From positions 3,871,030 through 3,935,029 of the forward strand of contig NZ_CP025572.1 in NCBI RefSeq assembly GCF_018336975.1: a DNA stretch of 64,000 bases, in the 5' to 3' direction. The notes under the pieces are model-generated. The model made no database searches, had not been told where the DNA came from, and saw only the letters and a list, made by a program, of their open reading frames with translations. The first letter of the stretch is position 1; each line of letters begins with the position of its first letter. This document shows, in pieces, positions 1 to 64,000 of this stretch. Source of the stretch: Marinomonas sp. CT5. Its GTDB lineage: Bacteria; Pseudomonadota; Gammaproteobacteria; Pseudomonadales; Marinomonadaceae. A program made the translations under genes and the position numbers.

Positions 1-28
1 ACAAGTCCTCTTGTCTCAGCATGTGGAT

Positions 29-109
29 AAAAGCCTGTTATTCGAGGCGAGTAGCGAATGTGAATAGTGGTTCTATTTTCGAGGTGCTCAACAAAGAATA
101 CAGGCTTTT
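29..109. repeat. Long inverted repeat (hairpin A), unknown
   Basis: AAAAGCCTGT at 29-38 is the exact reverse complement of ACAGGCTTTT at 100-109, and the pairing continues inward (TATTC against GAATA) with one bulged T, giving a stem of about 14 bp. The enclosed part can fold further. There is no T-tract directly after it, so it is not an obvious terminator. A 67-codon open frame (21-224) runs through it, but it has no Shine-Dalgarno sequence and no recognisable domain and I do not call it a gene. Structured RNA or a dispersed palindromic element are both possible. Confidence 0.5.
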
Positions 110-125
110 AGGCCATGCCCTGCGG

Positions 126-221
126 GTCTTTCAGAGAAAACGCCACATGTCGTTGCGACTCTTTAAAAGGTACCTACATTCCTTCAGAGTCGCGCCTTAT
201 TTGACGATTTCTCTGAAAGAC
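126..221. repeat. Nested inverted repeat (hairpin B/C), unknown
   Basis: GTCTTTCAGAGAAA at 126-139 pairs exactly with TTTCTCTGAAAGAC at 208-221. Inside it GCGACTCT (155-162) pairs with AGAGTCGC (186-193). With hairpin A this makes two consecutive long stem-loops in the first 225 bases. The nested perfect stems suggest a folded RNA or a palindromic repeat unit rather than coding sequence. Identity unknown. Confidence 0.5.
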
Positions 222-323
222 TGAGGCTTAGTAGACTTATTCGCACTTTCCCTAAGTAACGCTTTTTAGCTGGCCTATAATTCAATACACTACTCACTCC
301 TTACCACATATGGCTCATCCATT

Positions 324-1586
324 ATGAATCACTTTCAAAAAGCTTTAATCAAGTTATTGGCTTATTCATTGTGGATTTTTGGCACAACCTCTATTCAAGC
401 AAACCCACCAGCATCCGTGATAAAACCATCTGGATACAGCCAATCCGAGCTTGATACCGCTTTACTTAACTTCTACCAAGATTGGAAGGCAACTTACCTA
501 GTTCAACAATGTGGTGAAGGTCGCTATTTGGTGGATATGGCAGCAGATGGAAATACAGTGGAAGGAGGCACAGCGGCGTCTACGTTAACGACATCAGAAG
601 CCCATGGCTATGGTATGTTAATTATGGTGATGATGGCCGACTTTGACCCACAGGCAAAACGCATTTTTGATGGCATGGTAGATTTTTTTCATGATCATCC
701 CGCCCAATCAGCCCGTGGGTTGATGGCTTGGAACCAATTAAGAAACTGTAAAGAGGCGGGCGAGAATGTCGGTGGTCGTCATAGCGCCAGCGACGGCGAC
801 ATGGATATTGCCTATGCCTTTTTACTCGCTGACAAAAAATGGGGCAGTTCTGGAAAAATAAACTATAAGCACGAAGCCATAAATGTCATCACAGCCATTA
901 GGCAACATGAGGTTGACCCTGAAAACCATTTTATTCGCCTAGGTGATTGGGTCGATGACATCGATGATGGCCAGTACGCCAATACGACTCGATCCTCTGA
1001 TTTTATGGTCTCTCATCTAAAAGCCTACGCAGATGCAACGGGCGATAAAAGTTGGAACAAAGTAAGGGATACCACTTACGCCATCATGGCAAGCATTCGT
1101 CAAACGGACAGTCCCAAAACCGCACTCATGCCAGACTTTATCGTCGGTCTCCCCCATCATCCGCAACCTGCCAAGGCCATGTTTTTGGAAGGCGGAGACG
1201 ATGGCGCCTACTCTTGGAATGCAGCGCGTTATCCTTGGCGTGTTGCTCTGGACTATCGACTATATGGTGATAAAAGAGCGCGATCTGCTTTAGCACCAAT
1301 CAATCAATGGATCATCAACATCACCCATGGCGATCCTAAAAGAATCGCCGATACCTATGCTCTTGATGGAACCTATTCAAAAGACAGTGGTTTTAACTCC
1401 ATGGCATTTGTCTCCATGTTTGCTGTGTCAGCTACCATAGATCCATCTAACCAAGCGTGGCTAAACGCCCTATGGGAAAACATCAAAAACAAGCCGGTCG
1501 AAAATGAAGACTACTTTGGCAACACCCTAAAAATGCTTGCCATGATCACGATTACCGGACACTGGGACAAACCTTTACACCTGTAG
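324..1586 (+). CDS. Secreted glycoside hydrolase family 8 (endo-beta-1,4-glucanase type)
   Basis: A 420-aa GH8 protein. Residues 1-26 form a signal peptide (basic start, hydrophobic LLAYSLWIFG, small residues SIQA before the mature end), so it acts outside the cytoplasm. The GH8 hallmarks are present: SEAHGYGM around 91-98, where the Glu is the expected general acid, and SASDGDMDIAYAFLLADKKW from 154, the family signature with its conserved Asp residues. Length and motifs match BcsZ/CelA-type endoglucanases, but there are no cellulose synthase genes beside it, so a role in cellulose export is not shown; hydrolysis of an external beta-glucan is equally possible. It ends 12 bases inside the convergent downstream gene. 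Family call firm, substrate uncertain. Confidence 0.88.
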   Translation: MNHFQKALIKLLAYSLWIFGTTSIQANPPASVIKPSGYSQSELDTALLNFYQDWKATYLVQQCGEGRYLVDMAADGNTVEGGTAASTLTTSEAHGYGMLIMVMMADFDPQAKRIFDGMVDFFHDHPAQSARGLMAWNQLRNCKEAGENVGGRHSASDGDMDIAYAFLLADKKWGSSGKINYKHEAINVITAIRQHEVDPENHFIRLGDWVDDIDDGQYANTTRSSDFMVSHLKAYADATGDKSWNKVRDTTYAIMASIRQTDSPKTALMPDFIVGLPHHPQPAKAMFLEGGDDGAYSWNAARYPWRVALDYRLYGDKRARSALAPINQWIINITHGDPKRIADTYALDGTYSKDSGFNSMAFVSMFAVSATIDPSNQAWLNALWENIKNKPVENEDYFGNTLKMLAMITITGHWDKPLHL

Positions 1587-2792
1587 CGCTAACGCGTCTC
1601 GTAAAGGCTGCATGAGAGCCTGAGGTTCAACAGATGTTAACGCCACCGAGTCGCATTGTTGAAATTCGCTGAATGCTTTGACAGCTTCAACAAAAGCATC
1701 CATTACCACCTCATCATCAAAGCTATACGGCCCCAAATATAGAGATTTGATTTCTAGACGGCGTTCTTTACGATGGGCTTTGCAATCCATACGACCGATG
1801 AACTCTCCTCGATACAATAGAGGCAGACAAAAGTAACCATATTGGCGTTTCGGTTCTGGGACATAGCATTCGATCTGATAATCATATTGAAACAGACTTT
1901 TAAGGCGGTCTCTCTGAATCACGCTGTTATCAAAGGGTGACAAAATTAGCAGTCGATTATTCAAACGAGGCAAGCGACGCTCTAGCGCATCTGGCTCGAT
2001 GACAAACACTTCGCCACTAGGAATCTTTATCTGCTCCAACAATCCTTGCGCGAAGCGCTCGTCTACTAAATTTTTTACCACCTTGCGTAGCCCTGTATTA
2101 CGGCGTAGATAGGTCAATCCCTTTAAAGAAGCAAGCCCATGACAACGCAACTGCTGTTCGATTAAATGATTGCCAAACTCTTCCAAATTAGGGAGTGTTG
2201 TATCCACATGGGAGGGTAAAACTCGCTCGGTTAAATCATAGACTTTCTGAAAGCCCTCGCGATCACAAACCATCAGATCCCCTTGCATATAAAGTTGCTC
2301 AAGGGCTTTCTTCGCTGGCTTCCAATCCCACCAGCCAGCCGCATTATTGCTGGATTTGGCTTCGATATCTCGAGAACGTAACGGTCCATCAGAAGCAACA
2401 CGAGCCAACAGCTCTGCCATCAATTTTTTATCTGGATCTTTGTACCAATGGGTTTGACCGCTTTTTAGAGCCTGCTTGTAAGGTAAGGAAAAACGAAAAT
2501 CCTCCATAGGCAAAAACGCCGCCGCGTGTGACCAATACTCAAACACATCGCCATTCAGCAACAGTTTATTGATCATCGAAGGCTCGAACTTAGGCACTCT
2601 TGAATGCAGCACATGGTGATGTGCTCGCTCCACTACAGAAATGGTATCGATCTGCACGTAACCTAAATGCGCCAAGGCCCTTCGCGCCCCAGCCAACCCA
2701 GAGCCAAACGGACTGACCTGTAACAAACCTTGGGAGGCCAAAGCAAGACGACGCAGACGGGCTAGGTCTTTAGTGGATTTAAGTTCAATCAT
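1575..2792 (-). CDS. ycaQ: YcaQ/AlkX-type winged-helix DNA glycosylase (crosslink repair)
   Basis: A 405-aa protein of the HTH_42 family, whose characterised members (Streptomyces AlkZ, E. coli YcaQ/AlkX) are DNA glycosylases that unhook interstrand crosslinks or remove bulky N7 adducts. The catalytic Q-hydrophobic-D motif is visible as VQIDTISVVERAHH at residues 46-59 (Gln47, Asp49). The QxD form is typical of the AlkX/YcaQ branch, while AlkZ has QxQ. The rest shows the arginine- and tryptophan-rich tandem winged-helix pattern. Its start overlaps the end of the upstream EAL gene by 8 bases, so the two are probably co-transcribed and translationally coupled. Family confident; lesion range inferred. 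Confidence 0.85.
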   Translation of the reverse strand: MIELKSTKDLARLRRLALASQGLLQVSPFGSGLAGARRALAHLGYVQIDTISVVERAHHHVLHSRVPKFEPSMINKLLLNGDVFEYWSHAAAFLPMEDFRFSLPYKQALKSGQTHWYKDPDKKLMAELLARVASDGPLRSRDIEAKSSNNAAGWWDWKPAKKALEQLYMQGDLMVCDREGFQKVYDLTERVLPSHVDTTLPNLEEFGNHLIEQQLRCHGLASLKGLTYLRRNTGLRKVVKNLVDERFAQGLLEQIKIPSGEVFVIEPDALERRLPRLNNRLLILSPFDNSVIQRDRLKSLFQYDYQIECYVPEPKRQYGYFCLPLLYRGEFIGRMDCKAHRKERRLEIKSLYLGPYSFDDEVVMDAFVEAVKAFSEFQQCDSVALTSVEPQALMQPLRDALALQV

Positions 2793-4209
2793 GGCTAATT
2801 AAAGGCATATTGCGGCTTACCCACGACGTTTTTCCACTTTCAATCACGTCACTAAGCTCAGATATTGGTAATGGATAACTGAATAAATAGCCCTGATAAA
2901 GTGAGCAACCGATAGAATTGAGTGCCATCAGCTGTTTCTCATTTTCAACGCCTTCTGCAATCACCACCAAATTCAAATCTTGGCTAAGATGTATAACCGT
3001 ATTGACGATTGAAAAACTTCGCTTATCCGTTAGCAAATCACTGATAAAGGATTTATCTATTTTCAATTGATCTAATGGTAAGCGCTTAAGTAAATTCAAC
3101 GAGGAAAAACCCGTTCCAAAGTCATCTAATGACCATGTCACTCCAACCTCTTTCAGGTCATTCATCTTTTGAATAACCACATCAATGTCATCAGCCAAAG
3201 CCGTTTCAGTTAGCTCTAACTTTAGTTTAGATGGCTCCGCACCACTCAAAGACAGAATACTCTTAACTTCTTGAACAAAGCTTGGTTGACGAAATTGCGT
3301 AGCACTCACATTAACCGCAATAGTCAAATGATGAGTCTGAGGTGATTTTGCCCATTCAGCTAACTGAGCACAAGCAGTACGCAATCCCCATTCCCCCATA
3401 GGGATAATAAGACCGGTTTCTTCGGCCAGCTCAATAAACTCTAAAGGAGAAACCATTCCCCGTGTAGGGTGATGCCAACGAAGAAGCGCTTCTACTCCAA
3501 ATATATGGCCATGTCTATCGACCTGAGGCTGATAGTAAAAATGATACTCCCCCCGAGCCATAGCTCTTCGCATGTCGCTTTCCAAAACACTACGTGCATT
3601 CATATTTGCCTGCATCATTACAACTACGATGCTAACACCTACGATTCCGGTAAAATAATTAACCCATACACCAACCATACGACCTTCAATCGGAGCAGCC
3701 AAATCAGGCGAGGGAATTGGCATTATATTCAAGGCAATGGCCAGAAATAGCATCAGGCCGATAGCAGGTAAAATAAAACGCAGATAGACTCTTTCTCGAT
3801 GGAAAATAAGAAACGTAGCCGCGGCAACTGGTAAAAAATTTATATGAACAGAGCGTGGAATATTACCGACAGGAACATCCCCCAAAGAAGCGAAAAACAC
3901 GGCAATCAAAAGAGCATGGCACATAATAATGGCCGCACAGCGCAAATAATTACCAAAAGCTAATATTAATGTTGTGATTCCAACAAGAAAGATAATCAGA
4001 TTAATGGCAAAATGAGGAGAATCCCCTCTATTTAAATAATAGAGCCCCCAAGCCGCACTGAAGAAAATGGCAGAAAATCCGCCAAATATAATGAGATTTT
4101 TCACTCGCTTATTGTGACGTCCGATTGGAGTCCACTCAGAAATATTCTCTTTCGTAAGACGAAAGATCCTGCTGTACTGACTACTCAAAAAAGATCCTTT
4201 TATAATCAC
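2785..4209 (-). CDS. Membrane EAL-domain cyclic-di-GMP phosphodiesterase
   Basis: A 474-aa protein. Residues about 36-200 contain five or six hydrophobic helices, an integral-membrane sensor-like region I cannot name. The EAL domain fills about 212-462. The key residues are present: EALLRW at 240-245, ELTE at 332-335, DDFGTGFSSL from 362, KIDKSF around 383-388, IAEGVE at 417-422, and QGYLFSYP near 439-446. This full set predicts an active enzyme hydrolysing c-di-GMP to pGpG. There is no GGDEF domain. It precedes the ycaQ-like gene with an 8-base overlap, an unexpected partner for a c-di-GMP enzyme. Confidence 0.9.
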   Translation of the reverse strand: MIIKGSFLSSQYSRIFRLTKENISEWTPIGRHNKRVKNLIIFGGFSAIFFSAAWGLYYLNRGDSPHFAINLIIFLVGITTLILAFGNYLRCAAIIMCHALLIAVFFASLGDVPVGNIPRSVHINFLPVAAATFLIFHRERVYLRFILPAIGLMLFLAIALNIMPIPSPDLAAPIEGRMVGVWVNYFTGIVGVSIVVVMMQANMNARSVLESDMRRAMARGEYHFYYQPQVDRHGHIFGVEALLRWHHPTRGMVSPLEFIELAEETGLIIPMGEWGLRTACAQLAEWAKSPQTHHLTIAVNVSATQFRQPSFVQEVKSILSLSGAEPSKLKLELTETALADDIDVVIQKMNDLKEVGVTWSLDDFGTGFSSLNLLKRLPLDQLKIDKSFISDLLTDKRSFSIVNTVIHLSQDLNLVVIAEGVENEKQLMALNSIGCSLYQGYLFSYPLPISELSDVIESGKTSWVSRNMPLISHD

Positions 4210-4451
4210 TTTATACGTTTCTATTTATCCAGTTATAGAAAAATATATTTATTAACCATAATTTAATAATTAAAAAACACTCTTATATAGAGTTTTTTTA
4301 ACAAGGGTATCTTGTCATTTGTCCAAGACTCTGGCGAAATCATTCCAGAAGACAAGTCGCCATAACGATACCTTTAAACATAATCACTTGATTCAATACT
4401 TATCCCTGTTATTTTGTCAAAAGCGCTATACATCATCACTTCAAATTCAAC
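4210..4451. other. Intergenic region upstream of EAL gene
   Basis: About 240 bases of AT-rich DNA containing the presumed promoter of the leftward EAL gene. I see no open frame with a ribosome binding site and no strong terminator hairpin. Confidence 0.4.
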
Positions 4452-4637
4452 TCAGGTGGACATAGACTCCATACGGGTTAGATAAGGATAGTAATCGCCT
4501 TTTAAGTCATATTGGTGAACTTCAACCGTTTTCTTTAATGTCTCTCTGATATCTGAGTATTTCGTTAATCATCCTTATCGATAACGCTGCCTTTAAACGA
4601 TATCGTTTAAAGGCCATCAACATTTTTAACGCAATAC
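4452..4637 (-). pseudogene. Out-of-frame 3' remnant of the adjacent hypothetical gene
   Basis: Directly downstream of the stop codon of the gene at 4638-5105, protein-like sequence continues in other frames on the same strand. In the +1 frame one reads DELSIALKMLMAFKRY and onward to about 4565. After a second shift the frame reads YSDIRETLKKTVEVHQYDLK and on to YYPYLTRMESMST, stopping at 4452-4454. The amphipathic, charged composition resembles a real C-terminus. I infer that a protein of roughly 220-230 aa has been broken by two frameshifts, or that two sequencing indels are present. Confidence 0.45.
4589..4614. repeat. Perfect 26-bp palindrome
   Basis: GCCTTTAAACGA followed by its reverse complement, TCGTTTAAAGGC, around a central TA. 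It lies about 24 bases past the stop codon of the leftward gene at 4638 but has no T-tract on either side, and it falls inside the apparently frameshifted reading frame. It may be a weak terminator, a protein-binding palindrome or a chance feature of the coding remnant. Confidence 0.4.
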
Positions 4638-5105
4638 TCAACTCATCATTATCCCCTGATTTGAAAATCTTGATATCTGTATATCGCTTAATCCACTAAA
4701 TTCATTTATTTCCTTGAGATTAAGGTCTAATAGTCTTTCAATATCATTAGAAGAACTAAAATCAAGAAACTCTATGCACGTTAAATTAACCATCTTTTCA
4801 ATACCGGCAAAAGATTTAATATTAAACTCATCACCTTCACCGTCCCAGTTTGGCATAACAAGACTAAAGGTGTGGCAACATTCACCAGAAAGTAGATTAA
4901 TTTTTTTGAACTGCTGATCGGATATTTCAATCGCTAGTAACTGATCTTCAACTTCGACAATTCGATCGAACCAATCGTATTTGGCATTGTCTTCGAAAAC
5001 TAGCTTTTCTAAGTTTTGAGCATCAATTGCATCGATCAAATCCTTAATTTCTGCATCCTGACAGTACAACTCACCTAAAGCTAAGAGCTTTAAATTATTA
5101 TCCAT
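4638..5105 (-). CDS. Hypothetical protein, probably truncated
   Basis: A 155-aa acidic protein when started at the ATG at 5105, which has AGGAAG six bases upstream; the longer frame to 5150 has no such site. It contains regular Leu/Ile-rich stretches and the segment MPNWDGEGDEFNIKS (about 85-99 of the short form), which looks like a conserved family motif I cannot name securely. No signal peptide or membrane helix. The apparent continuation of the protein lies out of frame downstream (4452-4637), so the present product may be a truncated or inactive remnant. Function unknown. Confidence 0.5.
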   Translation of the reverse strand: MDNNLKLLALGELYCQDAEIKDLIDAIDAQNLEKLVFEDNAKYDWFDRIVEVEDQLLAIEISDQQFKKINLLSGECCHTFSLVMPNWDGEGDEFNIKSFAGIEKMVNLTCIEFLDFSSSNDIERLLDLNLKEINEFSGLSDIQISRFSNQGIMMS

Positions 5106-5255
5106 AATTCTTCCTACAATGTTTAAACTAACAAATGCATATCTATTCATAACCGACTTAGCTCAACTAAGTGTTTAATAGAGTATTCTTCATATGTAGA
5201 TAGGCGCTCTAATGTGAACAGAGCTAATCGCAAAAATTATGGCATAAACTCTCAC

Positions 5256-6965
5256 TCACTTAACTAGCAAGAACAAGATCACGAGAAATAAAACAAGCGA
5301 CATGCCTTGCCAGAACATCACTGGATTGCGTTGTATTAGTGGCGGTTGAGTACGATCAAGGAAGGTTTGGTTCGGGTGATGGAGGTCGTAGATAAATTCA
5401 GAAACTTCTTCATAACGTTTCAGTGGATTGCTGTTTAAAGCCTTGCGCAATGCATCATCGATCCAAACAGGTAATTCAGAATCTTCTGTAATAATACTGC
5501 GGTAGGTTAAACGTCGTTGGGCCGCAATACTTCTGGCTTGCGCTATTTTTGAACTATAAGGAAATTGATTGCCAGATAACATCTGATAAGCAATAACAGC
5601 CAGTGCGTAAATATCAGAGCGTTCAGAACCAGTGTGTCCAAGAAAATACTCTGGAGCAGAGTAACGTAGGGTGCCACGTAGCACTTCTTCGTCTTTAATG
5701 TTGCTCACCCCCGCAATATAAGTCGAGCCAAAGTCGATAATTTTCACTGTCCCGTGGCTGTCTATCATGATATTTGCCGGACGAATATCTTGATGAATCA
5801 TACTCTTACGATGGAACGCCTGCAGGCCATTGGCAATTTGCGAAATAATATTACGAGTTTGCTCTAGGGTGGGTTTGGGATTGTCTATCATCCACTGGGC
5901 AAGAGACTGACCTTCGATGTATTCCGTCACCAGATAGAGAAAATGCCGTTGTCTTGGTGATTCAATGACATTAACGACATGAGGATTATTGAGTCGTCTT
6001 GCAATCCAGTCTTCTAACATAAAACGTTCTAGGTAAGCAGCATCATCGCTCAACTCTGCCGATGGTGTTTTAATTACCACCCGTTTATCGCTGTCCATAT
6101 CACGGGCTAAAAACACATGGCTGCGACTGCTCACATAAATGGAACGAAGTATCTCATAACCATCAAATAACATGCGTTCTCTTAGCGATGGAGGTAAAGG
6201 GAGTGAACCGACACTCGGCTGAACATCCTCCAACTGATAAATTGGTACCTCCTCAACTCGGGCCACTTGAATACTGAGGTTATCATCACTGCCATTTTCC
6301 AATGCCTGCATAACCATTTGTTCGGCGGCCTGCTCCAAACTTTCTGACTCAGCTAGGCAAGTGGCTATTGGCTCACCAGCAAGGAATTCATACACACCGT
6401 CGGTTGCCATGACAAAGACATCGCCTTTGCTTATCGGAAGGGCTTGATAATCCAGCTCTACAATCGGCTCTATGCCCAAAGCACGCGTCAAATAACTTTC
6501 ATGAGTAGACACGACACGGCGATGGTCTTTTGTAAGTTGTTCGAGTTGGCCATCCACCAAACGATAAATTCGGCTATCACCGACATGAAAAAGATGAACC
6601 GTATTTATACAAAATACCATGGCAGCAAAGGTGCAGACGTAGCCTTTGTCTTTATTAAACCGGCTGGGGCCATTTTGTGTTTGAGAATAAAGGGACGCAT
6701 TAATGGATTTGATGACCTTCTCGCCTGATGCCTTCACCGACCAAGCCTCTGAGGTATGATAAAAATCCTCTAAAAATCGCGTAATGGCAAATTCACTGGC
6801 GACCTGACTCACTTGGCTCGAACTGATGCCATCAGCCATAGCAAAAGCCGCTCCTCTTGTATTTAACAAAGGTCCTGATGGGATCTGGCAACCTAAAAAG
6901 TCTTGATTAACATCTTTTCTGCCTCTATGGCTTGAACTACCAACCCGAATGCTTAACGTCTTCAT
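5256..6965 (-). CDS. Bifunctional PP2C phosphatase / Ser-Thr protein kinase, C-terminal membrane anchor
   Basis: A 569-aa fusion from the ATG at 6965 (GAGAG upstream; a longer frame reaches 7004 but would overlap a terminator stem). Residues about 5-240 are a PP2C phosphatase: NQD at 20-22, ADG at 44-46, VGDS near 128-131, ATDG near 187-190, SDDN near 226-229. Residues about 265-535 are a Hanks-type kinase: Lys299 in VVIKTP, HQDIRPAN at 391-398 (HQD replacing HRD), DFG at 411-413, and an activation loop ending SAPEYF. A single hydrophobic helix closes the protein (about 549-569). Such fusions are known beside nitrate/nitrite transport genes; here it follows an FNT channel and cyanase. It probably tunes nitrogen-assimilation proteins by reversible phosphorylation; targets unknown. 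Confidence 0.88.
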   Translation of the reverse strand: MKTLSIRVGSSSHRGRKDVNQDFLGCQIPSGPLLNTRGAAFAMADGISSSQVSQVASEFAITRFLEDFYHTSEAWSVKASGEKVIKSINASLYSQTQNGPSRFNKDKGYVCTFAAMVFCINTVHLFHVGDSRIYRLVDGQLEQLTKDHRRVVSTHESYLTRALGIEPIVELDYQALPISKGDVFVMATDGVYEFLAGEPIATCLAESESLEQAAEQMVMQALENGSDDNLSIQVARVEEVPIYQLEDVQPSVGSLPLPPSLRERMLFDGYEILRSIYVSSRSHVFLARDMDSDKRVVIKTPSAELSDDAAYLERFMLEDWIARRLNNPHVVNVIESPRQRHFLYLVTEYIEGQSLAQWMIDNPKPTLEQTRNIISQIANGLQAFHRKSMIHQDIRPANIMIDSHGTVKIIDFGSTYIAGVSNIKDEEVLRGTLRYSAPEYFLGHTGSERSDIYALAVIAYQMLSGNQFPYSSKIAQARSIAAQRRLTYRSIITEDSELPVWIDDALRKALNSNPLKRYEEVSEFIYDLHHPNQTFLDRTQPPLIQRNPVMFWQGMSLVLFLVILFLLVK

Positions 6966-6982
6966 TTTACTCTCTTCATAAA

Positions 6983-7018
6983 ACAAAAAACTCTGCAAAC
7001 ACAAATGCTTGCAGAGTT
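6983..7018 (-). terminator. Intrinsic terminator/attenuator between FNT gene and kinase gene
   Basis: On the minus strand AACTCTGCAA (7018-7009) pairs with TTGCAGAGTT (6998-6989) around a 10-base loop and is followed by six T residues and then GTTTTATG. It sits between the channel gene and the kinase gene of the same orientation, so partial read-through would lower kinase expression relative to cynS and the channel. Confidence 0.75.
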
Positions 7019-7044
7019 AAGAGTCGTGTTCAACACAGCACAGG

Positions 7045-7857
7045 CTATGCGAGCTTACGTGATGCCGATGTTTTCACATGAGTCAGGTAAAGGGGTAAAC
7101 CGACCAATAACAAGCCACCCGCTAGATTACCCAAAACAGTTGGAATTTCGTTCCAAATCAAATAATCCATGAAAGTAAAATCACCACCCATGATCATGGA
7201 GAATGGGAATAAGAACATGTTCACAATGGAATGTTCAAATCCCATGAAGAAGAACAGCATAACAGGCATCCACATTGCCGCCATTTTGGCGCCCGCCGAG
7301 GTGGAGATCATCGCACCAACAACCCCCATAGACACCATCCAGTTACACAACATGCCACGAATGAAGATGGTAAACCAACCACCCGCACCATGAGATTGAT
7401 AACCCAGAGTACGCGCTTCACCAATGGAACTTACCTTAGCGGCCAACGCCCCACCATCCGTTGAATAGCCATAAGTCAGAATAAATGACATGAAAAATGC
7501 CGTAGTTAATGCGCCACCAAAATTGCCGATAAACACCAAGCCCCAATTACGCAGCACTTGCGCTGGTGTCACGCCCGGACGCTTATCAAATAAAGCCAGA
7601 GGCACTAAAGTAAACACTCCCGTTAATAGGTCAAACTTCATTAAATACAGCATAATAAAGCCAACAGGAAATAGGATGGCTCCTATTAATGGGCTACCCG
7701 TTTTAGTCGCTACTGTAATAGCAAAGATTGCAGCTAACCCTAAAATCGCTCCCGCCATAAAAGCTCGAATGATAGTGTCTTTTGTCGACATATAGGCTTT
7801 TTGTTCACCTGCATCGACCATTTTAGTGACAAACTCACTTGGTTCTATATAAGCCAT
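7045..7857 (-). CDS. Formate/nitrite transporter family (FNT) channel
   Basis: A 270-aa integral membrane protein with six hydrophobic helices, the usual FNT length and topology. It has the family's central histidine segment (GFEHSIVNMFLFP) and the pore-loop pattern LLTGVFTL, as in FocA and NirC. FNT proteins are pentameric channels for small monovalent anions or their acids: formate, nitrite, hydrosulfide, lactate. The gene lies 55 bases downstream of cynS in the same orientation and has a good ribosome binding site (AGAGGGC). Because no cynX or cynABD cyanate importer is nearby, cyanate (or bicarbonate, the cyanase co-substrate) is a reasonable cargo guess alongside nitrite; sequence alone does not decide. 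Confidence 0.88.
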   Translation of the reverse strand: MAYIEPSEFVTKMVDAGEQKAYMSTKDTIIRAFMAGAILGLAAIFAITVATKTGSPLIGAILFPVGFIMLYLMKFDLLTGVFTLVPLALFDKRPGVTPAQVLRNWGLVFIGNFGGALTTAFFMSFILTYGYSTDGGALAAKVSSIGEARTLGYQSHGAGGWFTIFIRGMLCNWMVSMGVVGAMISTSAGAKMAAMWMPVMLFFFMGFEHSIVNMFLFPFSMIMGGDFTFMDYLIWNEIPTVLGNLAGGLLLVGLPLYLTHVKTSASRKLA

Positions 7858-7912
7858 TTTTACGCCCTCTTATCTTTAAAATTACCTAAGATTCACTTTT
7901 TAAAAGAAACAA

Positions 7913-8353
7913 TTACCAAGATTTATATGGCAAAAACTTCCCGTTCAGTGTCAAAATCACACGATCTCCTTTGGAGTTTTCTTCCTTATCTACCGTCATG
8001 GAGAAATCAATGGCGCTCATAATGCCGTCACCAAATTTCTCTTGAATTACTTCTTTCAATGTCGGACCGTAAACTCCAACCACTTCATACAAACGATAAA
8101 TGAGTGGATCTTGTGGAATGGCTTCATCCCATGTTTTGGTTGGATATTCCATCAAGACGGATTTTGCTTCTGCAGGTAACCCCAAAAACGCCACCAACTT
8201 TTCAGCCACTTCTTCTGTACAGCTGTTCATTCCTAAACAAGCGGATGTGATCCACACATCTGTCATACCTACCGCGTCAGCAATCGCTTCCCAGGTTAAA
8301 TTTTTCTCTTTCTTTATCGCGAAAATGGCTTCCGTCACATCAATCTTTTTCAT
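7913..8353 (-). CDS. cynS: Cyanate hydratase (cyanase)
   Basis: A 146-aa protein with the N-terminal helical domain and C-terminal catalytic domain of CynS. It catalyses bicarbonate-dependent breakdown of cyanate to ammonia and CO2 as a decamer in the cytoplasm. The three catalytic residues occur with the family spacing: Arg87 and Glu90 in YRLYEVVG and Ser113 in MSAIDF, matching Arg96/Glu99/Ser122 of E. coli. The ATG at 8353 follows GAGGTAAGCAA. It is the first gene of a probable cynS-FNT-kinase operon and lies behind a sigma54-like promoter facing a divergent sigma54 activator gene, consistent with cyanate used as a nitrogen source. Confidence 0.95.
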   Translation of the reverse strand: MKKIDVTEAIFAIKKEKNLTWEAIADAVGMTDVWITSACLGMNSCTEEVAEKLVAFLGLPAEAKSVLMEYPTKTWDEAIPQDPLIYRLYEVVGVYGPTLKEVIQEKFGDGIMSAIDFSMTVDKEENSKGDRVILTLNGKFLPYKSW

Positions 8354-8414
8354 TTGCTTACCTCGTCACTTGATACTACTGATTTTTAAAAATCGACTGC
8401 GTGTAGTACCTATA

Positions 8415-8428
8415 GCGATAAGCATGCC
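8415..8428 (-). promoter_or_regulatory. Sigma54 (-24/-12) promoter for cynS operon
   Basis: Minus strand reads TTGGCATGCTTATCGCTA: GG at 8428-8427 and GC at 8416-8415 separated by exactly 10 bases, close to the consensus TGGCACG-N4-TTGCW. The predicted start of transcription near 8403 leaves a leader of about 50 bases before cynS. Confidence 0.75.
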
Positions 8429-8496
8429 AACAGGCAGAAAAAAAACAAATCATTGATTTTAAATGATTTTTTTATTTTCTATTGCGATAAAAAAAC

Positions 8497-8549
8497 AACG
8501 ATATTTCGTGATTAACGAAAATTCGTTGCTTTGGTAACGATATTTCGTT
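8497..8549. promoter_or_regulatory. Three tandem palindromes AACGA-N4-TCGTT (activator sites)
   Basis: Sites at 8497-8510 (AACGATATTTCGTG, one mismatch), 8514-8527 (AACGAAAATTCGTT, perfect) and 8536-8549 (AACGATATTTCGTT, perfect); centres are 17 and 22 bases apart. They lie about 100-140 bases upstream of the predicted cynS start, the classic position of enhancer sites for a sigma54 activator. The divergent activator gene starts 75 bases beyond. Confidence 0.75.
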
Positions 8550-8553
8550 GTTT

Positions 8554-8567
8554 GGCCTAAAAGATGC
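8554..8567 (+). promoter_or_regulatory. Possible sigma54 promoter for the activator gene
   Basis: Plus strand TTTGGCCTAAAAGATGCTTA has GG (8554-8555) and GC (8566-8567) with a 10-base gap. It starts five bases after the third palindrome. If used, the activator would be sigma54-dependent itself, and the adjacent palindrome would be too close for normal enhancer action, suggesting autorepression or a downstream switch. Confidence 0.5.
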
Positions 8568-8623
8568 TTATCTTTTTACTAAAGCTGAAAATTCAAAACA
8601 CACGAAAATGAAGGCGGCCAGAA

Positions 8624-10468
8624 ATGCAGCAAAATCTATTTACTTATGCCCCAACAGCAATGTTATTAATCGATCCAATCGATAATAAAATTTTGCAATC
8701 AAATCAATTAGCTGCGCAGATGTTTCAATTTGATTCAACAAACTTAGCCAAATACACCGTGAGCCAATTTTTTCTTGGCTGTCTCGAAAAACTTCACAAC
8801 TTTACCTTGCAGGTCATGGAAAGTGGTCAAGCGTGGTGCAGCGAACTGTTTATTCAAATTGGGCAACAGAATATCCACTTAGAAATAAACGCTCGCTATT
8901 TAAAACCCCATATTTTGTTAAGTTGTGAAGACAGCAAAGTTGGTTTTGCGCTACGCCATAAATCGGCTGCTGAGTTGCATTACCAAGAGGGCTATTCAAA
9001 ATGGAATGACAAAGAAACGGTTTTTGAAGAAATGGAGCGTCATAATCAATTACTATTATCGGCTGTTGGTGACGGTATTTATGGTGTAGATACTAATGGT
9101 TGCACCACCTTTTTTAATTCAGCAGCAGAACACATTCTAGGCTGGCAAAAAAGTGAACTGGCGGGCCTTAAAATACATGAAATCATCCATCATAAGCATG
9201 ACGATGGAAGTTACTATCCAGACCACCAGTGCCCTATTTATGCAGCCTTCAATGATGGCATTATTCATAGCGTAGAAAACGAAGTATTTTGGTCTAAAGA
9301 TGGACGCCCGATCCCTGTAGAATATACCAGCACACCAATAACAGACGAGGGCATGCTTGTTGGTGCTGTAGTTATTTTTAGAGACATTACCGAACGAAAA
9401 CGCACCCAAGAAAAACTGCTTAGTGCGCTGGATGAAGTCGCGTCGTTAAAACAAAAATTGGAAGTTGAAAACGCCTACTTACTTGAAGAGCTCAGTGCTG
9501 ACTTCAATCATCACCAAATCATCGGTCAAAGTGCTGCCGTACAACGCTTAGTGAACCAAATCGAGCTTGTTGGCCCAACCAATGCAAATGTATTAATTAT
9601 TGGAGAGTCTGGAACAGGCAAAGAGCTTATTGCCAGAGCTATCCACGATGTTAGTGACCGAAAATCAAGGCCACTAATTCGTGTAAACTGCGCAGCAATT
9701 CCTACCGAATTGTTTGAAAGTGAATTCTTTGGCCACGTAAAAGGGGCTTTTTCCGGAGCCATAGCCGATCGAATTGGTCGCTTTGAATTAGCGGATGGCG
9801 GCACCTTGTTTCTGGATGAAATCGGAGAAATGCCGTTACATTTACAAGGAAAGCTATTGCGGGTATTACAAGAGCGACAGTTTGAGCGGGTTGGAGATTC
9901 CGTCACACGTAAAGTGGATGTTAGAGTCATTGCCGCAACAAACCGAAATTTAACACAATTAATTGCCGAACAAACATTCCGTGAAGACCTATATTTCCGC
10001 TTGAATGTTTTCCCTATTCACTCTCCACCATTGCGCGAACGTTTAGACGACATTCCTCTATTATTAAGCCATCTAATCACTAAGTTATGCCAACGATTTA
10101 ACCAACCAAAACCGTCAATCTCGATGCAGCAAATTAAGCATTTGCAATCCTATGATTGGCCGGGAAATATCCGCGAATTAGAAAACATAATAGAAAGGCA
10201 AGTCATCTTAGCAAAAGGCGGAAAATTAAATTTCGAACTAAAAGCCAACCAGCCAGCTATGAAAACCGACCAAGTTCAACCCACTCAACCAGCGGTTATC
10301 ACCAAACTAGAGCAACAGAACATGGAAATAAACAATATTCGACAAGCACTACTGCAGTGTAACGGCAAGATTTATGGTGAAGACGGGGCGGCAAATTTAT
10401 TAGGATTAAAACCCACTACGCTTTCCTCTAAAATCAAAAAATACGGCATAAGCAAGCCTCACACTTAA
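8624..10468 (+). CDS. Sigma54-dependent transcriptional activator with PAS domains
   Basis: A 614-aa enhancer-binding protein. The N-terminus holds a PAS-like region (about 1-100) and a clearer PAS domain (about 140-258) ending in the typical VIFRDITERK. The AAA+ domain spans about 297-530: Walker A GESGTGKE at 327-334, the sigma54-contact loop written GAFSGA at 374-379 (Ser for the usual Thr), Walker B GGTLFLDEIGE at 392-402, and the arginine-finger region FREDLYFRL at 452-460. A Fis-type helix-turn-helix occupies about 572-610. It is divergent from cynS, so it very probably activates the cynS-FNT-kinase operon; a PAS domain implies a small-molecule or redox cue. No receiver domain, hence no partner histidine kinase is needed. 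Confidence 0.9.
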   Translation: MQQNLFTYAPTAMLLIDPIDNKILQSNQLAAQMFQFDSTNLAKYTVSQFFLGCLEKLHNFTLQVMESGQAWCSELFIQIGQQNIHLEINARYLKPHILLSCEDSKVGFALRHKSAAELHYQEGYSKWNDKETVFEEMERHNQLLLSAVGDGIYGVDTNGCTTFFNSAAEHILGWQKSELAGLKIHEIIHHKHDDGSYYPDHQCPIYAAFNDGIIHSVENEVFWSKDGRPIPVEYTSTPITDEGMLVGAVVIFRDITERKRTQEKLLSALDEVASLKQKLEVENAYLLEELSADFNHHQIIGQSAAVQRLVNQIELVGPTNANVLIIGESGTGKELIARAIHDVSDRKSRPLIRVNCAAIPTELFESEFFGHVKGAFSGAIADRIGRFELADGGTLFLDEIGEMPLHLQGKLLRVLQERQFERVGDSVTRKVDVRVIAATNRNLTQLIAEQTFREDLYFRLNVFPIHSPPLRERLDDIPLLLSHLITKLCQRFNQPKPSISMQQIKHLQSYDWPGNIRELENIIERQVILAKGGKLNFELKANQPAMKTDQVQPTQPAVITKLEQQNMEINNIRQALLQCNGKIYGEDGAANLLGLKPTTLSSKIKKYGISKPHT

Positions 10469-10559
10469 TACAGAAAAAAGTCTACTTATTGCATTTTTTT
10501 GATAATTTCAAAAATACTCTTTCATTTATTCTAAAAATTTAAAATACAAGGCCATTTCC

Positions 10560-11012
10560 ATGGACAAGATTGATAAGAAAATCCTACGCTTATTACAACA
10601 AGATGGCCGCTTAACCAATGCGGATTTAGCTGAACAAGTTAACGTCAGCCCAGCGACTTGTCACCGTAGAACTCACCAGCTTTTTAAGGAGGGTTACATC
10701 AATGAAGTACGTGCAATCATCAACCCAGACAAGGTAGAACGCAGCGCATTAGTTCTTGTTGGCGTGGTGTTAGATCGATCAACACAAGAAAGCTTTAGTA
10801 CTTTTGAAGAGGCGATCGCTAAGTTACCTTTCATACTCGATTGTCATTTGGTTGCCGGTGACTTCGATTATTTTCTAAAGGTACGAGTCAAAGATATGGC
10901 TGACTTTAATAAACTGCATAGTGATCAGTTACTGGCTTTGCCAAGCGTACGCCAACTGCGCACTTTTTTTGTCATGAAAGAAGTCAAAGACAATGCACCA
11001 CTAGCGTTTTAA
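10560..11012 (+). CDS. Lrp/AsnC-family regulator, likely of ACC deaminase (AcdR-like)
   Basis: A 150-aa Lrp/AsnC protein: winged helix-turn-helix in residues about 1-60 (DKKILRLLQQDGRLTNADLA and the following recognition helix) and the RAM ligand-binding domain from about 65 to 140. It converges on the acdS gene 81 bases away, sharing a terminator. Lrp-type AcdR regulators control acdS in pseudomonads and rhizobia, usually from a divergent gene; here the arrangement is convergent, so regulation of acdS is inferred from proximity. An AAGG ribosome binding site precedes the ATG. Confidence 0.8.
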   Translation: MDKIDKKILRLLQQDGRLTNADLAEQVNVSPATCHRRTHQLFKEGYINEVRAIINPDKVERSALVLVGVVLDRSTQESFSTFEEAIAKLPFILDCHLVAGDFDYFLKVRVKDMADFNKLHSDQLLALPSVRQLRTFFVMKEVKDNAPLAF

Positions 11013-11036
11013 TAACGTACTAACTTAGTACGCAGT

Positions 11037-11064
11037 AAAAAGGCTTCCCGAAGGAAGCCTTTTT
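11037..11064. terminator. Bidirectional intrinsic terminator
   Basis: AAAAAGGCTTCC (11037-11048), loop CGAA, GGAAGCCTTTTT (11053-11064). A perfect 12-bp stem with A-tract on one side and T-tract on the other, between the convergent lrp-type and acdS genes. Confidence 0.9.
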
Positions 11065-11093
11065 GCTGATGGATACAAGACATTTAGCCAATA

Positions 11094-12110
11094 TTAGCCA
11101 TTACGATAAATATAGCTGTAACCGTTAATGGCTGGCACACCACCAAGGTGCGCATAAAGCACTTTCGAACCTTCTGGGAAAAAGCCTTTCTTCACTAGGT
11201 CAATTAGACCTTGCATAGATTTACCTTCGTACACAGGGTCAGTCATCATCCCTTCTAAACGTGCAACCAATCGAATCGCTTCGTTTGTTTCCTCAGATGG
11301 CACACCATAGGCAGGATATGCGTAACCGTCTTTGATAACGATATCCTCAGCCGTTATTTCACGACCAAGTTCAACCAATTCCGCTGTATTTTGTGCAATG
11401 GAAAGCACTTGTGCATGGGTTTGCTCAATGGTGCCTGACGCATCAATGCCGATAACATTTTTTGAACGTCCATCCGCCGCGAAACCAACCGCCATACCGG
11501 CATGAGTCGAACCAGTTACCGTACAAACCACAATATAATCGAACTTAAAGCCCAGCTCTTTCTCTTGCTCACGCACTTCTTCTGCGAAGCCTACATAACC
11601 CAAACCACCATATTTATGCACAGAAGCACCGGCTGGAATGGGGTAAGGTTTACCGCCTTTGGCTTTTACGTCTTCAATGGCGTTTTTCCAGCTTTCGCGA
11701 ATGCCAATATCGAAACCATCATCGACAATATCAATATCCGCCCCCATCACTCGGCTCATCAAGATGTTACCCACTCGGTCATAAACCGCATCTTCAAAGG
11801 GCACCCAGCTTTCCTGCACCAAACGACATTTCATACCGATTTTGGCTGCTGTCGCTGTCACCAAACGTGTGTGGTTAGATTGCACGCCACCAATACTCAC
11901 TAACGTATCTGCACCAGAGGCAATGGCATCAGGCACAATGTATTCCAACTTACGAAGCTTATTTCCACCTAAGGCCAAACCAGAATTACAGTCTTCACGC
12001 TTTGCGTAAATTTCAACACCATTACCTAAGTGATCGGACAAGCGTTGTAGTTTTTCAATAGGTGTTGGTCCAAAGGTAAGTGGGTAACGTTCAAATTTTT
12101 TCAAGTTCAT
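11094..12110 (-). CDS. acdS: 1-aminocyclopropane-1-carboxylate (ACC) deaminase
   Basis: A 338-aa PLP enzyme of the tryptophan-synthase-beta fold, with the exact length and numbering of Pseudomonas AcdS. Diagnostic residues are in place: Lys51 (PLP Schiff base), Ser78, Tyr268, Tyr294, Glu295 (in VYEGKS) and Leu322 (in AHLGG). Glu295 and Leu322 separate true ACC deaminases from D-cysteine desulfhydrases. One position differs from the pseudomonad sequence: His80 in SNHTR where SNQTR is usual. The enzyme opens the cyclopropane ring of ACC to give 2-oxobutanoate and ammonia. In a marine bacterium it may serve association with algae or plants, or simply nitrogen supply. Confidence 0.9.
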
Positions 12111-12364
12111 AGTGGTCGTTCCTTATCAGTGAAAATGTATCGTTTTAACTACCACCAGACTAGCGAAATAATAATGAAAGGTGCTCTCTAATATCGATTA
12201 ATTTTTATAAAAATAAGCAAATAAAAAATAAAATATGACATAAATTTACTTACAAAAATCACCATATCGAAATATTATTTCACCGCACAAATAACATTAT
12301 TTGCACCAAATAAAAGAAACCTTCCCACAAAGTAATAGCGTAATAAATTAAAGAGAATTGCGAC
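12111..12364. other. AT-rich intergenic region upstream of acdS
   Basis: About 250 bases of very AT-rich DNA with runs such as TTTTTATAAAAATAAG, upstream of the leftward acdS gene. It must carry the acdS promoter and would suit an Lrp-type protein, but I could not define a specific site or a sure -35/-10 pair. Confidence 0.4.
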
Positions 12365-12368
12365 AAAA

Positions 12369-12411
12369 AAAACCGCTTTTAAAATCCATAAAAGAATTTA
12401 AAAACGGTTTT
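12369..12411 (-). terminator. Terminator after the peptide operon (ridA end)
   Basis: On the minus strand AAAACCG plus TTTTTAAA pairs with TTTAAAA plus CGGTTTT (12411-12397 with 12384-12369), one mismatch, followed by a run of T residues. It ends the long leftward operon of 12439-20925. Confidence 0.75.
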
Positions 12412-12438
12412 AAGGGCGGTAACCAATAATGTAAAAGA

Positions 12439-12846
12439 TTAGGTAACAGCAAGCGCCCATACAGGGTCTGAAATCATCATAATAGCTTCCACTTGCATCT
12501 CGGCATCCATTGGCAGACCGCTTACCGAGACAACCGCCCTAGCTGGAAGTGGTGATGAAAAATGTTTAATCATTTCCTGATTAAATTCCGCTAAGTTCGC
12601 CATATCTTTAAGATAAATAGTCAGTTTCACCACATATTCCAATGAACCACCAGATGCCATTGCAACCGCACGCAAATTTTCAAAAACTTGAGCTGTTTGC
12701 TCAGTAATCGAGCCTTGTAACAAGGTATTAGATTCAGTAACGAGAGGAATTTGCCCTGATATAAATGTCCAGTTCCCTGACTTTATTGCTTGTGAACAAA
12801 CATCGGCTTCGGATGGTGCTAACTTGGTTTCAATTGAATGAAGCAT
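12439..12846 (-). CDS. RidA-family reactive enamine/imine deaminase
   Basis: A 135-aa YjgF/YER057c/UK114 protein. The conserved C-terminal block PARAVVSVSGLPMDAEMQVE contains the family arginine (in PARA) that holds the substrate carboxylate and the acidic residue of the QVEA segment. RidA proteins hydrolyse unstable enamines such as 2-aminoacrylate released by PLP enzymes. It is the last gene of a transporter/peptidase operon (28-base gap to the M20 gene, ribosome binding site GAAGGAAAG). It may clean up enamines from amino acids released by the peptidases, or be a family member with another specificity. Confidence 0.88.
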   Translation of the reverse strand: MLHSIETKLAPSEADVCSQAIKSGNWTFISGQIPLVTESNTLLQGSITEQTAQVFENLRAVAMASGGSLEYVVKLTIYLKDMANLAEFNQEMIKHFSSPLPARAVVSVSGLPMDAEMQVEAIMMISDPVWALAVT

Positions 12847-12874
12847 AATTTCTTTCCTTCAAAAAGATTCACCT

Positions 12875-14092
12875 TTACGGCAAAAGCAACACACTCTTAG
12901 CAACCGCTTGAGTACGAGGTACAAAGGTATTAAGCAAACAAAGCTCACCATCTGTGTGCATTTTGGCTCCCACAGGCCCAGTGCCACACAAAGTCGGCAC
13001 GCCCATTGAAGAAGTAAAACCCGCGTCTGAGCAGCCTCCGGTAAACTCCCCTTCGACAGAAAAACCGAGCGACTCCGCTTGAGTTTGATAATGGCTGAGC
13101 AATGTTTCGCTCATACTAGATTCAAATGGATGAAACGCTGAGAGCAACTTCACTGTGGCCGTCACACCATGTAATCTTGGCCTATCAATGATGTCCTGAA
13201 TGGCATCCATCACCTCCACCATTTGCTCTTTCGTAATGTAGCGTAGGTCCAAACGCGCATTCGCTTCAGCCGCGACAGTATTAGAAGAGATTCCACCACT
13301 GATTAAGCCGACATTGGTGGTGACACCCGTTTCGTAATTGGTCAGCTCATGCAACTCGGTGATTATCGAAGCCAAACCACCAATGGCACTGGCGCCATCC
13401 GCATGGTTTACCCCTGAATGCGCCGCTTTTCCTTTAACGGAGATTTCAAAACTTGCTCCGCCTTTTCGAGCCGATACCACATTGCCACTGATTCGACCTG
13501 GTTCTGCATTGAAAACGGCTTTTGCCCCCTTCACTATTTGCTGAATGACATGACGCCCTTCAGGTGAACCAATCTCTTCATCACCAGTAAACAAGCCAAT
13601 AACAGGGTGAGGTAACTCATCGATATCGGCGTTATTCAACAAGTACTGTAAGCCTCTTAACACAAAGCAATTCAGCACCAAGCCAGACTTCATATCGGCT
13701 ACACCAGGACCAAAAGCCGTCATACCATCACGCGTGAAACCTCGAGTGGCCACCGTGCCTTTGGGAAAAACCGTGTCCCTGTGTCCCATCAAAAAAATGG
13801 CAGGCTGCGGATCTTGGTTATCTAACGCTTCACCAATACGCGCTTCTAACACATCACCTGAACTAACCGATTTATGCCAACGACACTCGATACCATCCGC
13901 CTCCAACCAAGAAGCAATCAGCTTTCCTGCGGCATCCACGCCTTCTTTGTCGTAACTATTAGAGTCTGTATCGACTAATTCCTGTAGGCACTGAATCATC
14001 TCGTCTTCTTTGGTTGCAAGCCAATCACAAAGCAATTCAGCGTATGCGGCTAGCCCTTCAGTACTCTCCTTTTTAGCGACAGCTAATGTCAT
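12875..14092 (-). CDS. M20 family metallopeptidase (carboxypeptidase G2-like)
   Basis: A 405-aa zinc peptidase. The di-zinc ligands and catalytic acids of the CPG2 type are visible: His104 (MGHRDTVFP), Asp133 (GVADMKSG), Glu172-Glu173 (TGDEEIGSPEG), Glu197 (FNAEPGR) and His379 (AKMHTDGE). The lid/dimerisation domain sits between about 205 and 320. No signal peptide, so cytoplasmic. Family members cleave C-terminal amino acids from dipeptides or N-acyl amino acids, glutamate in CPG2. It lies 10 bases after the other M20 gene of the operon and next to a peptide ABC transporter, so it probably processes the imported compound. Confidence 0.85.
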   Translation of the reverse strand: MTLAVAKKESTEGLAAYAELLCDWLATKEDEMIQCLQELVDTDSNSYDKEGVDAAGKLIASWLEADGIECRWHKSVSSGDVLEARIGEALDNQDPQPAIFLMGHRDTVFPKGTVATRGFTRDGMTAFGPGVADMKSGLVLNCFVLRGLQYLLNNADIDELPHPVIGLFTGDEEIGSPEGRHVIQQIVKGAKAVFNAEPGRISGNVVSARKGGASFEISVKGKAAHSGVNHADGASAIGGLASIITELHELTNYETGVTTNVGLISGGISSNTVAAEANARLDLRYITKEQMVEVMDAIQDIIDRPRLHGVTATVKLLSAFHPFESSMSETLLSHYQTQAESLGFSVEGEFTGGCSDAGFTSSMGVPTLCGTGPVGAKMHTDGELCLLNTFVPRTQAVAKSVLLLP

Positions 14093-14102
14093 TTTGTTCT
14101 CC

Positions 14103-15518
14103 TTAACGTTTAGCCTGTATGAATGAACCTTGTTCGGATAAATCCCAAAAAAGTCCTGTCATAATTTGCAACGCCTCTCGGCATACGGGCGCTAAAACAT
14201 GCTCATTTGGCGCATGTTGACTGCAAGCTGGATAAGAATGAGGCACCCAAACGGTGGGTAGATTCAGAATATTGGCGAACACATCGTTGGGCAGCGAACC
14301 ACCTAAATTCGGTAATAGCACCGGCTTTTTCCCTGTTGTTTTTTGCAATGACCCTAACGCCCAATCAACCCAAGGGTCCTCTGGATCAAGACGTGTCGCT
14401 TCCATGGTATGACCCGTTTCAGTCACCTCAACATCAGTAAAGCCTAGTTCATCTAAATGCTCACGAATATGTTTTAAAAAATGTTCACTGTCACTTTCGA
14501 CGACAAAACGCAGCTGGCAGTGAGCACTCGCATACCCAGGAATAGCATTAACAGGCCTATCAGGGTTGCCCGTTTTACAAGCCAACATTTCCAGAGTATT
14601 CCACGCGAATACACGCTCTGTTGGCGTAAGCTCAGGCTCCCCCCAATTCACATCAATGACTGGAGCGTTATCCCCTTCACCAACGGGTATATCTTTTAAA
14701 GCGGTGCGAACCAATTCAGGCAAGCGCGCGGGCAACAAACCTTTCACCAGAATTTTGCCTTTTGCATCCACCATCGATGCCCAAGCATGGGCTAAACGCG
14801 TACCAGCGTTACTTAACAATCCGCCCCAGTTGCCAGAGTGATGCGCACCGTCTCGTAAACGCACCTTCAGGTCGAAATTAAAAGCACCACGGGAACCAAG
14901 AAAAATAGTGGGGTGTTCAGCACTTAAACGAGGTCCATCGGAAGCCACAAATAAATCGGCGGCCAGCTCCTCTTTGTGAAGCTCACATAGCGCCGCCAGA
15001 CCAGGGGAACCTGCTTCCTCCCCCATTTCTAAAATCACTTTTACATTAAACCCAAGCTTGCCGTTTTTGGCCTCTATCACTTGTTTTAATGCCGCAAAAT
15101 TAATGGTGTGCTGACCTTTATTATCGGCCGTCCCACGGCCATACCAACGATCACCATCCACCACCAGCTTCCAAGGAGACAAACCTGTTTTCCATTGATC
15201 GTCATAGCCATTAACCACATCACCATGACCATAAGTCAGTAGTGTCAGCTGTGATGGATCTTCAATTCTTTGCGCAATCAAAAACGGCCATGATCCCGGT
15301 TGATCAGCGTCAGTTACAGGGTTCGCTACGATTCGTGTTTGAAAGCCTAACGATGTTAATTCCGGCACCATGATATCTTGCAAATAGGCATGCAGCTGAT
15401 CGAACGCGTCGTGATTCTGGCTCTCACTGTGAACACCAACCCGTTTGGTTAATTCCGAAAAATAACAGCCTGAGTCAAAGTAGAACTCGGCTCCTTCAAT
15501 GGTAGATTGACGATCCAT
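14103..15518 (-). CDS. M20 family metallopeptidase (dipeptidase type)
   Basis: A 471-aa M20 protein, longer than its neighbour because of an extended lid domain, as in the ArgE/DapE/CNDP dipeptidase group. Metal-site motifs: LLTYGHGDVV (His), GRGTADNKGQ (Asp), EMGEEAGSPG (Glu-Glu), VASDGP (Asp) and SQHAPNEH near the C-terminus (His). Cytoplasmic, no signal peptide. The ATG follows AAGGAGAAAGC. It lies between the ABC transporter and the second M20 gene and likely hydrolyses imported short peptides. Exact substrate not readable. Confidence 0.85.
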   Translation of the reverse strand: MDRQSTIEGAEFYFDSGCYFSELTKRVGVHSESQNHDAFDQLHAYLQDIMVPELTSLGFQTRIVANPVTDADQPGSWPFLIAQRIEDPSQLTLLTYGHGDVVNGYDDQWKTGLSPWKLVVDGDRWYGRGTADNKGQHTINFAALKQVIEAKNGKLGFNVKVILEMGEEAGSPGLAALCELHKEELAADLFVASDGPRLSAEHPTIFLGSRGAFNFDLKVRLRDGAHHSGNWGGLLSNAGTRLAHAWASMVDAKGKILVKGLLPARLPELVRTALKDIPVGEGDNAPVIDVNWGEPELTPTERVFAWNTLEMLACKTGNPDRPVNAIPGYASAHCQLRFVVESDSEHFLKHIREHLDELGFTDVEVTETGHTMEATRLDPEDPWVDWALGSLQKTTGKKPVLLPNLGGSLPNDVFANILNLPTVWVPHSYPACSQHAPNEHVLAPVCREALQIMTGLFWDLSEQGSFIQAKR

Positions 15519-15567
15519 GCTTTCTCCTTAAAAAAATAAAAGTCCGATGACAGCAAAATGAAAGCGA

Positions 15568-16401
15568 CTACGACGCCTTATCCCACTCACTAGAATCCAA
15601 CTTTTCAGGCAACCCCAAAGCCGGTTCCGGTGTTAAAACAGAAGACAATAAAGCTTGGGTATAAGGATGTTGTGCGTTTTGGAAAATATTCTCTCGAGTT
15701 CCCTGCTCAACAATTTTGCCTCGATACATCACCGCCACGCGATCCACCAAATGTTCCACCACACCCAGGTTATGGCTGATAAATAAATACGTCAGACCGA
15801 GTTCTTTTTTTAGATCCATCAACAAGTTAAGTATTTGCGCCTGCACGGACACATCAAGTGCTGACGTCGGCTCATCACACACTAAGATGTTCGGTTTTAG
15901 AATCAAGGCTCGCGCTATCGCCACCCGCTGACGCTGACCGCCAGATAGCTGCCCCGGATAATTTTTTAATAAACGTTCTGGCAAACCCACTAAATCGCTC
16001 ATCTCTTTCACCGCTTTTTGCTGACTCTTGGTGTCGCCGATTTTATGCAGCTGCAATGGCAAGCGGATGATTTGCTCAATGGTTTTACGAGGGTTGAGTG
16101 ACGAGTAAGGATCTTGAAAAATTGGCTGAAGTTGCCGCGACATAGATAAACGAGAGCTGGCTCCGCGCATTTTGTCATTGATTAACACATTACCATCCGT
16201 TGGCTCTAATAATCCCAAAATCATTTTCGCCAAGGTACTTTTTCCACAGCCCGATTCGCCCACCAAGCCTAACGTTTCACCGGGGCGAATACGTAAGGAA
16301 ATGCCATCTACTGCTTTGAGTAACGTAGGGGCTTTAAAAGGACCGTTTTTCAGAAAAAAATGACGCGATAAGTTTGTCAGTTCCAAAGCATATTCTGGCA
16401 T
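15568..16401 (-). CDS. Oligo/dipeptide ABC transporter ATP-binding protein (DppF/OppF type)
   Basis: A 277-aa ATPase with Walker [10 protein letters not shown] near 50, Q-loop region QPIFQDPYSSLNPRKT, signature LSGGQRQRVAIARAL, Walker B ILVCDEPTSALD and H-loop ISHNLG. The short C-terminal oligopeptide-transporter extension (QHPYTQALL) is present. Its ATG overlaps the stop codon of the upstream ATPase gene (TAATG), meaning tight translational coupling and a 1:1 ATPase heterodimer. Part of the peptide importer with genes at 16401-20925. Confidence 0.92.
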   Translation of the reverse strand: MPEYALELTNLSRHFFLKNGPFKAPTLLKAVDGISLRIRPGETLGLVGESGCGKSTLAKMILGLLEPTDGNVLINDKMRGASSRLSMSRQLQPIFQDPYSSLNPRKTIEQIIRLPLQLHKIGDTKSQQKAVKEMSDLVGLPERLLKNYPGQLSGGQRQRVAIARALILKPNILVCDEPTSALDVSVQAQILNLLMDLKKELGLTYLFISHNLGVVEHLVDRVAVMYRGKIVEQGTRENIFQNAQHPYTQALLSSVLTPEPALGLPEKLDSSEWDKAS

Positions 16402-17396
16402 TACACCGCCTCCTTGAATGACGCAGCCACAACAGGACAGCGTACTTGATGAGCTTGTGATCCTAGGTGATTTTCTAGGTGAGGTGCACGATCACAACAG
16501 GACTTGATCGAAGCGTTACAACGGTTTTCAAATGCACAGCCCTTAGGTTCACCAATCAAACTCGGCACCACACCAGGAATAGATTCCAAGTGACTACCGG
16601 GTAAGGTTTTACCTGGAATGGGGATACAGTTAAGCAAGCCTTTGGTATAAGGATGTTGAGGGTCAGCAAACAAATCTTTTGCCGCAGCGGTTTCCACCAC
16701 TTGACCGGCATACATCACGGCCACACGATCAGCAATTCGAGCCACTACGCCTAAATCATGGGTGATAAAAATAACAGCGGTGCCAAATTCCTGTTGCAGC
16801 TCTCGAATCAAGCGCAATATTTGCGCCTGTATGGTGACATCCAGTGCCGTTGTTGGCTCATCAGCAATAATCAAATCAGGCTCACACATCAGTGCCATAG
16901 CAATCATCACCCGTTGCCGTAAGCCACCAGATAATTGATGGGGATATTGATCCAAACGCTTTTCAGGATACGGAACACCGGCACGCTCCAGCAAATAAAT
17001 CGCGCGCTTTCTCGCTTCGTCTTTGCTGATTTTCTTGTGTTTAATAATGCTCTCGCAAAGCTGATTACCCAAAGTATAAGAAGGGTTCAGTGAGGTCATT
17101 GGCTCTTGAAAGATCATCGACATACGCATGCCACGGACTTGGTTGCGCTCTTTTTTTGATAGAGACAATAAGTCCATGCCGTCGAAGTGCATTGTCTCAG
17201 CGGTTACTTCTGCACGCTTCGGTAATAACCCCATCAATGCCATGGAAGTCATGGATTTACCGCATCCCGACTCCCCTACAATACAAAGCATTTCACCTTG
17301 GTTCACATACAAATCAATGCCACGTACAGCCTTCAAATCTCCATTGGGTGTTGGCAGACTGACGGCCAAGTTCTTTACGTCCAGTATTCGTTTCAT
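16401..17396 (-). CDS. Oligo/dipeptide ABC transporter ATP-binding protein (DppD/OppD type)
   Basis: A 331-aa ATPase. Walker [10 protein letters not shown], signature [15 protein letters not shown], Walker [14 protein letters not shown]-loop ITHDLG. The C-terminal region has the QHPYTKGLL motif and a cysteine cluster ([15 protein letters not shown], later VRCP) that in OppD/DppD proteins usually binds an iron-sulfur cluster. It pairs with the ATPase encoded immediately downstream. Start supported by GGAGAG six bases before the ATG. Confidence 0.92.
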
Positions 17397-17412
17397 GATC
17401 TCTCCTCTAGCC

Positions 17413-18324
17413 TCAATTCCGGCCTTCTGGTGCGTTCATATCACGCAAACCGTCGCCCACTAAGTTAATCGCCAACACCAATACCATCAGCGCAATACCT
17501 GGGATCGCAATTACCCAAGGTTTAAAAAACATGTAGGCTTTGCCCTCTGCGATCATTAACCCCCAAGACGGCATGGGTGGCTGAACTCCCAACCCCAAAA
17601 AGGACAGTGTCGCTTCAAGCAAAATGGCGTGCGCCATTTCTAAGGTCATCACGACAATTAATGCGCTTAAAATATTGGGCAGTAATTCCCGCACCAAGAT
17701 ATACCCTGTTGAAGCCCCCAAAACTTTTGCCGAGGCAATGAACTCCGCATCACGCAATTGTTGGGTGGAGGAGCGAGCAACCACCGCAAATCGATCCCAT
17801 AACAACAAACCCAATAACATAATCACCATTTGCAAAGACCCACCGACCAAAGCCGACATAGCCAAAGCCACCAGCACCACCGGCATGGCTAAACGAGTAG
17901 TAATGATGTAGCTGATTACCGAATCCACTCGGCCGCCGAAGTAACCCGCCAAAACACCCAAGGTCGTGCCAATCAGCCCAGAAATCAGCGCAGCAGACAA
18001 ACCAATGGTTAAAGAAATACGAGCGCCGTACAAAAGGCGGCTGAGATAATCTCGCCCTAACTTGTCGGTTCCCAAAATATGTTCCCACGACCCCTTTTCG
18101 TGCCAAACTGGTGGGATCATGCGTTGGGAAATATTCTGTAAATAAGGGTCATGTGGTGCTAACCAAGGAGCTAAAATCGCCAACACCACAATCATTCCCA
18201 GAATGACCGACCCGATAAACAAACCGCGGTGTCCCAAAAAACGATTCATCGTACGACGCCATGTCGGCACCTTGGGCAAAAAAGAAGGCGTATTTGAAGT
18301 CATTACAATAGAAGAATCAGACAT
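17413..18324 (-). CDS. Peptide ABC transporter permease (DppC/OppC type)
   Basis: A permease of 303 aa when started at the ATG at 18324, which has GAGGTG at the right distance; a longer frame to 18360 would overlap the upstream permease gene. It has an N-terminal membrane helix (FIGSVILGMIVVLAILAPWL), a periplasmic loop with HILGTDKLGRDYLSRLLYGAR typical of DppC, and the BPD_transp_1 core with five further helices and an EAA-like loop. Inner-membrane partner of the DppB-type permease. Confidence 0.92.
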   Translation of the reverse strand: MSDSSIVMTSNTPSFLPKVPTWRRTMNRFLGHRGLFIGSVILGMIVVLAILAPWLAPHDPYLQNISQRMIPPVWHEKGSWEHILGTDKLGRDYLSRLLYGARISLTIGLSAALISGLIGTTLGVLAGYFGGRVDSVISYIITTRLAMPVVLVALAMSALVGGSLQMVIMLLGLLLWDRFAVVARSSTQQLRDAEFIASAKVLGASTGYILVRELLPNILSALIVVMTLEMAHAILLEATLSFLGLGVQPPMPSWGLMIAEGKAYMFFKPWVIAIPGIALMVLVLAINLVGDGLRDMNAPEGRN

Positions 18325-18334
18325 AGTAGACACC

Positions 18335-19252
18335 TCAGCGGACACGCAAACGCGGATCAAGCATGGCGTTGATCACATCGGCGAGAAAAGTTAACAGGAT
18401 ATAAAAGACCGCTATAATCAGCACCACGGCTTGTACGACGGGGTAGTCATTTCGGGTAATGGCATCCCAAGCCAGCTGACCTAACCCTTTTAAAGAAAAC
18501 ACCGACTCGATGACCACTGAGCCACCTAACATAAAACCCAGCTCTACCGCCGCCAAAGCCACTACAGGGATCACCGCGTTGCGCAGTGCATGTTTAAAAA
18601 TAACCGTCGACTCATTCAAACCTTTCGAGCGAGCCGTACGAATATAATCCGAGTTCAACACCTCCAACATACCTGTACGTGTTAAACGCATCATCGCAGG
18701 CATGGCGTAATAGCCCAATGCAATAGCAGGCAGAACAAAATGCTGCCATGACGCATTGCCACCCGCGGGCAACCAATGCAAATTCACCGCGAAGATCACA
18801 ATCAAGGTTAACGCGAACCAAAAACTCGGCATAGCTTGACCAATAACCGCAATGGTTAGAGCCAAACGATCAATCCAAGTATCTTGTTTGATCGCAGCAA
18901 TGACTCCCAATGGAATCGCAACAATCGTCGCCAGCCCTAGCGCCAATCCACCTAAAGTCAGTGTCACAGGTAAGCGCTCGCTAATCAGCCCCATCACCGT
19001 ATCTTGAAAATAATAGGAGCGCCCAAAATCCAATTGCACCGCTCCCCAAAGCCAATCAAAGTATTGATAGACCATGGGCTTATCCAAACCAAAATCGATG
19101 CGAATTTGTTCTACTTGCTCAGCCGTCGACTCTGGCCCAGCGATTGAAATGGCCAAATCACCAGACAAATGCAGCAACATGAAACTCACGATAGACACTG
19201 TGACCGCCACACTTAGCGCCACCAGTAAACGACGAACCATAAATACCAACAT
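18335..19252 (-). CDS. Peptide ABC transporter permease (DppB/OppB type)
   Basis: A 305-aa permease with six membrane helices: N-terminal helix (LLVALSVAVTVSIVSFMLLHL), a periplasmic region and the BPD_transp_1 domain with DYIRTARSKGLNESTVIFKHALRN as coupling loop (written here only to describe the EAA region around 205-228). First of the inner-membrane components; it follows the binding-protein gene after a stem-loop that should lower its expression. The gene ends 10 bases before the DppC-type start. Confidence 0.92.
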   Translation of the reverse strand: MLVFMVRRLLVALSVAVTVSIVSFMLLHLSGDLAISIAGPESTAEQVEQIRIDFGLDKPMVYQYFDWLWGAVQLDFGRSYYFQDTVMGLISERLPVTLTLGGLALGLATIVAIPLGVIAAIKQDTWIDRLALTIAVIGQAMPSFWFALTLIVIFAVNLHWLPAGGNASWQHFVLPAIALGYYAMPAMMRLTRTGMLEVLNSDYIRTARSKGLNESTVIFKHALRNAVIPVVALAAVELGFMLGGSVVIESVFSLKGLGQLAWDAITRNDYPVVQAVVLIIAVFYILLTFLADVINAMLDPRLRVR

Positions 19253-19314
19253 AACCTCTCCCCAAACTGTCTGCGTACTTTATAACGGCGTACAAGAACA
19301 CCTAGGCGCAAACG

Positions 19315-19345
19315 AAAACGCTTACTGACAGGCAGTAAGCGTTTT
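19315..19345 (-). terminator. Stem-loop between binding-protein and permease genes
   Basis: AAAACGCTTACTG (19315-19327) pairs perfectly with CAGTAAGCGTTTT (19333-19345), loop ACAGG; on the minus strand it is followed by TTTTCG rather than a long T run. It lies directly after the binding-protein gene, so it probably gives partial termination and stabilises the upstream mRNA. Confidence 0.75.
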
Positions 19346-19350
19346 CCCTT

Positions 19351-20925
19351 TTACTTCCAACTTGACTCTACAAAACGAGGCAATTCATCAGGATATGCAG
19401 TGAAATTAAGTTCTTTCGTGAAGGCATAGTTACTTGAGTAAGAAAACATCGGCGCCCAAAAAGCTTCTTCGGTAATTTTCTTAATCGCGGCGCTGTAATT
19501 TTTCTTACGGATGACAGGATCAACGTTCGTGTCAGCCGCATTTAACAGCGTCTTTACCTCTTGATCCCGGTTGATATCATCAGCCCCTCCACTGAAATAG
19601 ACACTGGTCATAGCGGAGGCATCATTCACAGAATAAGAGCCCCAGGTTTGAAACGCTAAAGGCACGTTTCCTGAACGCTGTTCTTTACGCAGTGCCGCAT
19701 AGGTCAACATGTGCATTTTAGATGTAATGCCCACAGCACGAAGATCCCCAAGAATCGCTTCTGCTAGATCCATATCTCGGTAAGCGTAAAAATCGGTTTG
19801 AAAACCATTTGGGTAACCCGCTTCGGCCAGTAAGGCTTTCGCTTTGGCTGGGTCATAAGGGTATTTTTTCGCAGCGGACACATCACAGCCAAATTGAGAA
19901 GGGAAACAGGGCGTGTATATGGCACGACTTCCACCACGCACCAACTCATTAGCAAGCCCTTCACGATTCACGGCGTAATTAACCGCCTCTCGTACCAGTT
20001 TATTGCGGAATGGCGAATCCTTTAACGCTTCACTGCTGGTATCCATAGCCAAATAGCCTACACGCATGGTTTCGGAGCTAATGACTTGTAAGTTTGGCAT
20101 CATTTTCATTTCATCCGCCTGATCAGAAGGCACTCGCCATGTCCAATCAATCTCGCCAGTCATCAACTGAGCAAGGCGGGCATCAGGGTCAGGAATGACT
20201 CTAAATTGAATCTTTCCTATGGCCGGTTTTTTAATTGGCCCACCTTCAAAGTAACCTTCATAACGTTCTAAATTTGCCCCTTCACCACTCAACACTTCGG
20301 TAATTTTATAAGGGCCTGTTCCAATTGGCGCTTTCGCAAATCCTTCAATGCCAACTGACTTAAAATACTTTTCAGGAAAGATCGGGGTTGGGCCAGACAA
20401 ATATTCTAATGCCGCAGGAAATGGCTGTTTCAATACCAAACGTACCGTGTAGTCATCCACTTTTTCAGCATGATCAATCCAGTCAACATTTTGGCGGGTC
20501 ACAATTTTTGACTCAGGCGAAGTCACATAGTTGAAAGTAAAAACGACGTCCGCTGCGCTGAAAGCATCACCATTTTGAAAAGTGACCCCTTTACGCAGGG
20601 TAAGGAGTAAATGTGTCGGATCCTCCCATTTCCAACTAGTGGCTAGCAAAGGTTGGTACTCACCCGTTTCCATATCACGATGCAACAATGTGTCCCAAGC
20701 TAGATGAGACAAAATAATCCCTTCACGCACATTGTTGTGGTAAGGGCTGACATTTTCAGGCTCAAGCCCCACTGCGTAGACCAAAGTATCGTTTGCCTTA
20801 TTCGCCAGTGCAGGAGTGACTACACCCGCTAGAGCACAAGTCATAAGAACACTTGCCAAAGTTCTTCGTGGAGTGCTGTCTAATACTGGTAACAGAGAAA
20901 ACTTGTGCTGAGTGAGTTTTTTCAT
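19351..20925 (-). CDS. Peptide-type ABC transporter substrate-binding protein (family 5)
   Basis: A 524-aa periplasmic binding protein from the ATG at 20925, chosen because AAGGAAC lies just upstream and the protein then starts with a normal signal peptide (MKKLTQHK, then RTLASVLMTCALAGVVTP and ALA before NKAND). The SBP_bac_5 pattern is clear: NVSPYHNNVREGIILSHL, YQPLLATSWKWEDP, and FQNGDAFSAADVVFTF, as in DppA/OppA. It is the first gene of the importer operon with two cytoplasmic M20 peptidases and RidA. Ligand: probably di/oligopeptides or N-acyl amino acids; opines or other conjugates cannot be excluded. Confidence 0.9.
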   Translation of the reverse strand: MKKLTQHKFSLLPVLDSTPRRTLASVLMTCALAGVVTPALANKANDTLVYAVGLEPENVSPYHNNVREGIILSHLAWDTLLHRDMETGEYQPLLATSWKWEDPTHLLLTLRKGVTFQNGDAFSAADVVFTFNYVTSPESKIVTRQNVDWIDHAEKVDDYTVRLVLKQPFPAALEYLSGPTPIFPEKYFKSVGIEGFAKAPIGTGPYKITEVLSGEGANLERYEGYFEGGPIKKPAIGKIQFRVIPDPDARLAQLMTGEIDWTWRVPSDQADEMKMMPNLQVISSETMRVGYLAMDTSSEALKDSPFRNKLVREAVNYAVNREGLANELVRGGSRAIYTPCFPSQFGCDVSAAKKYPYDPAKAKALLAEAGYPNGFQTDFYAYRDMDLAEAILGDLRAVGITSKMHMLTYAALRKEQRSGNVPLAFQTWGSYSVNDASAMTSVYFSGGADDINRDQEVKTLLNAADTNVDPVIRKKNYSAAIKKITEEAFWAPMFSYSSNYAFTKELNFTAYPDELPRFVESSWK

Positions 20926-21034
20926 CGTATCGTTCCTTTTAAGCCCTTTCAGTTTGATCATTAGGTAATGCAACTTTCATTCACACTATGCAAAAATAAA
21001 CATTGCCACAATTAAAAAAAATGCAAAGAATCGT

Positions 21035-21047
21035 TGCCAAAAAGGCA
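21035..21047. promoter_or_regulatory. LysR-type T-N11-A box
   Basis: TGCCAAAAAGGCA is a perfect T-N11-A dyad between the divergent binding-protein gene (start 20925) and the lysR gene (start 21125). It is the best candidate for the binding site of that regulator. Confidence 0.5.
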
Positions 21048-21124
21048 TGACTATGGCGAAATAATAAAATATTTAAAAAACCATAAAATCTGTAAAAATC
21101 TACGAAATTGCAGGAAAAATTACG

Positions 21125-22063
21125 ATGAAAGCTGGATTACGCTTACAAGACACAGCATTACGTTACTTTTTAGAGGTCGCAAGATATGGATCGATTAGCG
21201 AAGCATCCGTGCACCTAAATGTGGCAGCAAGCGCTATAAGTAGGCAGATAAATAACCTCGAAGATATTCTTGGAACAACCCTGTTTGAGCGCCGACCACG
21301 CGGGATGGAATTAAGTGCGGCAGGCGAAATGTTAGCCGTATACGCGCGGAAGAACGCACTAGAATCGGACAGAGTTGTATCAGAAATTGCCGCTTTAGAG
21401 GGGCTAAATAGAGGCCATGTAAACATCTCATGTTCGGAGGGTTTTGCGATGGAATTTTTACCTCGCAACATCGCAAATTTTCGAAAAAAACACGAAGGCA
21501 TTCATTTTCATATCAATGTCAGTTCGCCAGCAGAAGTATCACGACGCGTAAGTCATGGCGATGCCGATATCGGAATCACCTTAAACTTATCTCCCGCGAA
21601 GGACATACAAGTCGCCTACCGCCAACCCTCTCCAGTGGTTGCCGTGGTACATCCATCTCACCCATTAGCCAACAAAAAAACCGTTACGCTTGCGCAATTA
21701 CAACCCTATCCCATTGCCTTGCCTGAAGAAAATACCACTGTAAGGCAGCTGTTTGATATTTGCTGCAGCCGTCTAAATCTATTATTTGATCCGGTTTTGG
21801 TATCGAACAACATGGCGACACTCAATCGCTTTACGACCTACGAAGGCGGTGTTCACCTCGCAGGGGAAATATCCATGCGTCATCAAATCGCCGCCAAAGA
21901 ACTGATCGCGATTCCCATTCGAGACCGTGGCATGGACATCCGTAATATTGAAGTGCAAACCCTCACCGGCCGCACTTTACCCGCCGCCGTGAGAGTGTTT
22001 TTAGATTACATGATAGAGAAACTGCAATCAGAAAAAAATATGCATCATAAGTCCGAAGCTTGA
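21125..22063 (+). CDS. LysR-family regulator of the peptide operon
   Basis: A 312-aa LysR protein: winged helix-turn-helix in residues 8-67 (YFLEVARYGSISEASVHLNV, then a recognition helix with SAISRQI) and a two-lobed effector domain from about 95 to 300. It is divergent from the transporter/peptidase operon with a 199-base gap containing an LTTR box, so it likely controls that operon in response to an imported peptide or amino acid and represses itself. Effector unknown. Confidence 0.88.
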   Translation: MKAGLRLQDTALRYFLEVARYGSISEASVHLNVAASAISRQINNLEDILGTTLFERRPRGMELSAAGEMLAVYARKNALESDRVVSEIAALEGLNRGHVNISCSEGFAMEFLPRNIANFRKKHEGIHFHINVSSPAEVSRRVSHGDADIGITLNLSPAKDIQVAYRQPSPVVAVVHPSHPLANKKTVTLAQLQPYPIALPEENTTVRQLFDICCSRLNLLFDPVLVSNNMATLNRFTTYEGGVHLAGEISMRHQIAAKELIAIPIRDRGMDIRNIEVQTLTGRTLPAAVRVFLDYMIEKLQSEKNMHHKSEA

Positions 22064-22084
22064 GTTTTATTAACGCTGAAAAAC

Positions 22085-22117
22085 GGCGCTAAATCATCAA
22101 ACCGATAATTCAGCGCC
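22085..22117 (-). terminator. Terminator between lysR and abgB
   Basis: GGCGCT (22085-22090) pairs with AGCGCC (22112-22117), extended inward by AAT/ATT with mismatches; read on the minus strand it is followed by GTTTTTC. It fits termination of the leftward abgB transcript. Confidence 0.6.
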
Positions 22118-22150
22118 AAACAAAATAGTTATTTATCCAATAACAGAGTG

Positions 22151-23590
22151 CTAAGATTGTGGCGTTATATGTACCGGAATCGGACACAAGTAAGGCATCA
22201 GATCATTCGATTCTTGCAGTTCTACTTTTGCTTCGGCCAAGAGTTCTGGGTTCAAAAAGAGCTCAAGACCGGTTCCTGCCATGATTTTAGCTGCTAACAA
22301 CAAGCCTTTATGTGCAACTGAGGTTTTTCCCTGCGATACAGCCTGCCAAGAATGTAAAGAAGTACCTACGGCATAACAAGGCGCAAAACATTGCACTGTC
22401 GGTACAACCCAGCTGACATCGCCAACATCCGTTGATCCATAAAGTGTTTTATTATTCGCTTGATAAACCAAAGGTGCTTTTACAGTAGGAGATTCTTTCA
22501 AATACTGAAAGGTAAAGGCAGGCTCATGGCTTGCATGCTCGGAAATCCGCTTAATATCCGCTTCAATATCTGCTTGAGTGAAAGACTGGCGAATTTCCTT
22601 CATAAACACCATTTCATCTTCTGTGTATTCAGGCATACCTAGCGCCTGAATATATTTATCCATTACACGCTCTAAGCATCTGTTTGGCAAATAGTTAGAA
22701 CACGCCTTAATAAACTGCACTGACATTTTTGTTTCTGTCATTAAAGCCGCGCCAGCAGCGATGTCTGTTACTCGCTGATAAATATCCTGTAAATCAATCA
22801 AATTGGGAGACCTAACCAGATAAAGTACGGAGGCCTCAGCTTGAACAACATTAGGTGCCAATCCACCACTATTAGTGATGGCATAATGAAGTCGTGATTC
22901 TTGAGGAACATGCTCACGCAGATAGTTAGCACCCACATTCATTAATTCAACTGCATCAAGAGCACTACGCCCCATATGAGGTGAAGCAGCTGCATGGGAA
23001 GCTTTGCCTTTAAAACTAAACTCTGCTTGGATATTCGCCAAGGTCGGTGTGTCGAACATGCCACTAAAGGTGTTTGGATGCCAAGTTATCGCTGCATCAA
23101 CACCGTCAAAAACGCCATCTCGAACCATAAAGGTCTTGCCTGAGCCTCCCTCTTCTGCAGGACAACCAAAGAAAACAACGGTGCCTGGTAAGTTATGTCT
23201 CTGCAAATAGTCCTTAACAGAAAGGGCCGCCGCTAAGGCTGCAACCCCCAGCATATTATGACCACAACCATGTCCATTCCCATTTACTTCAACAGGGTTA
23301 TGAACTGCACAGCCAGCGTGTTGACTCAGACCGGAAAGCGCATCGTATTCCCCTAAAAAAGAGATGACAGAACCACCATTATTATATTTGGCTACAAAAG
23401 CGGTATCCATTCCTGCAACTTTTTTCTCGACCTCAAAGCCTTGTTGGGTAAGATAAGTAATGATCAGCTCAGCAGATTGATGCTCCTCAAAGCGTGTTTC
23501 CGCCAGTGCCCAAATACGATCACTTAAATCGATATACTCATCTTGATAACGCTCGATATATTGATAAAGTTGATTAACTTGATCCTCCAT
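22151..23590 (-). CDS. abgB: p-Aminobenzoyl-glutamate hydrolase subunit B
   Basis: A 479-aa M20D amidohydrolase that matches E. coli AbgB (481 aa) along its whole length, including NGHGCGHNMLG, FGCPAEEGGSGKTFMVR, TWHPNTFSGMF, HYAITNSGG, SYLPNR, STDVGDVSW and the C-terminal CPIPVHITP. AbgA and AbgB form the heterodimeric enzyme that splits p-aminobenzoyl-glutamate, a folate breakdown product, into p-aminobenzoate and glutamate. The gene starts 3 bases after abgA ends. Last gene of the abgT-abgA-abgB operon. Confidence 0.93.
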   Translation of the reverse strand: MEDQVNQLYQYIERYQDEYIDLSDRIWALAETRFEEHQSAELIITYLTQQGFEVEKKVAGMDTAFVAKYNNGGSVISFLGEYDALSGLSQHAGCAVHNPVEVNGNGHGCGHNMLGVAALAAALSVKDYLQRHNLPGTVVFFGCPAEEGGSGKTFMVRDGVFDGVDAAITWHPNTFSGMFDTPTLANIQAEFSFKGKASHAAASPHMGRSALDAVELMNVGANYLREHVPQESRLHYAITNSGGLAPNVVQAEASVLYLVRSPNLIDLQDIYQRVTDIAAGAALMTETKMSVQFIKACSNYLPNRCLERVMDKYIQALGMPEYTEDEMVFMKEIRQSFTQADIEADIKRISEHASHEPAFTFQYLKESPTVKAPLVYQANNKTLYGSTDVGDVSWVVPTVQCFAPCYAVGTSLHSWQAVSQGKTSVAHKGLLLAAKIMAGTGLELFLNPELLAEAKVELQESNDLMPYLCPIPVHITPQS

Positions 23591-23593
23591 TTT

Positions 23594-24925
23594 CTAGTCC
23601 TTTTGATGCTCTTTTGTATAATCTTTAACACTTGCTGTTACCACGCTAAGAAGCAGTGCCGCATTGGTCATTACATCTTCTTGGAAATCAAACTTATCAT
23701 TATGGTGTCCTGCTGATAGTTCCGTCCCAAAAATAATGTAAGTAGCTTCGCCGCCTTTTTCTTTTACTCTCTCCATCATGTAAGTAGCATCTTCAGAACC
23801 CGCGGCCCCATCCATTTGACGGTCTACAACCTTTTCGAAACAACCAAGCTGCTTTGCTTTATCCGCTATAAATTGAACCCACGAAGGAGACGGAATGCTT
23901 CGATAAGCGGCACCAACAATGTCTATGTAGTAACTCACATCATACATAGCCGCCGCCCCCGCAATAATGTCTTTACTGCGATCAAACATATATTGGTTTA
24001 TTTGATTGGTTTCACCTCGGGATTCCACTTTTAAATGCGCGTGTTGAGCAATCACATTTCGTCCCGTTCCTGCATCAATAACCCCCACATTGATTCGAGA
24101 AGCCCCTTCGCTATGACGACTAATTGAATGCAAACCTAATGTGGCTTGAGCTGCGGCAAGAAGCGCATTTTTGCCTAACTCAGGATTACCTCCGGCATGG
24201 GCAGGATAGCCATGGAAATCCACATTAAACTTCGTGGTCGCCAAAAAGGTGTCGTTTCCACACACCACTTCGCCATTCGGAACGCCAACGCCAAGGTGAA
24301 TCGCCATGAAGTAATCAACATCATCAACGACCCCCGCATCAGCCATAGACTTGGCCCCCCGCGTGCCTTCTTCCGCAGGCTGAAAAATCAATTTAATTCG
24401 TCCGCTTAGTTGTGTTTTGTTCGCCATTAAAAGGTGAGCGACCCCCAAGCCAATTGATGTATGTCCATCATGACCACACGCATGGGTCATATTATGATTA
24501 ACCGATTGAAAGCCCTGTTCTGCCGGGCGATGTGAGCATTCATGAGATTCTTGTAAATCCAATGCATCCATATCAACTCGAATACCCACAGTTGGGCCGG
24601 GACGCCCCGTCTCTAAGGTCGCCACTAATCCTGTGAATCCACCGGAAAAGTACGGCATCCATTTTTCAATCGCTCCTTGCTCTAAAGCGCGTTGTTCATT
24701 CTTGAGTAAAACCTCTTCACTTGGCACCCCCATTCTGGACTCAGCGTTAATCACATCACGACCCAAAGCTAAGCGATAACCCAAACGATCCAACTCCTCG
24801 GCCACCAATGTAGAGGTTCGAAATTCAACCCAACCAGACTCAGCAAATTTATGAAAATCTCGACGCCAATGAATCATCTTATCTGCGACGGGGTTAAGAG
24901 TTTGTTTTAGTAAGGTAGTAGTCAT
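23594..24925 (-). CDS. abgA: p-Aminobenzoyl-glutamate hydrolase subunit A
   Basis: A 443-aa M20D amidohydrolase from the ATG at 24925, which has GGAGATTT just before it; the open frame extends further but would run into abgT. It matches E. coli AbgA: HWRRDFHKFAESGWVEFRT, RVDMDALDLQE, THACGHDGHTSIGLG (metal Cys/His), LIFQPAEEGTRGA, SRINVGVIDAGTGRNV, AGSEDATYMM and GHHNDKFDF. Catalytic partner of AbgB. The gene order differs from E. coli abgABT: here the transporter comes first. Confidence 0.93.
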   Translation of the reverse strand: MTTTLLKQTLNPVADKMIHWRRDFHKFAESGWVEFRTSTLVAEELDRLGYRLALGRDVINAESRMGVPSEEVLLKNEQRALEQGAIEKWMPYFSGGFTGLVATLETGRPGPTVGIRVDMDALDLQESHECSHRPAEQGFQSVNHNMTHACGHDGHTSIGLGVAHLLMANKTQLSGRIKLIFQPAEEGTRGAKSMADAGVVDDVDYFMAIHLGVGVPNGEVVCGNDTFLATTKFNVDFHGYPAHAGGNPELGKNALLAAAQATLGLHSISRHSEGASRINVGVIDAGTGRNVIAQHAHLKVESRGETNQINQYMFDRSKDIIAGAAAMYDVSYYIDIVGAAYRSIPSPSWVQFIADKAKQLGCFEKVVDRQMDGAAGSEDATYMMERVKEKGGEATYIIFGTELSAGHHNDKFDFQEDVMTNAALLLSVVTASVKDYTKEHQKD

Positions 24926-24936
24926 GTAAATCTCCA

Positions 24937-26484
24937 TTATCCGGCTGTAGTCGTTAACATTGGGTAAATGCCAGGCCCAATCGGCAAGCCTGTCACATAG
25001 AAAAAGCTCAACAATAAAATCCAAGCAGTAAGAAAGCAGATAGAGTAAGGAAGCAAGAGCACAATAGCCGTACCCACACCTGCCTTCTTGTCGTACTCCC
25101 TAAGCAAGGACAGAATGACAACAAAGTAGGGACTTAATGGCGTAATGATATTGGTCGATGAATCCGCAACACGATAAGCCGCTTGAATAAAAGCAGGGTG
25201 ATAGCCAAGTTGCATAAACATTGGAATAAAAACGGGGGCTTCTAATGCCCATTTAGCAGAGCCACTAGGAATAACAAAGTTAAGTAAAGCCGTCACAATG
25301 ATGTAGCCAATCATTACAGCCATTCCATCAAAGTGGATCCCTTTCAGGAAATCCGCTCCATTTACAGCCACCCAAGTGCCTAAGTGAGTCCAATTAAAAT
25401 AAGCAATAAATTGCGCAGCGAAGAAAATTAATACTATGTAGGGCGCCATGTCTGCGACAGCATCAGACATATATTTGGTGGCGTCTTTTGTTTTTTTAAT
25501 CTTGCCAGTACTCACACCATAAGTGATACCAACGGTGATAAAAAAGAACAAAATAATGGGAATAATGCCTTTAAGAAAAGGAGAAGGAACCAACCCGCCA
25601 TCAGCATTCTGCAAAGGCGATGAAGGCCAAAAAGCTAACGTCATAATAGCGCCAATATAAAGCACAGCGGCCACTAGAGTATGGCGTAGCGCTTTCTTCT
25701 CTACTTCTGGCGCATGGGTTTCAAGCACTCTAGATTTACCTGTGTACTCACCTAAACGAGGCTCGATGACCTTTTCCGTCACCAACACGCCAATCAGAGT
25801 CAGCATGAACACAGACACGATATTAAAATACCAATTATCAACAGGGGTCACTTCTATCGAGCTGGACACCGCCTTTGCGGCTTCGGTCGAAATACCAGAC
25901 AGTAAGGCATCTGTTCCGGCGATAATTAAGTTGGCCGTAAAACCAGCCGCGGCACTTGCAAAACCAGCAATTAAACCGACAACAGGGTGACGACCCACAG
26001 ACATAAACACCAAGGCAGCCAAGGGCGGTAATACGACCATAGCGGCATCTGATGCAATATTCATCATAATGCCAGCAAAAACCACCGACGTCGTAACCAG
26101 TGATCTGGGCGCATTTAATATAGTTCGCTTAACTACACTTTCTAATAAGCCCACTCGCTCAGCAAGCCCTACCCCTATAATCATAGACAGAACAAGACCC
26201 AGTGGCGCAAATCCAGTAAAGTTTTTAATCATATTGGTAAAAATAAAAACAATTCCCTCATCCGACAATAAACTTCGAATGAGTAATTCTTTTTGTGATG
26301 CTGGGTGAATAACCGAGAGATTAAATTTTTCAGCGATAAAAGAAGCCGCGACAACAATTATCGCGAGAGAAAAAAATAGAATAATAGGATCTGGTAACTT
26401 ATTACCTACTATTTCTATTTTTTTCATAAGTTTTTCGAGCAAGCTGTTTTTTTGCTCTACATTAAGTTGGCCTTGACTTTGCAT
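24937..26484 (-). CDS. abgT: AbgT-family p-aminobenzoyl-glutamate transporter
   Basis: A 515-aa inner-membrane protein from the ATG at 26484 (AAGGAAC upstream). It has about a dozen hydrophobic helices and the AbgT/YdaH pattern: KIEIVGNKLPDPIILFFSL at the N-terminus, NIASDAAMVVLPPLAA, VIPSGSAKWALEAPVF and YRVADSSTNIITPLSPYF, which correspond to the hairpin-tip motifs of the family. E. coli AbgT imports p-aminobenzoyl-glutamate; some relatives export sulfonamides. Its place beside abgA and abgB favours import. Confidence 0.92.
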   Translation of the reverse strand: MQSQGQLNVEQKNSLLEKLMKKIEIVGNKLPDPIILFFSLAIIVVAASFIAEKFNLSVIHPASQKELLIRSLLSDEGIVFIFTNMIKNFTGFAPLGLVLSMIIGVGLAERVGLLESVVKRTILNAPRSLVTTSVVFAGIMMNIASDAAMVVLPPLAALVFMSVGRHPVVGLIAGFASAAAGFTANLIIAGTDALLSGISTEAAKAVSSSIEVTPVDNWYFNIVSVFMLTLIGVLVTEKVIEPRLGEYTGKSRVLETHAPEVEKKALRHTLVAAVLYIGAIMTLAFWPSSPLQNADGGLVPSPFLKGIIPIILFFFITVGITYGVSTGKIKKTKDATKYMSDAVADMAPYIVLIFFAAQFIAYFNWTHLGTWVAVNGADFLKGIHFDGMAVMIGYIIVTALLNFVIPSGSAKWALEAPVFIPMFMQLGYHPAFIQAAYRVADSSTNIITPLSPYFVVILSLLREYDKKAGVGTAIVLLLPYSICFLTAWILLLSFFYVTGLPIGPGIYPMLTTTAG

Positions 26485-26523
26485 CTTTAGTTCCTTTTTA
26501 TGATATTTAAATACCATTTGATT

Positions 26524-26553
26524 TTTTCAAGCTGGTGTTCCCCAGCTTGAAAA
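26524..26553. promoter_or_regulatory. 30-bp palindrome between abgT and abgR
   Basis: TTTTCAAGCTGG (26524-26535), spacer TGTTCC, CCAGCTTGAAAA (26542-26553), a perfect 12-bp dyad. It lies 40 bases upstream of the abgT start and 79 bases upstream of the abgR start. Its symmetry and place make it the likely AbgR operator; a terminator role is unlikely because nothing ends here. Confidence 0.55.
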
Positions 26554-26631
26554 TTAATTTAAAGAGCATTGGTGAAACGAACAAGATATCCAATTCTTTT
26601 TGACGATAATCAGAAGTTATCAGGAGCAGAC

Positions 26632-27588
26632 ATGGCACTAAAATTAAACCAACTCAAAGCCTTTTCAGAGGTAGCTCGCCAAGGCAGTATAAGAGCCGCT
26701 AGTAGAGAGCTAGGTCTATCTCAACCCGCTGTAACAAAAGCCATTAGGGAGTTAGAAGAAAGCCTAGGAGCAAACGTCATTTCAAGGGGGTCACAAGGAA
26801 TCACCTTGACTAAATGTGGCGATAGCTTGCTACAACATGCCCGCCTGATTCTAGCTGAATTAAATTTGGCGGAAGATTCAATTCAACAAATTTTAGGCAA
26901 CCAACATGGCAATGTAAGTATCGGCGTGGGGGCAAGTATTGCCTGCGAGTTACTCCCTGACGTCATATTGAAATTTAGACAAGAACATCCGAAGACGAAA
27001 ATTAAAATAAAAGAAGGTCAGCTAGAAGCACACCTAGAGCAACTGCGTAACGGTGAAATAGATTTTTCGATAAACACCTATCATAGTGGGATAAAAACCA
27101 GCGACCTTGTCAAAAGAAAAATTCTCGACATGCCGTTCGTCTTAGTCACAAGAAAAGGCAGCCCCTATGAAAACGCAAGAACCCTAGCTCAACTAGAGAA
27201 TTGCGATTGGCTTTTACCAACCACTCATAGCAGTTATTTACTCAACCTTTTTGAAAAAATGGCAGAACAGGGTCTCAATATTAATCAATCCATCACTTGT
27301 GAATCATATCTTTCAGGTTTAAACATAATAGCAAAAACAGATTGCGTTGCTTTAATGTCAGCCGCTGCAATAAAACAATCCATTCTTTTAAATAATATAA
27401 CCTGTATAGATTTAAAAGAACCTTTGCCTATTTCCTCGTATTATCTTATGCATAGAAAATCTGTTTCATTAACACCTGTTGCAGAAAAATTAGCCGATTT
27501 ATTTATAAAACAAGCTCAACCTATATTTAAAAATACATCTCTATTAGAATCATCAACAAATCAAAATGCAGATTACCTTATTATATAA
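26632..27588 (+). CDS. abgR: LysR-family regulator of the abg operon
   Basis: A 318-aa LysR protein from the ATG at 26632, preceded by CAGGAGC; a frame extends upstream to 26569 without a comparable site. It resembles E. coli AbgR in the N-terminus ([20 protein letters not shown], then [15 protein letters not shown]) and in the effector domain ([21 protein letters not shown]). It is divergent from abgT-abgA-abgB. Its last 8 bases overlap the convergent dsdA gene. Confidence 0.87.
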
Positions 27589-28900
27589 ATGCCTTACCTT
27601 GCTGATAATACATTGCTCTCTCTTCTTTCGGCACCATATCACCGCCCGTTGCCCAGATGATGTGTGTCGCTTGAGACATTTTGTCCTCAAGTTGATGAGT
27701 CGTCTGGTAGTCGCGCCCTTCACTTAGAATACGTAATACACCACTGAAACCCGCAGCAGCAGAGGGTTCTACGGGAATATTTTCACTGTCCACCAGCATG
27801 GCTAAGTGACGATACATGGTGCTATCCGAGACGGTATAAACACCGCTAAGTAAAGAATCCATCATAGGCCCAACAAAAGCCGAAGGCCGCCCTACCGCTA
27901 AACCATCGGCACAGGTTAGATTATCGATGCCTAATTCTTGTACTGAAATGGCATTATGCAAGCCGGTTTCCATGCCCAACAACATGCACGGAGAATGGGT
28001 CGGTTCGGCAAAGAAACAATGCACATGATCACCAAACACCTGTTTTAATCCAAAGGTAATGCCCCCAGGAGCACCACCAACACCACAAGGCAAATAAACA
28101 AACAAAGGGTGCTCTGAATCGACAAGAATGCCCTGTTCAACTAGCTGCTTTTGCAAGCGTAAGGCTGCCACACTGTAGCCTAAGAACAAAGAAGTAGAAT
28201 CTTCATCATCAATAAAATACGCCGTGTCTTTTTGTTGCGCTTCTTGTCTCCCTTGCTCCACGGCAACCCCATAGTCGGCACTGTGTTCAACGACATTCAC
28301 GCCCTTGCTTTTCAATAAGGCTTTTTTCCATTCTCGGGCATCCGACGACATATGAACCGTCACATCAAACCCCAATTTAGCGCTCATAATACCTATGCTT
28401 AAGCCTAAGTTGCCGGTCGACCCCACCACAATTTGATGCTTTGAATACAAATCTCTAAAAGAGGTCGAATCCAATATTCGATAATCATCGCTGGTTTGCA
28501 ATAAGCCATTGGCCAACGCCAAACGCTCCGCATGTAACAGCACTTCGTAAATCCCGCCACGGGCTTTAATAGAGCCCGCTATTGGCAGTTGGTTATCGCA
28601 TTTCAACAATAAACGACCTGATAAGCGGCCCTCTGCTTCTTCTAGCAAAGCTTGCTGCATCACAGGAATGGCTTTCAATTCAGATTCAATAATCCCATTA
28701 GTCGCTGCGGTTTCGGGAAAGACTTGAGCAAGATAAGGCGCGAAACGTGTGAGTCGATCCGAAGCCTCCAATATGTCTGACATCTGCAAGGACAAAGTTG
28801 TTTGCACATCATCAAAGCCAACTTTTTTGGGATTGAACCAAGTCAACTCCTGAAGGGCCACAAGCGACGGCACCACAGGACTAGAAATATAATTTGTCAC
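27581..28900 (-). CDS. dsdA: D-serine ammonia-lyase (D-serine dehydratase)
   Basis: A 439-aa fold-II PLP enzyme matching DsdA in length and motifs: [15 protein letters not shown] with the PLP lysine at 112, [73 protein letters not shown] and VEPSAAAGF. It converts D-serine to pyruvate and ammonia through 2-aminoacrylate. It starts at GTG (28900) behind GGAG. There is no dsdC or dsdX beside it; instead it follows an amidase gene by 29 bases, so its transport partner must lie elsewhere. Confidence 0.93.
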
Positions 28901-28929
28901 TTACCTACTCCATAAAAAACGCGAATACA

Positions 28930-30417
28930 TTAGAAGCCCATAAAACCATCCGCATTCTTCAATGCAGGCAAACCAGACAACATAGCAATATCAACTCTTG
29001 GTCTTGCTAAATCTGGTGTTTTCTCTAACAAGGTCTCTAAGGACTTAGCAAACGCCAAGGTGGATAAATCATCCCCTCGTCGGCCAATAATCTGCAAACC
29101 AAACGGCATGTTATTTTTATCTCGCCCTACCGGCAGAGTAACAGACGGATGTCCCGTTAAGGTCGAAGCATAAGCCATAGAAAGCCAGTGATAGTAACTT
29201 TGCGTGGGCTGGCCATCAATCTGCTCGGGATAAAGCTCATGCCAATCTCGCGGACTAATGGTGGTGGTTGGGGCCAGAATAAAATCGTACTCCTCAAAAA
29301 ACACCTGCCATGCACGATACATAACGGTTTGTTTGTTCAGCGCACTCACCACATCCAATGCACTGTATGACTCGCCTTCTTCAATATTCATTAAAATATT
29401 GGGGCCCATTTGATCAGGGTATTGATGAGACAAATCACGATGATGTCCGGAGAAATTCAGCGCTCGTAGCACAGCGAAAATATGATCAGCATGATCACAG
29501 TTTGGGTGAGCTTTATCGCATTGAGCGAATACAGAAGCAAACTTATCGATTTTTTCTTGGAAGGATTCTTTAATGAGCTTTTCCGTCATAGCAAAGCCAA
29601 AGTCATGGGTCACGGCCACTTTCGCGCTACTCAGGTCGAAGTCCGGTAGGTGACGATACGCATCGGCATTGTGTTGTCCACAACCTTCCACCACCGACAC
29701 CCAAGGATCACGACGATCAGGACGAATCATTTGTGACAACATCAAGCCAATGTCCTCCACACTGCGTGCCATTGGTCCATTGGTTGGCAGAGGAATTAAG
29801 CCAATTGGACGGCTATGACCAGGCACAACACCCGGTGACGGACGAAAGCCCACCACGCCACAAAAAGCCGCAGGATTACGCAAACTGCCTCCCGTATCAG
29901 ACCCAGTTGCGAGAGGCGTCATCCCACAAGCTAACGCCACAGCCGAACCACCTGACGAGCCTGCGGCTGAGCGGGTCACATCAAAAGGATTGACGGTGGC
30001 ACCATACACGGCATTACGTGTATTACCACCCGCACTCCATTCAGGGTTATTGGCTTTGCCCAAGGGTAAAGCACCGGCTAGGCGCAATTGAGCCACCATT
30101 GGGTCATCTGATGTGGCCATATTGTCTTTGTAAATGGTACTGCCAAAGGTGGTCGGAAACCCTTTTAGATCGACCATGTCTTTTACGCTCAACGGCAGTC
30201 CATGCAGAACCCCCAAAGGCTCACCTTTATCAATGACTCTCTGAGCCAGTTTGGCTTGCGCCATTAAACTATCAGGGTCGCATGCAACAATGGCATTAAC
30301 CGCATGATTCACAGCCTGCATGCGGGAAATGCAGCTCTGCGTTAACTCCATAACAGATAATGACTTTGTGCCCATCAAGCGACGCGCTTCTGCTGCATTT
30401 AAATCACACGCTTCCAT
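28930..30417 (-). CDS. Amidase signature family enzyme
   Basis: A 495-aa amidase. The Ser-cisSer-Lys triad is visible: Lys79 (LPLSVKDM), the cis-Ser in AAGSSGGSA (153-158) and nucleophile Ser178 (GSDTGGSLR). No signal peptide. The family ranges from GatA to aliphatic and aryl amidases and N-acyl amino acid hydrolases; there are no gatB/gatC genes here, so it is not the tRNA amidotransferase. It probably sits in one transcription unit with dsdA (29-base gap) and perhaps with the dehydrogenase-like gene upstream, which hints at release of an amino acid, perhaps a D-amino acid, from an amide. Substrate unknown. Confidence 0.85.
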   Translation of the reverse strand: MEACDLNAAEARRLMGTKSLSVMELTQSCISRMQAVNHAVNAIVACDPDSLMAQAKLAQRVIDKGEPLGVLHGLPLSVKDMVDLKGFPTTFGSTIYKDNMATSDDPMVAQLRLAGALPLGKANNPEWSAGGNTRNAVYGATVNPFDVTRSAAGSSGGSAVALACGMTPLATGSDTGGSLRNPAAFCGVVGFRPSPGVVPGHSRPIGLIPLPTNGPMARSVEDIGLMLSQMIRPDRRDPWVSVVEGCGQHNADAYRHLPDFDLSSAKVAVTHDFGFAMTEKLIKESFQEKIDKFASVFAQCDKAHPNCDHADHIFAVLRALNFSGHHRDLSHQYPDQMGPNILMNIEEGESYSALDVVSALNKQTVMYRAWQVFFEEYDFILAPTTTISPRDWHELYPEQIDGQPTQSYYHWLSMAYASTLTGHPSVTLPVGRDKNNMPFGLQIIGRRGDDLSTLAFAKSLETLLEKTPDLARPRVDIAMLSGLPALKNADGFMGF

Positions 30418-30572
30418 CCCTACCTTCCTCGTAAACGGTTTAAAGTGTTACCCATAAGGAAAGATGTTAAGCGGCTATAAAGCATCTAAAAAGCGACATA
30501 ATTCGAAAGAACCCATGCTTTTTAGGCAAGGCATTAAAAACTTACACTAATACCAACTTGTCGACTTCAAGC

Positions 30573-31721
30573 TTAAGTTTTTAGCGTGGCATAAGGCGAT
30601 GTCATTTCCCGATGTTGAAAGGATAAGATCAGTGGGTTTTTGATCACACCTTCATCGATGTTTATTGCACGGCGGATGGTTTCGTTTTGCTGCCAATGCT
30701 CTCGACCTTCTAAGACGTTTTCTAAGTAGACAATCAAGGCGGCAGAAATCGAGCGTGTGGCGCTTTCCCACAAATAGCTTGGTGTATGATCGACCGCGTA
30801 ATAGTCGATAGTGTTGTACTGAAACATTGGCTCTTGGAAGCTGGTCGGTTTGGCAAAGAAAAAACCCATACCTTCGTCACAGCTCACATCGATAATCAAA
30901 CAATTTGGCTTCAACGACTCGGCTTCGGATTCGATAATAAAGTTAGTCGGATGGTCTGTTTCTTGGAAAGTCCCGTTTACTATGATATCCGTTTCTCCGA
31001 TCAATTCCGTCAAAGGACGAGTCGTTCCGTCGTGCTCAACCACTACCATACGCGCTTCGCCCTTTTGACCTTCGCGAATTTTCACGTAATGGCAATCGAG
31101 AACTTCTTCACGGACTTCATGATCTGGTCGCTGAATACAAATGGTAATATCACGAAACCCGTGGGCTTTAAGTGCGTATATCGCACCGCGACTCACAGCA
31201 CCAAAGCTAAAAATGATGACCTTACGTTGGTTGCCATAATGCCCATCAATGCCTTTTAGCTGCAAAGCATGAATCACCGCGCAGTAGCCAGCCATCTCGT
31301 TATTTTTATAAAATGTATGGCGGCCAACTTGTCCCGTTGGCGACCAAACAAACATGTCTTCAAAAGCAATCAAGGTAAGTTTTCGATCCAACGCGGCTTG
31401 GGTAATCTCACGCTGCTGAACACAATGAACGTAGCCCCACAAAATGCCACCTTCGCGCAATTCTTCTAAATCGGCCAATACTGGTTTCGCAATAATCACT
31501 GCGCCAATGTCAGCAAGAATTTCATGTCGTGTAGCAATACCGCCTGTTTGTGCCGCGATCTCGTCATCTGAAATATTAAACGCGGTACCGTAGCCTTCTT
31601 CAAAGATTAAACAATGACGAAGATACTCAGGAATACGCCCTAAATGCTCTGGATGAATGGGATAACGACGCTCATCTGTTTTTCTAGACGTACCGATTAC
31701 GCCAAAAGTTAATTGACTCAT
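30573..31721 (-). CDS. Alanine dehydrogenase/transhydrogenase-family enzyme, N5-(carboxyethyl)ornithine synthase-like
   Basis: A 382-aa protein from the ATG at 31721 (AAAGGAAAC upstream). The N-terminus (GVIGTSRKTDERRYPIHPEH) and the Rossmann segment (VIIFSFGAVSRGAI) place it in the AlaDh_PNT family; the SRK..ERR.P start and the overall length resemble N5-(carboxyethyl)ornithine synthase, which reductively joins pyruvate to ornithine side chains. True alanine dehydrogenase is less likely because its usual GGG/GAGVVG motifs are not seen. With an amidase and DsdA downstream, a role in making or breaking an opine-like amino acid is possible. Confidence 0.7.
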   Translation of the reverse strand: MSQLTFGVIGTSRKTDERRYPIHPEHLGRIPEYLRHCLIFEEGYGTAFNISDDEIAAQTGGIATRHEILADIGAVIIAKPVLADLEELREGGILWGYVHCVQQREITQAALDRKLTLIAFEDMFVWSPTGQVGRHTFYKNNEMAGYCAVIHALQLKGIDGHYGNQRKVIIFSFGAVSRGAIYALKAHGFRDITICIQRPDHEVREEVLDCHYVKIREGQKGEARMVVVEHDGTTRPLTELIGETDIIVNGTFQETDHPTNFIIESEAESLKPNCLIIDVSCDEGMGFFFAKPTSFQEPMFQYNTIDYYAVDHTPSYLWESATRSISAALIVYLENVLEGREHWQQNETIRRAINIDEGVIKNPLILSFQHREMTSPYATLKT

Positions 31722-32019
31722 ACTGTTTCCTTTAAAAAAATAAAACGTGTTTGAGTTCATAAACGCGTGATCAAAACGCTGACAAACTGATGTTAATGCT
31801 TAGAATGAAATGGTTATGTCATCTATTGATGGATAAAAGATATGAAGTGATCTGAAATACATTCTTAGTGGTAAACGCTAGTCGATCATGACGGGTATGG
31901 ATCAATGCGGAGACAAACCATGGTAACACCAAAGCCAGTCAATTAGTGGTTAATCCTAATATTAGCAATAATAAAGGTGCCACCTTGTTGCGTCTTAGGC
32001 AGCAAACAAAGGTATATTG

Positions 32020-32070
32020 ATGATTCCCTATACTCCTGCTCCTGCTCCTGCTCCTGCTGACAAGAACTGA
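32020..32070 (+). repeat. CTCCTG hexamer repeat within a 16-codon ORF upstream of the AlkC-like gene
   Basis: Positions 32033-32059 hold four and a half tandem copies of CTCCTG. They lie inside a short frame from ATG 32020 to TGA 32068-32070 that reads MIPYTPAPAPAPADKN, with AAAGG seven bases before the ATG, ending 52 bases before the AlkC-like start. A hexamer repeat keeps the frame when it slips. The rest of the 31722-32122 intergenic stretch shows only a short AAGGTG-C-CACCTT dyad (31975-31987). Whether the peptide is made is unknown. Confidence 0.4.
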
Positions 32071-32122
32071 CATTAATGGCATATAAGATTAAGTGGTCAC
32101 TTATTATTTAGGAAACGTAACC

Positions 32123-33253
32123 ATGGCAGAGCCCTTTAAAAACCTATTTAACGTCAATGTGATTACCTCAATGGCAGAACATTTTAAGCGTCATTGGCAA
32201 GAATTTAATATGCAGAGTTTTATTGATACGGCAAGCCACCAGCTTGATACATTAGAATTGAAAGCACGCTCTCAACAAATCACCGCTGCGATGAGCCAAT
32301 ATTTACCAAGGGATTTCGAACAGGCGGGGCACATTCTCCTCAACTCGTTAGCCCCTGAATCCGACGAAGAGCAAACGCTCGATGATGGTATAGCTGGTTG
32401 GGCGATCATGCCCATGACAGACTATGTGGCCATTCGAGGTCTTGCTCACCATGACTTTTCTATGACGTTATTAAACGCCATGACGCGACGATTTACCGCT
32501 GAATTTAGCATCCGTTTTTTCTTATTGGATTCCCCTGATGAAACCTTGAAGATACTTAAGAGCTGGCTCAAGGACGACAATAAACATGTTCGACGTTTAA
32601 TCTCCGAAGGGACTCGACCTAGATTGCCCTGGGCTATGCAGTTACCAAGTTTCATCCAGAACCCAGCACCCGTGATTGAATTGCTTGAAGACCTAAAAGA
32701 CGACCCAGAAGAATATGTACGTCGTTCTGTGGCGAACAATCTCAATGACATTGCTAAAGATCATCCAGAGCTTGTGGCCGATATCGCAAAAACCTGGATG
32801 CAAGATGCCGACGCAAACCGTCAAAAACTCATTCGCCATGCTTGCCGAACCTTGTTAAAACAAGGCAACCGTAAGGTGCTTGAAGTATTTGGTTATGCCC
32901 CACCGCAGCTGAGCAATATTAAACTGGAGATACAAGACAAGCAGGTAAGGCTAAATAGCCACCTTGAATTCTCCTTGCTGATTGAATCCACCAGCAAACA
33001 TAATCAATCATTAATGATTGATTATGTTATCCATCACCAAAAGAAAAATGGCAAAACAGCCCCCAAGGTATTTAAGTGGAAAAAAGTCGTTTTACCAGCA
33101 GGAAAGAACCTCTCAATGAGTAAACAACACCTCTTTAAGCCCGTCACCACTAGAGTGTATTACGATGGTCTACATGAAGTGGAGATTCTCATCAATGGTC
33201 AGTTCATTGCCAAAGACAGCTTCTGTTTATCCACACTTTCTTCAGAAAAATAG
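32123..33253 (+). CDS. AlkC-like HEAT-repeat DNA glycosylase with C-terminal Ig-like domain
   Basis: A 376-aa protein from the ATG at 32123 (TTAGGAAAC upstream). Residues about 90-250 are paired helices of the HEAT-like DNA-alkylation-repair fold; HVRRLISEGTRPRLPWAM is a conserved block of the AlkC branch, and DDPEEYVRRSVANNLNDIAK is a canonical HEAT unit. Residues about 265-376 are beta-rich (SHLEFSLLIEST, VIHHQKKNGK, HEVEILINGQ) and match the Ig-like domain found on part of the AlkC family. AlkC removes N3-methyl bases without base flipping. It is convergent with the following cyclase gene. Second base-repair enzyme in the window with the YcaQ-like protein. Confidence 0.8.
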   Translation: MAEPFKNLFNVNVITSMAEHFKRHWQEFNMQSFIDTASHQLDTLELKARSQQITAAMSQYLPRDFEQAGHILLNSLAPESDEEQTLDDGIAGWAIMPMTDYVAIRGLAHHDFSMTLLNAMTRRFTAEFSIRFFLLDSPDETLKILKSWLKDDNKHVRRLISEGTRPRLPWAMQLPSFIQNPAPVIELLEDLKDDPEEYVRRSVANNLNDIAKDHPELVADIAKTWMQDADANRQKLIRHACRTLLKQGNRKVLEVFGYAPPQLSNIKLEIQDKQVRLNSHLEFSLLIESTSKHNQSLMIDYVIHHQKKNGKTAPKVFKWKKVVLPAGKNLSMSKQHLFKPVTTRVYYDGLHEVEILINGQFIAKDSFCLSTLSSEK

Positions 33254-33269
33254 ATCCATTTAGCAATTT

Positions 33270-34628
33270 TTATCCCGAAACGACGGTGTTTCTACCTGTG
33301 CCTTTGGCTTTGTACAAGAGTACATCGGCGCGTTTGACTATAAGCTTTTGATCATCTGCATCTCGATACTCTGTCACTCCTAAGCTGATGGTAAAATGCG
33401 GCACATTATCTTTGTAAAAAGAGTCAATTTTTGCTCGCAGTTCTTCGGCGAGAACCGTTGCATCAGCAAGATGGGTATTTCTAAGCAGGACAGCAAATTC
33501 TTCACCTCCGATGCGGAATAAGACATCTGTCTCACGCAGACGCTGGCGGAGAATTTTTACTAACAACTTAAGTACATTATCGCCTATATCATGACCGTAA
33601 GAGTCATTAATCTTTTTAAAGTGGTCTACATCCAATAGAATCAAACTAAAATGATGTCCACGCTTAGCAAGCGCCAGTTCATCTTTAATTTGTTCATCCC
33701 ATTTGTGTCGATTATAAGCTCCTGTCAGTTTATCCCGCGTCGCTAATTCTATTAATTGGGTTTCCACTTCATCACGGTTTTCCCTTTCCATAGAAAATCG
33801 CCCCATTAGGAGTTTTAAGTCTTTTTCAAGCTCGTCCAATTCATCCAGCCCTCTATGGCGTGTTGTCACTTTGCCACCATCAAGAGAAATCGATCGATGC
33901 AGAGTTTCTATTTGACCACGCAGCGAGCCTACTTTTCGACGAAAGGTCAAGATCGTATAAAGCGTTAAATAACCGCCAATGGCAAAAGCGGAAACACCCA
34001 ATAAAGCGTTAATAATCATAAAATTACGCTCTTGCTTTTCAACTGTCGCAGCGACTTGTTGCGTCAACTGATCGATATCAGCAAGAAAATGATCTGTTTG
34101 GGTGTCTAATAGAATGTCTTGCTTTTCCAGTGCTCCCCAGTTGCTTTGAAAGCTTTCACGCCCTTGTTTTATTAGGTGTGAAAATAATTTTTCAAAACTC
34201 AAACGGTGACTGTGAAGGGTATTTACCTTTTGAATTAATGACTGATGATCACTCTGTTTTATACGAACACTGCCATACTGCATACCGTTGTGAAGTATGC
34301 TGATGGCCTTATCAAGCCCAACAGCAAGTTCTTGGCTAAAGTTATTAAAGCCTTCCACACTTTTTGTTCGCAGCGATTCATTATCAAAAAAAGCTTGGCC
34401 TTGCTGGCGTATTGTTTCCACCAGAATATGCTGTTTAAGCTGCAACATTTCTATATCAGCAATAAGTTCAGATAGTGGAACGTCGATCTCAGCAACTTCA
34501 TGCATTTCAGTATAAATTTTCTGCGTTTGGTAGGCTGAATAAAGAATGACCACAAAGAGAAATGACAAAAGAATAAACGACAAGCTACTAACTTTTCGTG
34601 TCATAGAGACATTTAACCAATTCAACAT
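33270..34628 (-). CDS. Membrane diguanylate cyclase (GGEEF), paralogue 1
   Basis: A 452-aa protein with membrane helices at about 14-33 and 203-228 enclosing a 170-residue helical periplasmic sensor (four-helix-bundle type), a coiled-coil linker (about 260-295) and a GGDEF domain. The active site is GGEEF (374-378), preceded by the inhibitory-site RETD (365-368) at the proper 5-residue spacing, so product inhibition is expected. It synthesises c-di-GMP from two GTP. No clear ribosome binding site precedes the ATG. The next gene encodes a gap-free homologue; the two are a tandem duplication. Confidence 0.9.
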   Translation of the reverse strand: MLNWLNVSMTRKVSSLSFILLSFLFVVILYSAYQTQKIYTEMHEVAEIDVPLSELIADIEMLQLKQHILVETIRQQGQAFFDNESLRTKSVEGFNNFSQELAVGLDKAISILHNGMQYGSVRIKQSDHQSLIQKVNTLHSHRLSFEKLFSHLIKQGRESFQSNWGALEKQDILLDTQTDHFLADIDQLTQQVAATVEKQERNFMIINALLGVSAFAIGGYLTLYTILTFRRKVGSLRGQIETLHRSISLDGGKVTTRHRGLDELDELEKDLKLLMGRFSMERENRDEVETQLIELATRDKLTGAYNRHKWDEQIKDELALAKRGHHFSLILLDVDHFKKINDSYGHDIGDNVLKLLVKILRQRLRETDVLFRIGGEEFAVLLRNTHLADATVLAEELRAKIDSFYKDNVPHFTISLGVTEYRDADDQKLIVKRADVLLYKAKGTGRNTVVSG

Positions 34629-34762
34629 AATGGATTCTTGTAAGCACTAAAAAGAAAATAAAAGAGGAGTATAGAGCACACTCTCACTCCTGATGAAAAG
34701 ACATATTAGCATAATTAAATATGTCCAAAGTGAGGATATAAAAGCAAAAATGGCGATAAGTA

Positions 34763-36121
34763 TTAACCAGTTTGAACTTGATTTCGTCCTGCTCTTTTCG
34801 CTTCATAAAGTAATACATCGGCGCGCTTCACAATGCGCTCTTGATCGTCAAAGTCTTGATACTCAGTGACGCCCAAACTAATAGTAAAAGCCGGCACCTT
34901 GTCTTCGTTTAGTGATTCAACGTTTTTACGCAATAACTCAGCTAGTTTACTCGCATTAGCAAGATGCGTATCTCTTAGCAAAATGGCAAATTCTTCACCA
35001 CCAACTCTAAACAAAACATCCGTTGCCCGCAGTCGTCTTCTCAGACAATGCACCAATGATTTTAAAACACAATCGCCGACATCATGGCCATGACTGTCAT
35101 TAATTTTTTTAAAATTATCCACATCCAGCATGATCAAACTAAAATAGTGTCCCCGATTAGCCAGAGCCAGCTCATCCTTAATTTGTTCATCCCATTTATG
35201 ACGATTAAAAACCCCAGTTAATTTATCTCGAGTAGCCAGTTCTAGGAGTTGTGTTTCAACTTCATCGCGGTTTTCTTTTTCCAGAAACAAGCGTTCCATT
35301 AAGATTTTTAAGTCTTTTTCCAGCTCATCGAGTTCATCAGATCCTTTTTTAAGCACAATTCGCTCATTTTCTTCCGCAGAAATTGAACGGTGTAGAGAAT
35401 CAATTTGACCTCGTAAAGAGCCAACTTTACGACGAAACGATAAGATAGTGTAGAGAGTCAAATAACCACCGATGGTAAAAGCCAAGAAACCTAATATGGC
35501 ATTTATTATCATAAAATGATGTTCGTGCTGCCTCACCGTTGCGGCCACTTTAATGGTAATTTGATCAATATTCACAAGCAGTTTATCGGTCTCGTCGTCC
35601 AGCAAGTAATATTGTTTTTCCAATGTATCCCAAGGATGTCCAAGGCCTTCATTGGCACGCTTTAAAAATAGCGAAAATGCATTTTCAACACGGATTCTGT
35701 GTCCTTGTAAGGTTTTTATGTGTTGAATTAAGGATTGATGGTCAGCCACATTAATTCGAACACTGCCAAATTTCATTCCCATATGAAGAATGCTCATTGC
35801 CTTGTCGAGTTGTAACGCTAATTGGCGGCTAAATTCATCGAAACCTCTGACGCTGTTAGCCTGTAATGCTTTATTGGTAAAAAAGTCTTCGCCTTGCTGT
35901 CGTATGGTTTCCATTAATAAATGCTGCTTAAGCTGCAAAATTTCGACATCGGCAATGACTTGAGAAAGAGGAATATCAATCTCGGCAACCTCTTGCATTT
36001 CCTTGTAGATTTTCTGCGTTTGGTACGCTGAATAAAGAATGACTACAAAAAGAAACGACAAAAGAATAAAGGAAAGGCTCGTTATTTTTCGCGTCATTGA
36101 GAAATTTAACCAACTAAACAT
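34763..36121 (-). CDS. Membrane diguanylate cyclase (GGEEF), paralogue 2
   Basis: A 452-aa protein if started at the ATG at 36121 so that it aligns without gaps to its neighbour; a GTG frame extends to 36157 and neither start has a convincing ribosome binding site. Same architecture: helices about 14-33 and 203-228, periplasmic bundle between, GGEEF at 374-378 and RATD at 365-368. The first 80 residues and the cyclase domain are most alike (YSAYQTQKIY is shared), while the sensor part (about 85-200) has diverged, as expected if the copies now sense different signals. Confidence 0.88.
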   Translation of the reverse strand: MFSWLNFSMTRKITSLSFILLSFLFVVILYSAYQTQKIYKEMQEVAEIDIPLSQVIADVEILQLKQHLLMETIRQQGEDFFTNKALQANSVRGFDEFSRQLALQLDKAMSILHMGMKFGSVRINVADHQSLIQHIKTLQGHRIRVENAFSLFLKRANEGLGHPWDTLEKQYYLLDDETDKLLVNIDQITIKVAATVRQHEHHFMIINAILGFLAFTIGGYLTLYTILSFRRKVGSLRGQIDSLHRSISAEENERIVLKKGSDELDELEKDLKILMERLFLEKENRDEVETQLLELATRDKLTGVFNRHKWDEQIKDELALANRGHYFSLIMLDVDNFKKINDSHGHDVGDCVLKSLVHCLRRRLRATDVLFRVGGEEFAILLRDTHLANASKLAELLRKNVESLNEDKVPAFTISLGVTEYQDFDDQERIVKRADVLLYEAKRAGRNQVQTG

Positions 36122-36402
36122 ATAAAAAGGTCTTAGAAAATTTGCGAGGCGATACACAAGCTAAAGCTCAGTGGTAAGACAACACACCAGCAAGAATTAA
36201 CCATAAGTACAAAAGTTAACATATTTTTACATTTTTTGATGCATTTAACGGCAAAGAACATGCACTTTAGCTTCTTTATAAAAAGAACCATGCGATACTG
36301 TAAAAATAACCCCGTGGTACATCAGCACTGAGCAATTTACAAAATATACTGAGTGCAATTAGGCAATCAAAAAGTAAACAAGCTTCAAATGGATAACCCC
36401 CA

Positions 36403-37905
36403 ATGCACTATCGAATATTTGTAACGTTATTTTTTGTCCTTAGTGTATTTGTTACTACTGATGCCATGGCAGAAAAACAAGCAATCATTATTTATGATGC
36501 GGAAATGCCGAAAATAAACGATCCCTCAAAAGGCAGCTACGCCCAATTAGCTAGCCTTATTGATCAATACCGAGCCCAAACAGCAAGTACCTTTTTTATC
36601 TTTGGTGGCGAAAGCTTAGGCCCAAGCATGCTATCTTCCATGGATAGAGGGGCGCACATTATTGATGTCCTCAATAGTTTAGAACCAAACGCAATGGGGA
36701 TTTCAAAACGCGAGTTGAGTTATGAAGAAGATGAGCTCATCTTACGCACCTATGAGGCCGCGTTCCCTATCGTATCAAGTAATCTATTTGAACCTAATAG
36801 CGAGCAATCTCCTGAAGGAATTCAGGCCTACACCATTCTTCAACAAGGCCGAGTAAAACTGGGGTTTATGTCAATCCTAGATCCCATTATTCTAGAAAAA
36901 TACCCGACTAAAAGACTGGAAGTGGCGAAACCTGAAAACATTATTAGAAAGACAGCCAATACACTCAGAAAGCAAAATGTCGATTTAATCGTTTTTCATT
37001 ATTCCGTTTACACGCCACTCATTAATCAACTTTTAGATGAAGGTGTGATCGATCTCGCACTTTTTAAGGATCAGCACTTTCAATCCAACACCTATGCAAG
37101 CGATCCTAAACACCCAAACAATATTCTAATAAAAGACGAAGCCGATGCCGCTGTCATTCAGCTCACATGGCAAGAAGATCGCCCTAGTGATAGTCTGACC
37201 AGCCAAACTACCCTAGTAAATCTTACTGATTTGCCTGCAAAGCCTAAGGTTTTACAACAAGAAAAACAGTACGATAGTCGACTTAACTCCTTGTTGAACG
37301 AAGTAATCGGCAAAACCGAAGCAACAATCAATCTAAAGAGAAAAACACTACGAACCTCTGAAAATAGTTTTGCCAATTATGTCGCAGATACTTTTAAACA
37401 CTTTACTGGTGCGCAAATCACTTTGATCAATAGCGGAACATTTCGTGGTAATAAACAGATCGAAAAAGGAGCACAATTAACGATTAAAGACATTCGTCTA
37501 ATGCTTCCTTATCGAAACACAATTAAACTAATAGAAGCGACTGGCCAGCAAATTACCGAAGCACTTGAACACGGAATGAATAGGTTAGAGCAACAGAGTG
37601 GACAGTTTTTGCAAGTGTCAGGCATCAAAGTTAAGTATGATTCATCACTTCCGGTTGGCAAACGTTTACTGTCCGTCACACTCGATGGTAAACCTCTTGA
37701 TCCTTCAAAAAACTACAAGGTGGCCACCCTTGATTATTTATTAAAGGGTGGCGATGGTTTTAACATGTTTAAAAACAGCAAAATCTTACCCTACTCACAA
37801 ATCTCAAATTTGACCCTATCGGACATAATGACCGTCGAGATTCAACAACAAAAAATCATAGATCCTGAAGTAGATGGACGCTTAAAAGACATGTCAACGG
37901 AATGA
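36403..37905 (+). CDS. Periplasmic 5'-nucleotidase-like protein with degenerate metal site
   Basis: A 500-aa exported protein (signal peptide 1-23, ending AMA before EKQA). It aligns with UshA-type 5'-nucleotidases, but the metallophosphatase motifs are lost: the usual TNDxHG region is YDAEMP, GGD is GGES, GNHEFD is GISKREL, and the later GH/GHSH histidines are not recognisable. The C-terminal nucleotide-binding domain (about 305-490) looks intact, with ENSFANYVADTF, NSGTFRGN and GGDGFNMF. I infer a catalytically dead, ligand-binding protein. Its stop codon overlaps the ATG of the cyclase gene (ATGA), so it is very likely the periplasmic input for that enzyme. Confidence 0.78.
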   Translation: MHYRIFVTLFFVLSVFVTTDAMAEKQAIIIYDAEMPKINDPSKGSYAQLASLIDQYRAQTASTFFIFGGESLGPSMLSSMDRGAHIIDVLNSLEPNAMGISKRELSYEEDELILRTYEAAFPIVSSNLFEPNSEQSPEGIQAYTILQQGRVKLGFMSILDPIILEKYPTKRLEVAKPENIIRKTANTLRKQNVDLIVFHYSVYTPLINQLLDEGVIDLALFKDQHFQSNTYASDPKHPNNILIKDEADAAVIQLTWQEDRPSDSLTSQTTLVNLTDLPAKPKVLQQEKQYDSRLNSLLNEVIGKTEATINLKRKTLRTSENSFANYVADTFKHFTGAQITLINSGTFRGNKQIEKGAQLTIKDIRLMLPYRNTIKLIEATGQQITEALEHGMNRLEQQSGQFLQVSGIKVKYDSSLPVGKRLLSVTLDGKPLDPSKNYKVATLDYLLKGGDGFNMFKNSKILPYSQISNLTLSDIMTVEIQQQKIIDPEVDGRLKDMSTE

Positions 37906-39575
37906 TGAATAAACCTAATCCAAAAACATTTTTCTCCATTCCTAAAGCAAACAGCGTTCGTCGAGTAAGCTTAGGAAAACAGCTAAGCATATTAACCATC
38001 ATCATTCTGCTGCTTTTCGTTTCTATTGGCTACGTCTTGCAGTCACGTTTGGAGCAAACTCAGTTAATCCTTAACGAGTTAACCTTAACCACTATACCGG
38101 CGATGAACAGCTCTACCCGTAGCGCGTTAAAATCCAGCGAATTATTGTCCGCACTGGAGTCACTCACCTCTGCAACGACGCCAGCCGAAAGAAGAATCGC
38201 AGAACAAGAAGTTCAAAAAAAACTTAATGAATCCACTGAAAACACAGCAAATACAAACCAAACAGAAATATTACTACTTAAAGCCATCCAAGAAGAAACC
38301 AAACATCTTAATCTGCTGATTGATCAAAAACTTGATTCTGCTTACCAAATTAATGCCTATTTAGACACCTTGTGGGGATTAAAAAAACGTACAGAACAAA
38401 TCAACATTGAACATAATAAAGACCTTAAAAAAGAGTATGATCAACTGACGCAATGGAAAATCGCTTTTTTAGAAGTTATCTCACTCGCTTATCGCATAGA
38501 AACCGTAGAAAGATTAAGCGATTTACAAGACATTCATCGCACTCTTGAACATTACCTAAAAACATTAAGTTCTTTAGATAAGCAACTTTCTGTAGAAGCG
38601 AAGAAAAAAGTTCGGCCAATATACACGAGCCTAAGAAGCATCCTTTCAGATCCAGAAAACCTAACTGAGTTACAGGCAAATTATTTACGCATAACGGGGC
38701 GAGCCCGTGGTCGAGAGCACTTTATTCGCAATATGATCAGTGATTACAGCAACATTACCAATCAACTATCTCTTAATGAGCATAACAACCTACAAAACAA
38801 AGCCGCCGAACTTGATCAAAGAATGAAAAATCAAAAAATCTGGTTTATCAGCGGCTTTATGTTATTGGCCAGCATGGTTATAGCCACACTGGCTTTTTAT
38901 TCCCACGCAATCAAACGATTAAAGAAATTGACTCAAAAAATCCACCACATGACAAAAGATTCCAGTAACACAAGTTTGTATATGGATGAAATTGATGAGT
39001 TATTTCAAGCATTCGATGAATTTTCAGAAACAATAGACATGCAAACTCGTCGTTTAGAAAAGCTATCACTGACCGATAGCCTAACCCACATTGCCAACAG
39101 ACGTGCCTTCGACCAACACTTATTAGAACAACTTTCTAATCAGAAAAATAACCAAAATGATTTATCCATCCTGCTCATTGATGTGGACTACTTCAAGCAA
39201 TACAACGACTTATATGGTCATATTAGTGGCGATGAAGCATTGCAAAAAATAGCAACTGCCTTAAAAAGTGTGACAAATAAAGAAACGGACTTAATTGCTC
39301 GTTATGGTGGAGAAGAGTTCGTCGTTATTCTGCCTTGTAAAAGCGCAGCTAAAGCCAAACAAGTCGCAGAAAAAATGCATAACGCCTTAAACCTTGCCGA
39401 TATAGAACATAAAGGCAGTCAAATATACCAAACCATCACCATCAGTATCGGAGCCGTGACAAAACACCAAAATGAAGTCACCAATACCGATACATTAATG
39501 AAAAAAGCAGACACCGCGCTCTACCATTCCAAGCATCTGGGACGCAACAGAACAACTCACATCAACGACATATAA
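37902..39575 (+). CDS. Membrane diguanylate cyclase coupled to pseudo-5'-nucleotidase
   Basis: A 557-aa protein with a membrane helix at about 28-47, a long helical periplasmic region (about 50-310), a second helix at about 314-335, and a C-terminal GGDEF domain with GGEEF at 469-473. The inhibitory-site motif reads KETD (460-463), lacking the arginine, so feedback inhibition by c-di-GMP may be absent. It starts inside the stop codon of the 5'-nucleotidase-like gene, and a second ATG follows at once. The pair probably converts binding of a periplasmic ligand into c-di-GMP synthesis. Confidence 0.9.
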   Translation: MMNKPNPKTFFSIPKANSVRRVSLGKQLSILTIIILLLFVSIGYVLQSRLEQTQLILNELTLTTIPAMNSSTRSALKSSELLSALESLTSATTPAERRIAEQEVQKKLNESTENTANTNQTEILLLKAIQEETKHLNLLIDQKLDSAYQINAYLDTLWGLKKRTEQINIEHNKDLKKEYDQLTQWKIAFLEVISLAYRIETVERLSDLQDIHRTLEHYLKTLSSLDKQLSVEAKKKVRPIYTSLRSILSDPENLTELQANYLRITGRARGREHFIRNMISDYSNITNQLSLNEHNNLQNKAAELDQRMKNQKIWFISGFMLLASMVIATLAFYSHAIKRLKKLTQKIHHMTKDSSNTSLYMDEIDELFQAFDEFSETIDMQTRRLEKLSLTDSLTHIANRRAFDQHLLEQLSNQKNNQNDLSILLIDVDYFKQYNDLYGHISGDEALQKIATALKSVTNKETDLIARYGGEEFVVILPCKSAAKAKQVAEKMHNALNLADIEHKGSQIYQTITISIGAVTKHQNEVTNTDTLMKKADTALYHSKHLGRNRTTHINDI

Positions 39576-39588
39576 CCATCATTAATAT

Positions 39589-40782
39589 TTAATCGGCATT
39601 TTTCCCGATGCGTTTCAGTATCATCAAGATGACCACCAAAGCACAAAGACCTAAACAGGCCCCAATGAATCCCACGCTCGCCAAACCAACAAACTGAATT
39701 GCCTGACTACCAATCAGCGCTCCCGCTCCAATCCCCAAATTGATAATGCCAGAATACAAAGACATGATAATGTCCGCCGCTGAATCATCCACTTTGAGCA
39801 CTCGAATTTGCATACTCAAACCAATGATCATCAGCGACGCTCCCCAAAGAAGAACACACGTAATCAGCAATGAACCACTTGGTGAAACAAAATACAAAGC
39901 ACTCATGCACAAAGAGGCGACAACAACACTGGACACCAACATCTGAGTGTTCGCTCTTTCACCAAAGTAGCTAAACAAAATACTTCCAACAATCCCAGCC
40001 ATGCCAAATAGCAATAAAGTTAAAGTAGTAAATTGTGGGCTTACGGACCCGATTTCTTGTAAAAAAGGTTCAATATAACTGTACGCCGAGTAATGAGCAG
40101 AGAAAATCACGAAAATAAACAGATACATGCCTAGTAACACTTTATTACGCAGAACTTCAGGGACTTTGCTCAGTGACCCAGAAAACAGGCTGGGTAATTG
40201 AGGTAATAAGCGATACATAGCCAGCATGATGATCACAGCAATGACCGCAATAACCGCAAACGTCGTTCGCCACCCCAGCATTTGGCCAATGATACGACCC
40301 GCAGGGACGCCAAGCACCATCGCCAAACCGGTTCCTGTCGCCAATACACTTAATGCAAACGTATGTTTGCCTTGCGGCGCCACACGGATCGCAATCGATG
40401 CGGTAATGGACCAAAACACCGCATGAGCAAAAGCAATCCCAATGCGACTGATCAATAACGTTGTGAAGTTCCATGCCACTACAGACAAAATATGACTAAC
40501 GATAAATAAAGCAAACAAACCGAGTAATAACGATTTGCGCTCTAACTTACGTGTCATAAGCATCATTGGCAGAGACATCAGCGCGACAATCCATGCATAA
40601 ATGGTCAGCATCCATCCAACCTGTGCTGGTGAGATCAAAAAACTTTGTGCAATATCCGATAACAGCCCGACGGGAACAAATTCTGTGGTGTTAAAAATAA
40701 AGGCACTGAAACCCAGTACAAAAACACGCAAATATTGAACACGACGAGAAGCCGTATCCTCAGTAGAAGGGGTTGATATCAT
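39589..40782 (-). CDS. sotB: Sugar efflux MFS transporter
   Basis: A 397-aa, 12-helix major facilitator. It matches E. coli SotB (YdeA) closely: AFIFNTTEFVPVGLLSDIAQ, AQVGWMLTIYAWIVALMSLP, SRIGIAFAHAVFWSITAS, AHYSAYSYIEPF and SGIINLGIGAGALIG. SotB exports L-arabinose and related sugars or IPTG. The ATG at 40782 is chosen because the aligned protein begins there; the open frame continues upstream to 40914 without homology. It converges on the cyclase gene with a 13-base gap. Confidence 0.9.
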   Translation of the reverse strand: MISTPSTEDTASRRVQYLRVFVLGFSAFIFNTTEFVPVGLLSDIAQSFLISPAQVGWMLTIYAWIVALMSLPMMLMTRKLERKSLLLGLFALFIVSHILSVVAWNFTTLLISRIGIAFAHAVFWSITASIAIRVAPQGKHTFALSVLATGTGLAMVLGVPAGRIIGQMLGWRTTFAVIAVIAVIIMLAMYRLLPQLPSLFSGSLSKVPEVLRNKVLLGMYLFIFVIFSAHYSAYSYIEPFLQEIGSVSPQFTTLTLLLFGMAGIVGSILFSYFGERANTQMLVSSVVVASLCMSALYFVSPSGSLLITCVLLWGASLMIIGLSMQIRVLKVDDSAADIIMSLYSGIINLGIGAGALIGSQAIQFVGLASVGFIGACLGLCALVVILMILKRIGKNAD

Positions 40783-41079
40783 GGAAACCTGCAGGAATGT
40801 GAGCAACAAGAAAGCCGACCATTTTCCACTTTTTAAAGCATAACGGAATAGTGAAATATGAATGTTTATTGATAGTTTTATTACATCTAAATAAGGTGCC
40901 TGAACAAAAACCAACTAAGCTAAATCTACTGGATAAATAAATAGGCTTTTAAACGTTTTTTTAATCTGAAAATTTCTTTGATTTTTCGCTAAAAATGCCC
41001 TAAAACATTTCATTATTAAGAAAAAAATGTGCAAGCTTGATTTTTTGCACCACCGCCAAGCTCACTGAAAGGAATCGAC

Positions 41080-42693
41080 ATGCAAAATCTCTCCGTCAAA
41101 GCAAAGTTCATCTTTCTTATTTTATCTATCATCATCGTCTTTTTGGTGGCACTGAGCTTGATCAAAACCAAAAGTACGGAGCTGGCCGATCGATTTAATC
41201 GATTTTATGAAGAGAATCACAATGTTTCTCTTAACTTAGAACGTGTTAAAGAAGCGCAAGTCGACATTGTGTTGAATGTGCGTGGTTTGCAGATCGCGTA
41301 TTTGCTCTCTCTCGATAAGCAAATTCCAGGTTATCTAGACACAATTTCGAAAAGTTATAACAAAACACCCGATCTGATCTCTGAACTGAACAAAGGTCTT
41401 CCCAATAAATCTGACGAATCCAAAAAATTACAGGCTCTTGTTAAAGACTTCCAAAACAAGACCAAAGCCTTTGTTAGCGCTATGGAAAACGCCGAAGACA
41501 ACAAAGCACCATTCCCAGTCTTTTCAGCTTTCATCGGTTCCTACAATGACTTAATGGCCTATTTTGCAACACTAACAGAAAGAACAAACACCGAAGTCAT
41601 CAGCGCTAAACAAGAAACCGAAGATCTCATTAAAGACATCGATCTTAGTTTTTGGGGCTCTATTTTCATTGCGATGATTATTTCTATCGGCTTAAGCTAT
41701 TTCATCTCAAATAATATTGTGCGTGGTATTTTAGGTGTTCGTAATGCTGCACAGAATATGGCACAAGGTTACCTAAACAAACCAGTTCAGGTTTCTGGCA
41801 GCGACGAAATTGCCGAGCTTGGTAACGCGATTAACACATCAACCACAAACTTGCGTAATGTCATCGCTAACGTGTTGAGCTCAGTAGATAAGGTCAATGA
41901 AAACAGTCAAGAAGTCCTAAAAGTAAACCAAGAAGTCGGTGAGTTCTCGTTGAATATTATGGACAACACCAGTCAAGTCGTCGTCGCGCTGGATCAAATG
42001 TCCGCTAATAACCGTACCATTGCCGATAACACCCAACAGTCCGCGGAGGCCGCTAACGACATTCGCACGGTAGCACAAAGTAGTTTAACCACCGCCAATA
42101 GCACCTTAGACGCGATTAATCAGCTGGTTTCCTCCTTAAAAGAAACCGGCGATGTGGTCACCCAGCTCCGTCAAGAAACAAGTAATATAGAGACGATCCT
42201 AGATGTCATCCGTGCTATTGCTGAACAGACCAACCTTCTTGCCCTAAACGCGGCTATTGAAGCTGCTCGAGCAGGCGAGCAAGGTCGAGGTTTTGCGGTT
42301 GTGGCTGATGAAGTACGAACACTAGCGCAACGTTCACAAGACAGTGTGAATGAAATCGAAACATTATTGGCACAACTTAGCTCCGCCAGCGGACAAGCTG
42401 TTAATCGCATGGAAGTCAGCTTAAAACTGGTGGACTCGTCTAGAGAGCAGGTCGAAAAAACCAATGAGCTCACCGGCAATATTCTCTCTGGCATTGAACG
42501 CGTGTCGGAACAAGCACAGCACGTCGCTCAATCTATAGAAGAACAAACGGAAGTATCAGAAGACATCACTAAGAAAATGCACATGGTGCAAAGCTTAACA
42601 AAAGAGAGTGCCGAAATGGCCAAACGCTCGGGCTTAAACATGGCGCAAAGTAGCGTAGATGTGCAGCAACAATTAAGCTTTTTTAAACTTTAA
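41080..42693 (+). CDS. Methyl-accepting chemotaxis protein
   Basis: A 537-aa chemoreceptor: membrane helix at about 9-28, periplasmic four-helix-type sensor (30-185), second helix about 189-210, HAMP (about 210-265), then the cytoplasmic signalling bundle. The hairpin tip is canonical ([20 protein letters not shown] near 382-401, then [12 protein letters not shown]). It has no C-terminal pentapeptide for CheR tethering. Signal unknown. It stands alone between sotB and a cyclase gene, with AAGGAATC upstream of its ATG. Confidence 0.93.
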
Positions 42694-42720
42694 AACACAC
42701 CAGAAGTTTTTAAAAACACC

Positions 42721-42740
42721 TAGCCGCTATGAAGCGGTTA
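42721..42740 (+). terminator. Weak stem-loop after MCP gene
   Basis: TAGCCGCT (42721-42728) pairs with AGCGGTTA (42733-42740), one G-U pair, loop ATGA. There is no T-tract after it, so termination may be incomplete or Rho-dependent. Confidence 0.4.
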
Positions 42741-42892
42741 GGGTGTCAAAAGACATCAGACTTATACTTTTCTATTGTAAGTAGCATCATAAAAAACGAC
42801 ATACCTCATTAAGAAACCTACACTTTTTTACAGAATCCTCAACTCGCCTATGAGATGATATTGGCTAATAAATAAACGCCTACAGAGTATCA

Positions 42893-44116
42893 ATGACACC
42901 TGCTATTTTATATTTTTCATCTCAACAAGCATCATGGAGAGTACAATTAGACACTCTTTTATCTGCTTATGGGCAATCAATTGAATGGCAAGCAGTACAA
43001 AACATCAACCAATCACCTGCTTTGTCTATTGTTCTACTTGAAGAAAACGGCATCAGCGAACAAGACTGGCCATTTTTACCCTCAAGAAAAACCATCGTTA
43101 TTGTCGACTCATGGAGTTTAAAAAGCAGCGTCCAATGGATTAAGCGTGGGGCGGCAAACTGTTTTGCACGTGATGATGAGCGTCTGGCTGCTTGGCTAGT
43201 ATCAGAGCTTTCGCAATTTTCAATACACAGAGCACCAAAGGCAGAAGATGATATTTTACAAGTCATCATAGATGCGATACCTGCACCGATCTTTTTCAAA
43301 GACAAACTGCATATTTATCAAGGCTGTAATACGGCTTTTTGCCAATCGCTTGGTGTTCCTCGTGAAAAAGTCATTGGTTATTCTGTCTATGATGTTGCAC
43401 CAAAACACCTCGCAGACACTTACTACAAAGCGGATACCCAACTACTCAATCAAGGCGGAGCGCAACGTTATGAAGCGGATGTGCAATTTTCAGATGGTTC
43501 TATCCATGAAATAGAGTTCAATAAAGCCGTCTTTAAAAAATCAAACGGCGAAGCATTGGGGTTAGTGGGTGTCATGCTGGATATAACAGAGCGCAATCAA
43601 TTGATGCGTAAGTTAGATAAAACCTCTCGAACCGACCCTCTTACAGGAATATCAAACCTTAGAGAATTCAACCTTATCATCCATGATGAACTAAACCAGC
43701 AAAAGCAGTTTGAAAAAAGACTTTGCTTAATGACTCTTGATATCGACTTCTTCAAAAAAATTAACGATAAATTTGGTCATAGCGGCGGCGATCAAGCGCT
43801 TCAACTTATTGCAGAGTGGTTACAAAAGAAGCTGAGATCAACAGACACTTTATTTCGTGTTGGAGGCGAAGAATTCTATATTTTAATGCGAGATATCGAC
43901 ATAGAAAATGCTTTTAAAATAGCAGAACGCCTCTGTAAAGGCATGGCAACTCATACCTTTTTAATCAACCAACAATCCGTTCACATCACATTATCCGCAG
44001 GCGTTATTGAACTTTCACCCTCAACAGATTTAGAAACCGCCCTAGATATGGTAGATAAAGCCTTATATGAAGCCAAATCAGATGGACGAAACTGTGTCTG
44101 CCCTGTCTATCAATAA
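42893..44116 (+). CDS. PAS-GGDEF diguanylate cyclase
   Basis: A 407-aa soluble protein. Residues 1-115 resemble a degenerate receiver domain (alternating hydrophobic strands, TIVIVDSW, no clear phospho-acceptor Asp). A PAS domain spans about 122-237 (IIDAIPAPIFFKDK through GVMLDITERN), followed by GGDEF with GGEEF at 324-328 and RSTD before it, so inhibition by product is expected. No membrane helix. Fourth cyclase within 11 kb. Confidence 0.9.
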   Translation: MTPAILYFSSQQASWRVQLDTLLSAYGQSIEWQAVQNINQSPALSIVLLEENGISEQDWPFLPSRKTIVIVDSWSLKSSVQWIKRGAANCFARDDERLAAWLVSELSQFSIHRAPKAEDDILQVIIDAIPAPIFFKDKLHIYQGCNTAFCQSLGVPREKVIGYSVYDVAPKHLADTYYKADTQLLNQGGAQRYEADVQFSDGSIHEIEFNKAVFKKSNGEALGLVGVMLDITERNQLMRKLDKTSRTDPLTGISNLREFNLIIHDELNQQKQFEKRLCLMTLDIDFFKKINDKFGHSGGDQALQLIAEWLQKKLRSTDTLFRVGGEEFYILMRDIDIENAFKIAERLCKGMATHTFLINQQSVHITLSAGVIELSPSTDLETALDMVDKALYEAKSDGRNCVCPVYQ

Positions 44117-44242
44117 CAAAAAACTATCTTAAAAAAAATTATTAAAAGTCATTCTCAAAAAGGAACAATTTCCATTACCGTCTGTCTATAGCTGATATAA
44201 AATTTTGTAATGCCAATTTTCAACTATAAATAGGAAGCAGTA

Positions 44243-45289
44243 ATGAAGCGTCAAACAATAAAAACCTCACTCTTCACCCTAACAAGTACAGCGGCTTTAA
44301 TGACCTTCGGCAGCGCATCTGTGCATGCCAGTGGAGAAATTAACGTCTATTCCGCTCGCAGCGAAGCCCTCATTAAACCTTTGCTAGACATCTATGCCAA
44401 AGAAAACAATGTCAAAGTTAACCTCATTACAGGTAAAGCCGATGCGCTATTAAACCGTCTGAAATCAGAAGGTGACGCAAGTCCGGCCGATGTATTTATC
44501 ACAGTGGATGCTGGGCGTTTGTATCGAGCCAAAGAGGCTGGCGTTCTGCAACCCTTTGAAACAAAACATCTAAACAAGGTGATTCCTGAGCATTTAAAAG
44601 ATCGCGATGGATACTGGTACGGCCTTTCTCAGCGCGCACGTGTGATTCTATATAATCCAGAAACGGTATCCGCGTCTGATTTATCAACTTACGAAGACTT
44701 AGCCGATCCTAAATGGAAAGGTAAAATTTGCATCCGTTCATCTAGCAACATTTATAACCAATCTTTGGTTGCTTCCATGATAGAGGCCGATGGCGAAAAA
44801 CAAACGCTAGAATGGATCAAAGGCTTAGTTGCCAACTTTGCACGTCCACCAGCTGGCGGGGATACCGATCAGATAAAAGCCGCCGCAGCAGGAGTTTGTG
44901 ATATTGCGGTGGCAAACACCTATTATTTTGGTCGTTTAGGTTTAAGTAACAAAGCAAGTGACCGTGCGGTTTTTGACAAGCTAAAAATGTTCTGGCCGAA
45001 CCAAGCAGACAATGAGCGTGGCGCTCACGTCAATGTCAGTGGTATTGGCATAACTGCATCGGCCAACAACAAAGACAATGCCAAACAACTGATCGACTTT
45101 TTAACCAGTCAGCAAAGCCAAGAATGGTACGCAAAAGTAAACAACGAATACCCTGTGATCGACGGTGTGGCGCCACCAAAAAGCTTAGCGACATTTGGTG
45201 AGTTCAAAGCCGATAAAGTGTCTTTGAGCGTATTAGGTGAAAACAACCGCCAAGCGGTTAAATTAATGGACCAAGGTGGTTGGAAGTAA
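44243..45289 (+). CDS. Iron(III) ABC transporter substrate-binding protein (FbpA/FutA type)
   Basis: A 348-aa periplasmic binding protein with a signal peptide (1-29, VHA before SGEINVYSAR). The family start INVYSARSEALIKPLL, the ligand loop GKADALLNRL and the double-tyrosine NTYYFGRL, which supplies iron-binding tyrosines in FbpA/FutA proteins, are present. Good ribosome binding site (AGGAAGC). No permease or ATPase genes follow; a bidirectional terminator does, so the membrane components lie elsewhere. A Fur site upstream is only weakly suggested. Confidence 0.88.
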   Translation: MKRQTIKTSLFTLTSTAALMTFGSASVHASGEINVYSARSEALIKPLLDIYAKENNVKVNLITGKADALLNRLKSEGDASPADVFITVDAGRLYRAKEAGVLQPFETKHLNKVIPEHLKDRDGYWYGLSQRARVILYNPETVSASDLSTYEDLADPKWKGKICIRSSSNIYNQSLVASMIEADGEKQTLEWIKGLVANFARPPAGGDTDQIKAAAAGVCDIAVANTYYFGRLGLSNKASDRAVFDKLKMFWPNQADNERGAHVNVSGIGITASANNKDNAKQLIDFLTSQQSQEWYAKVNNEYPVIDGVAPPKSLATFGEFKADKVSLSVLGENNRQAVKLMDQGGWK

Positions 45290-45310
45290 ATCAAGCTTTC
45301 CACACGCTGT

Positions 45311-45344
45311 AAAAAAAAGAGAAGAGGCGCTACGGCGCCTCTTC
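45311..45344. terminator. Intrinsic terminator (strong on minus strand)
   Basis: GAAGAGGCGC (45321-45330), loop TACG, GCGCCTCTTC (45335-45344). On the minus strand the stem is followed by CTCTTTTTTTTA, a good T-tract; on the plus strand the T-tract is poor. It serves the convergent binding-protein and ABC-F genes. Confidence 0.88.
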
Positions 45345-45397
45345 TTACATCAAACTACAAAATGCTTTATCAGCAGATTATGCACACTTTATATTCA

Positions 45398-47161
45398 CTA
45401 ACGATTAAGTATCCTTTCAAACTGCAGACTCAATTGATTTAGCTCATCCCGCCATTGCTTTTGCTTAGCAGGCTTTTGACGCTTAGCTTTACGAGCGAGA
45501 TCCTCTGCCAACAATTTTTCCAGCTCACATATACGTTCCAATATTTGTTCCTCATCCGCCATGGTTTCTATCTTTATCGACTCACCTTGGAATACATTAG
45601 ATTGAATGGTTTCTTGCTGTTTGTCTCTGGATGCACAGCTCAGTTCACCACCCTGAGAGGCGAAATAGACATCACTATCGTGCAGTTCAACCAGCTGGCC
45701 ATCGCGAATCCACCAAAAACGCGTCGCTATATTTTGAATAAAGCGTTGGTCATGAGAGGTAAACAACAAGGACACACCCTCTTGCGTTAGATCGGACTCC
45801 AACTCTTCCTTACCTTGTAAATCAATGTGGTTGGTCGGCTCATCCATGATCAGCAAGTTCGGTTGATCTAGCAGAAACGTTAGCAACAAAATACGCGCCC
45901 TTTCGCCACCACTGAGCACATTGACACGTCGGCCATGATCAAGATAGGGAAAGCCCCACTGGATCAAGACTCGGCGAATTTCTTCTTGGCTGGCACTGCA
46001 GTTTTGCCGAATCCAATCGGCTATGCCTAGTTCAACATTGAACTGCTCTAGTTCTTGGTCGAAATAGCCAATACGCACATTGGGGTTAAATCGAGTTGCA
46101 CTCTGCTCACTAACACCTCGTTGATACACGGCCATCAAGTGCTCAATACAGCTGGATTTACCACTGCCATTCGTCCCCAACAAAGCAACACGATCACCAG
46201 GACGAAAGTTCAAATCGGCAATGCGAAATAGTGGGCGTCCATCAGGGCTGGCAATCGTTTCATTTTCAAAAACAAAGACTTGCTTGGTTTTTAAAAACTC
46301 ACTGTCAACCTTCAACGACAAGCCTGAGCCTCGGCTCACGAAGGTTTTATTGATTTCCAGTTTATCGATACGCTTTTCCATCGATTTGGCTTTGCGTGCT
46401 AAATCTTCGTTATCATAGACTTGGCCCCAAGTGGCTAGTCGCTTGGCACTGCTCTTTAATTTATCGATCTCCTTTTCTTCCGCTTCCCGTGTTTTTCGGG
46501 CCGCTTCATCCTGATCAGCCAATGCATCTTTCGCTTGTGAGTAAGGAAGGTGAAAGGCATAACAGCGCTCATCACGTAACCATAAGGTCCGTTGTGTCAC
46601 CGAGTCCAATAGATCACGATCATGGGAGATCATCAAAAATGACGGCACATCCGGTAAGCTCAAGTAACGTTTTAAGAAATACATGGCTTTACCGTCCATA
46701 TGATTGCCCGGTTCATCAAGCAACAATAATTCAGGTTCTTGTATGACGGCTCTAGCGAATAACACGAGGTTTTTCTGGCCACCGCTAAGGGTATTTAAGG
46801 GGCGTTGCACAATGACATCATCAAAACCAAGCTGTTGCAGCAAGGTGTCCACTTGATAACCGCGAATGACTTGTTCCTCTATAGGAATAGTATCCAGCAC
46901 AGCTTGATGGGCTGAAATTACTTCTAACTCAGGAGCTAAAAATTGCTCAACCAACCCAATTCTAAGCCCACGTTGCCGATGTAACTGACCACTATCAAAA
47001 GAGAGTTCCCCAAGAAGGAGTTTTAATAAAGTAGATTTTCCGCAACCATTATGGCCAACAAGACCAATACGATCACCAGATTCAATAGAAAAAGATAAAG
47101 ACTCAAACAGATGTTTACTACCCGCTTGAAAAGATAATTCAATAACAGAAATTAAAGACAT
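45398..47161 (-). CDS. ABC-F family ATPase (ribosome-associated)
   Basis: A 587-aa protein with two ABC domains on one chain and no membrane segments. Domain 1: GHNGCGKST at 36-44, signature LSGGQKN, LLLLDEPGNHMD (Gly replaces the usual Thr). Domain 2: GTNGSGKSS, LSGGERARIL, LLIMDEPTNHID. The linker between them is charged and helical (about 235-290), as expected for the element that reaches the ribosomal P site, and a lysine-rich coiled coil ends the protein. ABC-F proteins act on the ribosome as translation factors or antibiotic-protection factors. It does not look like one of the four E. coli housekeeping types by length, and it is preceded by a leader ORF with alternative stems, typical of inducible protection factors. 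Confidence 0.88.
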   Translation of the reverse strand: MSLISVIELSFQAGSKHLFESLSFSIESGDRIGLVGHNGCGKSTLLKLLLGELSFDSGQLHRQRGLRIGLVEQFLAPELEVISAHQAVLDTIPIEEQVIRGYQVDTLLQQLGFDDVIVQRPLNTLSGGQKNLVLFARAVIQEPELLLLDEPGNHMDGKAMYFLKRYLSLPDVPSFLMISHDRDLLDSVTQRTLWLRDERCYAFHLPYSQAKDALADQDEAARKTREAEEKEIDKLKSSAKRLATWGQVYDNEDLARKAKSMEKRIDKLEINKTFVSRGSGLSLKVDSEFLKTKQVFVFENETIASPDGRPLFRIADLNFRPGDRVALLGTNGSGKSSCIEHLMAVYQRGVSEQSATRFNPNVRIGYFDQELEQFNVELGIADWIRQNCSASQEEIRRVLIQWGFPYLDHGRRVNVLSGGERARILLLTFLLDQPNLLIMDEPTNHIDLQGKEELESDLTQEGVSLLFTSHDQRFIQNIATRFWWIRDGQLVELHDSDVYFASQGGELSCASRDKQQETIQSNVFQGESIKIETMADEEQILERICELEKLLAEDLARKAKRQKPAKQKQWRDELNQLSLQFERILNR

Positions 47162-47165
47162 AAGT

Positions 47166-47266
47166 CACCTATGCGCAAAATATCAAAAAGATATGCACAG
47201 ATGAGCACTGACAATGTTTAGAAATGAGGTATCAGCGAAATCTGTGCGTTAACAACAAATTTGCGC
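47166..47266 (-). promoter_or_regulatory. Putative attenuator: alternative RNA stems between leader ORF and ABC-F start
   Basis: Read on the minus strand. (i) GCACAGAT (47247-47240) right after the leader stop pairs with ATCTGTGC (47202-47195), supported by an inner CGCTGA/TCAGTG pairing, then ATATCTTTTTGATATTTT follows. (ii) GCGCAAA inside the leader ORF (47266-47260) can instead pair with TTTGCGC (47179-47173), three bases before the ABC-F Shine-Dalgarno AGGTG (47170-47166). A ribosome held at the end of the leader would cover arms of both. Mechanism inferred. Confidence 0.55.
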
Positions 47267-47329
47267 TGAGCGTGAATCACCAAGATGAAATGCGAAATCT
47301 AATTCACATTGATATGCAATTTCTTGCAT
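47249..47329 (-). CDS. 26-aa leader peptide upstream of ABC-F gene
   Basis: ATG at 47329 is preceded by a near-perfect Shine-Dalgarno (AAAGGAGG, six-base spacing), stronger than that of the ABC-F gene itself. The frame encodes 26 residues starting MQEIAYQCELDFAF and ending SAQICC before TAA (47249-47251). The stop is one base ahead of an 8-bp stem that precedes the ABC-F gene. Position, size and structure suggest a regulatory nascent peptide. I do not recognise the sequence. Confidence 0.6.
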   Translation of the reverse strand: MQEIAYQCELDFAFHLGDSRSAQICC

Positions 47330-47414
47330 CGGTAGCCTCCTTTGTTAGGTTGATTGGATTTAAAAGTATACGTCTGAAAGTCAAAATATCAATGACATAA
47401 AGATATTTAAAACC

Positions 47415-48308
47415 TCATCCCCCCTCTTCTTCCATCAAATTCCAAAAGGCTTCAACCAGCGGGTTTTTCAGCCCCTTCTTCAGTGCAAACAAGCCAATAT
47501 CGTACGGTTCCAACTCAGGCTGCACATCTAACACTTTAATTCGGTCTACTAACGGACTGTTATCCAGGACAATTTTTGGCACTACGCCAATCCCAAAGCC
47601 CAAACTCACCATGCTCACAATCGCCTCGTTACCGGTCACTTGGGCGTAAATTCGTGGCGCAATGTCATGCTGGCGAAACCATTCATCAACACGCGTTCGA
47701 GACACACCACTTTCCGATAAAATCATCGGGATATTTGCCCACTCCTCTGGGCTGGTCGGTGTGACAGTTGGAACATTGGGTACTTGCTGTTCGAGGGGAG
47801 CAATAAACAATAAAGGAGAAATCGCAATGGGTTTAAATTCGAGGCCACGAGGCAAATGACTGGGACGCGCCGCAATGGTGATGTCTTCTTTGCCATCCAA
47901 AATATGCGCAATAGCGTGCTCAGGGTCACCCGTTCGCAACTTTATTTCTATGGCTGGGTAAGCAATTCGAAAGTGTCGAAGCAGTTCGTATAAAAAGCTG
48001 TAACTCGCTGTGACCGATCCATAAAGACTAATCTCACCACTAAGTTGATCGGAATTATCCGTCAGTTCATGACGTATCAAGCTCCATTGTCGGCTGGTAT
48101 CACGGGCGTATTTAAGAAATTTTTGCCCTTCCTGAGTCAACACCACCGTGCGATTATCGCGATTAAACAACGCAACACCAAGCTCTTCTTCCAAGTGTCG
48201 AATATTGCGTGACAAAGCCGAAATACTAATATGACATTCATCACTCGCCCGGCCAAAGTTAAGCGTTTCCGATAACACCAGAAACTGCTTGATGGTTTTA
48301 ATATTCAT
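47415..48308 (-). CDS. ilvY: LysR-family activator of ilvC
   Basis: A 297-aa LysR protein from the ATG at 48308, where the alignment with E. coli IlvY begins (the frame continues to 48389 without homology). Shared segments: FGRASDECHISISALSRNIR, FNRDNRTVVLT, SGEISLYGSVTASYS, EIKLRTGDPEHA, GNEAIVSMVSLGFGIGVVP and VEAFWNL. IlvY activates ilvC when acetolactate or acetohydroxybutyrate accumulates and represses itself, normally from a shared divergent promoter. Here ilvC starts 7.7 kb away. An operator-like block remains 44 bases upstream of this start. Confidence 0.9.
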   Translation of the reverse strand: MNIKTIKQFLVLSETLNFGRASDECHISISALSRNIRHLEEELGVALFNRDNRTVVLTQEGQKFLKYARDTSRQWSLIRHELTDNSDQLSGEISLYGSVTASYSFLYELLRHFRIAYPAIEIKLRTGDPEHAIAHILDGKEDITIAARPSHLPRGLEFKPIAISPLLFIAPLEQQVPNVPTVTPTSPEEWANIPMILSESGVSRTRVDEWFRQHDIAPRIYAQVTGNEAIVSMVSLGFGIGVVPKIVLDNSPLVDRIKVLDVQPELEPYDIGLFALKKGLKNPLVEAFWNLMEEEGG

Positions 48309-48351
48309 AACACAAGTCACCCAGATGCATTTCGTATCATCATAAAACATG

Positions 48352-48388
48352 TTTGCAAAAAATGGGACGTTATGTTGAAAATGTATCA
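48352..48388. promoter_or_regulatory. IlvY operator-like block, left copy
   Basis: TTTGCAAAAAATGGGAC (48352-48368) followed by GTTATGTTGAAAATGTATCA (48369-48388). The first 17 bases are identical, and 13 of the next 20, to a block at 55869-55905 upstream of ilvC, in the same orientation. Probably the ancestral ilvY-ilvC operator, kept next to each gene. Confidence 0.65.
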
Positions 48389-48476
48389 AAAAAAACCACT
48401 CTGTTTAAAGTGGCCTTCGCATTTCTTCAAAAAAATTATCGATGCTTTGTATAACTTAAAACTAGCCCTTCAGTTT

Positions 48477-49544
48477 CTACCAGACACGCCCTCTCGCTGA
48501 AACCGCTACTTTCTTAAATGTTCCATCAGAGCTTTGCAAATGAATATAATCAAATAGATTACTAACCACACAGGAATGGTTAGGTATTATATGTAATTGA
48601 TCCCCTATTTTTGGACGTGCTTCACACTCTGAAAAATCAATACAACCATGCTCTTCACTTAAAGCGTAAATATTCGCCTTAGGATATTTCTCGACATAAC
48701 CGTACCCGTTTAAGCCTAATAAATCTGAACTTAACGATTTTGAACCCGCATCCACAATAACTCTATCTTGCGTAGGAGTACTAACGACTGTCGTTAAAAT
48801 TTTCAACGCACAATCATCAAAAGTACAGGTGTTATTGTGTACTAAAGAACGGTCATTATAGATATAGGTTCCAACACGATATTCCGTCGCCTCAGTGAAA
48901 ACACTCGCATTATACAAACCCGGTGTACCGCCAGTACTAATGACTTCTGGAGTAAGACCAACGTCTTCGCAAAGTTTTTTTGCATTCCCCAGCCATTCAT
49001 TTGCTGTTTCAGATTTTTTAGGATGGGGATAAGTTAATAAACCAACAAAACGAGTCGCATTAGAGGAGTCAATATATTGGGCTAATTTCTGAGCGTCAAC
49101 TGGGCTCTGTACACCACAACGACCAGCTCCCGTATCACATTCGACTAATATACGAATTTCGCTATTCGCTTGTGTGAAAACAGAAGATAACTGACTGACA
49201 ACTTCTTCACTGTCGGCCACTACCGTAAGAGAAACTCTCTGCGCCAGTGCAACGAGTCGAGAAAGCTTTTCAGTACCAAGAATATTAAAAGTAATTAATA
49301 TGTCTTTGATTCCTGCATCGGCAAAGATTTCGGCCTCTGATATTTTCTGACAATTGATTCCCACAGCGCCTGCTTTTAATTGTCGAACCGCAAATTCAGG
49401 GATTTTATGTGTTTTGATGTGTGGACGTAACGTCAAATTATGCTCATTACAATACTGCTGAAAACGTGAAATATTACGTTCAACAATAACGTCGTCTACA
49501 ATAATGCAAGGTGTCTCTAATTGATTAATATTATTAAATATCAT
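48477..49544 (-). CDS. D-threonine aldolase / D-serine dehydratase (DSD1)-like PLP enzyme
   Basis: A 355-aa fold-III (alanine-racemase-type) protein. The PLP lysine is Lys44 in LRPHIKTHK, and the metal-binding His-x-Cys occurs near the C-terminus (PNHSCVVSN), as in eukaryotic-type D-serine dehydratases and D-threonine aldolases. Other family segments: GAVGINCQKISEAE, VECDTGAGRCGV, STGGTPGLYN. It acts on D-beta-hydroxy amino acids by aldol cleavage or dehydration. Its start overlaps the M81 peptidase gene by 11 bases. A dehydratase would release an enamine, fitting the RidA gene of the same island. Confidence 0.82.
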   Translation of the reverse strand: MIFNNINQLETPCIIVDDVIVERNISRFQQYCNEHNLTLRPHIKTHKIPEFAVRQLKAGAVGINCQKISEAEIFADAGIKDILITFNILGTEKLSRLVALAQRVSLTVVADSEEVVSQLSSVFTQANSEIRILVECDTGAGRCGVQSPVDAQKLAQYIDSSNATRFVGLLTYPHPKKSETANEWLGNAKKLCEDVGLTPEVISTGGTPGLYNASVFTEATEYRVGTYIYNDRSLVHNNTCTFDDCALKILTTVVSTPTQDRVIVDAGSKSLSSDLLGLNGYGYVEKYPKANIYALSEEHGCIDFSECEARPKIGDQLHIIPNHSCVVSNLFDYIHLQSSDGTFKKVAVSARGRVW

Positions 49545-50991
49545 GGGGATTCTCCACTATAGGCCATATTGGGCGTATAAGCTTTTTGTACTTATTGGTT
49601 TTTGGATCACTTGGATAAGGTGCGCCACAATCAATATAAACAATGGTATCTGTGATTTTCGAAAAAGCACCGTAAAAATGATTAGTCGACTTAACAATCA
49701 GCATGCTTTTGGAAAGTGGATCAATGCCCATATTCGAAAATAAATCCGGAGAAAAAGCCTGGGCTCGATTGGAGTTTAAAATCACTTCAATACCATTTAA
49801 TTCAATACAAACGGCGTCGCCTAATGGAACCATACTATCGCCGAAACTCTGCATTGCTTTTCTAACGGTGCGCTTTACTTTTACTAAGGCGTCCACAGGG
49901 CCTCCTGCGGTATTACATGACTTACCACCAAAACGCAGAGTTAGGTTTGCACCTTCTCCTGCTGCTAAGCAAAAGCGTACTGCTACGGGATCCCAAATAG
50001 AGCCAATAGCAGCATTGTCGACACCAAGTGCTAATAATTTTTTAAGTAGAATGGTTGAGTCCCCTGCCACACCACCACCTGGGTTATCCCAAACGTCCGC
50101 AACCACAACAGGCTTGCTATGACTTGCCATAGCCTCTCGTAAACCTTCATCTGGATTAAAAAAACGAGGCCGTGTTTTTCCTCTAAATGAAAAGAGTTCC
50201 ATACCCAACTCAGCGGCTAATTTACTTCCCAGCACAGCCTGATCATCCGTTACAACAATCATTTGAGTGCCCATTTCAGGAACATCACCCGCCATAAAGC
50301 CATGAATAGCAGATATTGATAAAACCCCGCCTTGCTTCTCAAGGCTGATCATCTTATCCACAAAGCTACGCATTGGTTCAATACTCGTTGGTAAAACCTC
50401 AATCATTCGGCAATCAAAGGTAGAAATAACTGGTCGAATTTCACCTCGCATAGCTTGAATAGTAAGATCAACGACCTCTTCAGCACGTTCAACAAAATCC
50501 GTATGGGGAAATTCCTTGAATGCCACTAAGATATCGGCATTTTTTACTCTCTTTGCAGTAAGGTGACTATGTGGATCCAGCTCAGCAGAAACAACTACAT
50601 TAGGACCTACAATTTGACGAATATTTGAAAGTAAATCGCCCTCACAATCATCGTACCCTTGAGCCACCATGGCTCCATGTAACCCGAGTATCACACCATC
50701 AACCGGCATGGCCTCTTTAAGCTGTTGCAAAACTTCATCACGAAGTCCTTCGTAAGTATTTCTGTTAACTAGACCTGCAGGTTCAGCCCAGGTTGCTGTG
50801 CCTTCAACTAATTCCCAACCCAATTTAGGTATTTTCTGACGACATACAATATGCGTTGCACTGCATAGAGTCGGAGTATCGGGGTGCTCTCCAGGCAAAG
50901 CATAAAAGGATTCCTTAAATGAACTAATATCAGTTGGAATAGGTGAAAATGTGTTTGTTTCCGTTGCAATGGAAGCGACAAATACTTTCAT
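49534..50991 (-). CDS. M81 family metallopeptidase (MlrC/microcystinase-like)
   Basis: A 485-aa protein of the DUF1485/MlrC family. Zinc-ligand-type motifs are seen: SAELDPHSHLT with the DxHxH pattern, and ETNTFSPIPTD at the N-terminus; AIHGFMAGDVPEMGTQMIVVTD is a family block (residues about 228-249), and VVADVWDNPGGGVAGDST precedes the C-terminal domain. MlrC finishes the breakdown of microcystin in sphingomonads, but most relatives sit beside transporters in amino-acid or peptide catabolic clusters, as here, and their substrates are unknown. It follows the TRAP binding-protein gene. Confidence 0.85.
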   Translation of the reverse strand: MKVFVASIATETNTFSPIPTDISSFKESFYALPGEHPDTPTLCSATHIVCRQKIPKLGWELVEGTATWAEPAGLVNRNTYEGLRDEVLQQLKEAMPVDGVILGLHGAMVAQGYDDCEGDLLSNIRQIVGPNVVVSAELDPHSHLTAKRVKNADILVAFKEFPHTDFVERAEEVVDLTIQAMRGEIRPVISTFDCRMIEVLPTSIEPMRSFVDKMISLEKQGGVLSISAIHGFMAGDVPEMGTQMIVVTDDQAVLGSKLAAELGMELFSFRGKTRPRFFNPDEGLREAMASHSKPVVVADVWDNPGGGVAGDSTILLKKLLALGVDNAAIGSIWDPVAVRFCLAAGEGANLTLRFGGKSCNTAGGPVDALVKVKRTVRKAMQSFGDSMVPLGDAVCIELNGIEVILNSNRAQAFSPDLFSNMGIDPLSKSMLIVKSTNHFYGAFSKITDTIVYIDCGAPYPSDPKTNKYKKLIRPIWPIVENPHDI

Positions 50992-51046
50992 AATGATTCT
51001 TCTTTTGACCTAAGGCGCTCAGCAAATAAAAAATTCAGTACAGAAG

Positions 51047-51101
51047 TAGCGTTGAAACCACCTTATTTTGTATAAAAATGAACAAAAGGATTTCAACGCT
51101 A
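51047..51101 (-). terminator. Stem-loop after TRAP binding-protein gene
   Basis: TAGCGTTGAAA (51047-51057) pairs with TTTCAACGCTA (51091-51101), an 11-bp perfect stem with a 33-base loop, directly after the leftward binding-protein gene. No T-tract follows, so it more likely protects the upstream mRNA than ends transcription. Confidence 0.5.
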
Positions 51102-51114
51102 TTTAGAAAGGTTA

Positions 51115-52176
51115 TTAATTTAAGTACTGCTTATTGTTAGCCTCATCGACAGATGCTCTAAATTTATTCAATAGCTCAGTCCCTTTATCTCCAAGTTGAT
51201 TCTGCACTAAGTCGATGATGACTGGCTGAGTTGCCTTCTTGAAGAGTTCTCGCTCTTCAGGCGTAATAGAGTTAATTTGCATTTTGTCACTCAAACCAGC
51301 AATACCACGATCATCTGACGCTTCAATAATACGAGCAAGCCCTCGGCTAGCAACGATGCCAGAGTAAGTAGCTGATCGAATGATTTTTTGCTCTTCAGCA
51401 GTTAGGCCATCAAAAAAGTCCTTATTCATCATGAATGTATAAGGAGCAAATAAATGATTAGTCAAAGTAAGATACTTTTGTACTTCATAGAATTTAGAGA
51501 ACGATACTGTTGGGATTGGATTCATCTGACCATCAATAACACCAGTTTGAAGCCCTGAATAAACTTCTCCCCAAGCCAAAGGATAAGCTTCACCACCTAA
51601 TGCTTGAATTATTTTTTGATGCGAAGGTAAGGTCATAGTACGAATACGCACTCCTTTAAAGTCATCCAATGTATTAATAGGATGAACTGAGTTGGTGATT
51701 GAAAAGAAGCCACCAGTGTCAGGAAAACCTAATACCTCAACCCCCCCAACAGTATCATTGATATCTTTAGCTAGAGTCTTACCAAACTCTCCATCAAAAA
51801 CATCATACGTTGCAGCATTATTATCAAAAGCAAAAGCAAGATCGAGAACACCAATACGAGGATAATAAGAAGACAGTGCACCAGTAGAAGTAAGAGTGGC
51901 CTGCAAGATATTGTCTTTAACTTGCTGCACATGCTCTTTTGCGCTACCTAGTTGATTATTAGGAAAAATTTCTACTTTAATTTCTCCATTTGTCGCTGAC
52001 TCAACAATATTTTTAAACACACCAGCGAAAGCTTGAGCAGGGTTATCCATTATATCCGCTTTGTTATCATGCCCAAAACGAATGGTTTTTTCAGCTTGCG
52101 CAGTCATTGGCAAAGCCGCCATCATAAAAGCACACACTGTTGTGAATCCGAATGATTTCAAAAAGGTATTTTTCAT
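51115..52176 (-). CDS. TRAP transporter substrate-binding protein (DctP type)
   Basis: A 353-aa periplasmic protein with a signal peptide (1-28, MTAQA before EKTIRFGHD). DctP signatures: FPNNQLGSAKEHVQQVKDN, the arginine of FKGVRIRTMTLP that binds the ligand carboxylate, and EVYSGLQTGVIDGQMNP. It delivers a carboxylate-containing compound to the DctQM membrane pair encoded upstream. The neighbouring M81 peptidase and D-amino-acid-type PLP enzyme suggest an amino-acid derivative as ligand. Confidence 0.9.
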   Translation of the reverse strand: MKNTFLKSFGFTTVCAFMMAALPMTAQAEKTIRFGHDNKADIMDNPAQAFAGVFKNIVESATNGEIKVEIFPNNQLGSAKEHVQQVKDNILQATLTSTGALSSYYPRIGVLDLAFAFDNNAATYDVFDGEFGKTLAKDINDTVGGVEVLGFPDTGGFFSITNSVHPINTLDDFKGVRIRTMTLPSHQKIIQALGGEAYPLAWGEVYSGLQTGVIDGQMNPIPTVSFSKFYEVQKYLTLTNHLFAPYTFMMNKDFFDGLTAEEQKIIRSATYSGIVASRGLARIIEASDDRGIAGLSDKMQINSITPEERELFKKATQPVIIDLVQNQLGDKGTELLNKFRASVDEANNKQYLN

Positions 52177-52221
52177 TGTATTTCTCCGTAGTGATTAATG
52201 TTGTTTTCTATTTGGTTATTA

Positions 52222-53499
52222 CTAAAAACCTAATAACCGAGGAATGAATAATGCTAGCGTTGGGGAAAAAGCGAACACTAATAAAATCGCGAGTTCACCA
52301 ATCAAAAATGGCCATAGATCTATAGCTATTTTTTCCATCTTTTCACCTGTCACTGAGGACAAAACAAAAAGACATGCCCCCACAGGTGGAGTCATAAGAG
52401 AAATGTTGAGTGCCAATACAAAAACAATCCCTGCATGCAAAGGATTCATACCGATACTTTGTGTAAGAGGTACCAGTATCGGAGCTAGAATAATCAACAT
52501 CGCAGTGATATCCATCAAGGTGCCAATGATTAGCAGCAAAGCAATTATCAATAGCAAAATAATATTTGGGTTAGAGGACACACTTAGAACTGCACTGGCA
52601 ATAGTTTGAGGAATATGCATAAAGCTCAACCACCAACCAAGTATCGATGCCGCGGCAATAATTAAGAAAATAACACCGGTGATTCTTCCTGTTCTGATCA
52701 ACATATGCATCAAATCACTGAAGCTAATACAGCGATAAACAACCACACCAATAAATAATGCATAAGCAACGGCAATAGACGCCGCTTCTGTTGGAGTCAC
52801 TACACCAAAAAGGATGCCACCCAACACAATAAGCGGCATAATTAAGGCTAAAATAGAGGATTGAAACGCAGTAAATATTACTTTCAAGCTTGCTCGACGC
52901 TCGCTTTTAGGTAAGTTTTTTCGTTTACCAAGTGTGCTGATGATTGCCATACAAACAACACAAATTAACAATCCTGGAAGGATCCCGGTCGCAAAAAGAC
53001 CACCAATAGATACCCCCATTAACGAACCATACACAACCATAAGACCTGAAGGCGGGATGGTTGGCCCAATGATAGAACCTGCCGCGGTGACAGCACAGGC
53101 AAAAGGCCTGCTATACCCTTCTTTAACCATAGCGGGAACTAGAGTTCGTCCAAAAGCAGCGGCATCGGCGGTAGCGGCTCCAGTAATACCAGAGAAGAAA
53201 ACGGAAGAAAGCATATTCGTATGTGCTAACCCTCCTCTAAAATGTCCCACCAGTACTTGTGCAAACAGTACCAATCGATTAGTAATTCCCGTGTGGTTCA
53301 TTATCTCACCCGCTAAAATGAAAAATGGCATCGCGAGAAAAGGAAAAATGTTCAGACCATTAAAAACCTTACTAGGTGCTAGAGCGATAAAATGCATTCC
53401 ACCAACGTCAGCCAGCCCGACAATTCCAGCTACAGCCATGACAATGCCCACAGGCAACCCTAAAATTAACAAACCAAAAAATACAAAAAAAACAATCAT
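52222..53499 (-). CDS. TRAP transporter large permease (DctM type)
   Basis: A 425-aa membrane protein with 12 or so helices. Family marks: FFILAGEIMNHTGIT, HTNMLSSVFFSGITGAATADAAAFG, GSIIGPTIPPSG, and the second repeat GTLMDITAMLIILAPILVP and ALNISLMTPPVGACLFV. It carries sodium-coupled transport. The start overlaps the DctQ gene end by 4 bases, with GGAGG before its ATG. Confidence 0.93.
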   Translation of the reverse strand: MIVFFVFFGLLILGLPVGIVMAVAGIVGLADVGGMHFIALAPSKVFNGLNIFPFLAMPFFILAGEIMNHTGITNRLVLFAQVLVGHFRGGLAHTNMLSSVFFSGITGAATADAAAFGRTLVPAMVKEGYSRPFACAVTAAGSIIGPTIPPSGLMVVYGSLMGVSIGGLFATGILPGLLICVVCMAIISTLGKRKNLPKSERRASLKVIFTAFQSSILALIMPLIVLGGILFGVVTPTEAASIAVAYALFIGVVVYRCISFSDLMHMLIRTGRITGVIFLIIAAASILGWWLSFMHIPQTIASAVLSVSSNPNIILLLIIALLLIIGTLMDITAMLIILAPILVPLTQSIGMNPLHAGIVFVLALNISLMTPPVGACLFVLSSVTGEKMEKIAIDLWPFLIGELAILLVFAFSPTLALFIPRLLGF

Positions 53500-54080
53500 A
53501 TATCAGTACCTCCAAGAGCATCATCATTGGTGTATAAACGGCCGAAGTCTCGAATCAGTGCGAATAAGGTTTGTACAGCAGAAAGCCCAAAAGTAACGGG
53601 TATGACGGCATAAGGAATAAACATGGACATACCGAAAACCATTGAGGCTTGCTGTAGGCCCTTTTCAGCAAAAGTGGCACCAGTGAAAGCAATGAGAGTA
53701 AATAAGATAAATGCGACTAAATCCAAAATCACATTAACAATACGTAGGACTCTTGTGGATAAACGATTTTGCAATATAGCTAGGCCGATATGCTCACGTC
53801 GATAGCAGCAGCAAGGAACTGCTAACAATATTCCCCAAATCATGATGTAACGGGCCAGTTCTTCTGTCCATGGAATTTGCCAGTGAAATAAATATCTAGC
53901 CACCACACCAAGCCAAACATCAAGAATCAAAATTAAAATTAATAAGCCTACAACACGCTCATTTAACCAATTAATTCTATTACCAATATTTTCAACACTG
54001 TTTTGCATAACAGATAAAAAAAATACTTTATCTGACTGGGTATTATTTACTGTTGTGTCTTTGGAATTCTTATTGAGCAT
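53496..54080 (-). CDS. TRAP transporter small permease (DctQ type)
   Basis: A 194-aa membrane protein with four helices and the DctQ motif WTEELARYIMIWGILL (about 71-86) plus the conserved EHIG pattern (REHIGLAIL). It begins the leftward operon dctQ-dctM-dctP-M81-PLP enzyme. No clear ribosome binding site precedes the ATG at 54080. A palindrome shared with the rpiR-type promoter lies 66 bases upstream. Confidence 0.88.
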   Translation of the reverse strand: MLNKNSKDTTVNNTQSDKVFFLSVMQNSVENIGNRINWLNERVVGLLILILILDVWLGVVARYLFHWQIPWTEELARYIMIWGILLAVPCCCYRREHIGLAILQNRLSTRVLRIVNVILDLVAFILFTLIAFTGATFAEKGLQQASMVFGMSMFIPYAVIPVTFGLSAVQTLFALIRDFGRLYTNDDALGGTDI

Positions 54081-54145
54081 ATTTTTAAGACCATGTTTAG
54101 AATTAAAAAAATTACTGAAGATAAAAACATCGCTATTTTCAAAAA

Positions 54146-54158
54146 ATAACGACGTTAT
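54146..54158. promoter_or_regulatory. Palindrome ATAACG-A-CGTTAT upstream of TRAP operon
   Basis: ATAACGACGTTAT, 66 bases upstream of dctQ. The same dyad with T in the centre occurs at 54853-54865 before the rpiR-type gene, so both are candidate sites for that regulator. Confidence 0.55.
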
Positions 54159-54204
54159 CTACAGAGGCCAATCTATTTTCTAAAAGCAATTAAAAAGCTA
54201 TTTT

Positions 54205-54223
54205 TGTGAAAATTTATTTCACA
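54205..54223. promoter_or_regulatory. Palindrome TGTGAAA-N5-TTTCACA
   Basis: TGTGAAA-ATTTA-TTTCACA is a perfect dyad between the divergent dctQ and ridA-type genes. A second, weaker copy (TAAGAAA-ATTAT-TTTCACA) lies at 54278-54296, next to the ridA ribosome binding site. The arm spacing is too wide for CRP (N9 between TGTGA and TCACA rather than N6), so another regulator is expected. Confidence 0.5.
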
Positions 54224-54310
54224 ATACCCCTCGATTATGATCAAATATCCACCACGGTCAACAATTATTGCCGTTTTTAAGAAAATTATTTTCACAAAGT
54301 GAGGTTTTTT

Positions 54311-54697
54311 ATGCCAATTACTCGATACGGTTTTGATAAAAAAGGGGCCGGCGGGCAAAATCTGCCTTTTGCTCGCGCAGTAGAAGCGGGTGGTTTTTTG
54401 TTCGTTTCTGGGCAGGTGCCAATGCAAGATGGTGAAATTATCGAAGGGGGAATTGTTGCTCAAACCCATAAAACTATGCAAAACGTGATCGCGATTCTTG
54501 AAGAAGCTGGCTACAGTTTAAAAGACGCCGTTCGTGTTGGTGTCTGGTTAGACGATCCACGCGACTTCTGGAGCTTTAATGGCGTTTATAAAGAATATTT
54601 CGGTGAAGCGCCACCGGCTCGCGCCTGTGTACAATCTCGTATTATGGTGGATTGCAAAGTAGAAATTGAAGTCACTGCGTATAAAGATCCATCTTAA
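54311..54697 (+). CDS. RidA-family protein of the TRAP island
   Basis: A 128-aa protein from the ATG at 54311 (GTGAGG upstream; a GTG frame begins at 54299). It has the family arginine in APPARACVQ and the CKVEIEVTAY end. It belongs to a RidA subgroup different from the protein at 12439. It is divergent from the TRAP operon and precedes the rpiR-type gene, so it is part of the same catabolic island. A natural task is hydrolysis of the enamine or imine formed by the DSD1-like enzyme. Confidence 0.85.
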   Translation: MPITRYGFDKKGAGGQNLPFARAVEAGGFLFVSGQVPMQDGEIIEGGIVAQTHKTMQNVIAILEEAGYSLKDAVRVGVWLDDPRDFWSFNGVYKEYFGEAPPARACVQSRIMVDCKVEIEVTAYKDPS

Positions 54698-54852
54698 AAC
54701 ATTAGGCTTTTGTAATAGAAACGTCTAAAACCTAATCAGTCACTTTATATGAGAAAACAGCTTATAAAGTGACTATTCCACTAAATTTCCACCTACCTAA
54801 AGCAACAGCCATGGTAAACAAGGTAATAGTGACAATGTCATTTTATGCTACT

Positions 54853-54865
54853 ATAACGTCGTTAT
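54853..54865. promoter_or_regulatory. Palindrome ATAACG-T-CGTTAT upstream of rpiR-type gene
   Basis: ATAACGTCGTTAT, 40 bases before the regulator's ATG; second copy of the dyad found before dctQ (54146-54158). Suggests autoregulation and control of the TRAP operon by one protein. Confidence 0.55.
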
Positions 54866-54905
54866 ATATAACCTAAACGTACTAATTAAGTGGTGCATAA
54901 ACCTC

Positions 54906-55781
54906 ATGGTTACCTCTCAGGATATTATTTCAAAAATGAAGGAAATTAGTGGCTCGCTCAGTCGTTCAGAGCAGCTATTAGTAAAGGTAATTCTCGATGA
55001 CGTGGACTTCGCAATACACGCAACAACCAGCCAGATAGCTGAAAAATCTGGGGTTAGCTCACCGACAATCACTCGATTTTGTCGATCACTTGGGCTTCAG
55101 GGCTTAAGGGATTTAAAAGTAAAACTAGCCAGTTCGCTTTCTGTTGGTAATCGTTATTTAAGCCAAAAAATTGAGCCTCAAAACATCAGTGAAGTCGCTA
55201 CTAATGTTGTAGGCGATGCTCAAAAAGCATTACATCAATTGCATTCAAATCTTGATTATATCGCGCTTGATAATGCAGTAAGCCACATAGTACGAGCCAA
55301 CAGAGTGGTTATTTTTGGGGGAGGTGGTGGGGCGAGTATTGTCGCACAGGATGCAGAATATCGTTTTTTTAGACTGGACGTACATGCCAATGCATGTAAC
55401 GACTCTCAGTTACAACGAATGATCGCGGCAACGATGAAAGAAGAGGATGTGCTTATCGTAATCTCTACAAGCGGTCGAAATAACGAAATAATTGATAGTA
55501 CTTTGGTCGCAAGACAATACCGTTCAACGGTGATAGCGATTACTCGACCGAACTCTCCTCTAGCAAAAGCTGCTAATATTGCTATTCCTGTAGATATTCC
55601 AGAAGGCAATGACATCTTCAAACCAACGTCATCACGTTATGCATTGCTTGCAGTCGTGGATATATTAGCCAATGAAATCGCAATTCAAAAAGGTCCTCAA
55701 ACATCAGAAAATTTACGACGCATTAAGTTTCAACTTGTGACCGCTCGTGACGATGATGACAGCCAGCCTCTTGGCGACTAA
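54906..55781 (+). CDS. RpiR/MurR-family regulator
   Basis: A 291-aa protein: N-terminal RpiR helix-turn-helix (about 1-77; TTSQIAEKSGVSSPTITRFC) and a SIS sugar-isomerase-type ligand domain (about 125-265; VVIFGGGGGASIVAQDAEYR, then VLIVISTSGRN). RpiR proteins usually bind phosphosugars, but members beside TRAP and amino-acid genes are common. It stands at the right end of the island between ilvY and ilvC and probably controls the TRAP operon through the paired palindromes. The ribosome binding site is weak. Confidence 0.87.
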   Translation: MVTSQDIISKMKEISGSLSRSEQLLVKVILDDVDFAIHATTSQIAEKSGVSSPTITRFCRSLGLQGLRDLKVKLASSLSVGNRYLSQKIEPQNISEVATNVVGDAQKALHQLHSNLDYIALDNAVSHIVRANRVVIFGGGGGASIVAQDAEYRFFRLDVHANACNDSQLQRMIAATMKEEDVLIVISTSGRNNEIIDSTLVARQYRSTVIAITRPNSPLAKAANIAIPVDIPEGNDIFKPTSSRYALLAVVDILANEIAIQKGPQTSENLRRIKFQLVTARDDDDSQPLGD

Positions 55782-55868
55782 ATGCTTTTCAATTTTTTCA
55801 TTTAACATGGCCAACTTCTTCACTCATAGTATCGAGATATAAATATTCGGTTATAAACAGAATGTTCA

Positions 55869-55905
55869 TTTGCAAAAAATGGGACACTGTATTGCGAATA
55901 TATCA
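55869..55905. promoter_or_regulatory. IlvY operator-like block, right copy
   Basis: TTTGCAAAAAATGGGAC (55869-55885) followed by ACTGTATTGCGAATATATCA (55886-55905), about 140 bases before the ilvC start. It matches 30 of 37 positions with the block upstream of ilvY at 48352-48388. The TATTGCGAATA dyad within it suits a LysR protein. Confidence 0.65.
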
Positions 55906-56044
55906 ATTTACGAAAACATTCTACTAAGATAGATTAAACCTACTCGCAGATTGCGGAAGATGTTTATTCGCAACTGTGTCACTCTTTTTTAATATCAGCA
56001 TGTTGTCATGTGGATACTTTAATCACAAAAATTAGGATCAAAAA

Positions 56045-57517
56045 ATGGCTAACTACTTCAATACCTTGCCGCTACGCGAGCAACTAGAGCAACTAGGCAA
56101 ATGTCGTTTCATGGACAGCTCTGAATTTGCAGATGGCGTAGAAGCGCTTAAAGGCAAAAAAATGGTTGTTATCGGTTGTGGTGCACAAGGTCTTAACCAA
56201 GGCTTGAACCTACGCGATTCTGGCCTAGATGTTTCTTACGCTTTGCGCCCAGAAGCCATTGCTCAGAAGCGTCAATCTTGGAAAAACGCGACTGAAAACG
56301 GTTTTGTTGTTGGCACTTACGAAGAATTGATTCCAACAGCTGACGTTGTATTGAACCTTACTCCAGATAAGCAACACACACCTGTTGTTAAAGCGGTTAT
56401 GCCTCTTATGAAGCAAGGCGCTTGTCTATCTTACTCTCACGGTTTCAACATCGTAGAAGAAGGCATGCAAATCCGTGAAGATTTGACTGTTATCATGGTT
56501 GCTCCTAAGTGCCCAGGTTCTGAAGTTCGCGCTGAATACGTTCGTGGTTTCGGTGTTCCTACTTTGATCGCTGTTCACGAAGACAACGATCCTAAAGGTG
56601 AAGGTCTTGCTCTAGCAAAAGCTTACGCGGTTGGTACTGGCGGTCATAAAGCAGGCGTTTTGATGTCTTCTTTCATCGCAGAAGTAAAATCTGACCTTAT
56701 GGGTGAGCAAACTATCCTTTGTGGTATGTTGCAAACAGGTTCTATCCTTTGCTTCGACAAAATGGTTGAAGAAGGCATCGACGCTGGCTACGCATCTCGC
56801 TTGATCCAATACGGTTGGGAAACCATCACTGAAGCCTTGAAATACGGCGGCGTGACTAACATGCTAGATCGTCTTTCTAACCCAGCTAAGATCAAAGCAT
56901 TCGATCTTTCTGAAGAGCTAAAAGTGATCATGCGCCCTCTATACAACAAGCACCAAGATGACATCATCAACGGTACTTTCTCTCGCGTGATGATGGAAGA
57001 CTGGGCGAACGATGACAAAAACTTGCTTCAGTGGCGTGCAGACACAGCAGAAACGAACTTCGAGAAAACACCGGCTGGCGATGTTGAAATTTCTGAACAA
57101 GAATTCTTCGACAACGGTATCTTGATGGTAGCTATGGTTAAAGCCGGTGTTGAGCTAGCATTCGAAACGATGACTGCAGCTGGCATCATCGCTGAATCCG
57201 CTTACTACGAGTCTCTACACGAAACTCCGCTCATCGCGAACACAATCGCTCGTAAGAAATTGTACGAAATGAACGCGACAATCTCTGATACAGCAGAATA
57301 CGGTTGCTACCTATACAACCACGCTTGTGTTCCACTATTGGCTGACTTCATGAAAGACATCAAAACCGACGTTATCGGTAAAGGTCTTTCTGTAGAGGAC
57401 AACGGCGTAGACAATGCTCGCTTGATCGAAGTTAATACAGCGCTTCGCTCTCACCCTGTAGAAGCTGTTGGCGCAGTACTTCGTGGTCACATGGCAGACA
57501 TGAAAAAAATCGTTTAA
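56045..57517 (+). CDS. ilvC: Ketol-acid reductoisomerase (class II, NADPH)
   Basis: A 490-aa protein with the duplicated C-terminal domain of the long, E. coli-type (class II) enzyme. NADPH-binding [20 protein letters not shown] (about 41-60) with the RPE segment that reads the cofactor phosphate; metal-binding acids in [12 protein letters not shown]. It converts acetolactate and acetohydroxybutyrate to the dihydroxy acids of valine/leucine and isoleucine synthesis. AGGATC precedes the ATG. Codon use appears more biased than in neighbours, as for a highly expressed gene. Followed by a strong terminator. Confidence 0.96.
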
Positions 57518-57643
57518 GACGATTACTGCGCTCACTGGGGCGGTGTTAAAAATTGACTCGAAATGCTCATGTATTCCAATACACTGCGCTTTCTCGTCTA
57601 TTTTTGCCTAGCCCTAGTATCGCTCGCGACATCGTCTCTGTAG

Positions 57644-57680
57644 AAAAGCCGAGTGACTCCTAGAGTTACTCGGCTTTTTT
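57644..57680 (+). terminator. Terminator after ilvC
   Basis: AAAAGCCGAGTGACTC (57644-57659) pairs with GAGTTACTCGGCTTTT (57663-57678), one G-U pair, loop CTA, then more T residues. The 126 bases between ilvC and the stem show nothing I recognise. Confidence 0.88.
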
Positions 57681-57723
57681 GTCACGTTACTTTTAGCTTT
57701 TAGTCTTTGAAAAGGAATCTCTC

Positions 57724-59151
57724 ATGGATACTGCCATCCGTTTAGTCGATCTGAGCGTTAATTTTGATGAGCGCTTTCATCTGAATAATATTAACTGGAC
57801 GATTGAATCAAACCAGCATTGGGTCATTACTGGCACAAACGGTGCGGGCAAATCGGCCTTGGCGGCTGTGCTGGCAGGCGTGGGGGACATTGAAAATGGC
57901 ACAATCACTGGCCTGCCAAACAATGTGGGATTGGTATCTTTTGAGGCCCAAGCGGAGCTGATTGCCAAAGAGCTGAAAAAAGACGATGCCGACATCATGG
58001 ACGTGATTTCCCTCGGCACGCCTGTACATGAAATGATTTTTGACAACTGCCAAGACCCAGAGCTTGCCCATGCCTTGGTAGAAAAGTTCGGTTTAAGCCA
58101 ATTGCTTGACCGTGCCTTTCGTAAACTTTCCACAGGTGAAACGCGCAAAGTCATGCTGATTCGCGCCCTATCGAGCAAACCGGACTTATTAATCCTCGAT
58201 GAACCGTTTGATGGTTTAGACGCTGACACTCTAGCCATGTTGCAAGCGCATCTAGCTTCCATCATAGACACCACACCTATGATCTTAGTGCTTAACCGCT
58301 TTGATGAAATGCCGGCTTTTATCACTCATGTCGCCTATGTAGATAAAGGCGAACTGGCGCTAACAGTAGACAAACAAGACGAAAGCGCCTTTAACGAGCT
58401 GTATCAGTTACTGCATTTAAAAACCACAGACCTACAAGTGCCTGAGGCCGATCCAGCCAACACCTTGCCAGCACTCGATCCAAACCAACCGCTGGTCAGA
58501 CTCAACCAAGCCACCATCAAATACGGTGATACCGTGATTGTTGATAAGCTAGATTGGACCATAGAACGCGGCCAACATTGGCAACTCAGCGGCCCCAATG
58601 GCAGTGGCAAAACCGGGGTTTTATCTTTGATCACCGGTGATCATCCGCAATGTTATACCAACGATATTTTTGTCTTTGGGTTCCAACGCGGCAACGGCGA
58701 AAGCATTTGGCAAATCAAACAATTTATCGGCTACGTTTCCACGGCACTGCAATGGGAATATCGCGTCAGCACCAGCTGTAAAAACGTCATTATTTCCGGC
58801 TTCTACGACAGCATCGGCATGTACAGCAAATCCACCGATAACCAGAAGAACATCGCCGACCAATGGCTTGCCCTGCTCGGCATGGCAGACCGCGCCGACC
58901 AGCCATTTAACAAGCTTTCCTACGGCGACCAGCGTTTGTTACTCATCGCCCGCGCCATGGTGAAACACCCACCATTATTGATCCTAGACGAGCCCTGCCT
59001 TGGATTAGACGACATGAACCGCCAGCTCGTCCTCGCTCTTATCGAGAAAATTTGTGAAGGCAAAGAAACCACCGTGCTCTACGTCAACCACCACGCGGAA
59101 GACCAGATCAAAGGGATAGAGAACTACTTGGGGTTGGAGAAGAATAACTAG
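57724..59151 (+). CDS. modF: Double-ABC ATPase, ModF (PhrA)-like
   Basis: A 475-aa protein with two ABC domains in tandem and no membrane helices. Domain 1: GTNGAGKS near 38-45, LSTGETRKV, LLILDEPFDGLD. Domain 2: GPNGSGKT near 288-295, LSYGDQRLLL, LLILDEPCLGLD, VNHHAED. This matches ModF, an ATPase linked to molybdate genes in E. coli with no settled function. No modABC genes are nearby. AGGAATC precedes the ATG. It lies directly before the ileS2 attenuator and could supply read-through transcription. Confidence 0.85.
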   Translation: MDTAIRLVDLSVNFDERFHLNNINWTIESNQHWVITGTNGAGKSALAAVLAGVGDIENGTITGLPNNVGLVSFEAQAELIAKELKKDDADIMDVISLGTPVHEMIFDNCQDPELAHALVEKFGLSQLLDRAFRKLSTGETRKVMLIRALSSKPDLLILDEPFDGLDADTLAMLQAHLASIIDTTPMILVLNRFDEMPAFITHVAYVDKGELALTVDKQDESAFNELYQLLHLKTTDLQVPEADPANTLPALDPNQPLVRLNQATIKYGDTVIVDKLDWTIERGQHWQLSGPNGSGKTGVLSLITGDHPQCYTNDIFVFGFQRGNGESIWQIKQFIGYVSTALQWEYRVSTSCKNVIISGFYDSIGMYSKSTDNQKNIADQWLALLGMADRADQPFNKLSYGDQRLLLIARAMVKHPPLLILDEPCLGLDDMNRQLVLALIEKICEGKETTVLYVNHHAEDQIKGIENYLGLEKNN

Positions 59152-59191
59152 CCCCTTGACGACTCCTCTCTGCAAAGGTAAAAATAGAGAT

Positions 59192-59266
59192 ATGAAAAAC
59201 GTATCCCTTACTCAACAACGAATTATTATCATCATTCCTAGGAGTGGTGGGTTCGTTGTTGAGTAA
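59192..59266 (+). CDS. Leader peptide with five consecutive isoleucine codons
   Basis: A 24-codon frame from ATG 59192 to TAA 59264-59266. It reads MKNVSLTQQR, then Ile-Ile-Ile-Ile-Ile (ATT ATT ATC ATC ATT, 59222-59236), then PRSGGFVVE. A run of five Ile codons just before a terminator in front of an isoleucyl-tRNA synthetase is the signature of ribosome-mediated attenuation. The ribosome binding site is modest (AGAG close to the ATG, AAGG further away). Confidence 0.85.
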   Translation: MKNVSLTQQRIIIIIPRSGGFVVE

Positions 59267-59303
59267 ATAAAGCAAACCCGCCCAAGAGGCGGGTTTCTTT
59301 TTT
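59208..59303 (+). promoter_or_regulatory. Isoleucine-responsive transcription attenuator of ileS2
   Basis: Three competing stems. Pause/protector stem 1:2 is a perfect 15-bp pairing of 59208-59222 (TTACTCAACAACGAA) with 59252-59266, its loop holding the Ile codons. Antiterminator 2:3 is GGTGGGTT (59246-59253) with AACCCGCC (59275-59282), one G-U pair. Terminator 3:4 is AAACCCGCC (59274-59282) with GGCGGGTTT (59288-59296), loop CAAGA, then CTTTTTT. A ribosome stalled on the first Ile codons frees segment 2 to block the terminator; a ribosome reaching the stop codon covers segment 2 and lets termination proceed. Confidence 0.88.
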
Positions 59304-59333
59304 CGGCTTCTTGGGTTTTAACAGGAAGCCGAT

Positions 59334-62300
59334 ATGAGTACTCAAGACTCCCCTTCGCATTTAGCCCCCGAGGCGAATAACCCCTCTGCATCCGAGCGTT
59401 TTTCGTTCGTGGATACTGAACAGGCTGTGCTGACATTTTGGCAGGACAAACAGATTTTTAAGCGTTCCCTTGCCGAGTCAAAACATAAACCTGACTATGT
59501 GTTTTACGATGGACCGCCGTTTGCAACGGGGTTGCCCCATCATGGTCATCTGGTGGCATCAACCATCAAAGACATCATCCCGCGTTACTTTACGATGAAA
59601 GGATTCCATGTAGAGCGACGTTTTGGTTGGGATTGTCATGGTTTGCCCATCGAGCATGAAATCGATAAGTCTCTTGGTATGTCCGCCAAAGAAGCGGTTG
59701 AATCGCTGGGTATCGCTCGTTACAACGCGGAATGCCGTGGCATTGTTCAGCGTTATGCCAGCGAGTGGGAAAAGACCATCACGCGCCTTGGCCGCTGGGT
59801 AGATTTTGACAACGATTATCGCACCATGGAGCCTTGGTACATGGAATCCGTTTGGTGGGTCTTTAAACAATTGTGGGACAAAGGACTCGTCTACCAAGGA
59901 GACAAGGTTATCGCCTACTCCACTGAGCTGGAAACCGTATTATCCAACTTTGAAGCCAGTTCTAACTACAAGGACGTTCAAGACCCTGCGGTCACAGTGT
60001 TGTTTAAACTCGTAGAGGAAGACGCCTATTTTGCCGCTTGGACAACCACACCTTGGACACTGCCTTCAAACCTTGCCCTGTGTGTTGGCCCAGACATTCC
60101 TTATGTCAAAGTCCATGATAGCACTATCAACCAGACCCTTTGGCTCGCCGAGGCGCAACTAGAATCTGTGTGCAAAGGCCATGATGTAGAGGTGCTTGAT
60201 AGAGTTGTGGGAGCCGACTTGAGTGGTAAACGCTATGAACCGCTTTTCCCCTATTTTAGCCACTTGAATGCGTCCGGCGCTTTCCAAGTATTTGCCGATG
60301 ATTTTGTCTCGACTGGCAGTGGTACAGGCATTGTCCACATGGCCCCTGCCTTTGGTGAAGACGATAACCGCGTCTGCAAGGCCAATGGTCTACATGCCTC
60401 AGTTTGCCCTTTGGACAGCCGTGGCCGCTTCACCCATGAAGTGACTGACTTCAAGAACTTGTATGTGAAAGAGGCCGATAAAGCCATCATGCAAACATTA
60501 AAGGCGCGTGATCTTTTGTACCGTCAGGAAACCATCACCCATAGTTATCCTTTTTGCCCTCGCTCCGATACGCCCATCATCTACCGTTCTGTGCCCTCTT
60601 GGTACATCAAGGTAGAGCAAATGCGTGCCGAGCTACAAGCCAACAACGAACAGATCAATTGGGTACCAGAGCATATCCAACAAGGCCGAATGGGCAAATG
60701 GTTAGAAGGGGCGATCGATTGGTCGGTGTCGCGTAACCGCTATTGGGGCACTCCGCTGCCAATCTGGGTAAACGATACAACAGGAAAACATTTGTGCCTT
60801 GGCTCCATAGAAGAGTTAAAAAACTATACCGGCGTAACCGTCGACGATTTGCATCGTGATCATGTTGATGAGCTGACTTTCTCCCTTCCAGAGGAACCAG
60901 GCACTTATCGACGCATTGCGGAAGTATTCGATTGCTGGTTTGAGTCCGGTGCCATGCCTTATGCACAAGTGCACTACCCCTTTGAAAATAAAGCGCAATT
61001 TGAGCAAAACTTCCCAGCAGCGTTTATCGCAGAAGGAGTGGATCAAACACGAGGCTGGTTTTATACCTTACAAGTTCTCAGCCAATGTTTGTTCGGGCGA
61101 CCAGCGTTTAAAAACGTTATCGTCAATGGCATCGTGATGGCGGAAGATGGCAAGAAGATGTCCAAACGCCTCAAAAACTACACGCCCCCAGACACTCTGA
61201 TGGAGCATTACGGAGCGGATGCTTTGCGCCTCTATTTGATCAACTCTGGCTTGGTTAAAGCGGAAGAGCAGCGTTTTTCTGATGCAGGCGTACAAGACAT
61301 GGTGCGTCAGGTGTTGTTGCCTTGGCTCAATGGTTTTCGCTTCTTCTCGACCTACGCCGAGATCGACCAATGGCAAGGCTCAGGATCGGACAAATTCTCT
61401 GATAACATCTTGGATCAGTGGATATTGTCTCGCCTGCAAACCCTAACCACTAAGGTCAATCAGGAGATGCAAGCCTACCATCTCTACAACGTGGTGCCTG
61501 CGCTATTTGAGTTTATCGAAGATCTCACCAATGGCTATATCCGTTTGAATCGAGCCCGCTTTTGGCAAAAAGAATTGAATGAAGACAAACAGCAGGCTTA
61601 TCACACTTTGTACTCTTGTTTGGATACATTCAGCAGGTTAATGGCACCTTTTACGCCGTTTCTTGCGGAGCATTTATACCAAGAGCTGTTACCTTTTTCC
61701 GCTAACGAAAGACCAGAGTCAGTGCATTTATGCGACTACCCCACAGCAAATGCGGCGTTAAAAAACGAAGACTTAGAAGCCAGTGTCGCTCGTGTTCAGC
61801 ACATCTTGGTAATGGGTCGTCAACTGCGTAACGATTTGAAAATCAAGCTAAAAACCCCGCTTAAATCGCTGACCGTATTGCATAAAGAGGCTCAGGTACT
61901 GAACGACATCGCTCGTTTGACGGATTACATTCAAACCGAGTTGAACATAAAAAACGTAATCTTTAGCCAACAAGAGAATGACTACATCGACTTCTACGCG
62001 AAAGCGAATTTCCCTGTTTTAGGCAAACGTCTTGGCAAGCAAATGAAATACTATGCAGCACGCATTGCGCAACTCAATGAGCAAGAGCTGGAGCACCTAG
62101 AAACCCACGGGCAAATCGAGGTGGATGGGCAAGTATTTAACCATGAGGAGATTCACGTTTATCGTCAAGCAAAAGTAGGCACACACACCACCTCCAACCG
62201 TTTTGTGTCGATCAGCATCGACCCAGAACTGACGGAAGAATTGGTGGCGGAAGGCGCCATGCGAGAAATGGTTAGCCACATACAGAAAATGCGTAAACAA

Positions 62301-62504
62301 CAGGGCTACAAGGTCTTGGATCGTATCGACATTCGTATTGAAGCGAGTGACGTACTGACGCATTGGTGCCAACATCACCTTAATTACATCAAGGCAGAAA
62401 CCTTAGCTAATACGCTGCGTTTTACCAAGGTATCTGAATCGGGCTCACGCTTGAGCACCGATTTAGGCGAGGTAAACGTCGTTGTTGAGCTAAGCAGTAA
62501 ATAA
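59334..62504 (+). CDS. ileS2: Isoleucyl-tRNA synthetase, eukaryotic-like type (IleRS2)
   Basis: A 1056-aa class Ia synthetase charging tRNA-Ile. PPFATGLPHHGHLVASTIKD carries the HIGH-equivalent HHGH at 69-72; KMSKR is at 608-612; the editing domain has TTTPWTLPSNLAL near 235-247. The PFATGLPHxGH form and the length above 1,000 residues mark the second, eukaryote-like branch of bacterial IleRS, many members of which tolerate mupirocin; the swapped HIGH motif linked to hyper-resistance is not present. AGGAAGC precedes the ATG. It is preceded by the Ile-codon attenuator, so expression should rise when charged tRNA-Ile falls. Whether a type-1 ileS exists elsewhere cannot be seen here. Confidence 0.93.
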   Translation: MSTQDSPSHLAPEANNPSASERFSFVDTEQAVLTFWQDKQIFKRSLAESKHKPDYVFYDGPPFATGLPHHGHLVASTIKDIIPRYFTMKGFHVERRFGWDCHGLPIEHEIDKSLGMSAKEAVESLGIARYNAECRGIVQRYASEWEKTITRLGRWVDFDNDYRTMEPWYMESVWWVFKQLWDKGLVYQGDKVIAYSTELETVLSNFEASSNYKDVQDPAVTVLFKLVEEDAYFAAWTTTPWTLPSNLALCVGPDIPYVKVHDSTINQTLWLAEAQLESVCKGHDVEVLDRVVGADLSGKRYEPLFPYFSHLNASGAFQVFADDFVSTGSGTGIVHMAPAFGEDDNRVCKANGLHASVCPLDSRGRFTHEVTDFKNLYVKEADKAIMQTLKARDLLYRQETITHSYPFCPRSDTPIIYRSVPSWYIKVEQMRAELQANNEQINWVPEHIQQGRMGKWLEGAIDWSVSRNRYWGTPLPIWVNDTTGKHLCLGSIEELKNYTGVTVDDLHRDHVDELTFSLPEEPGTYRRIAEVFDCWFESGAMPYAQVHYPFENKAQFEQNFPAAFIAEGVDQTRGWFYTLQVLSQCLFGRPAFKNVIVNGIVMAEDGKKMSKRLKNYTPPDTLMEHYGADALRLYLINSGLVKAEEQRFSDAGVQDMVRQVLLPWLNGFRFFSTYAEIDQWQGSGSDKFSDNILDQWILSRLQTLTTKVNQEMQAYHLYNVVPALFEFIEDLTNGYIRLNRARFWQKELNEDKQQAYHTLYSCLDTFSRLMAPFTPFLAEHLYQELLPFSANERPESVHLCDYPTANAALKNEDLEASVARVQHILVMGRQLRNDLKIKLKTPLKSLTVLHKEAQVLNDIARLTDYIQTELNIKNVIFSQQENDYIDFYAKANFPVLGKRLGKQMKYYAARIAQLNEQELEHLETHGQIEVDGQVFNHEEIHVYRQAKVGTHTTSNRFVSISIDPELTEELVAEGAMREMVSHIQKMRKQQGYKVLDRIDIRIEASDVLTHWCQHHLNYIKAETLANTLRFTKVSESGSRLSTDLGEVNVVVELSSK

Positions 62505-62516
62505 TAAAGCGAAAAC

Positions 62517-62554
62517 ATCGGTCTATTGGTTCCCTTTCTTACCAGTAGATCGAT
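62517..62554 (+). terminator. Imperfect stem-loop after ileS2
   Basis: ATCGGTCTATTGGT (62517-62530) pairs imperfectly with ACCAGTAGATCGAT (62541-62554), two mismatches. No T-tract follows; possible weak terminator. Confidence 0.35.
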
Positions 62555-62697
62555 GAAGCCTGTTCCTTGGTAAGAAGTCAGTCTATCTAAGCAACCTCAT
62601 TCGCAGATTCTTTCTAATCAAAACAAGGAGATAGAAAGTCATATATATTAGCGATAAGATACGCCCGTTTTTAACAATGAAACCGATAGGGAACAAT

Positions 62698-63408
62698 GTG
62701 AACCATACTTTACGCTCGATAACACTTGCACTGGCTTGTGTCGCTAGTTTATCTGCTAACGCGGACCCAAAAACACCAGGTACTCATAAAGGCTATTCCA
62801 CCATTGATATGACTACGGCGGGCATGCCAGCAGATGTGACGATGATTTCTGTTGCGGATATCCAGAAAGAATTGCAGGGAAAAGCCCCTTTTGCAGTGGG
62901 TTTTGATATCGATGATACCACCTTGTTTAGCACGCCAGTTTTTTACCGTGGTCAGCAAGAGTTCTCTCCAAATGGGTATTCTTACCTAACAAATCAAGAC
63001 TTTTGGGATAAGGCAAACTGTGGTTGGGACGCATTCAGCATGCCCAAGAACATTGCTAAAGAGTTGATTGCCATGCACCAAGAACGAGGTGATCGCATTT
63101 ATTTCATCACTGGTCGTACCGGTTCAGATTGTGATTTCACTACAGAATATTTGAAAAAAGCATTCAATATCAAAGAGATGCATGATGTTATTTTTGCGGG
63201 ATCAAGCCGTACTGAATACACGAAAACTAAGTACATCAAAAATAATGACATTAAAATCTATTACGGCGATGCAGATGATGACATTATTTCTGCCCGTAAC
63301 GCAGGTGCAGAAGGAATTCGTGTGATGCGCGCGGCTAACTCTAGCTACAAACCGATTCCCAAAAATGGCATCTATGGCGAACGAGTATTAAAAGACTCTC
63401 AATACTAA
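62698..63408 (+). CDS. aphA: Class B non-specific acid phosphatase
   Basis: A 236-aa periplasmic phosphatase when started at GTG 62698, which has AGGGA at five bases; an ATG at 62677 in the same frame adds seven residues but lacks a ribosome binding site. Signal peptide NHTLRSITLALACVASLSANA before DPK. The DDDD-superfamily motif FDIDDTTLFSTP (nucleophile Asp, then acid/base Asp) and YYGDADDDI, which completes the metal site, match AphA, a tetrameric magnesium enzyme releasing phosphate from nucleotides and sugar phosphates and transferring it to nucleosides. Confidence 0.92.
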   Translation: MNHTLRSITLALACVASLSANADPKTPGTHKGYSTIDMTTAGMPADVTMISVADIQKELQGKAPFAVGFDIDDTTLFSTPVFYRGQQEFSPNGYSYLTNQDFWDKANCGWDAFSMPKNIAKELIAMHQERGDRIYFITGRTGSDCDFTTEYLKKAFNIKEMHDVIFAGSSRTEYTKTKYIKNNDIKIYYGDADDDIISARNAGAEGIRVMRAANSSYKPIPKNGIYGERVLKDSQY

Positions 63409-63435
63409 ACATTAATCCTAATGTTAAAAAAGCTT

Positions 63436-63466
63436 AAAAGCCGCCATTCCTGTATGAGCGGCTTTT
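63436..63466. terminator. Bidirectional terminator between aphA and VOC gene
   Basis: AAAAGCCGC (63436-63444) pairs with GCGGCTTTT (63458-63466), a perfect 9-bp stem with a 13-base loop, flanked by A and T runs. Confidence 0.8.
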
Positions 63467-63513
63467 ACTTTCTTATTGCCAAAGTAAACAGCAGGACCTA
63501 TAAAACGGCGACT

Positions 63514-63936
63514 TTAGCCATCTTCACTGTTGTTACGCTCTTCCGGTAAATCAGAAAAGTACTGCACAAACTCCAGCTCTATGCCGGAAGGATCAATGAA
63601 ATAAACATTTTTCCGATGAGGGTTTTCTCTTCCGCGGTGAGACTCTTGAAAACCGGCGTCTCTTAAACGGTGAATAACCGCTTCGACATTCTGGGTTTCA
63701 TAAGCAAAATGCGCGACACCCAGTTGGTTACTCTTAATGTCTCGACTTTCTCCAGTGCCATTATCGTTGAAGGTAAGAAATTGATAATCATCGCCAAAGT
63801 GTACCCAATTACGCTGAACGCCGTACCAATCGGCCTGACCTTGGGCTCGAATACGCCAATGAGGAAAGGCCGCTTGGTAAAAAGCTAAGGTCGTTTCCAT
63901 GTCCTGCACAACTAAATTTATGTGTTCCAGTTTCAT
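63514..63936 (-). CDS. VOC (glyoxalase/bleomycin-resistance) superfamily protein
   Basis: A 140-aa protein with two beta-alpha-beta-beta-beta units: LEHINLVVQDMETTLAFYQAA at the N-terminus (first module) and LGVAHFAYE through FIDPSGIELEFVQY (second module). The His and Glu positions usual for metal binding (His5, His76, Glu124) are present. The family includes glyoxalase I, dioxygenases and resistance proteins, and the role of this one cannot be read from sequence. GGGAGAAAAAG precedes the ATG. The last 60 bases of the window show no gene. Confidence 0.8.
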   Translation of the reverse strand: MKLEHINLVVQDMETTLAFYQAAFPHWRIRAQGQADWYGVQRNWVHFGDDYQFLTFNDNGTGESRDIKSNQLGVAHFAYETQNVEAVIHRLRDAGFQESHRGRENPHRKNVYFIDPSGIELEFVQYFSDLPEERNNSEDG

Positions 63937-64000
63937 ACTTTTTCTCCCTAATAGTCCTAAGAAATGCCACTATAAAACCTCAACCTAAGCTGAGGTAAAG

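Follow-up and report, generated by a model that had tools for sequence, protein, structure and literature searches.

The window analyzed here, a 64,000-nucleotide stretch of the 4.76-Mb chromosome of Marinomonas sp. CT5, contains ileS2, a gene for an isoleucyl-tRNA synthetase (IleRS), with a short leader directly in front of it. The gene upstream of the leader and ileS2 encodes a ModF-like ABC ATPase, and ilvC (ketol-acid reductoisomerase) is located at 56045-57517, two genes upstream of ileS2. The initial annotation had described a 24-codon leader with five Ile codons, a perfect 15-bp stem, an antiterminator and a terminator. As shown in Table 1, all of these features are present. Thus, a short open reading frame (ORF) carries consecutive codons for the residue under regulation, a protector stem (1:2) spans these sensor codons and, by sequence and folding, the antiterminator and the intrinsic terminator are mutually exclusive. 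Folding adds one G-U pair to the 15 bp of the outer stem. The antiterminator (59246-59253 : 59275-59282) consists of eight pairs, one of which is G-U. The terminator pairs 59275-59282 with 59288-59295, is lengthened by the pair 59274:59296, and ends in the tract TTTCTTTTTT (59294-59303), in which a C interrupts the U-tract.

Table 1 Features of the ileS2 leader region (window coordinates).
Feature	Position	Strand	Basis or remark
Predicted sigma-70 promoter, -35 TTGACG	59156-59161	+	consensus scan
Predicted -10 AAAAAT	59180-59185 (or TAAAAA 59179-59184)	+	6-7 nt before the leader ATG
Leader peptide ORF MKNVSLTQQRIIIIIPRSGGFVVE	59192 (ATG)-59266 (TAA)	+	24 codons and stop; sequence, related leaders
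Segment 1, 5′ arm of outer stem	59208-59222	+	perfect 15 bp; fold, arm-swap test
Match to Rfam RF00624 (P9)	59219-59297	+	53.7 bits (gathering score, 43)
Five consecutive Ile codons ATT ATT ATC ATC ATT, presumed sensor	59222-59236	+	sequence
Inner hairpin, Ile codons with segment 2 (TCATCATTC : GAGTGGTGG)	59229-59250	+	fold
Segment 2, antiterminator strand GGTGGGTT	59246-59253	+	pairs with segment 3
Outer stem 3′ arm, leader stop codon included	59252-59266	+	sequence, fold
Segment 3 AACCCGCC, common to antiterminator and terminator	59275-59282	+	pairing
Segment 4 GGCGGGTT and intrinsic-terminator U-tract	59288-59303	+	terminator scan, pairing across leaders
11-bp hairpin 59303-59313 : 59322-59332	59303-59332	+	covers the ileS2 Shine-Dalgarno AGGAAG 59323-59328; fold
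Segment 5 CTTCTTGGG	59307-59315	+	alternative pairing possible with the terminator loop and arm (59281-59289)
ileS2, eukaryotic-type isoleucyl-tRNA synthetase	59334-62504	+	1056 aa, HHGH motif

The window IleRS2 scores 960 bits with the ileS model TIGR00392 (NCBIfam cut-off, 621). Among solved structures, its closest relatives are cytoplasmic eukaryotic IleRS (1095 bits); 8c8v, a type 2 IleRS, gave 763 bits and 1ffy, a type 1 IleRS, gave 328 bits. By sequence, the enzyme is thus nearer to cytoplasmic and type 2 IleRS than to IleRS1, in agreement with the earlier description of a eukaryotic-type enzyme. The presumed coexistence with a type 1 enzyme was also borne out: a second IleRS frame in the same genome encodes 941 aa with a HIGH motif (IleRS1). 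With the MupA and MupB models, the window IleRS2 scores 757 and 767 bits, respectively, which is below the cut-off of 1900.

The promoter assignment was compared among 21 IleRS2 leaders. When the TTGA nearest to -36 was taken, and L057 was counted from its first in-frame ATG, TTGA starts at -34 to -37 from the leader start in 21 of 21; the chance frequency of TTGA for -33 to -38 is 0.039. The -10-like hexamers are weak (two to five matches of six) and end 6-8 nt before the leader start, and an unconstrained scan for the best hexamer gave scattered distances of 6 to 29 nt. None of seven Shine-Dalgarno-like words was found at -16 to -4 in any of these 21 leaders. From the TTGA spacing and the absence of these words, transcription is predicted to start at the leader AUG or within a few bases of it, and the leader peptide is probably leaderless.

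Alternative folds of the leader RNA

The 142-nt stretch at 59192-59333 folds at -67.7 kcal/mol, and its dinucleotide shuffles fold at -31.5 kcal/mol (sd 3.7); the z value is -9.9 and none of 200 shuffles was as good. When 13 leader stretches were folded singly, five (L013, L015, L120, L018 and L019) gave z values between -0.5 and -1.1. Therefore, unusual stability is not general to all leaders. The outer stem 1:2 is made of differing letters across genomes. In 14 leaders, one from each of the clusters that were chosen by eye, own arms pair at -14.5 kcal/mol and swapped arms at -9.2 kcal/mol, and 0 of 10000 swaps were as good, in a test that ignores relatedness, as do the shuffle tests on leaders.

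The other helices were examined in an alignment (A3) of 14 ileS2 leaders and 11 leaders of a kinase gene described below (25 in total), with L016, L017, L026, L053, L118, L121 and L122 outside it. In the inner hairpin, 92.4% of cells are paired with 12 double-change cells (0 of 500 shuffles), a count in which the innermost pair cannot form in the window because its loop would be 2 nt. In the terminator 3:4, 100% of cells are paired and there are five compensatory cells (G-C to A-U), which all belong to a single pair. The antiterminator pairing is kept in 90.4%, with zero double-sided changes and a covariation score no better than that of shuffled alignments (470 of 500). The initial annotation had called for covariation in the stems; it is thus seen in 1:2, the inner hairpin and 3:4, and is not seen in the antiterminator helix.

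Folding of the growing RNA with a ribosome stalled on the Ile run gave the antiterminator as the minimum from 59282 to 59292. From 59294 onward, the terminator fold is better than the antiterminator by 0.3 to 3.4 kcal/mol, and it is ahead by 1.8 kcal/mol when either helix is forced in the readthrough RNA. Because the terminator fold is better once segment 4 has been made, the choice between the two helices must occur during transcription.

Occurrence of the leader before other IleRS2 genes

Upstream regions were taken from a named collection (576 confirmed stretches, limited to the best 80) and from genome searches. Among these best 80, the closest IleRS2 proteins are those of M. spartinae (93% identity) and M. 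rhodophyticola (84%). The leader and terminator are present in all nine Marinomonas IleRS2 loci (L001, L009, L010 and L089-L094; eight are distinct, and L094 appears to duplicate L009). The leaders and terminators of these loci are nearly identical, and at least three different types of sequence precede the promoter among the eight loci compared. For example, M. rhodophyticola is identical to the window from segment 1 to the stop codon and in the terminator, with an IleRS2 of 84% identity. Furthermore, IleRS2 genes of Veronia, two Vibrio species, Natronospirillum and uncultured Pseudomonadales are preceded by Ile-rich leaders whose terminator core is AACCCGCC/GGCGGGTT or close to it. Over the 14 one-per-cluster leaders, 75 of 267 residues are Ile, and among eight residues tabulated Ile alone reaches at least three in an eight-residue window in every leader (14/14).

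In a tree of 77 IleRS2 proteins, all 27 leader-bearing genes fall within one group of 41 (SH-aLRT 80), and the leader label requires 6 changes as compared with 22 for shuffled labels. An Ile-rich leader with terminator is absent from 14 of the 41 group members and from all 36 other IleRS2 in the tree. Thus, the proposal that homologous upstream regions carry both the Ile run and the terminator holds for Marinomonas (9/9 loci) and fails for more distant IleRS2 (14/41 in the group, 36/36 outside it). This distribution of upstream sequences would fit one early gain of the leader and several later losses, but the starred branches of the tree force at least four label changes. L028 has no leader and retains a promoter, as well as a terminator whose core is the same; its upstream region may be a relic of a leader. 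The duplicates L094, L119, L123 and L124 and the fragments L008, L049 and L059 were left out of the tree and of the detector counts given below.

The detector looks for an Ile-rich short ORF with an antiterminator and a terminator, and its limits were set after the leaders had been seen. It is positive for 23 of the 41 group members and misses 4 of the 27 leaders identified by eye. No positive was obtained among 76 other IleRS2 regions (a few with less than 400 nt of upstream sequence), 24 Marinomonas IleRS1 regions or 540 shuffles of leader-bearing upstream regions. An attenuator on IleRS1 was therefore rejected for these 24 regions. In the window, 2 of 636 tiles are positive, one of which is the ileS2 leader site. 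At E 0.1, model R1, made from ileS2 and kinase leaders, matched none of the 14 group members whose upstream regions lack an Ile leader; L016 and L118 reach only 29 bits with it.

Many related leaders end in Val-Gly-stop (GTG GGT TGA or similar), and these codons are the antiterminator strand GGTGGGTT. Because GGTGGGTT is read in another frame in Marinomonas, we argue that it is conserved as RNA. In the kinase leaders that were read and in two Vibrio ileS2 leaders, the stop codon is within one codon of the Ile run (CCATAG, TCCTAG etc.). The Marinomonas ileS2 leaders have CCTAGG at this site and have lost the stop after the Ile run; therefore, the Marinomonas frame continues to the TAA at 59264-59266. 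Accompanying this, the distance from the stop to segment 3 is 8-9 nt in Marinomonas ileS2 leaders as compared with 18-51 nt in related leaders. A ribosome at this TAA would still cover segment 2 and, by usual ribosome footprints, only the edge of segment 3.

Proposed mechanism and the two types of IleRS

These comparisons make it highly probable that the element is a ribosome-mediated, isoleucine-specific transcription attenuator of ileS2. This was the reading of the initial annotation, and at the level of sequence it is well supported across genomes. Transcription would start at the leader AUG, so that the ribosome would load on the 5′ end of the RNA. With ample Ile-tRNA, the ribosome would pass the five Ile codons, reach the stop codon and cover segment 2, and the terminator 3:4 would form. 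If there were no translation, stem 1:2 would form and the terminator would form as well. When charged tRNAIle is scarce, the ribosome would stall at the Ile codons and open stem 1:2 and the inner hairpin; segment 2 would then pair with segment 3, and RNA polymerase would read into ileS2. In this scheme, we infer the start site, the stalling, the direction of the response and the function of the enzyme.

The purpose of such a switch depends on which enzymes a genome possesses. IleRS2 is present in 7 of 48 genomes of the family, all seven of which have an IleRS1-type match as well. At E 1e-150 or better, IleRS2 was found in 22 of 390 genomes of the order and 16 of 369 genomes of the class, own genome included; at the class level, identity exceeds 50% only in the own genome and three others and is about 40% in the rest. 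Among the leader-bearing genomes searched, 12 have both types and 14 have IleRS2 as the only IleRS found, a tally that omits the genome of L010 and in which several of the 14 are MAGs whose completeness is not stated and three of the 14 are 100% complete. Fifteen genomes were found with both enzymes, and in three of these (L021, L023 and L046) there is no leader. These three, from Pseudoalteromonas luteoviolacea and Vibrio sp. S9_S30, have nearly identical IleRS2 proteins beside IleRS1, which is likely due to a recent intergeneric transfer. The IleRS2 of Priestia megaterium is reportedly induced by stress. According to PMC10485003, the two types generally occur singly, save in a small group of Bacillaceae; that arrangement, with IleRS1 and IleRS2 in one genome, resembles the one described here and is Gram-positive.

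Because 14 leader-bearing genomes possess IleRS2 alone, feedback on the charging of tRNAIle is probably the older, ancestral role of the attenuator. In genomes with IleRS2 as the sole IleRS, charging feedback is the only role left for the attenuator. In genomes with both enzymes, it would hold IleRS2 low, as a spare, until IleRS1 fails or isoleucine is short. The related reading of the initial annotation, which is partly supported, shares the attenuation mechanism and differs in purpose: the attenuator would serve mainly to detect that a mupirocin- or thiomarinol-like compound has poisoned IleRS1, and would turn on a tolerant IleRS2. The 12 leader-bearing genomes with both enzymes and the patchy distribution of IleRS2 in the family are in its favor, and we consider it possible, although not the simplest reading of the IleRS distribution. 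However, in the 14 leader-bearing genomes with no IleRS1 match the switch cannot rescue IleRS1, and plain isoleucine starvation would produce the same signal. In addition, the HHGH motif is canonical in all 41 members of the leader-containing tree group; in PMC10485003, canonical-HHGH IleRS2 is described as resistant, not hyper-resistant. The sequence gives no distinction between an inhibitor and isoleucine shortage as the trigger.

A second hairpin covers the Shine-Dalgarno of ileS2 (Table 1). In swap tests on 17 leaders, swapped partners were as good in 0 of 10000 trials for segment 5 with the Shine-Dalgarno, in 3 of 10000 for segment 5 with the terminator loop and in 572 of 10000 for the control; L160, L182, L189 and L192, which were not placed, and the near copies L010, L181, L186 and L187 are not among the 17. 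The corresponding values are 2 (Shine-Dalgarno) and 128 (loop) of 10000 for the 13 kinase leaders alone, and 435 of 10000 (Shine-Dalgarno) for the four ileS2 leaders alone. It could be considered that this hairpin is a translational switch and that the terminator is a mere gene boundary, since the hairpin is stable and its pairing is kept better than that of swapped partners. However, in the folded window the hairpin remains closed when either 2:3 or 3:4 is forced, and thus no switch is demonstrated in the window; we rejected it as a clean second-layer switch there. Moreover, by eye the hairpin is found only in the Marinomonas-Vibrio ileS2 and kinase leaders and is absent from other ileS2 leaders, and translational control leaves the Ile run, the antiterminator and the terminator unexplained. 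Control by this hairpin in place of attenuation is therefore quite improbable.

Rfam P9, other target genes and known attenuators

In a gathering-score scan of the whole window, P9 was the only Rfam match. A T-box riboswitch was rejected, as there is no Rfam T-box match in the whole window; RF01859 Phe_leader (30.7 vs 55 bits) and RF00512 Leu_leader (26 vs 50 bits) are below gathering. RF00624 is filed as an RNA gene, "Pseudomonas sRNA P9", whereas the window element is a cis leader with an Ile-rich ORF. The P9 consensus itself reads Ile-Ile-Ile-Thr-Ala-Ile-Pro-Val-Met-Ala-Gly-stop, followed by a terminator; P9 looks mis-filed as a plain sRNA.

P9 matches occur in 26 of 194 genomes of the order and are above the cut-off in eight. 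The strongest (86 bits; L154 1501-1577) immediately precedes ilvA (threonine ammonia-lyase) and reads as the end of an Ile-rich leader with a terminator. The others above the cut-off are the window element before ileS2, L158 and L159 before a P-loop kinase gene, L155 before a SnoaL-like and AAA_33 kinase pair, L156 and L157 before the same kinase at a similar distance, and L160 before one further frame. Below the cut-off, seven more precede the P-loop kinase and two precede ilvA. The targets of L154, L155, L164 and L171 were assigned by family scan and the others by eye from the reading frame; 8 of the 27 hits (L167-L169, L174 and L176-L179), which do not appear Ile-leader-like, and L160, L173 and L175 are uncounted.

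Model R1 recovers L154, the ilvA-linked P9 member. In the genus, R1 has 22 matches in 20 of 47 genomes, 13 before the kinase, 7 before ileS2 and 2 elsewhere; because 10 of its 25 source leaders are Marinomonas ileS2 and kinase leaders, the concentration on these targets (20/22) is partly built in. All 13 kinase genes found in the genus at E 1e-30 are behind an R1-matched leader, and in one genome (G024) the kinase gene and ileS2 are both present, with a separate leader before each. In the class, R1 matches 9 of 274 genomes. The strong matches besides the window are L193 before the kinase (by eye), L196 and L194 before SnoaL-like genes (L194 by eye) and L202 before a GNAT acetyltransferase gene; 6 of the 11 class hits (L197-L201 and L203) do not appear Ile-leader-like and were uncounted. 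Thus, one leader type precedes several unlike genes. Since these include ilvA and others, the leader is a shared isoleucine-response element and is not dedicated to IleRS2. That the transcript is instead a trans-acting small RNA of the P9 family, with ileS2 merely downstream, is hardly credible: the RF00624 score is above gathering and termination would yield a leader RNA of about 110 nt, but the P9 consensus reads as an Ile leader before a terminator and related elements precede ilvA, ileS2 and a few other genes. The RNA may nevertheless have an additional role in trans.

Several of these targets deserve description. The P-loop kinase (L164 1624-2136) has about 175 aa and shows weak similarity to PRK08118, "DNA topology modulation protein" (81 of 215 bits); no solved relative was found at E 0.001. 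Its loci behind an Ile leader are L180-L192 (Marinomonas, 13/13), L158, L159, L161-L166 and L170. SnoaL/DUF4440-like proteins are behind Ile leaders in three gammaproteobacterial families (L155 1474-2024; L196 1624-2028; L194 1057-1563, minus strand). The GNAT acetyltransferase gene (L202 1500-2211) is behind a leader with merely scattered Ile codons, and in the same genome (G470) the kinase gene is likewise present, behind an Ile leader of its own. In G037, a second leader-like copy (L224, about 1430-1580), whose preceding 70 nt contain no ATG, is located some 2 kb away from the kinase leader and upstream of a frame that resembles a flavin monooxygenase by eye. It is perhaps a decayed copy.

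The his, thr, ilv, leu and pheST leaders encode a peptide rich in the sensed residue and form alternative antiterminator and terminator hairpins. The ileS2 leader has both properties in common with these gammaproteobacterial attenuators, of which that of pheST likewise belongs to a tRNA synthetase operon; in contrast to them, it would sense Ile, its target is a synthetase of the second type and it is probably leaderless. Synthetase genes with known or predicted leader-peptide attenuation include pheST, leuS and trpS (PMC1262725) and hisS/hisZ (PMC2965389). The Streptomyces leuS/trpS and bacilli hisS/hisZ cases, likewise predicted there, differ from that of ileS2 in phylum, residue and enzyme. 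For actinobacterial ileS, PMC1262725 gives predicted translational T-boxes and no leader peptides. The trpL attenuator RNA of Sinorhizobium meliloti begins at the ATG of the leader ORF (PMC7298713), as predicted for the ileS2 leader, and differs in that it concerns Trp, an alphaproteobacterium and a biosynthetic operon. "ileS" is absent from the main text of PMC2965389 and PMC4833913, and "T-box", "attenuat-", "regulat-" and "upstream" are absent from the main text of PMC4861432. In the open-licence literature, outside which most subscription journals lie, we found no report of leader-peptide attenuation of an isoleucyl-tRNA synthetase.

Finally, a wider idea, which we offer as speculation and regard as unlikely in its full form, is that Gammaproteobacteria share an isoleucine-charging alarm regulon. 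In this regulon, a leaderless Ile attenuator, filed as sRNA P9, would switch on the spare IleRS2 and elsewhere the P-loop kinase, GNAT acetyltransferase and SnoaL/DUF4440-like enzymes. Small enzymes of these kinds often serve to modify drugs, and the regulon would provide inducible protection from natural inhibitors of IleRS. Segment 5 would add a lock, by pairing either with the Shine-Dalgarno or with the terminator arm once this is free.

If attenuation of ileS2 operates as proposed, it would be a testable mechanism by which a second synthetase, possibly tolerant to drugs, is kept off for as long as charging does not fail. Marinomonas, Vibrionaceae, Pseudoalteromonas and Natronospirillum would then join the bacteria that carry both types of IleRS. 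It would also suggest that Rfam P9 be read as a family of isoleucine attenuators with several different targets.
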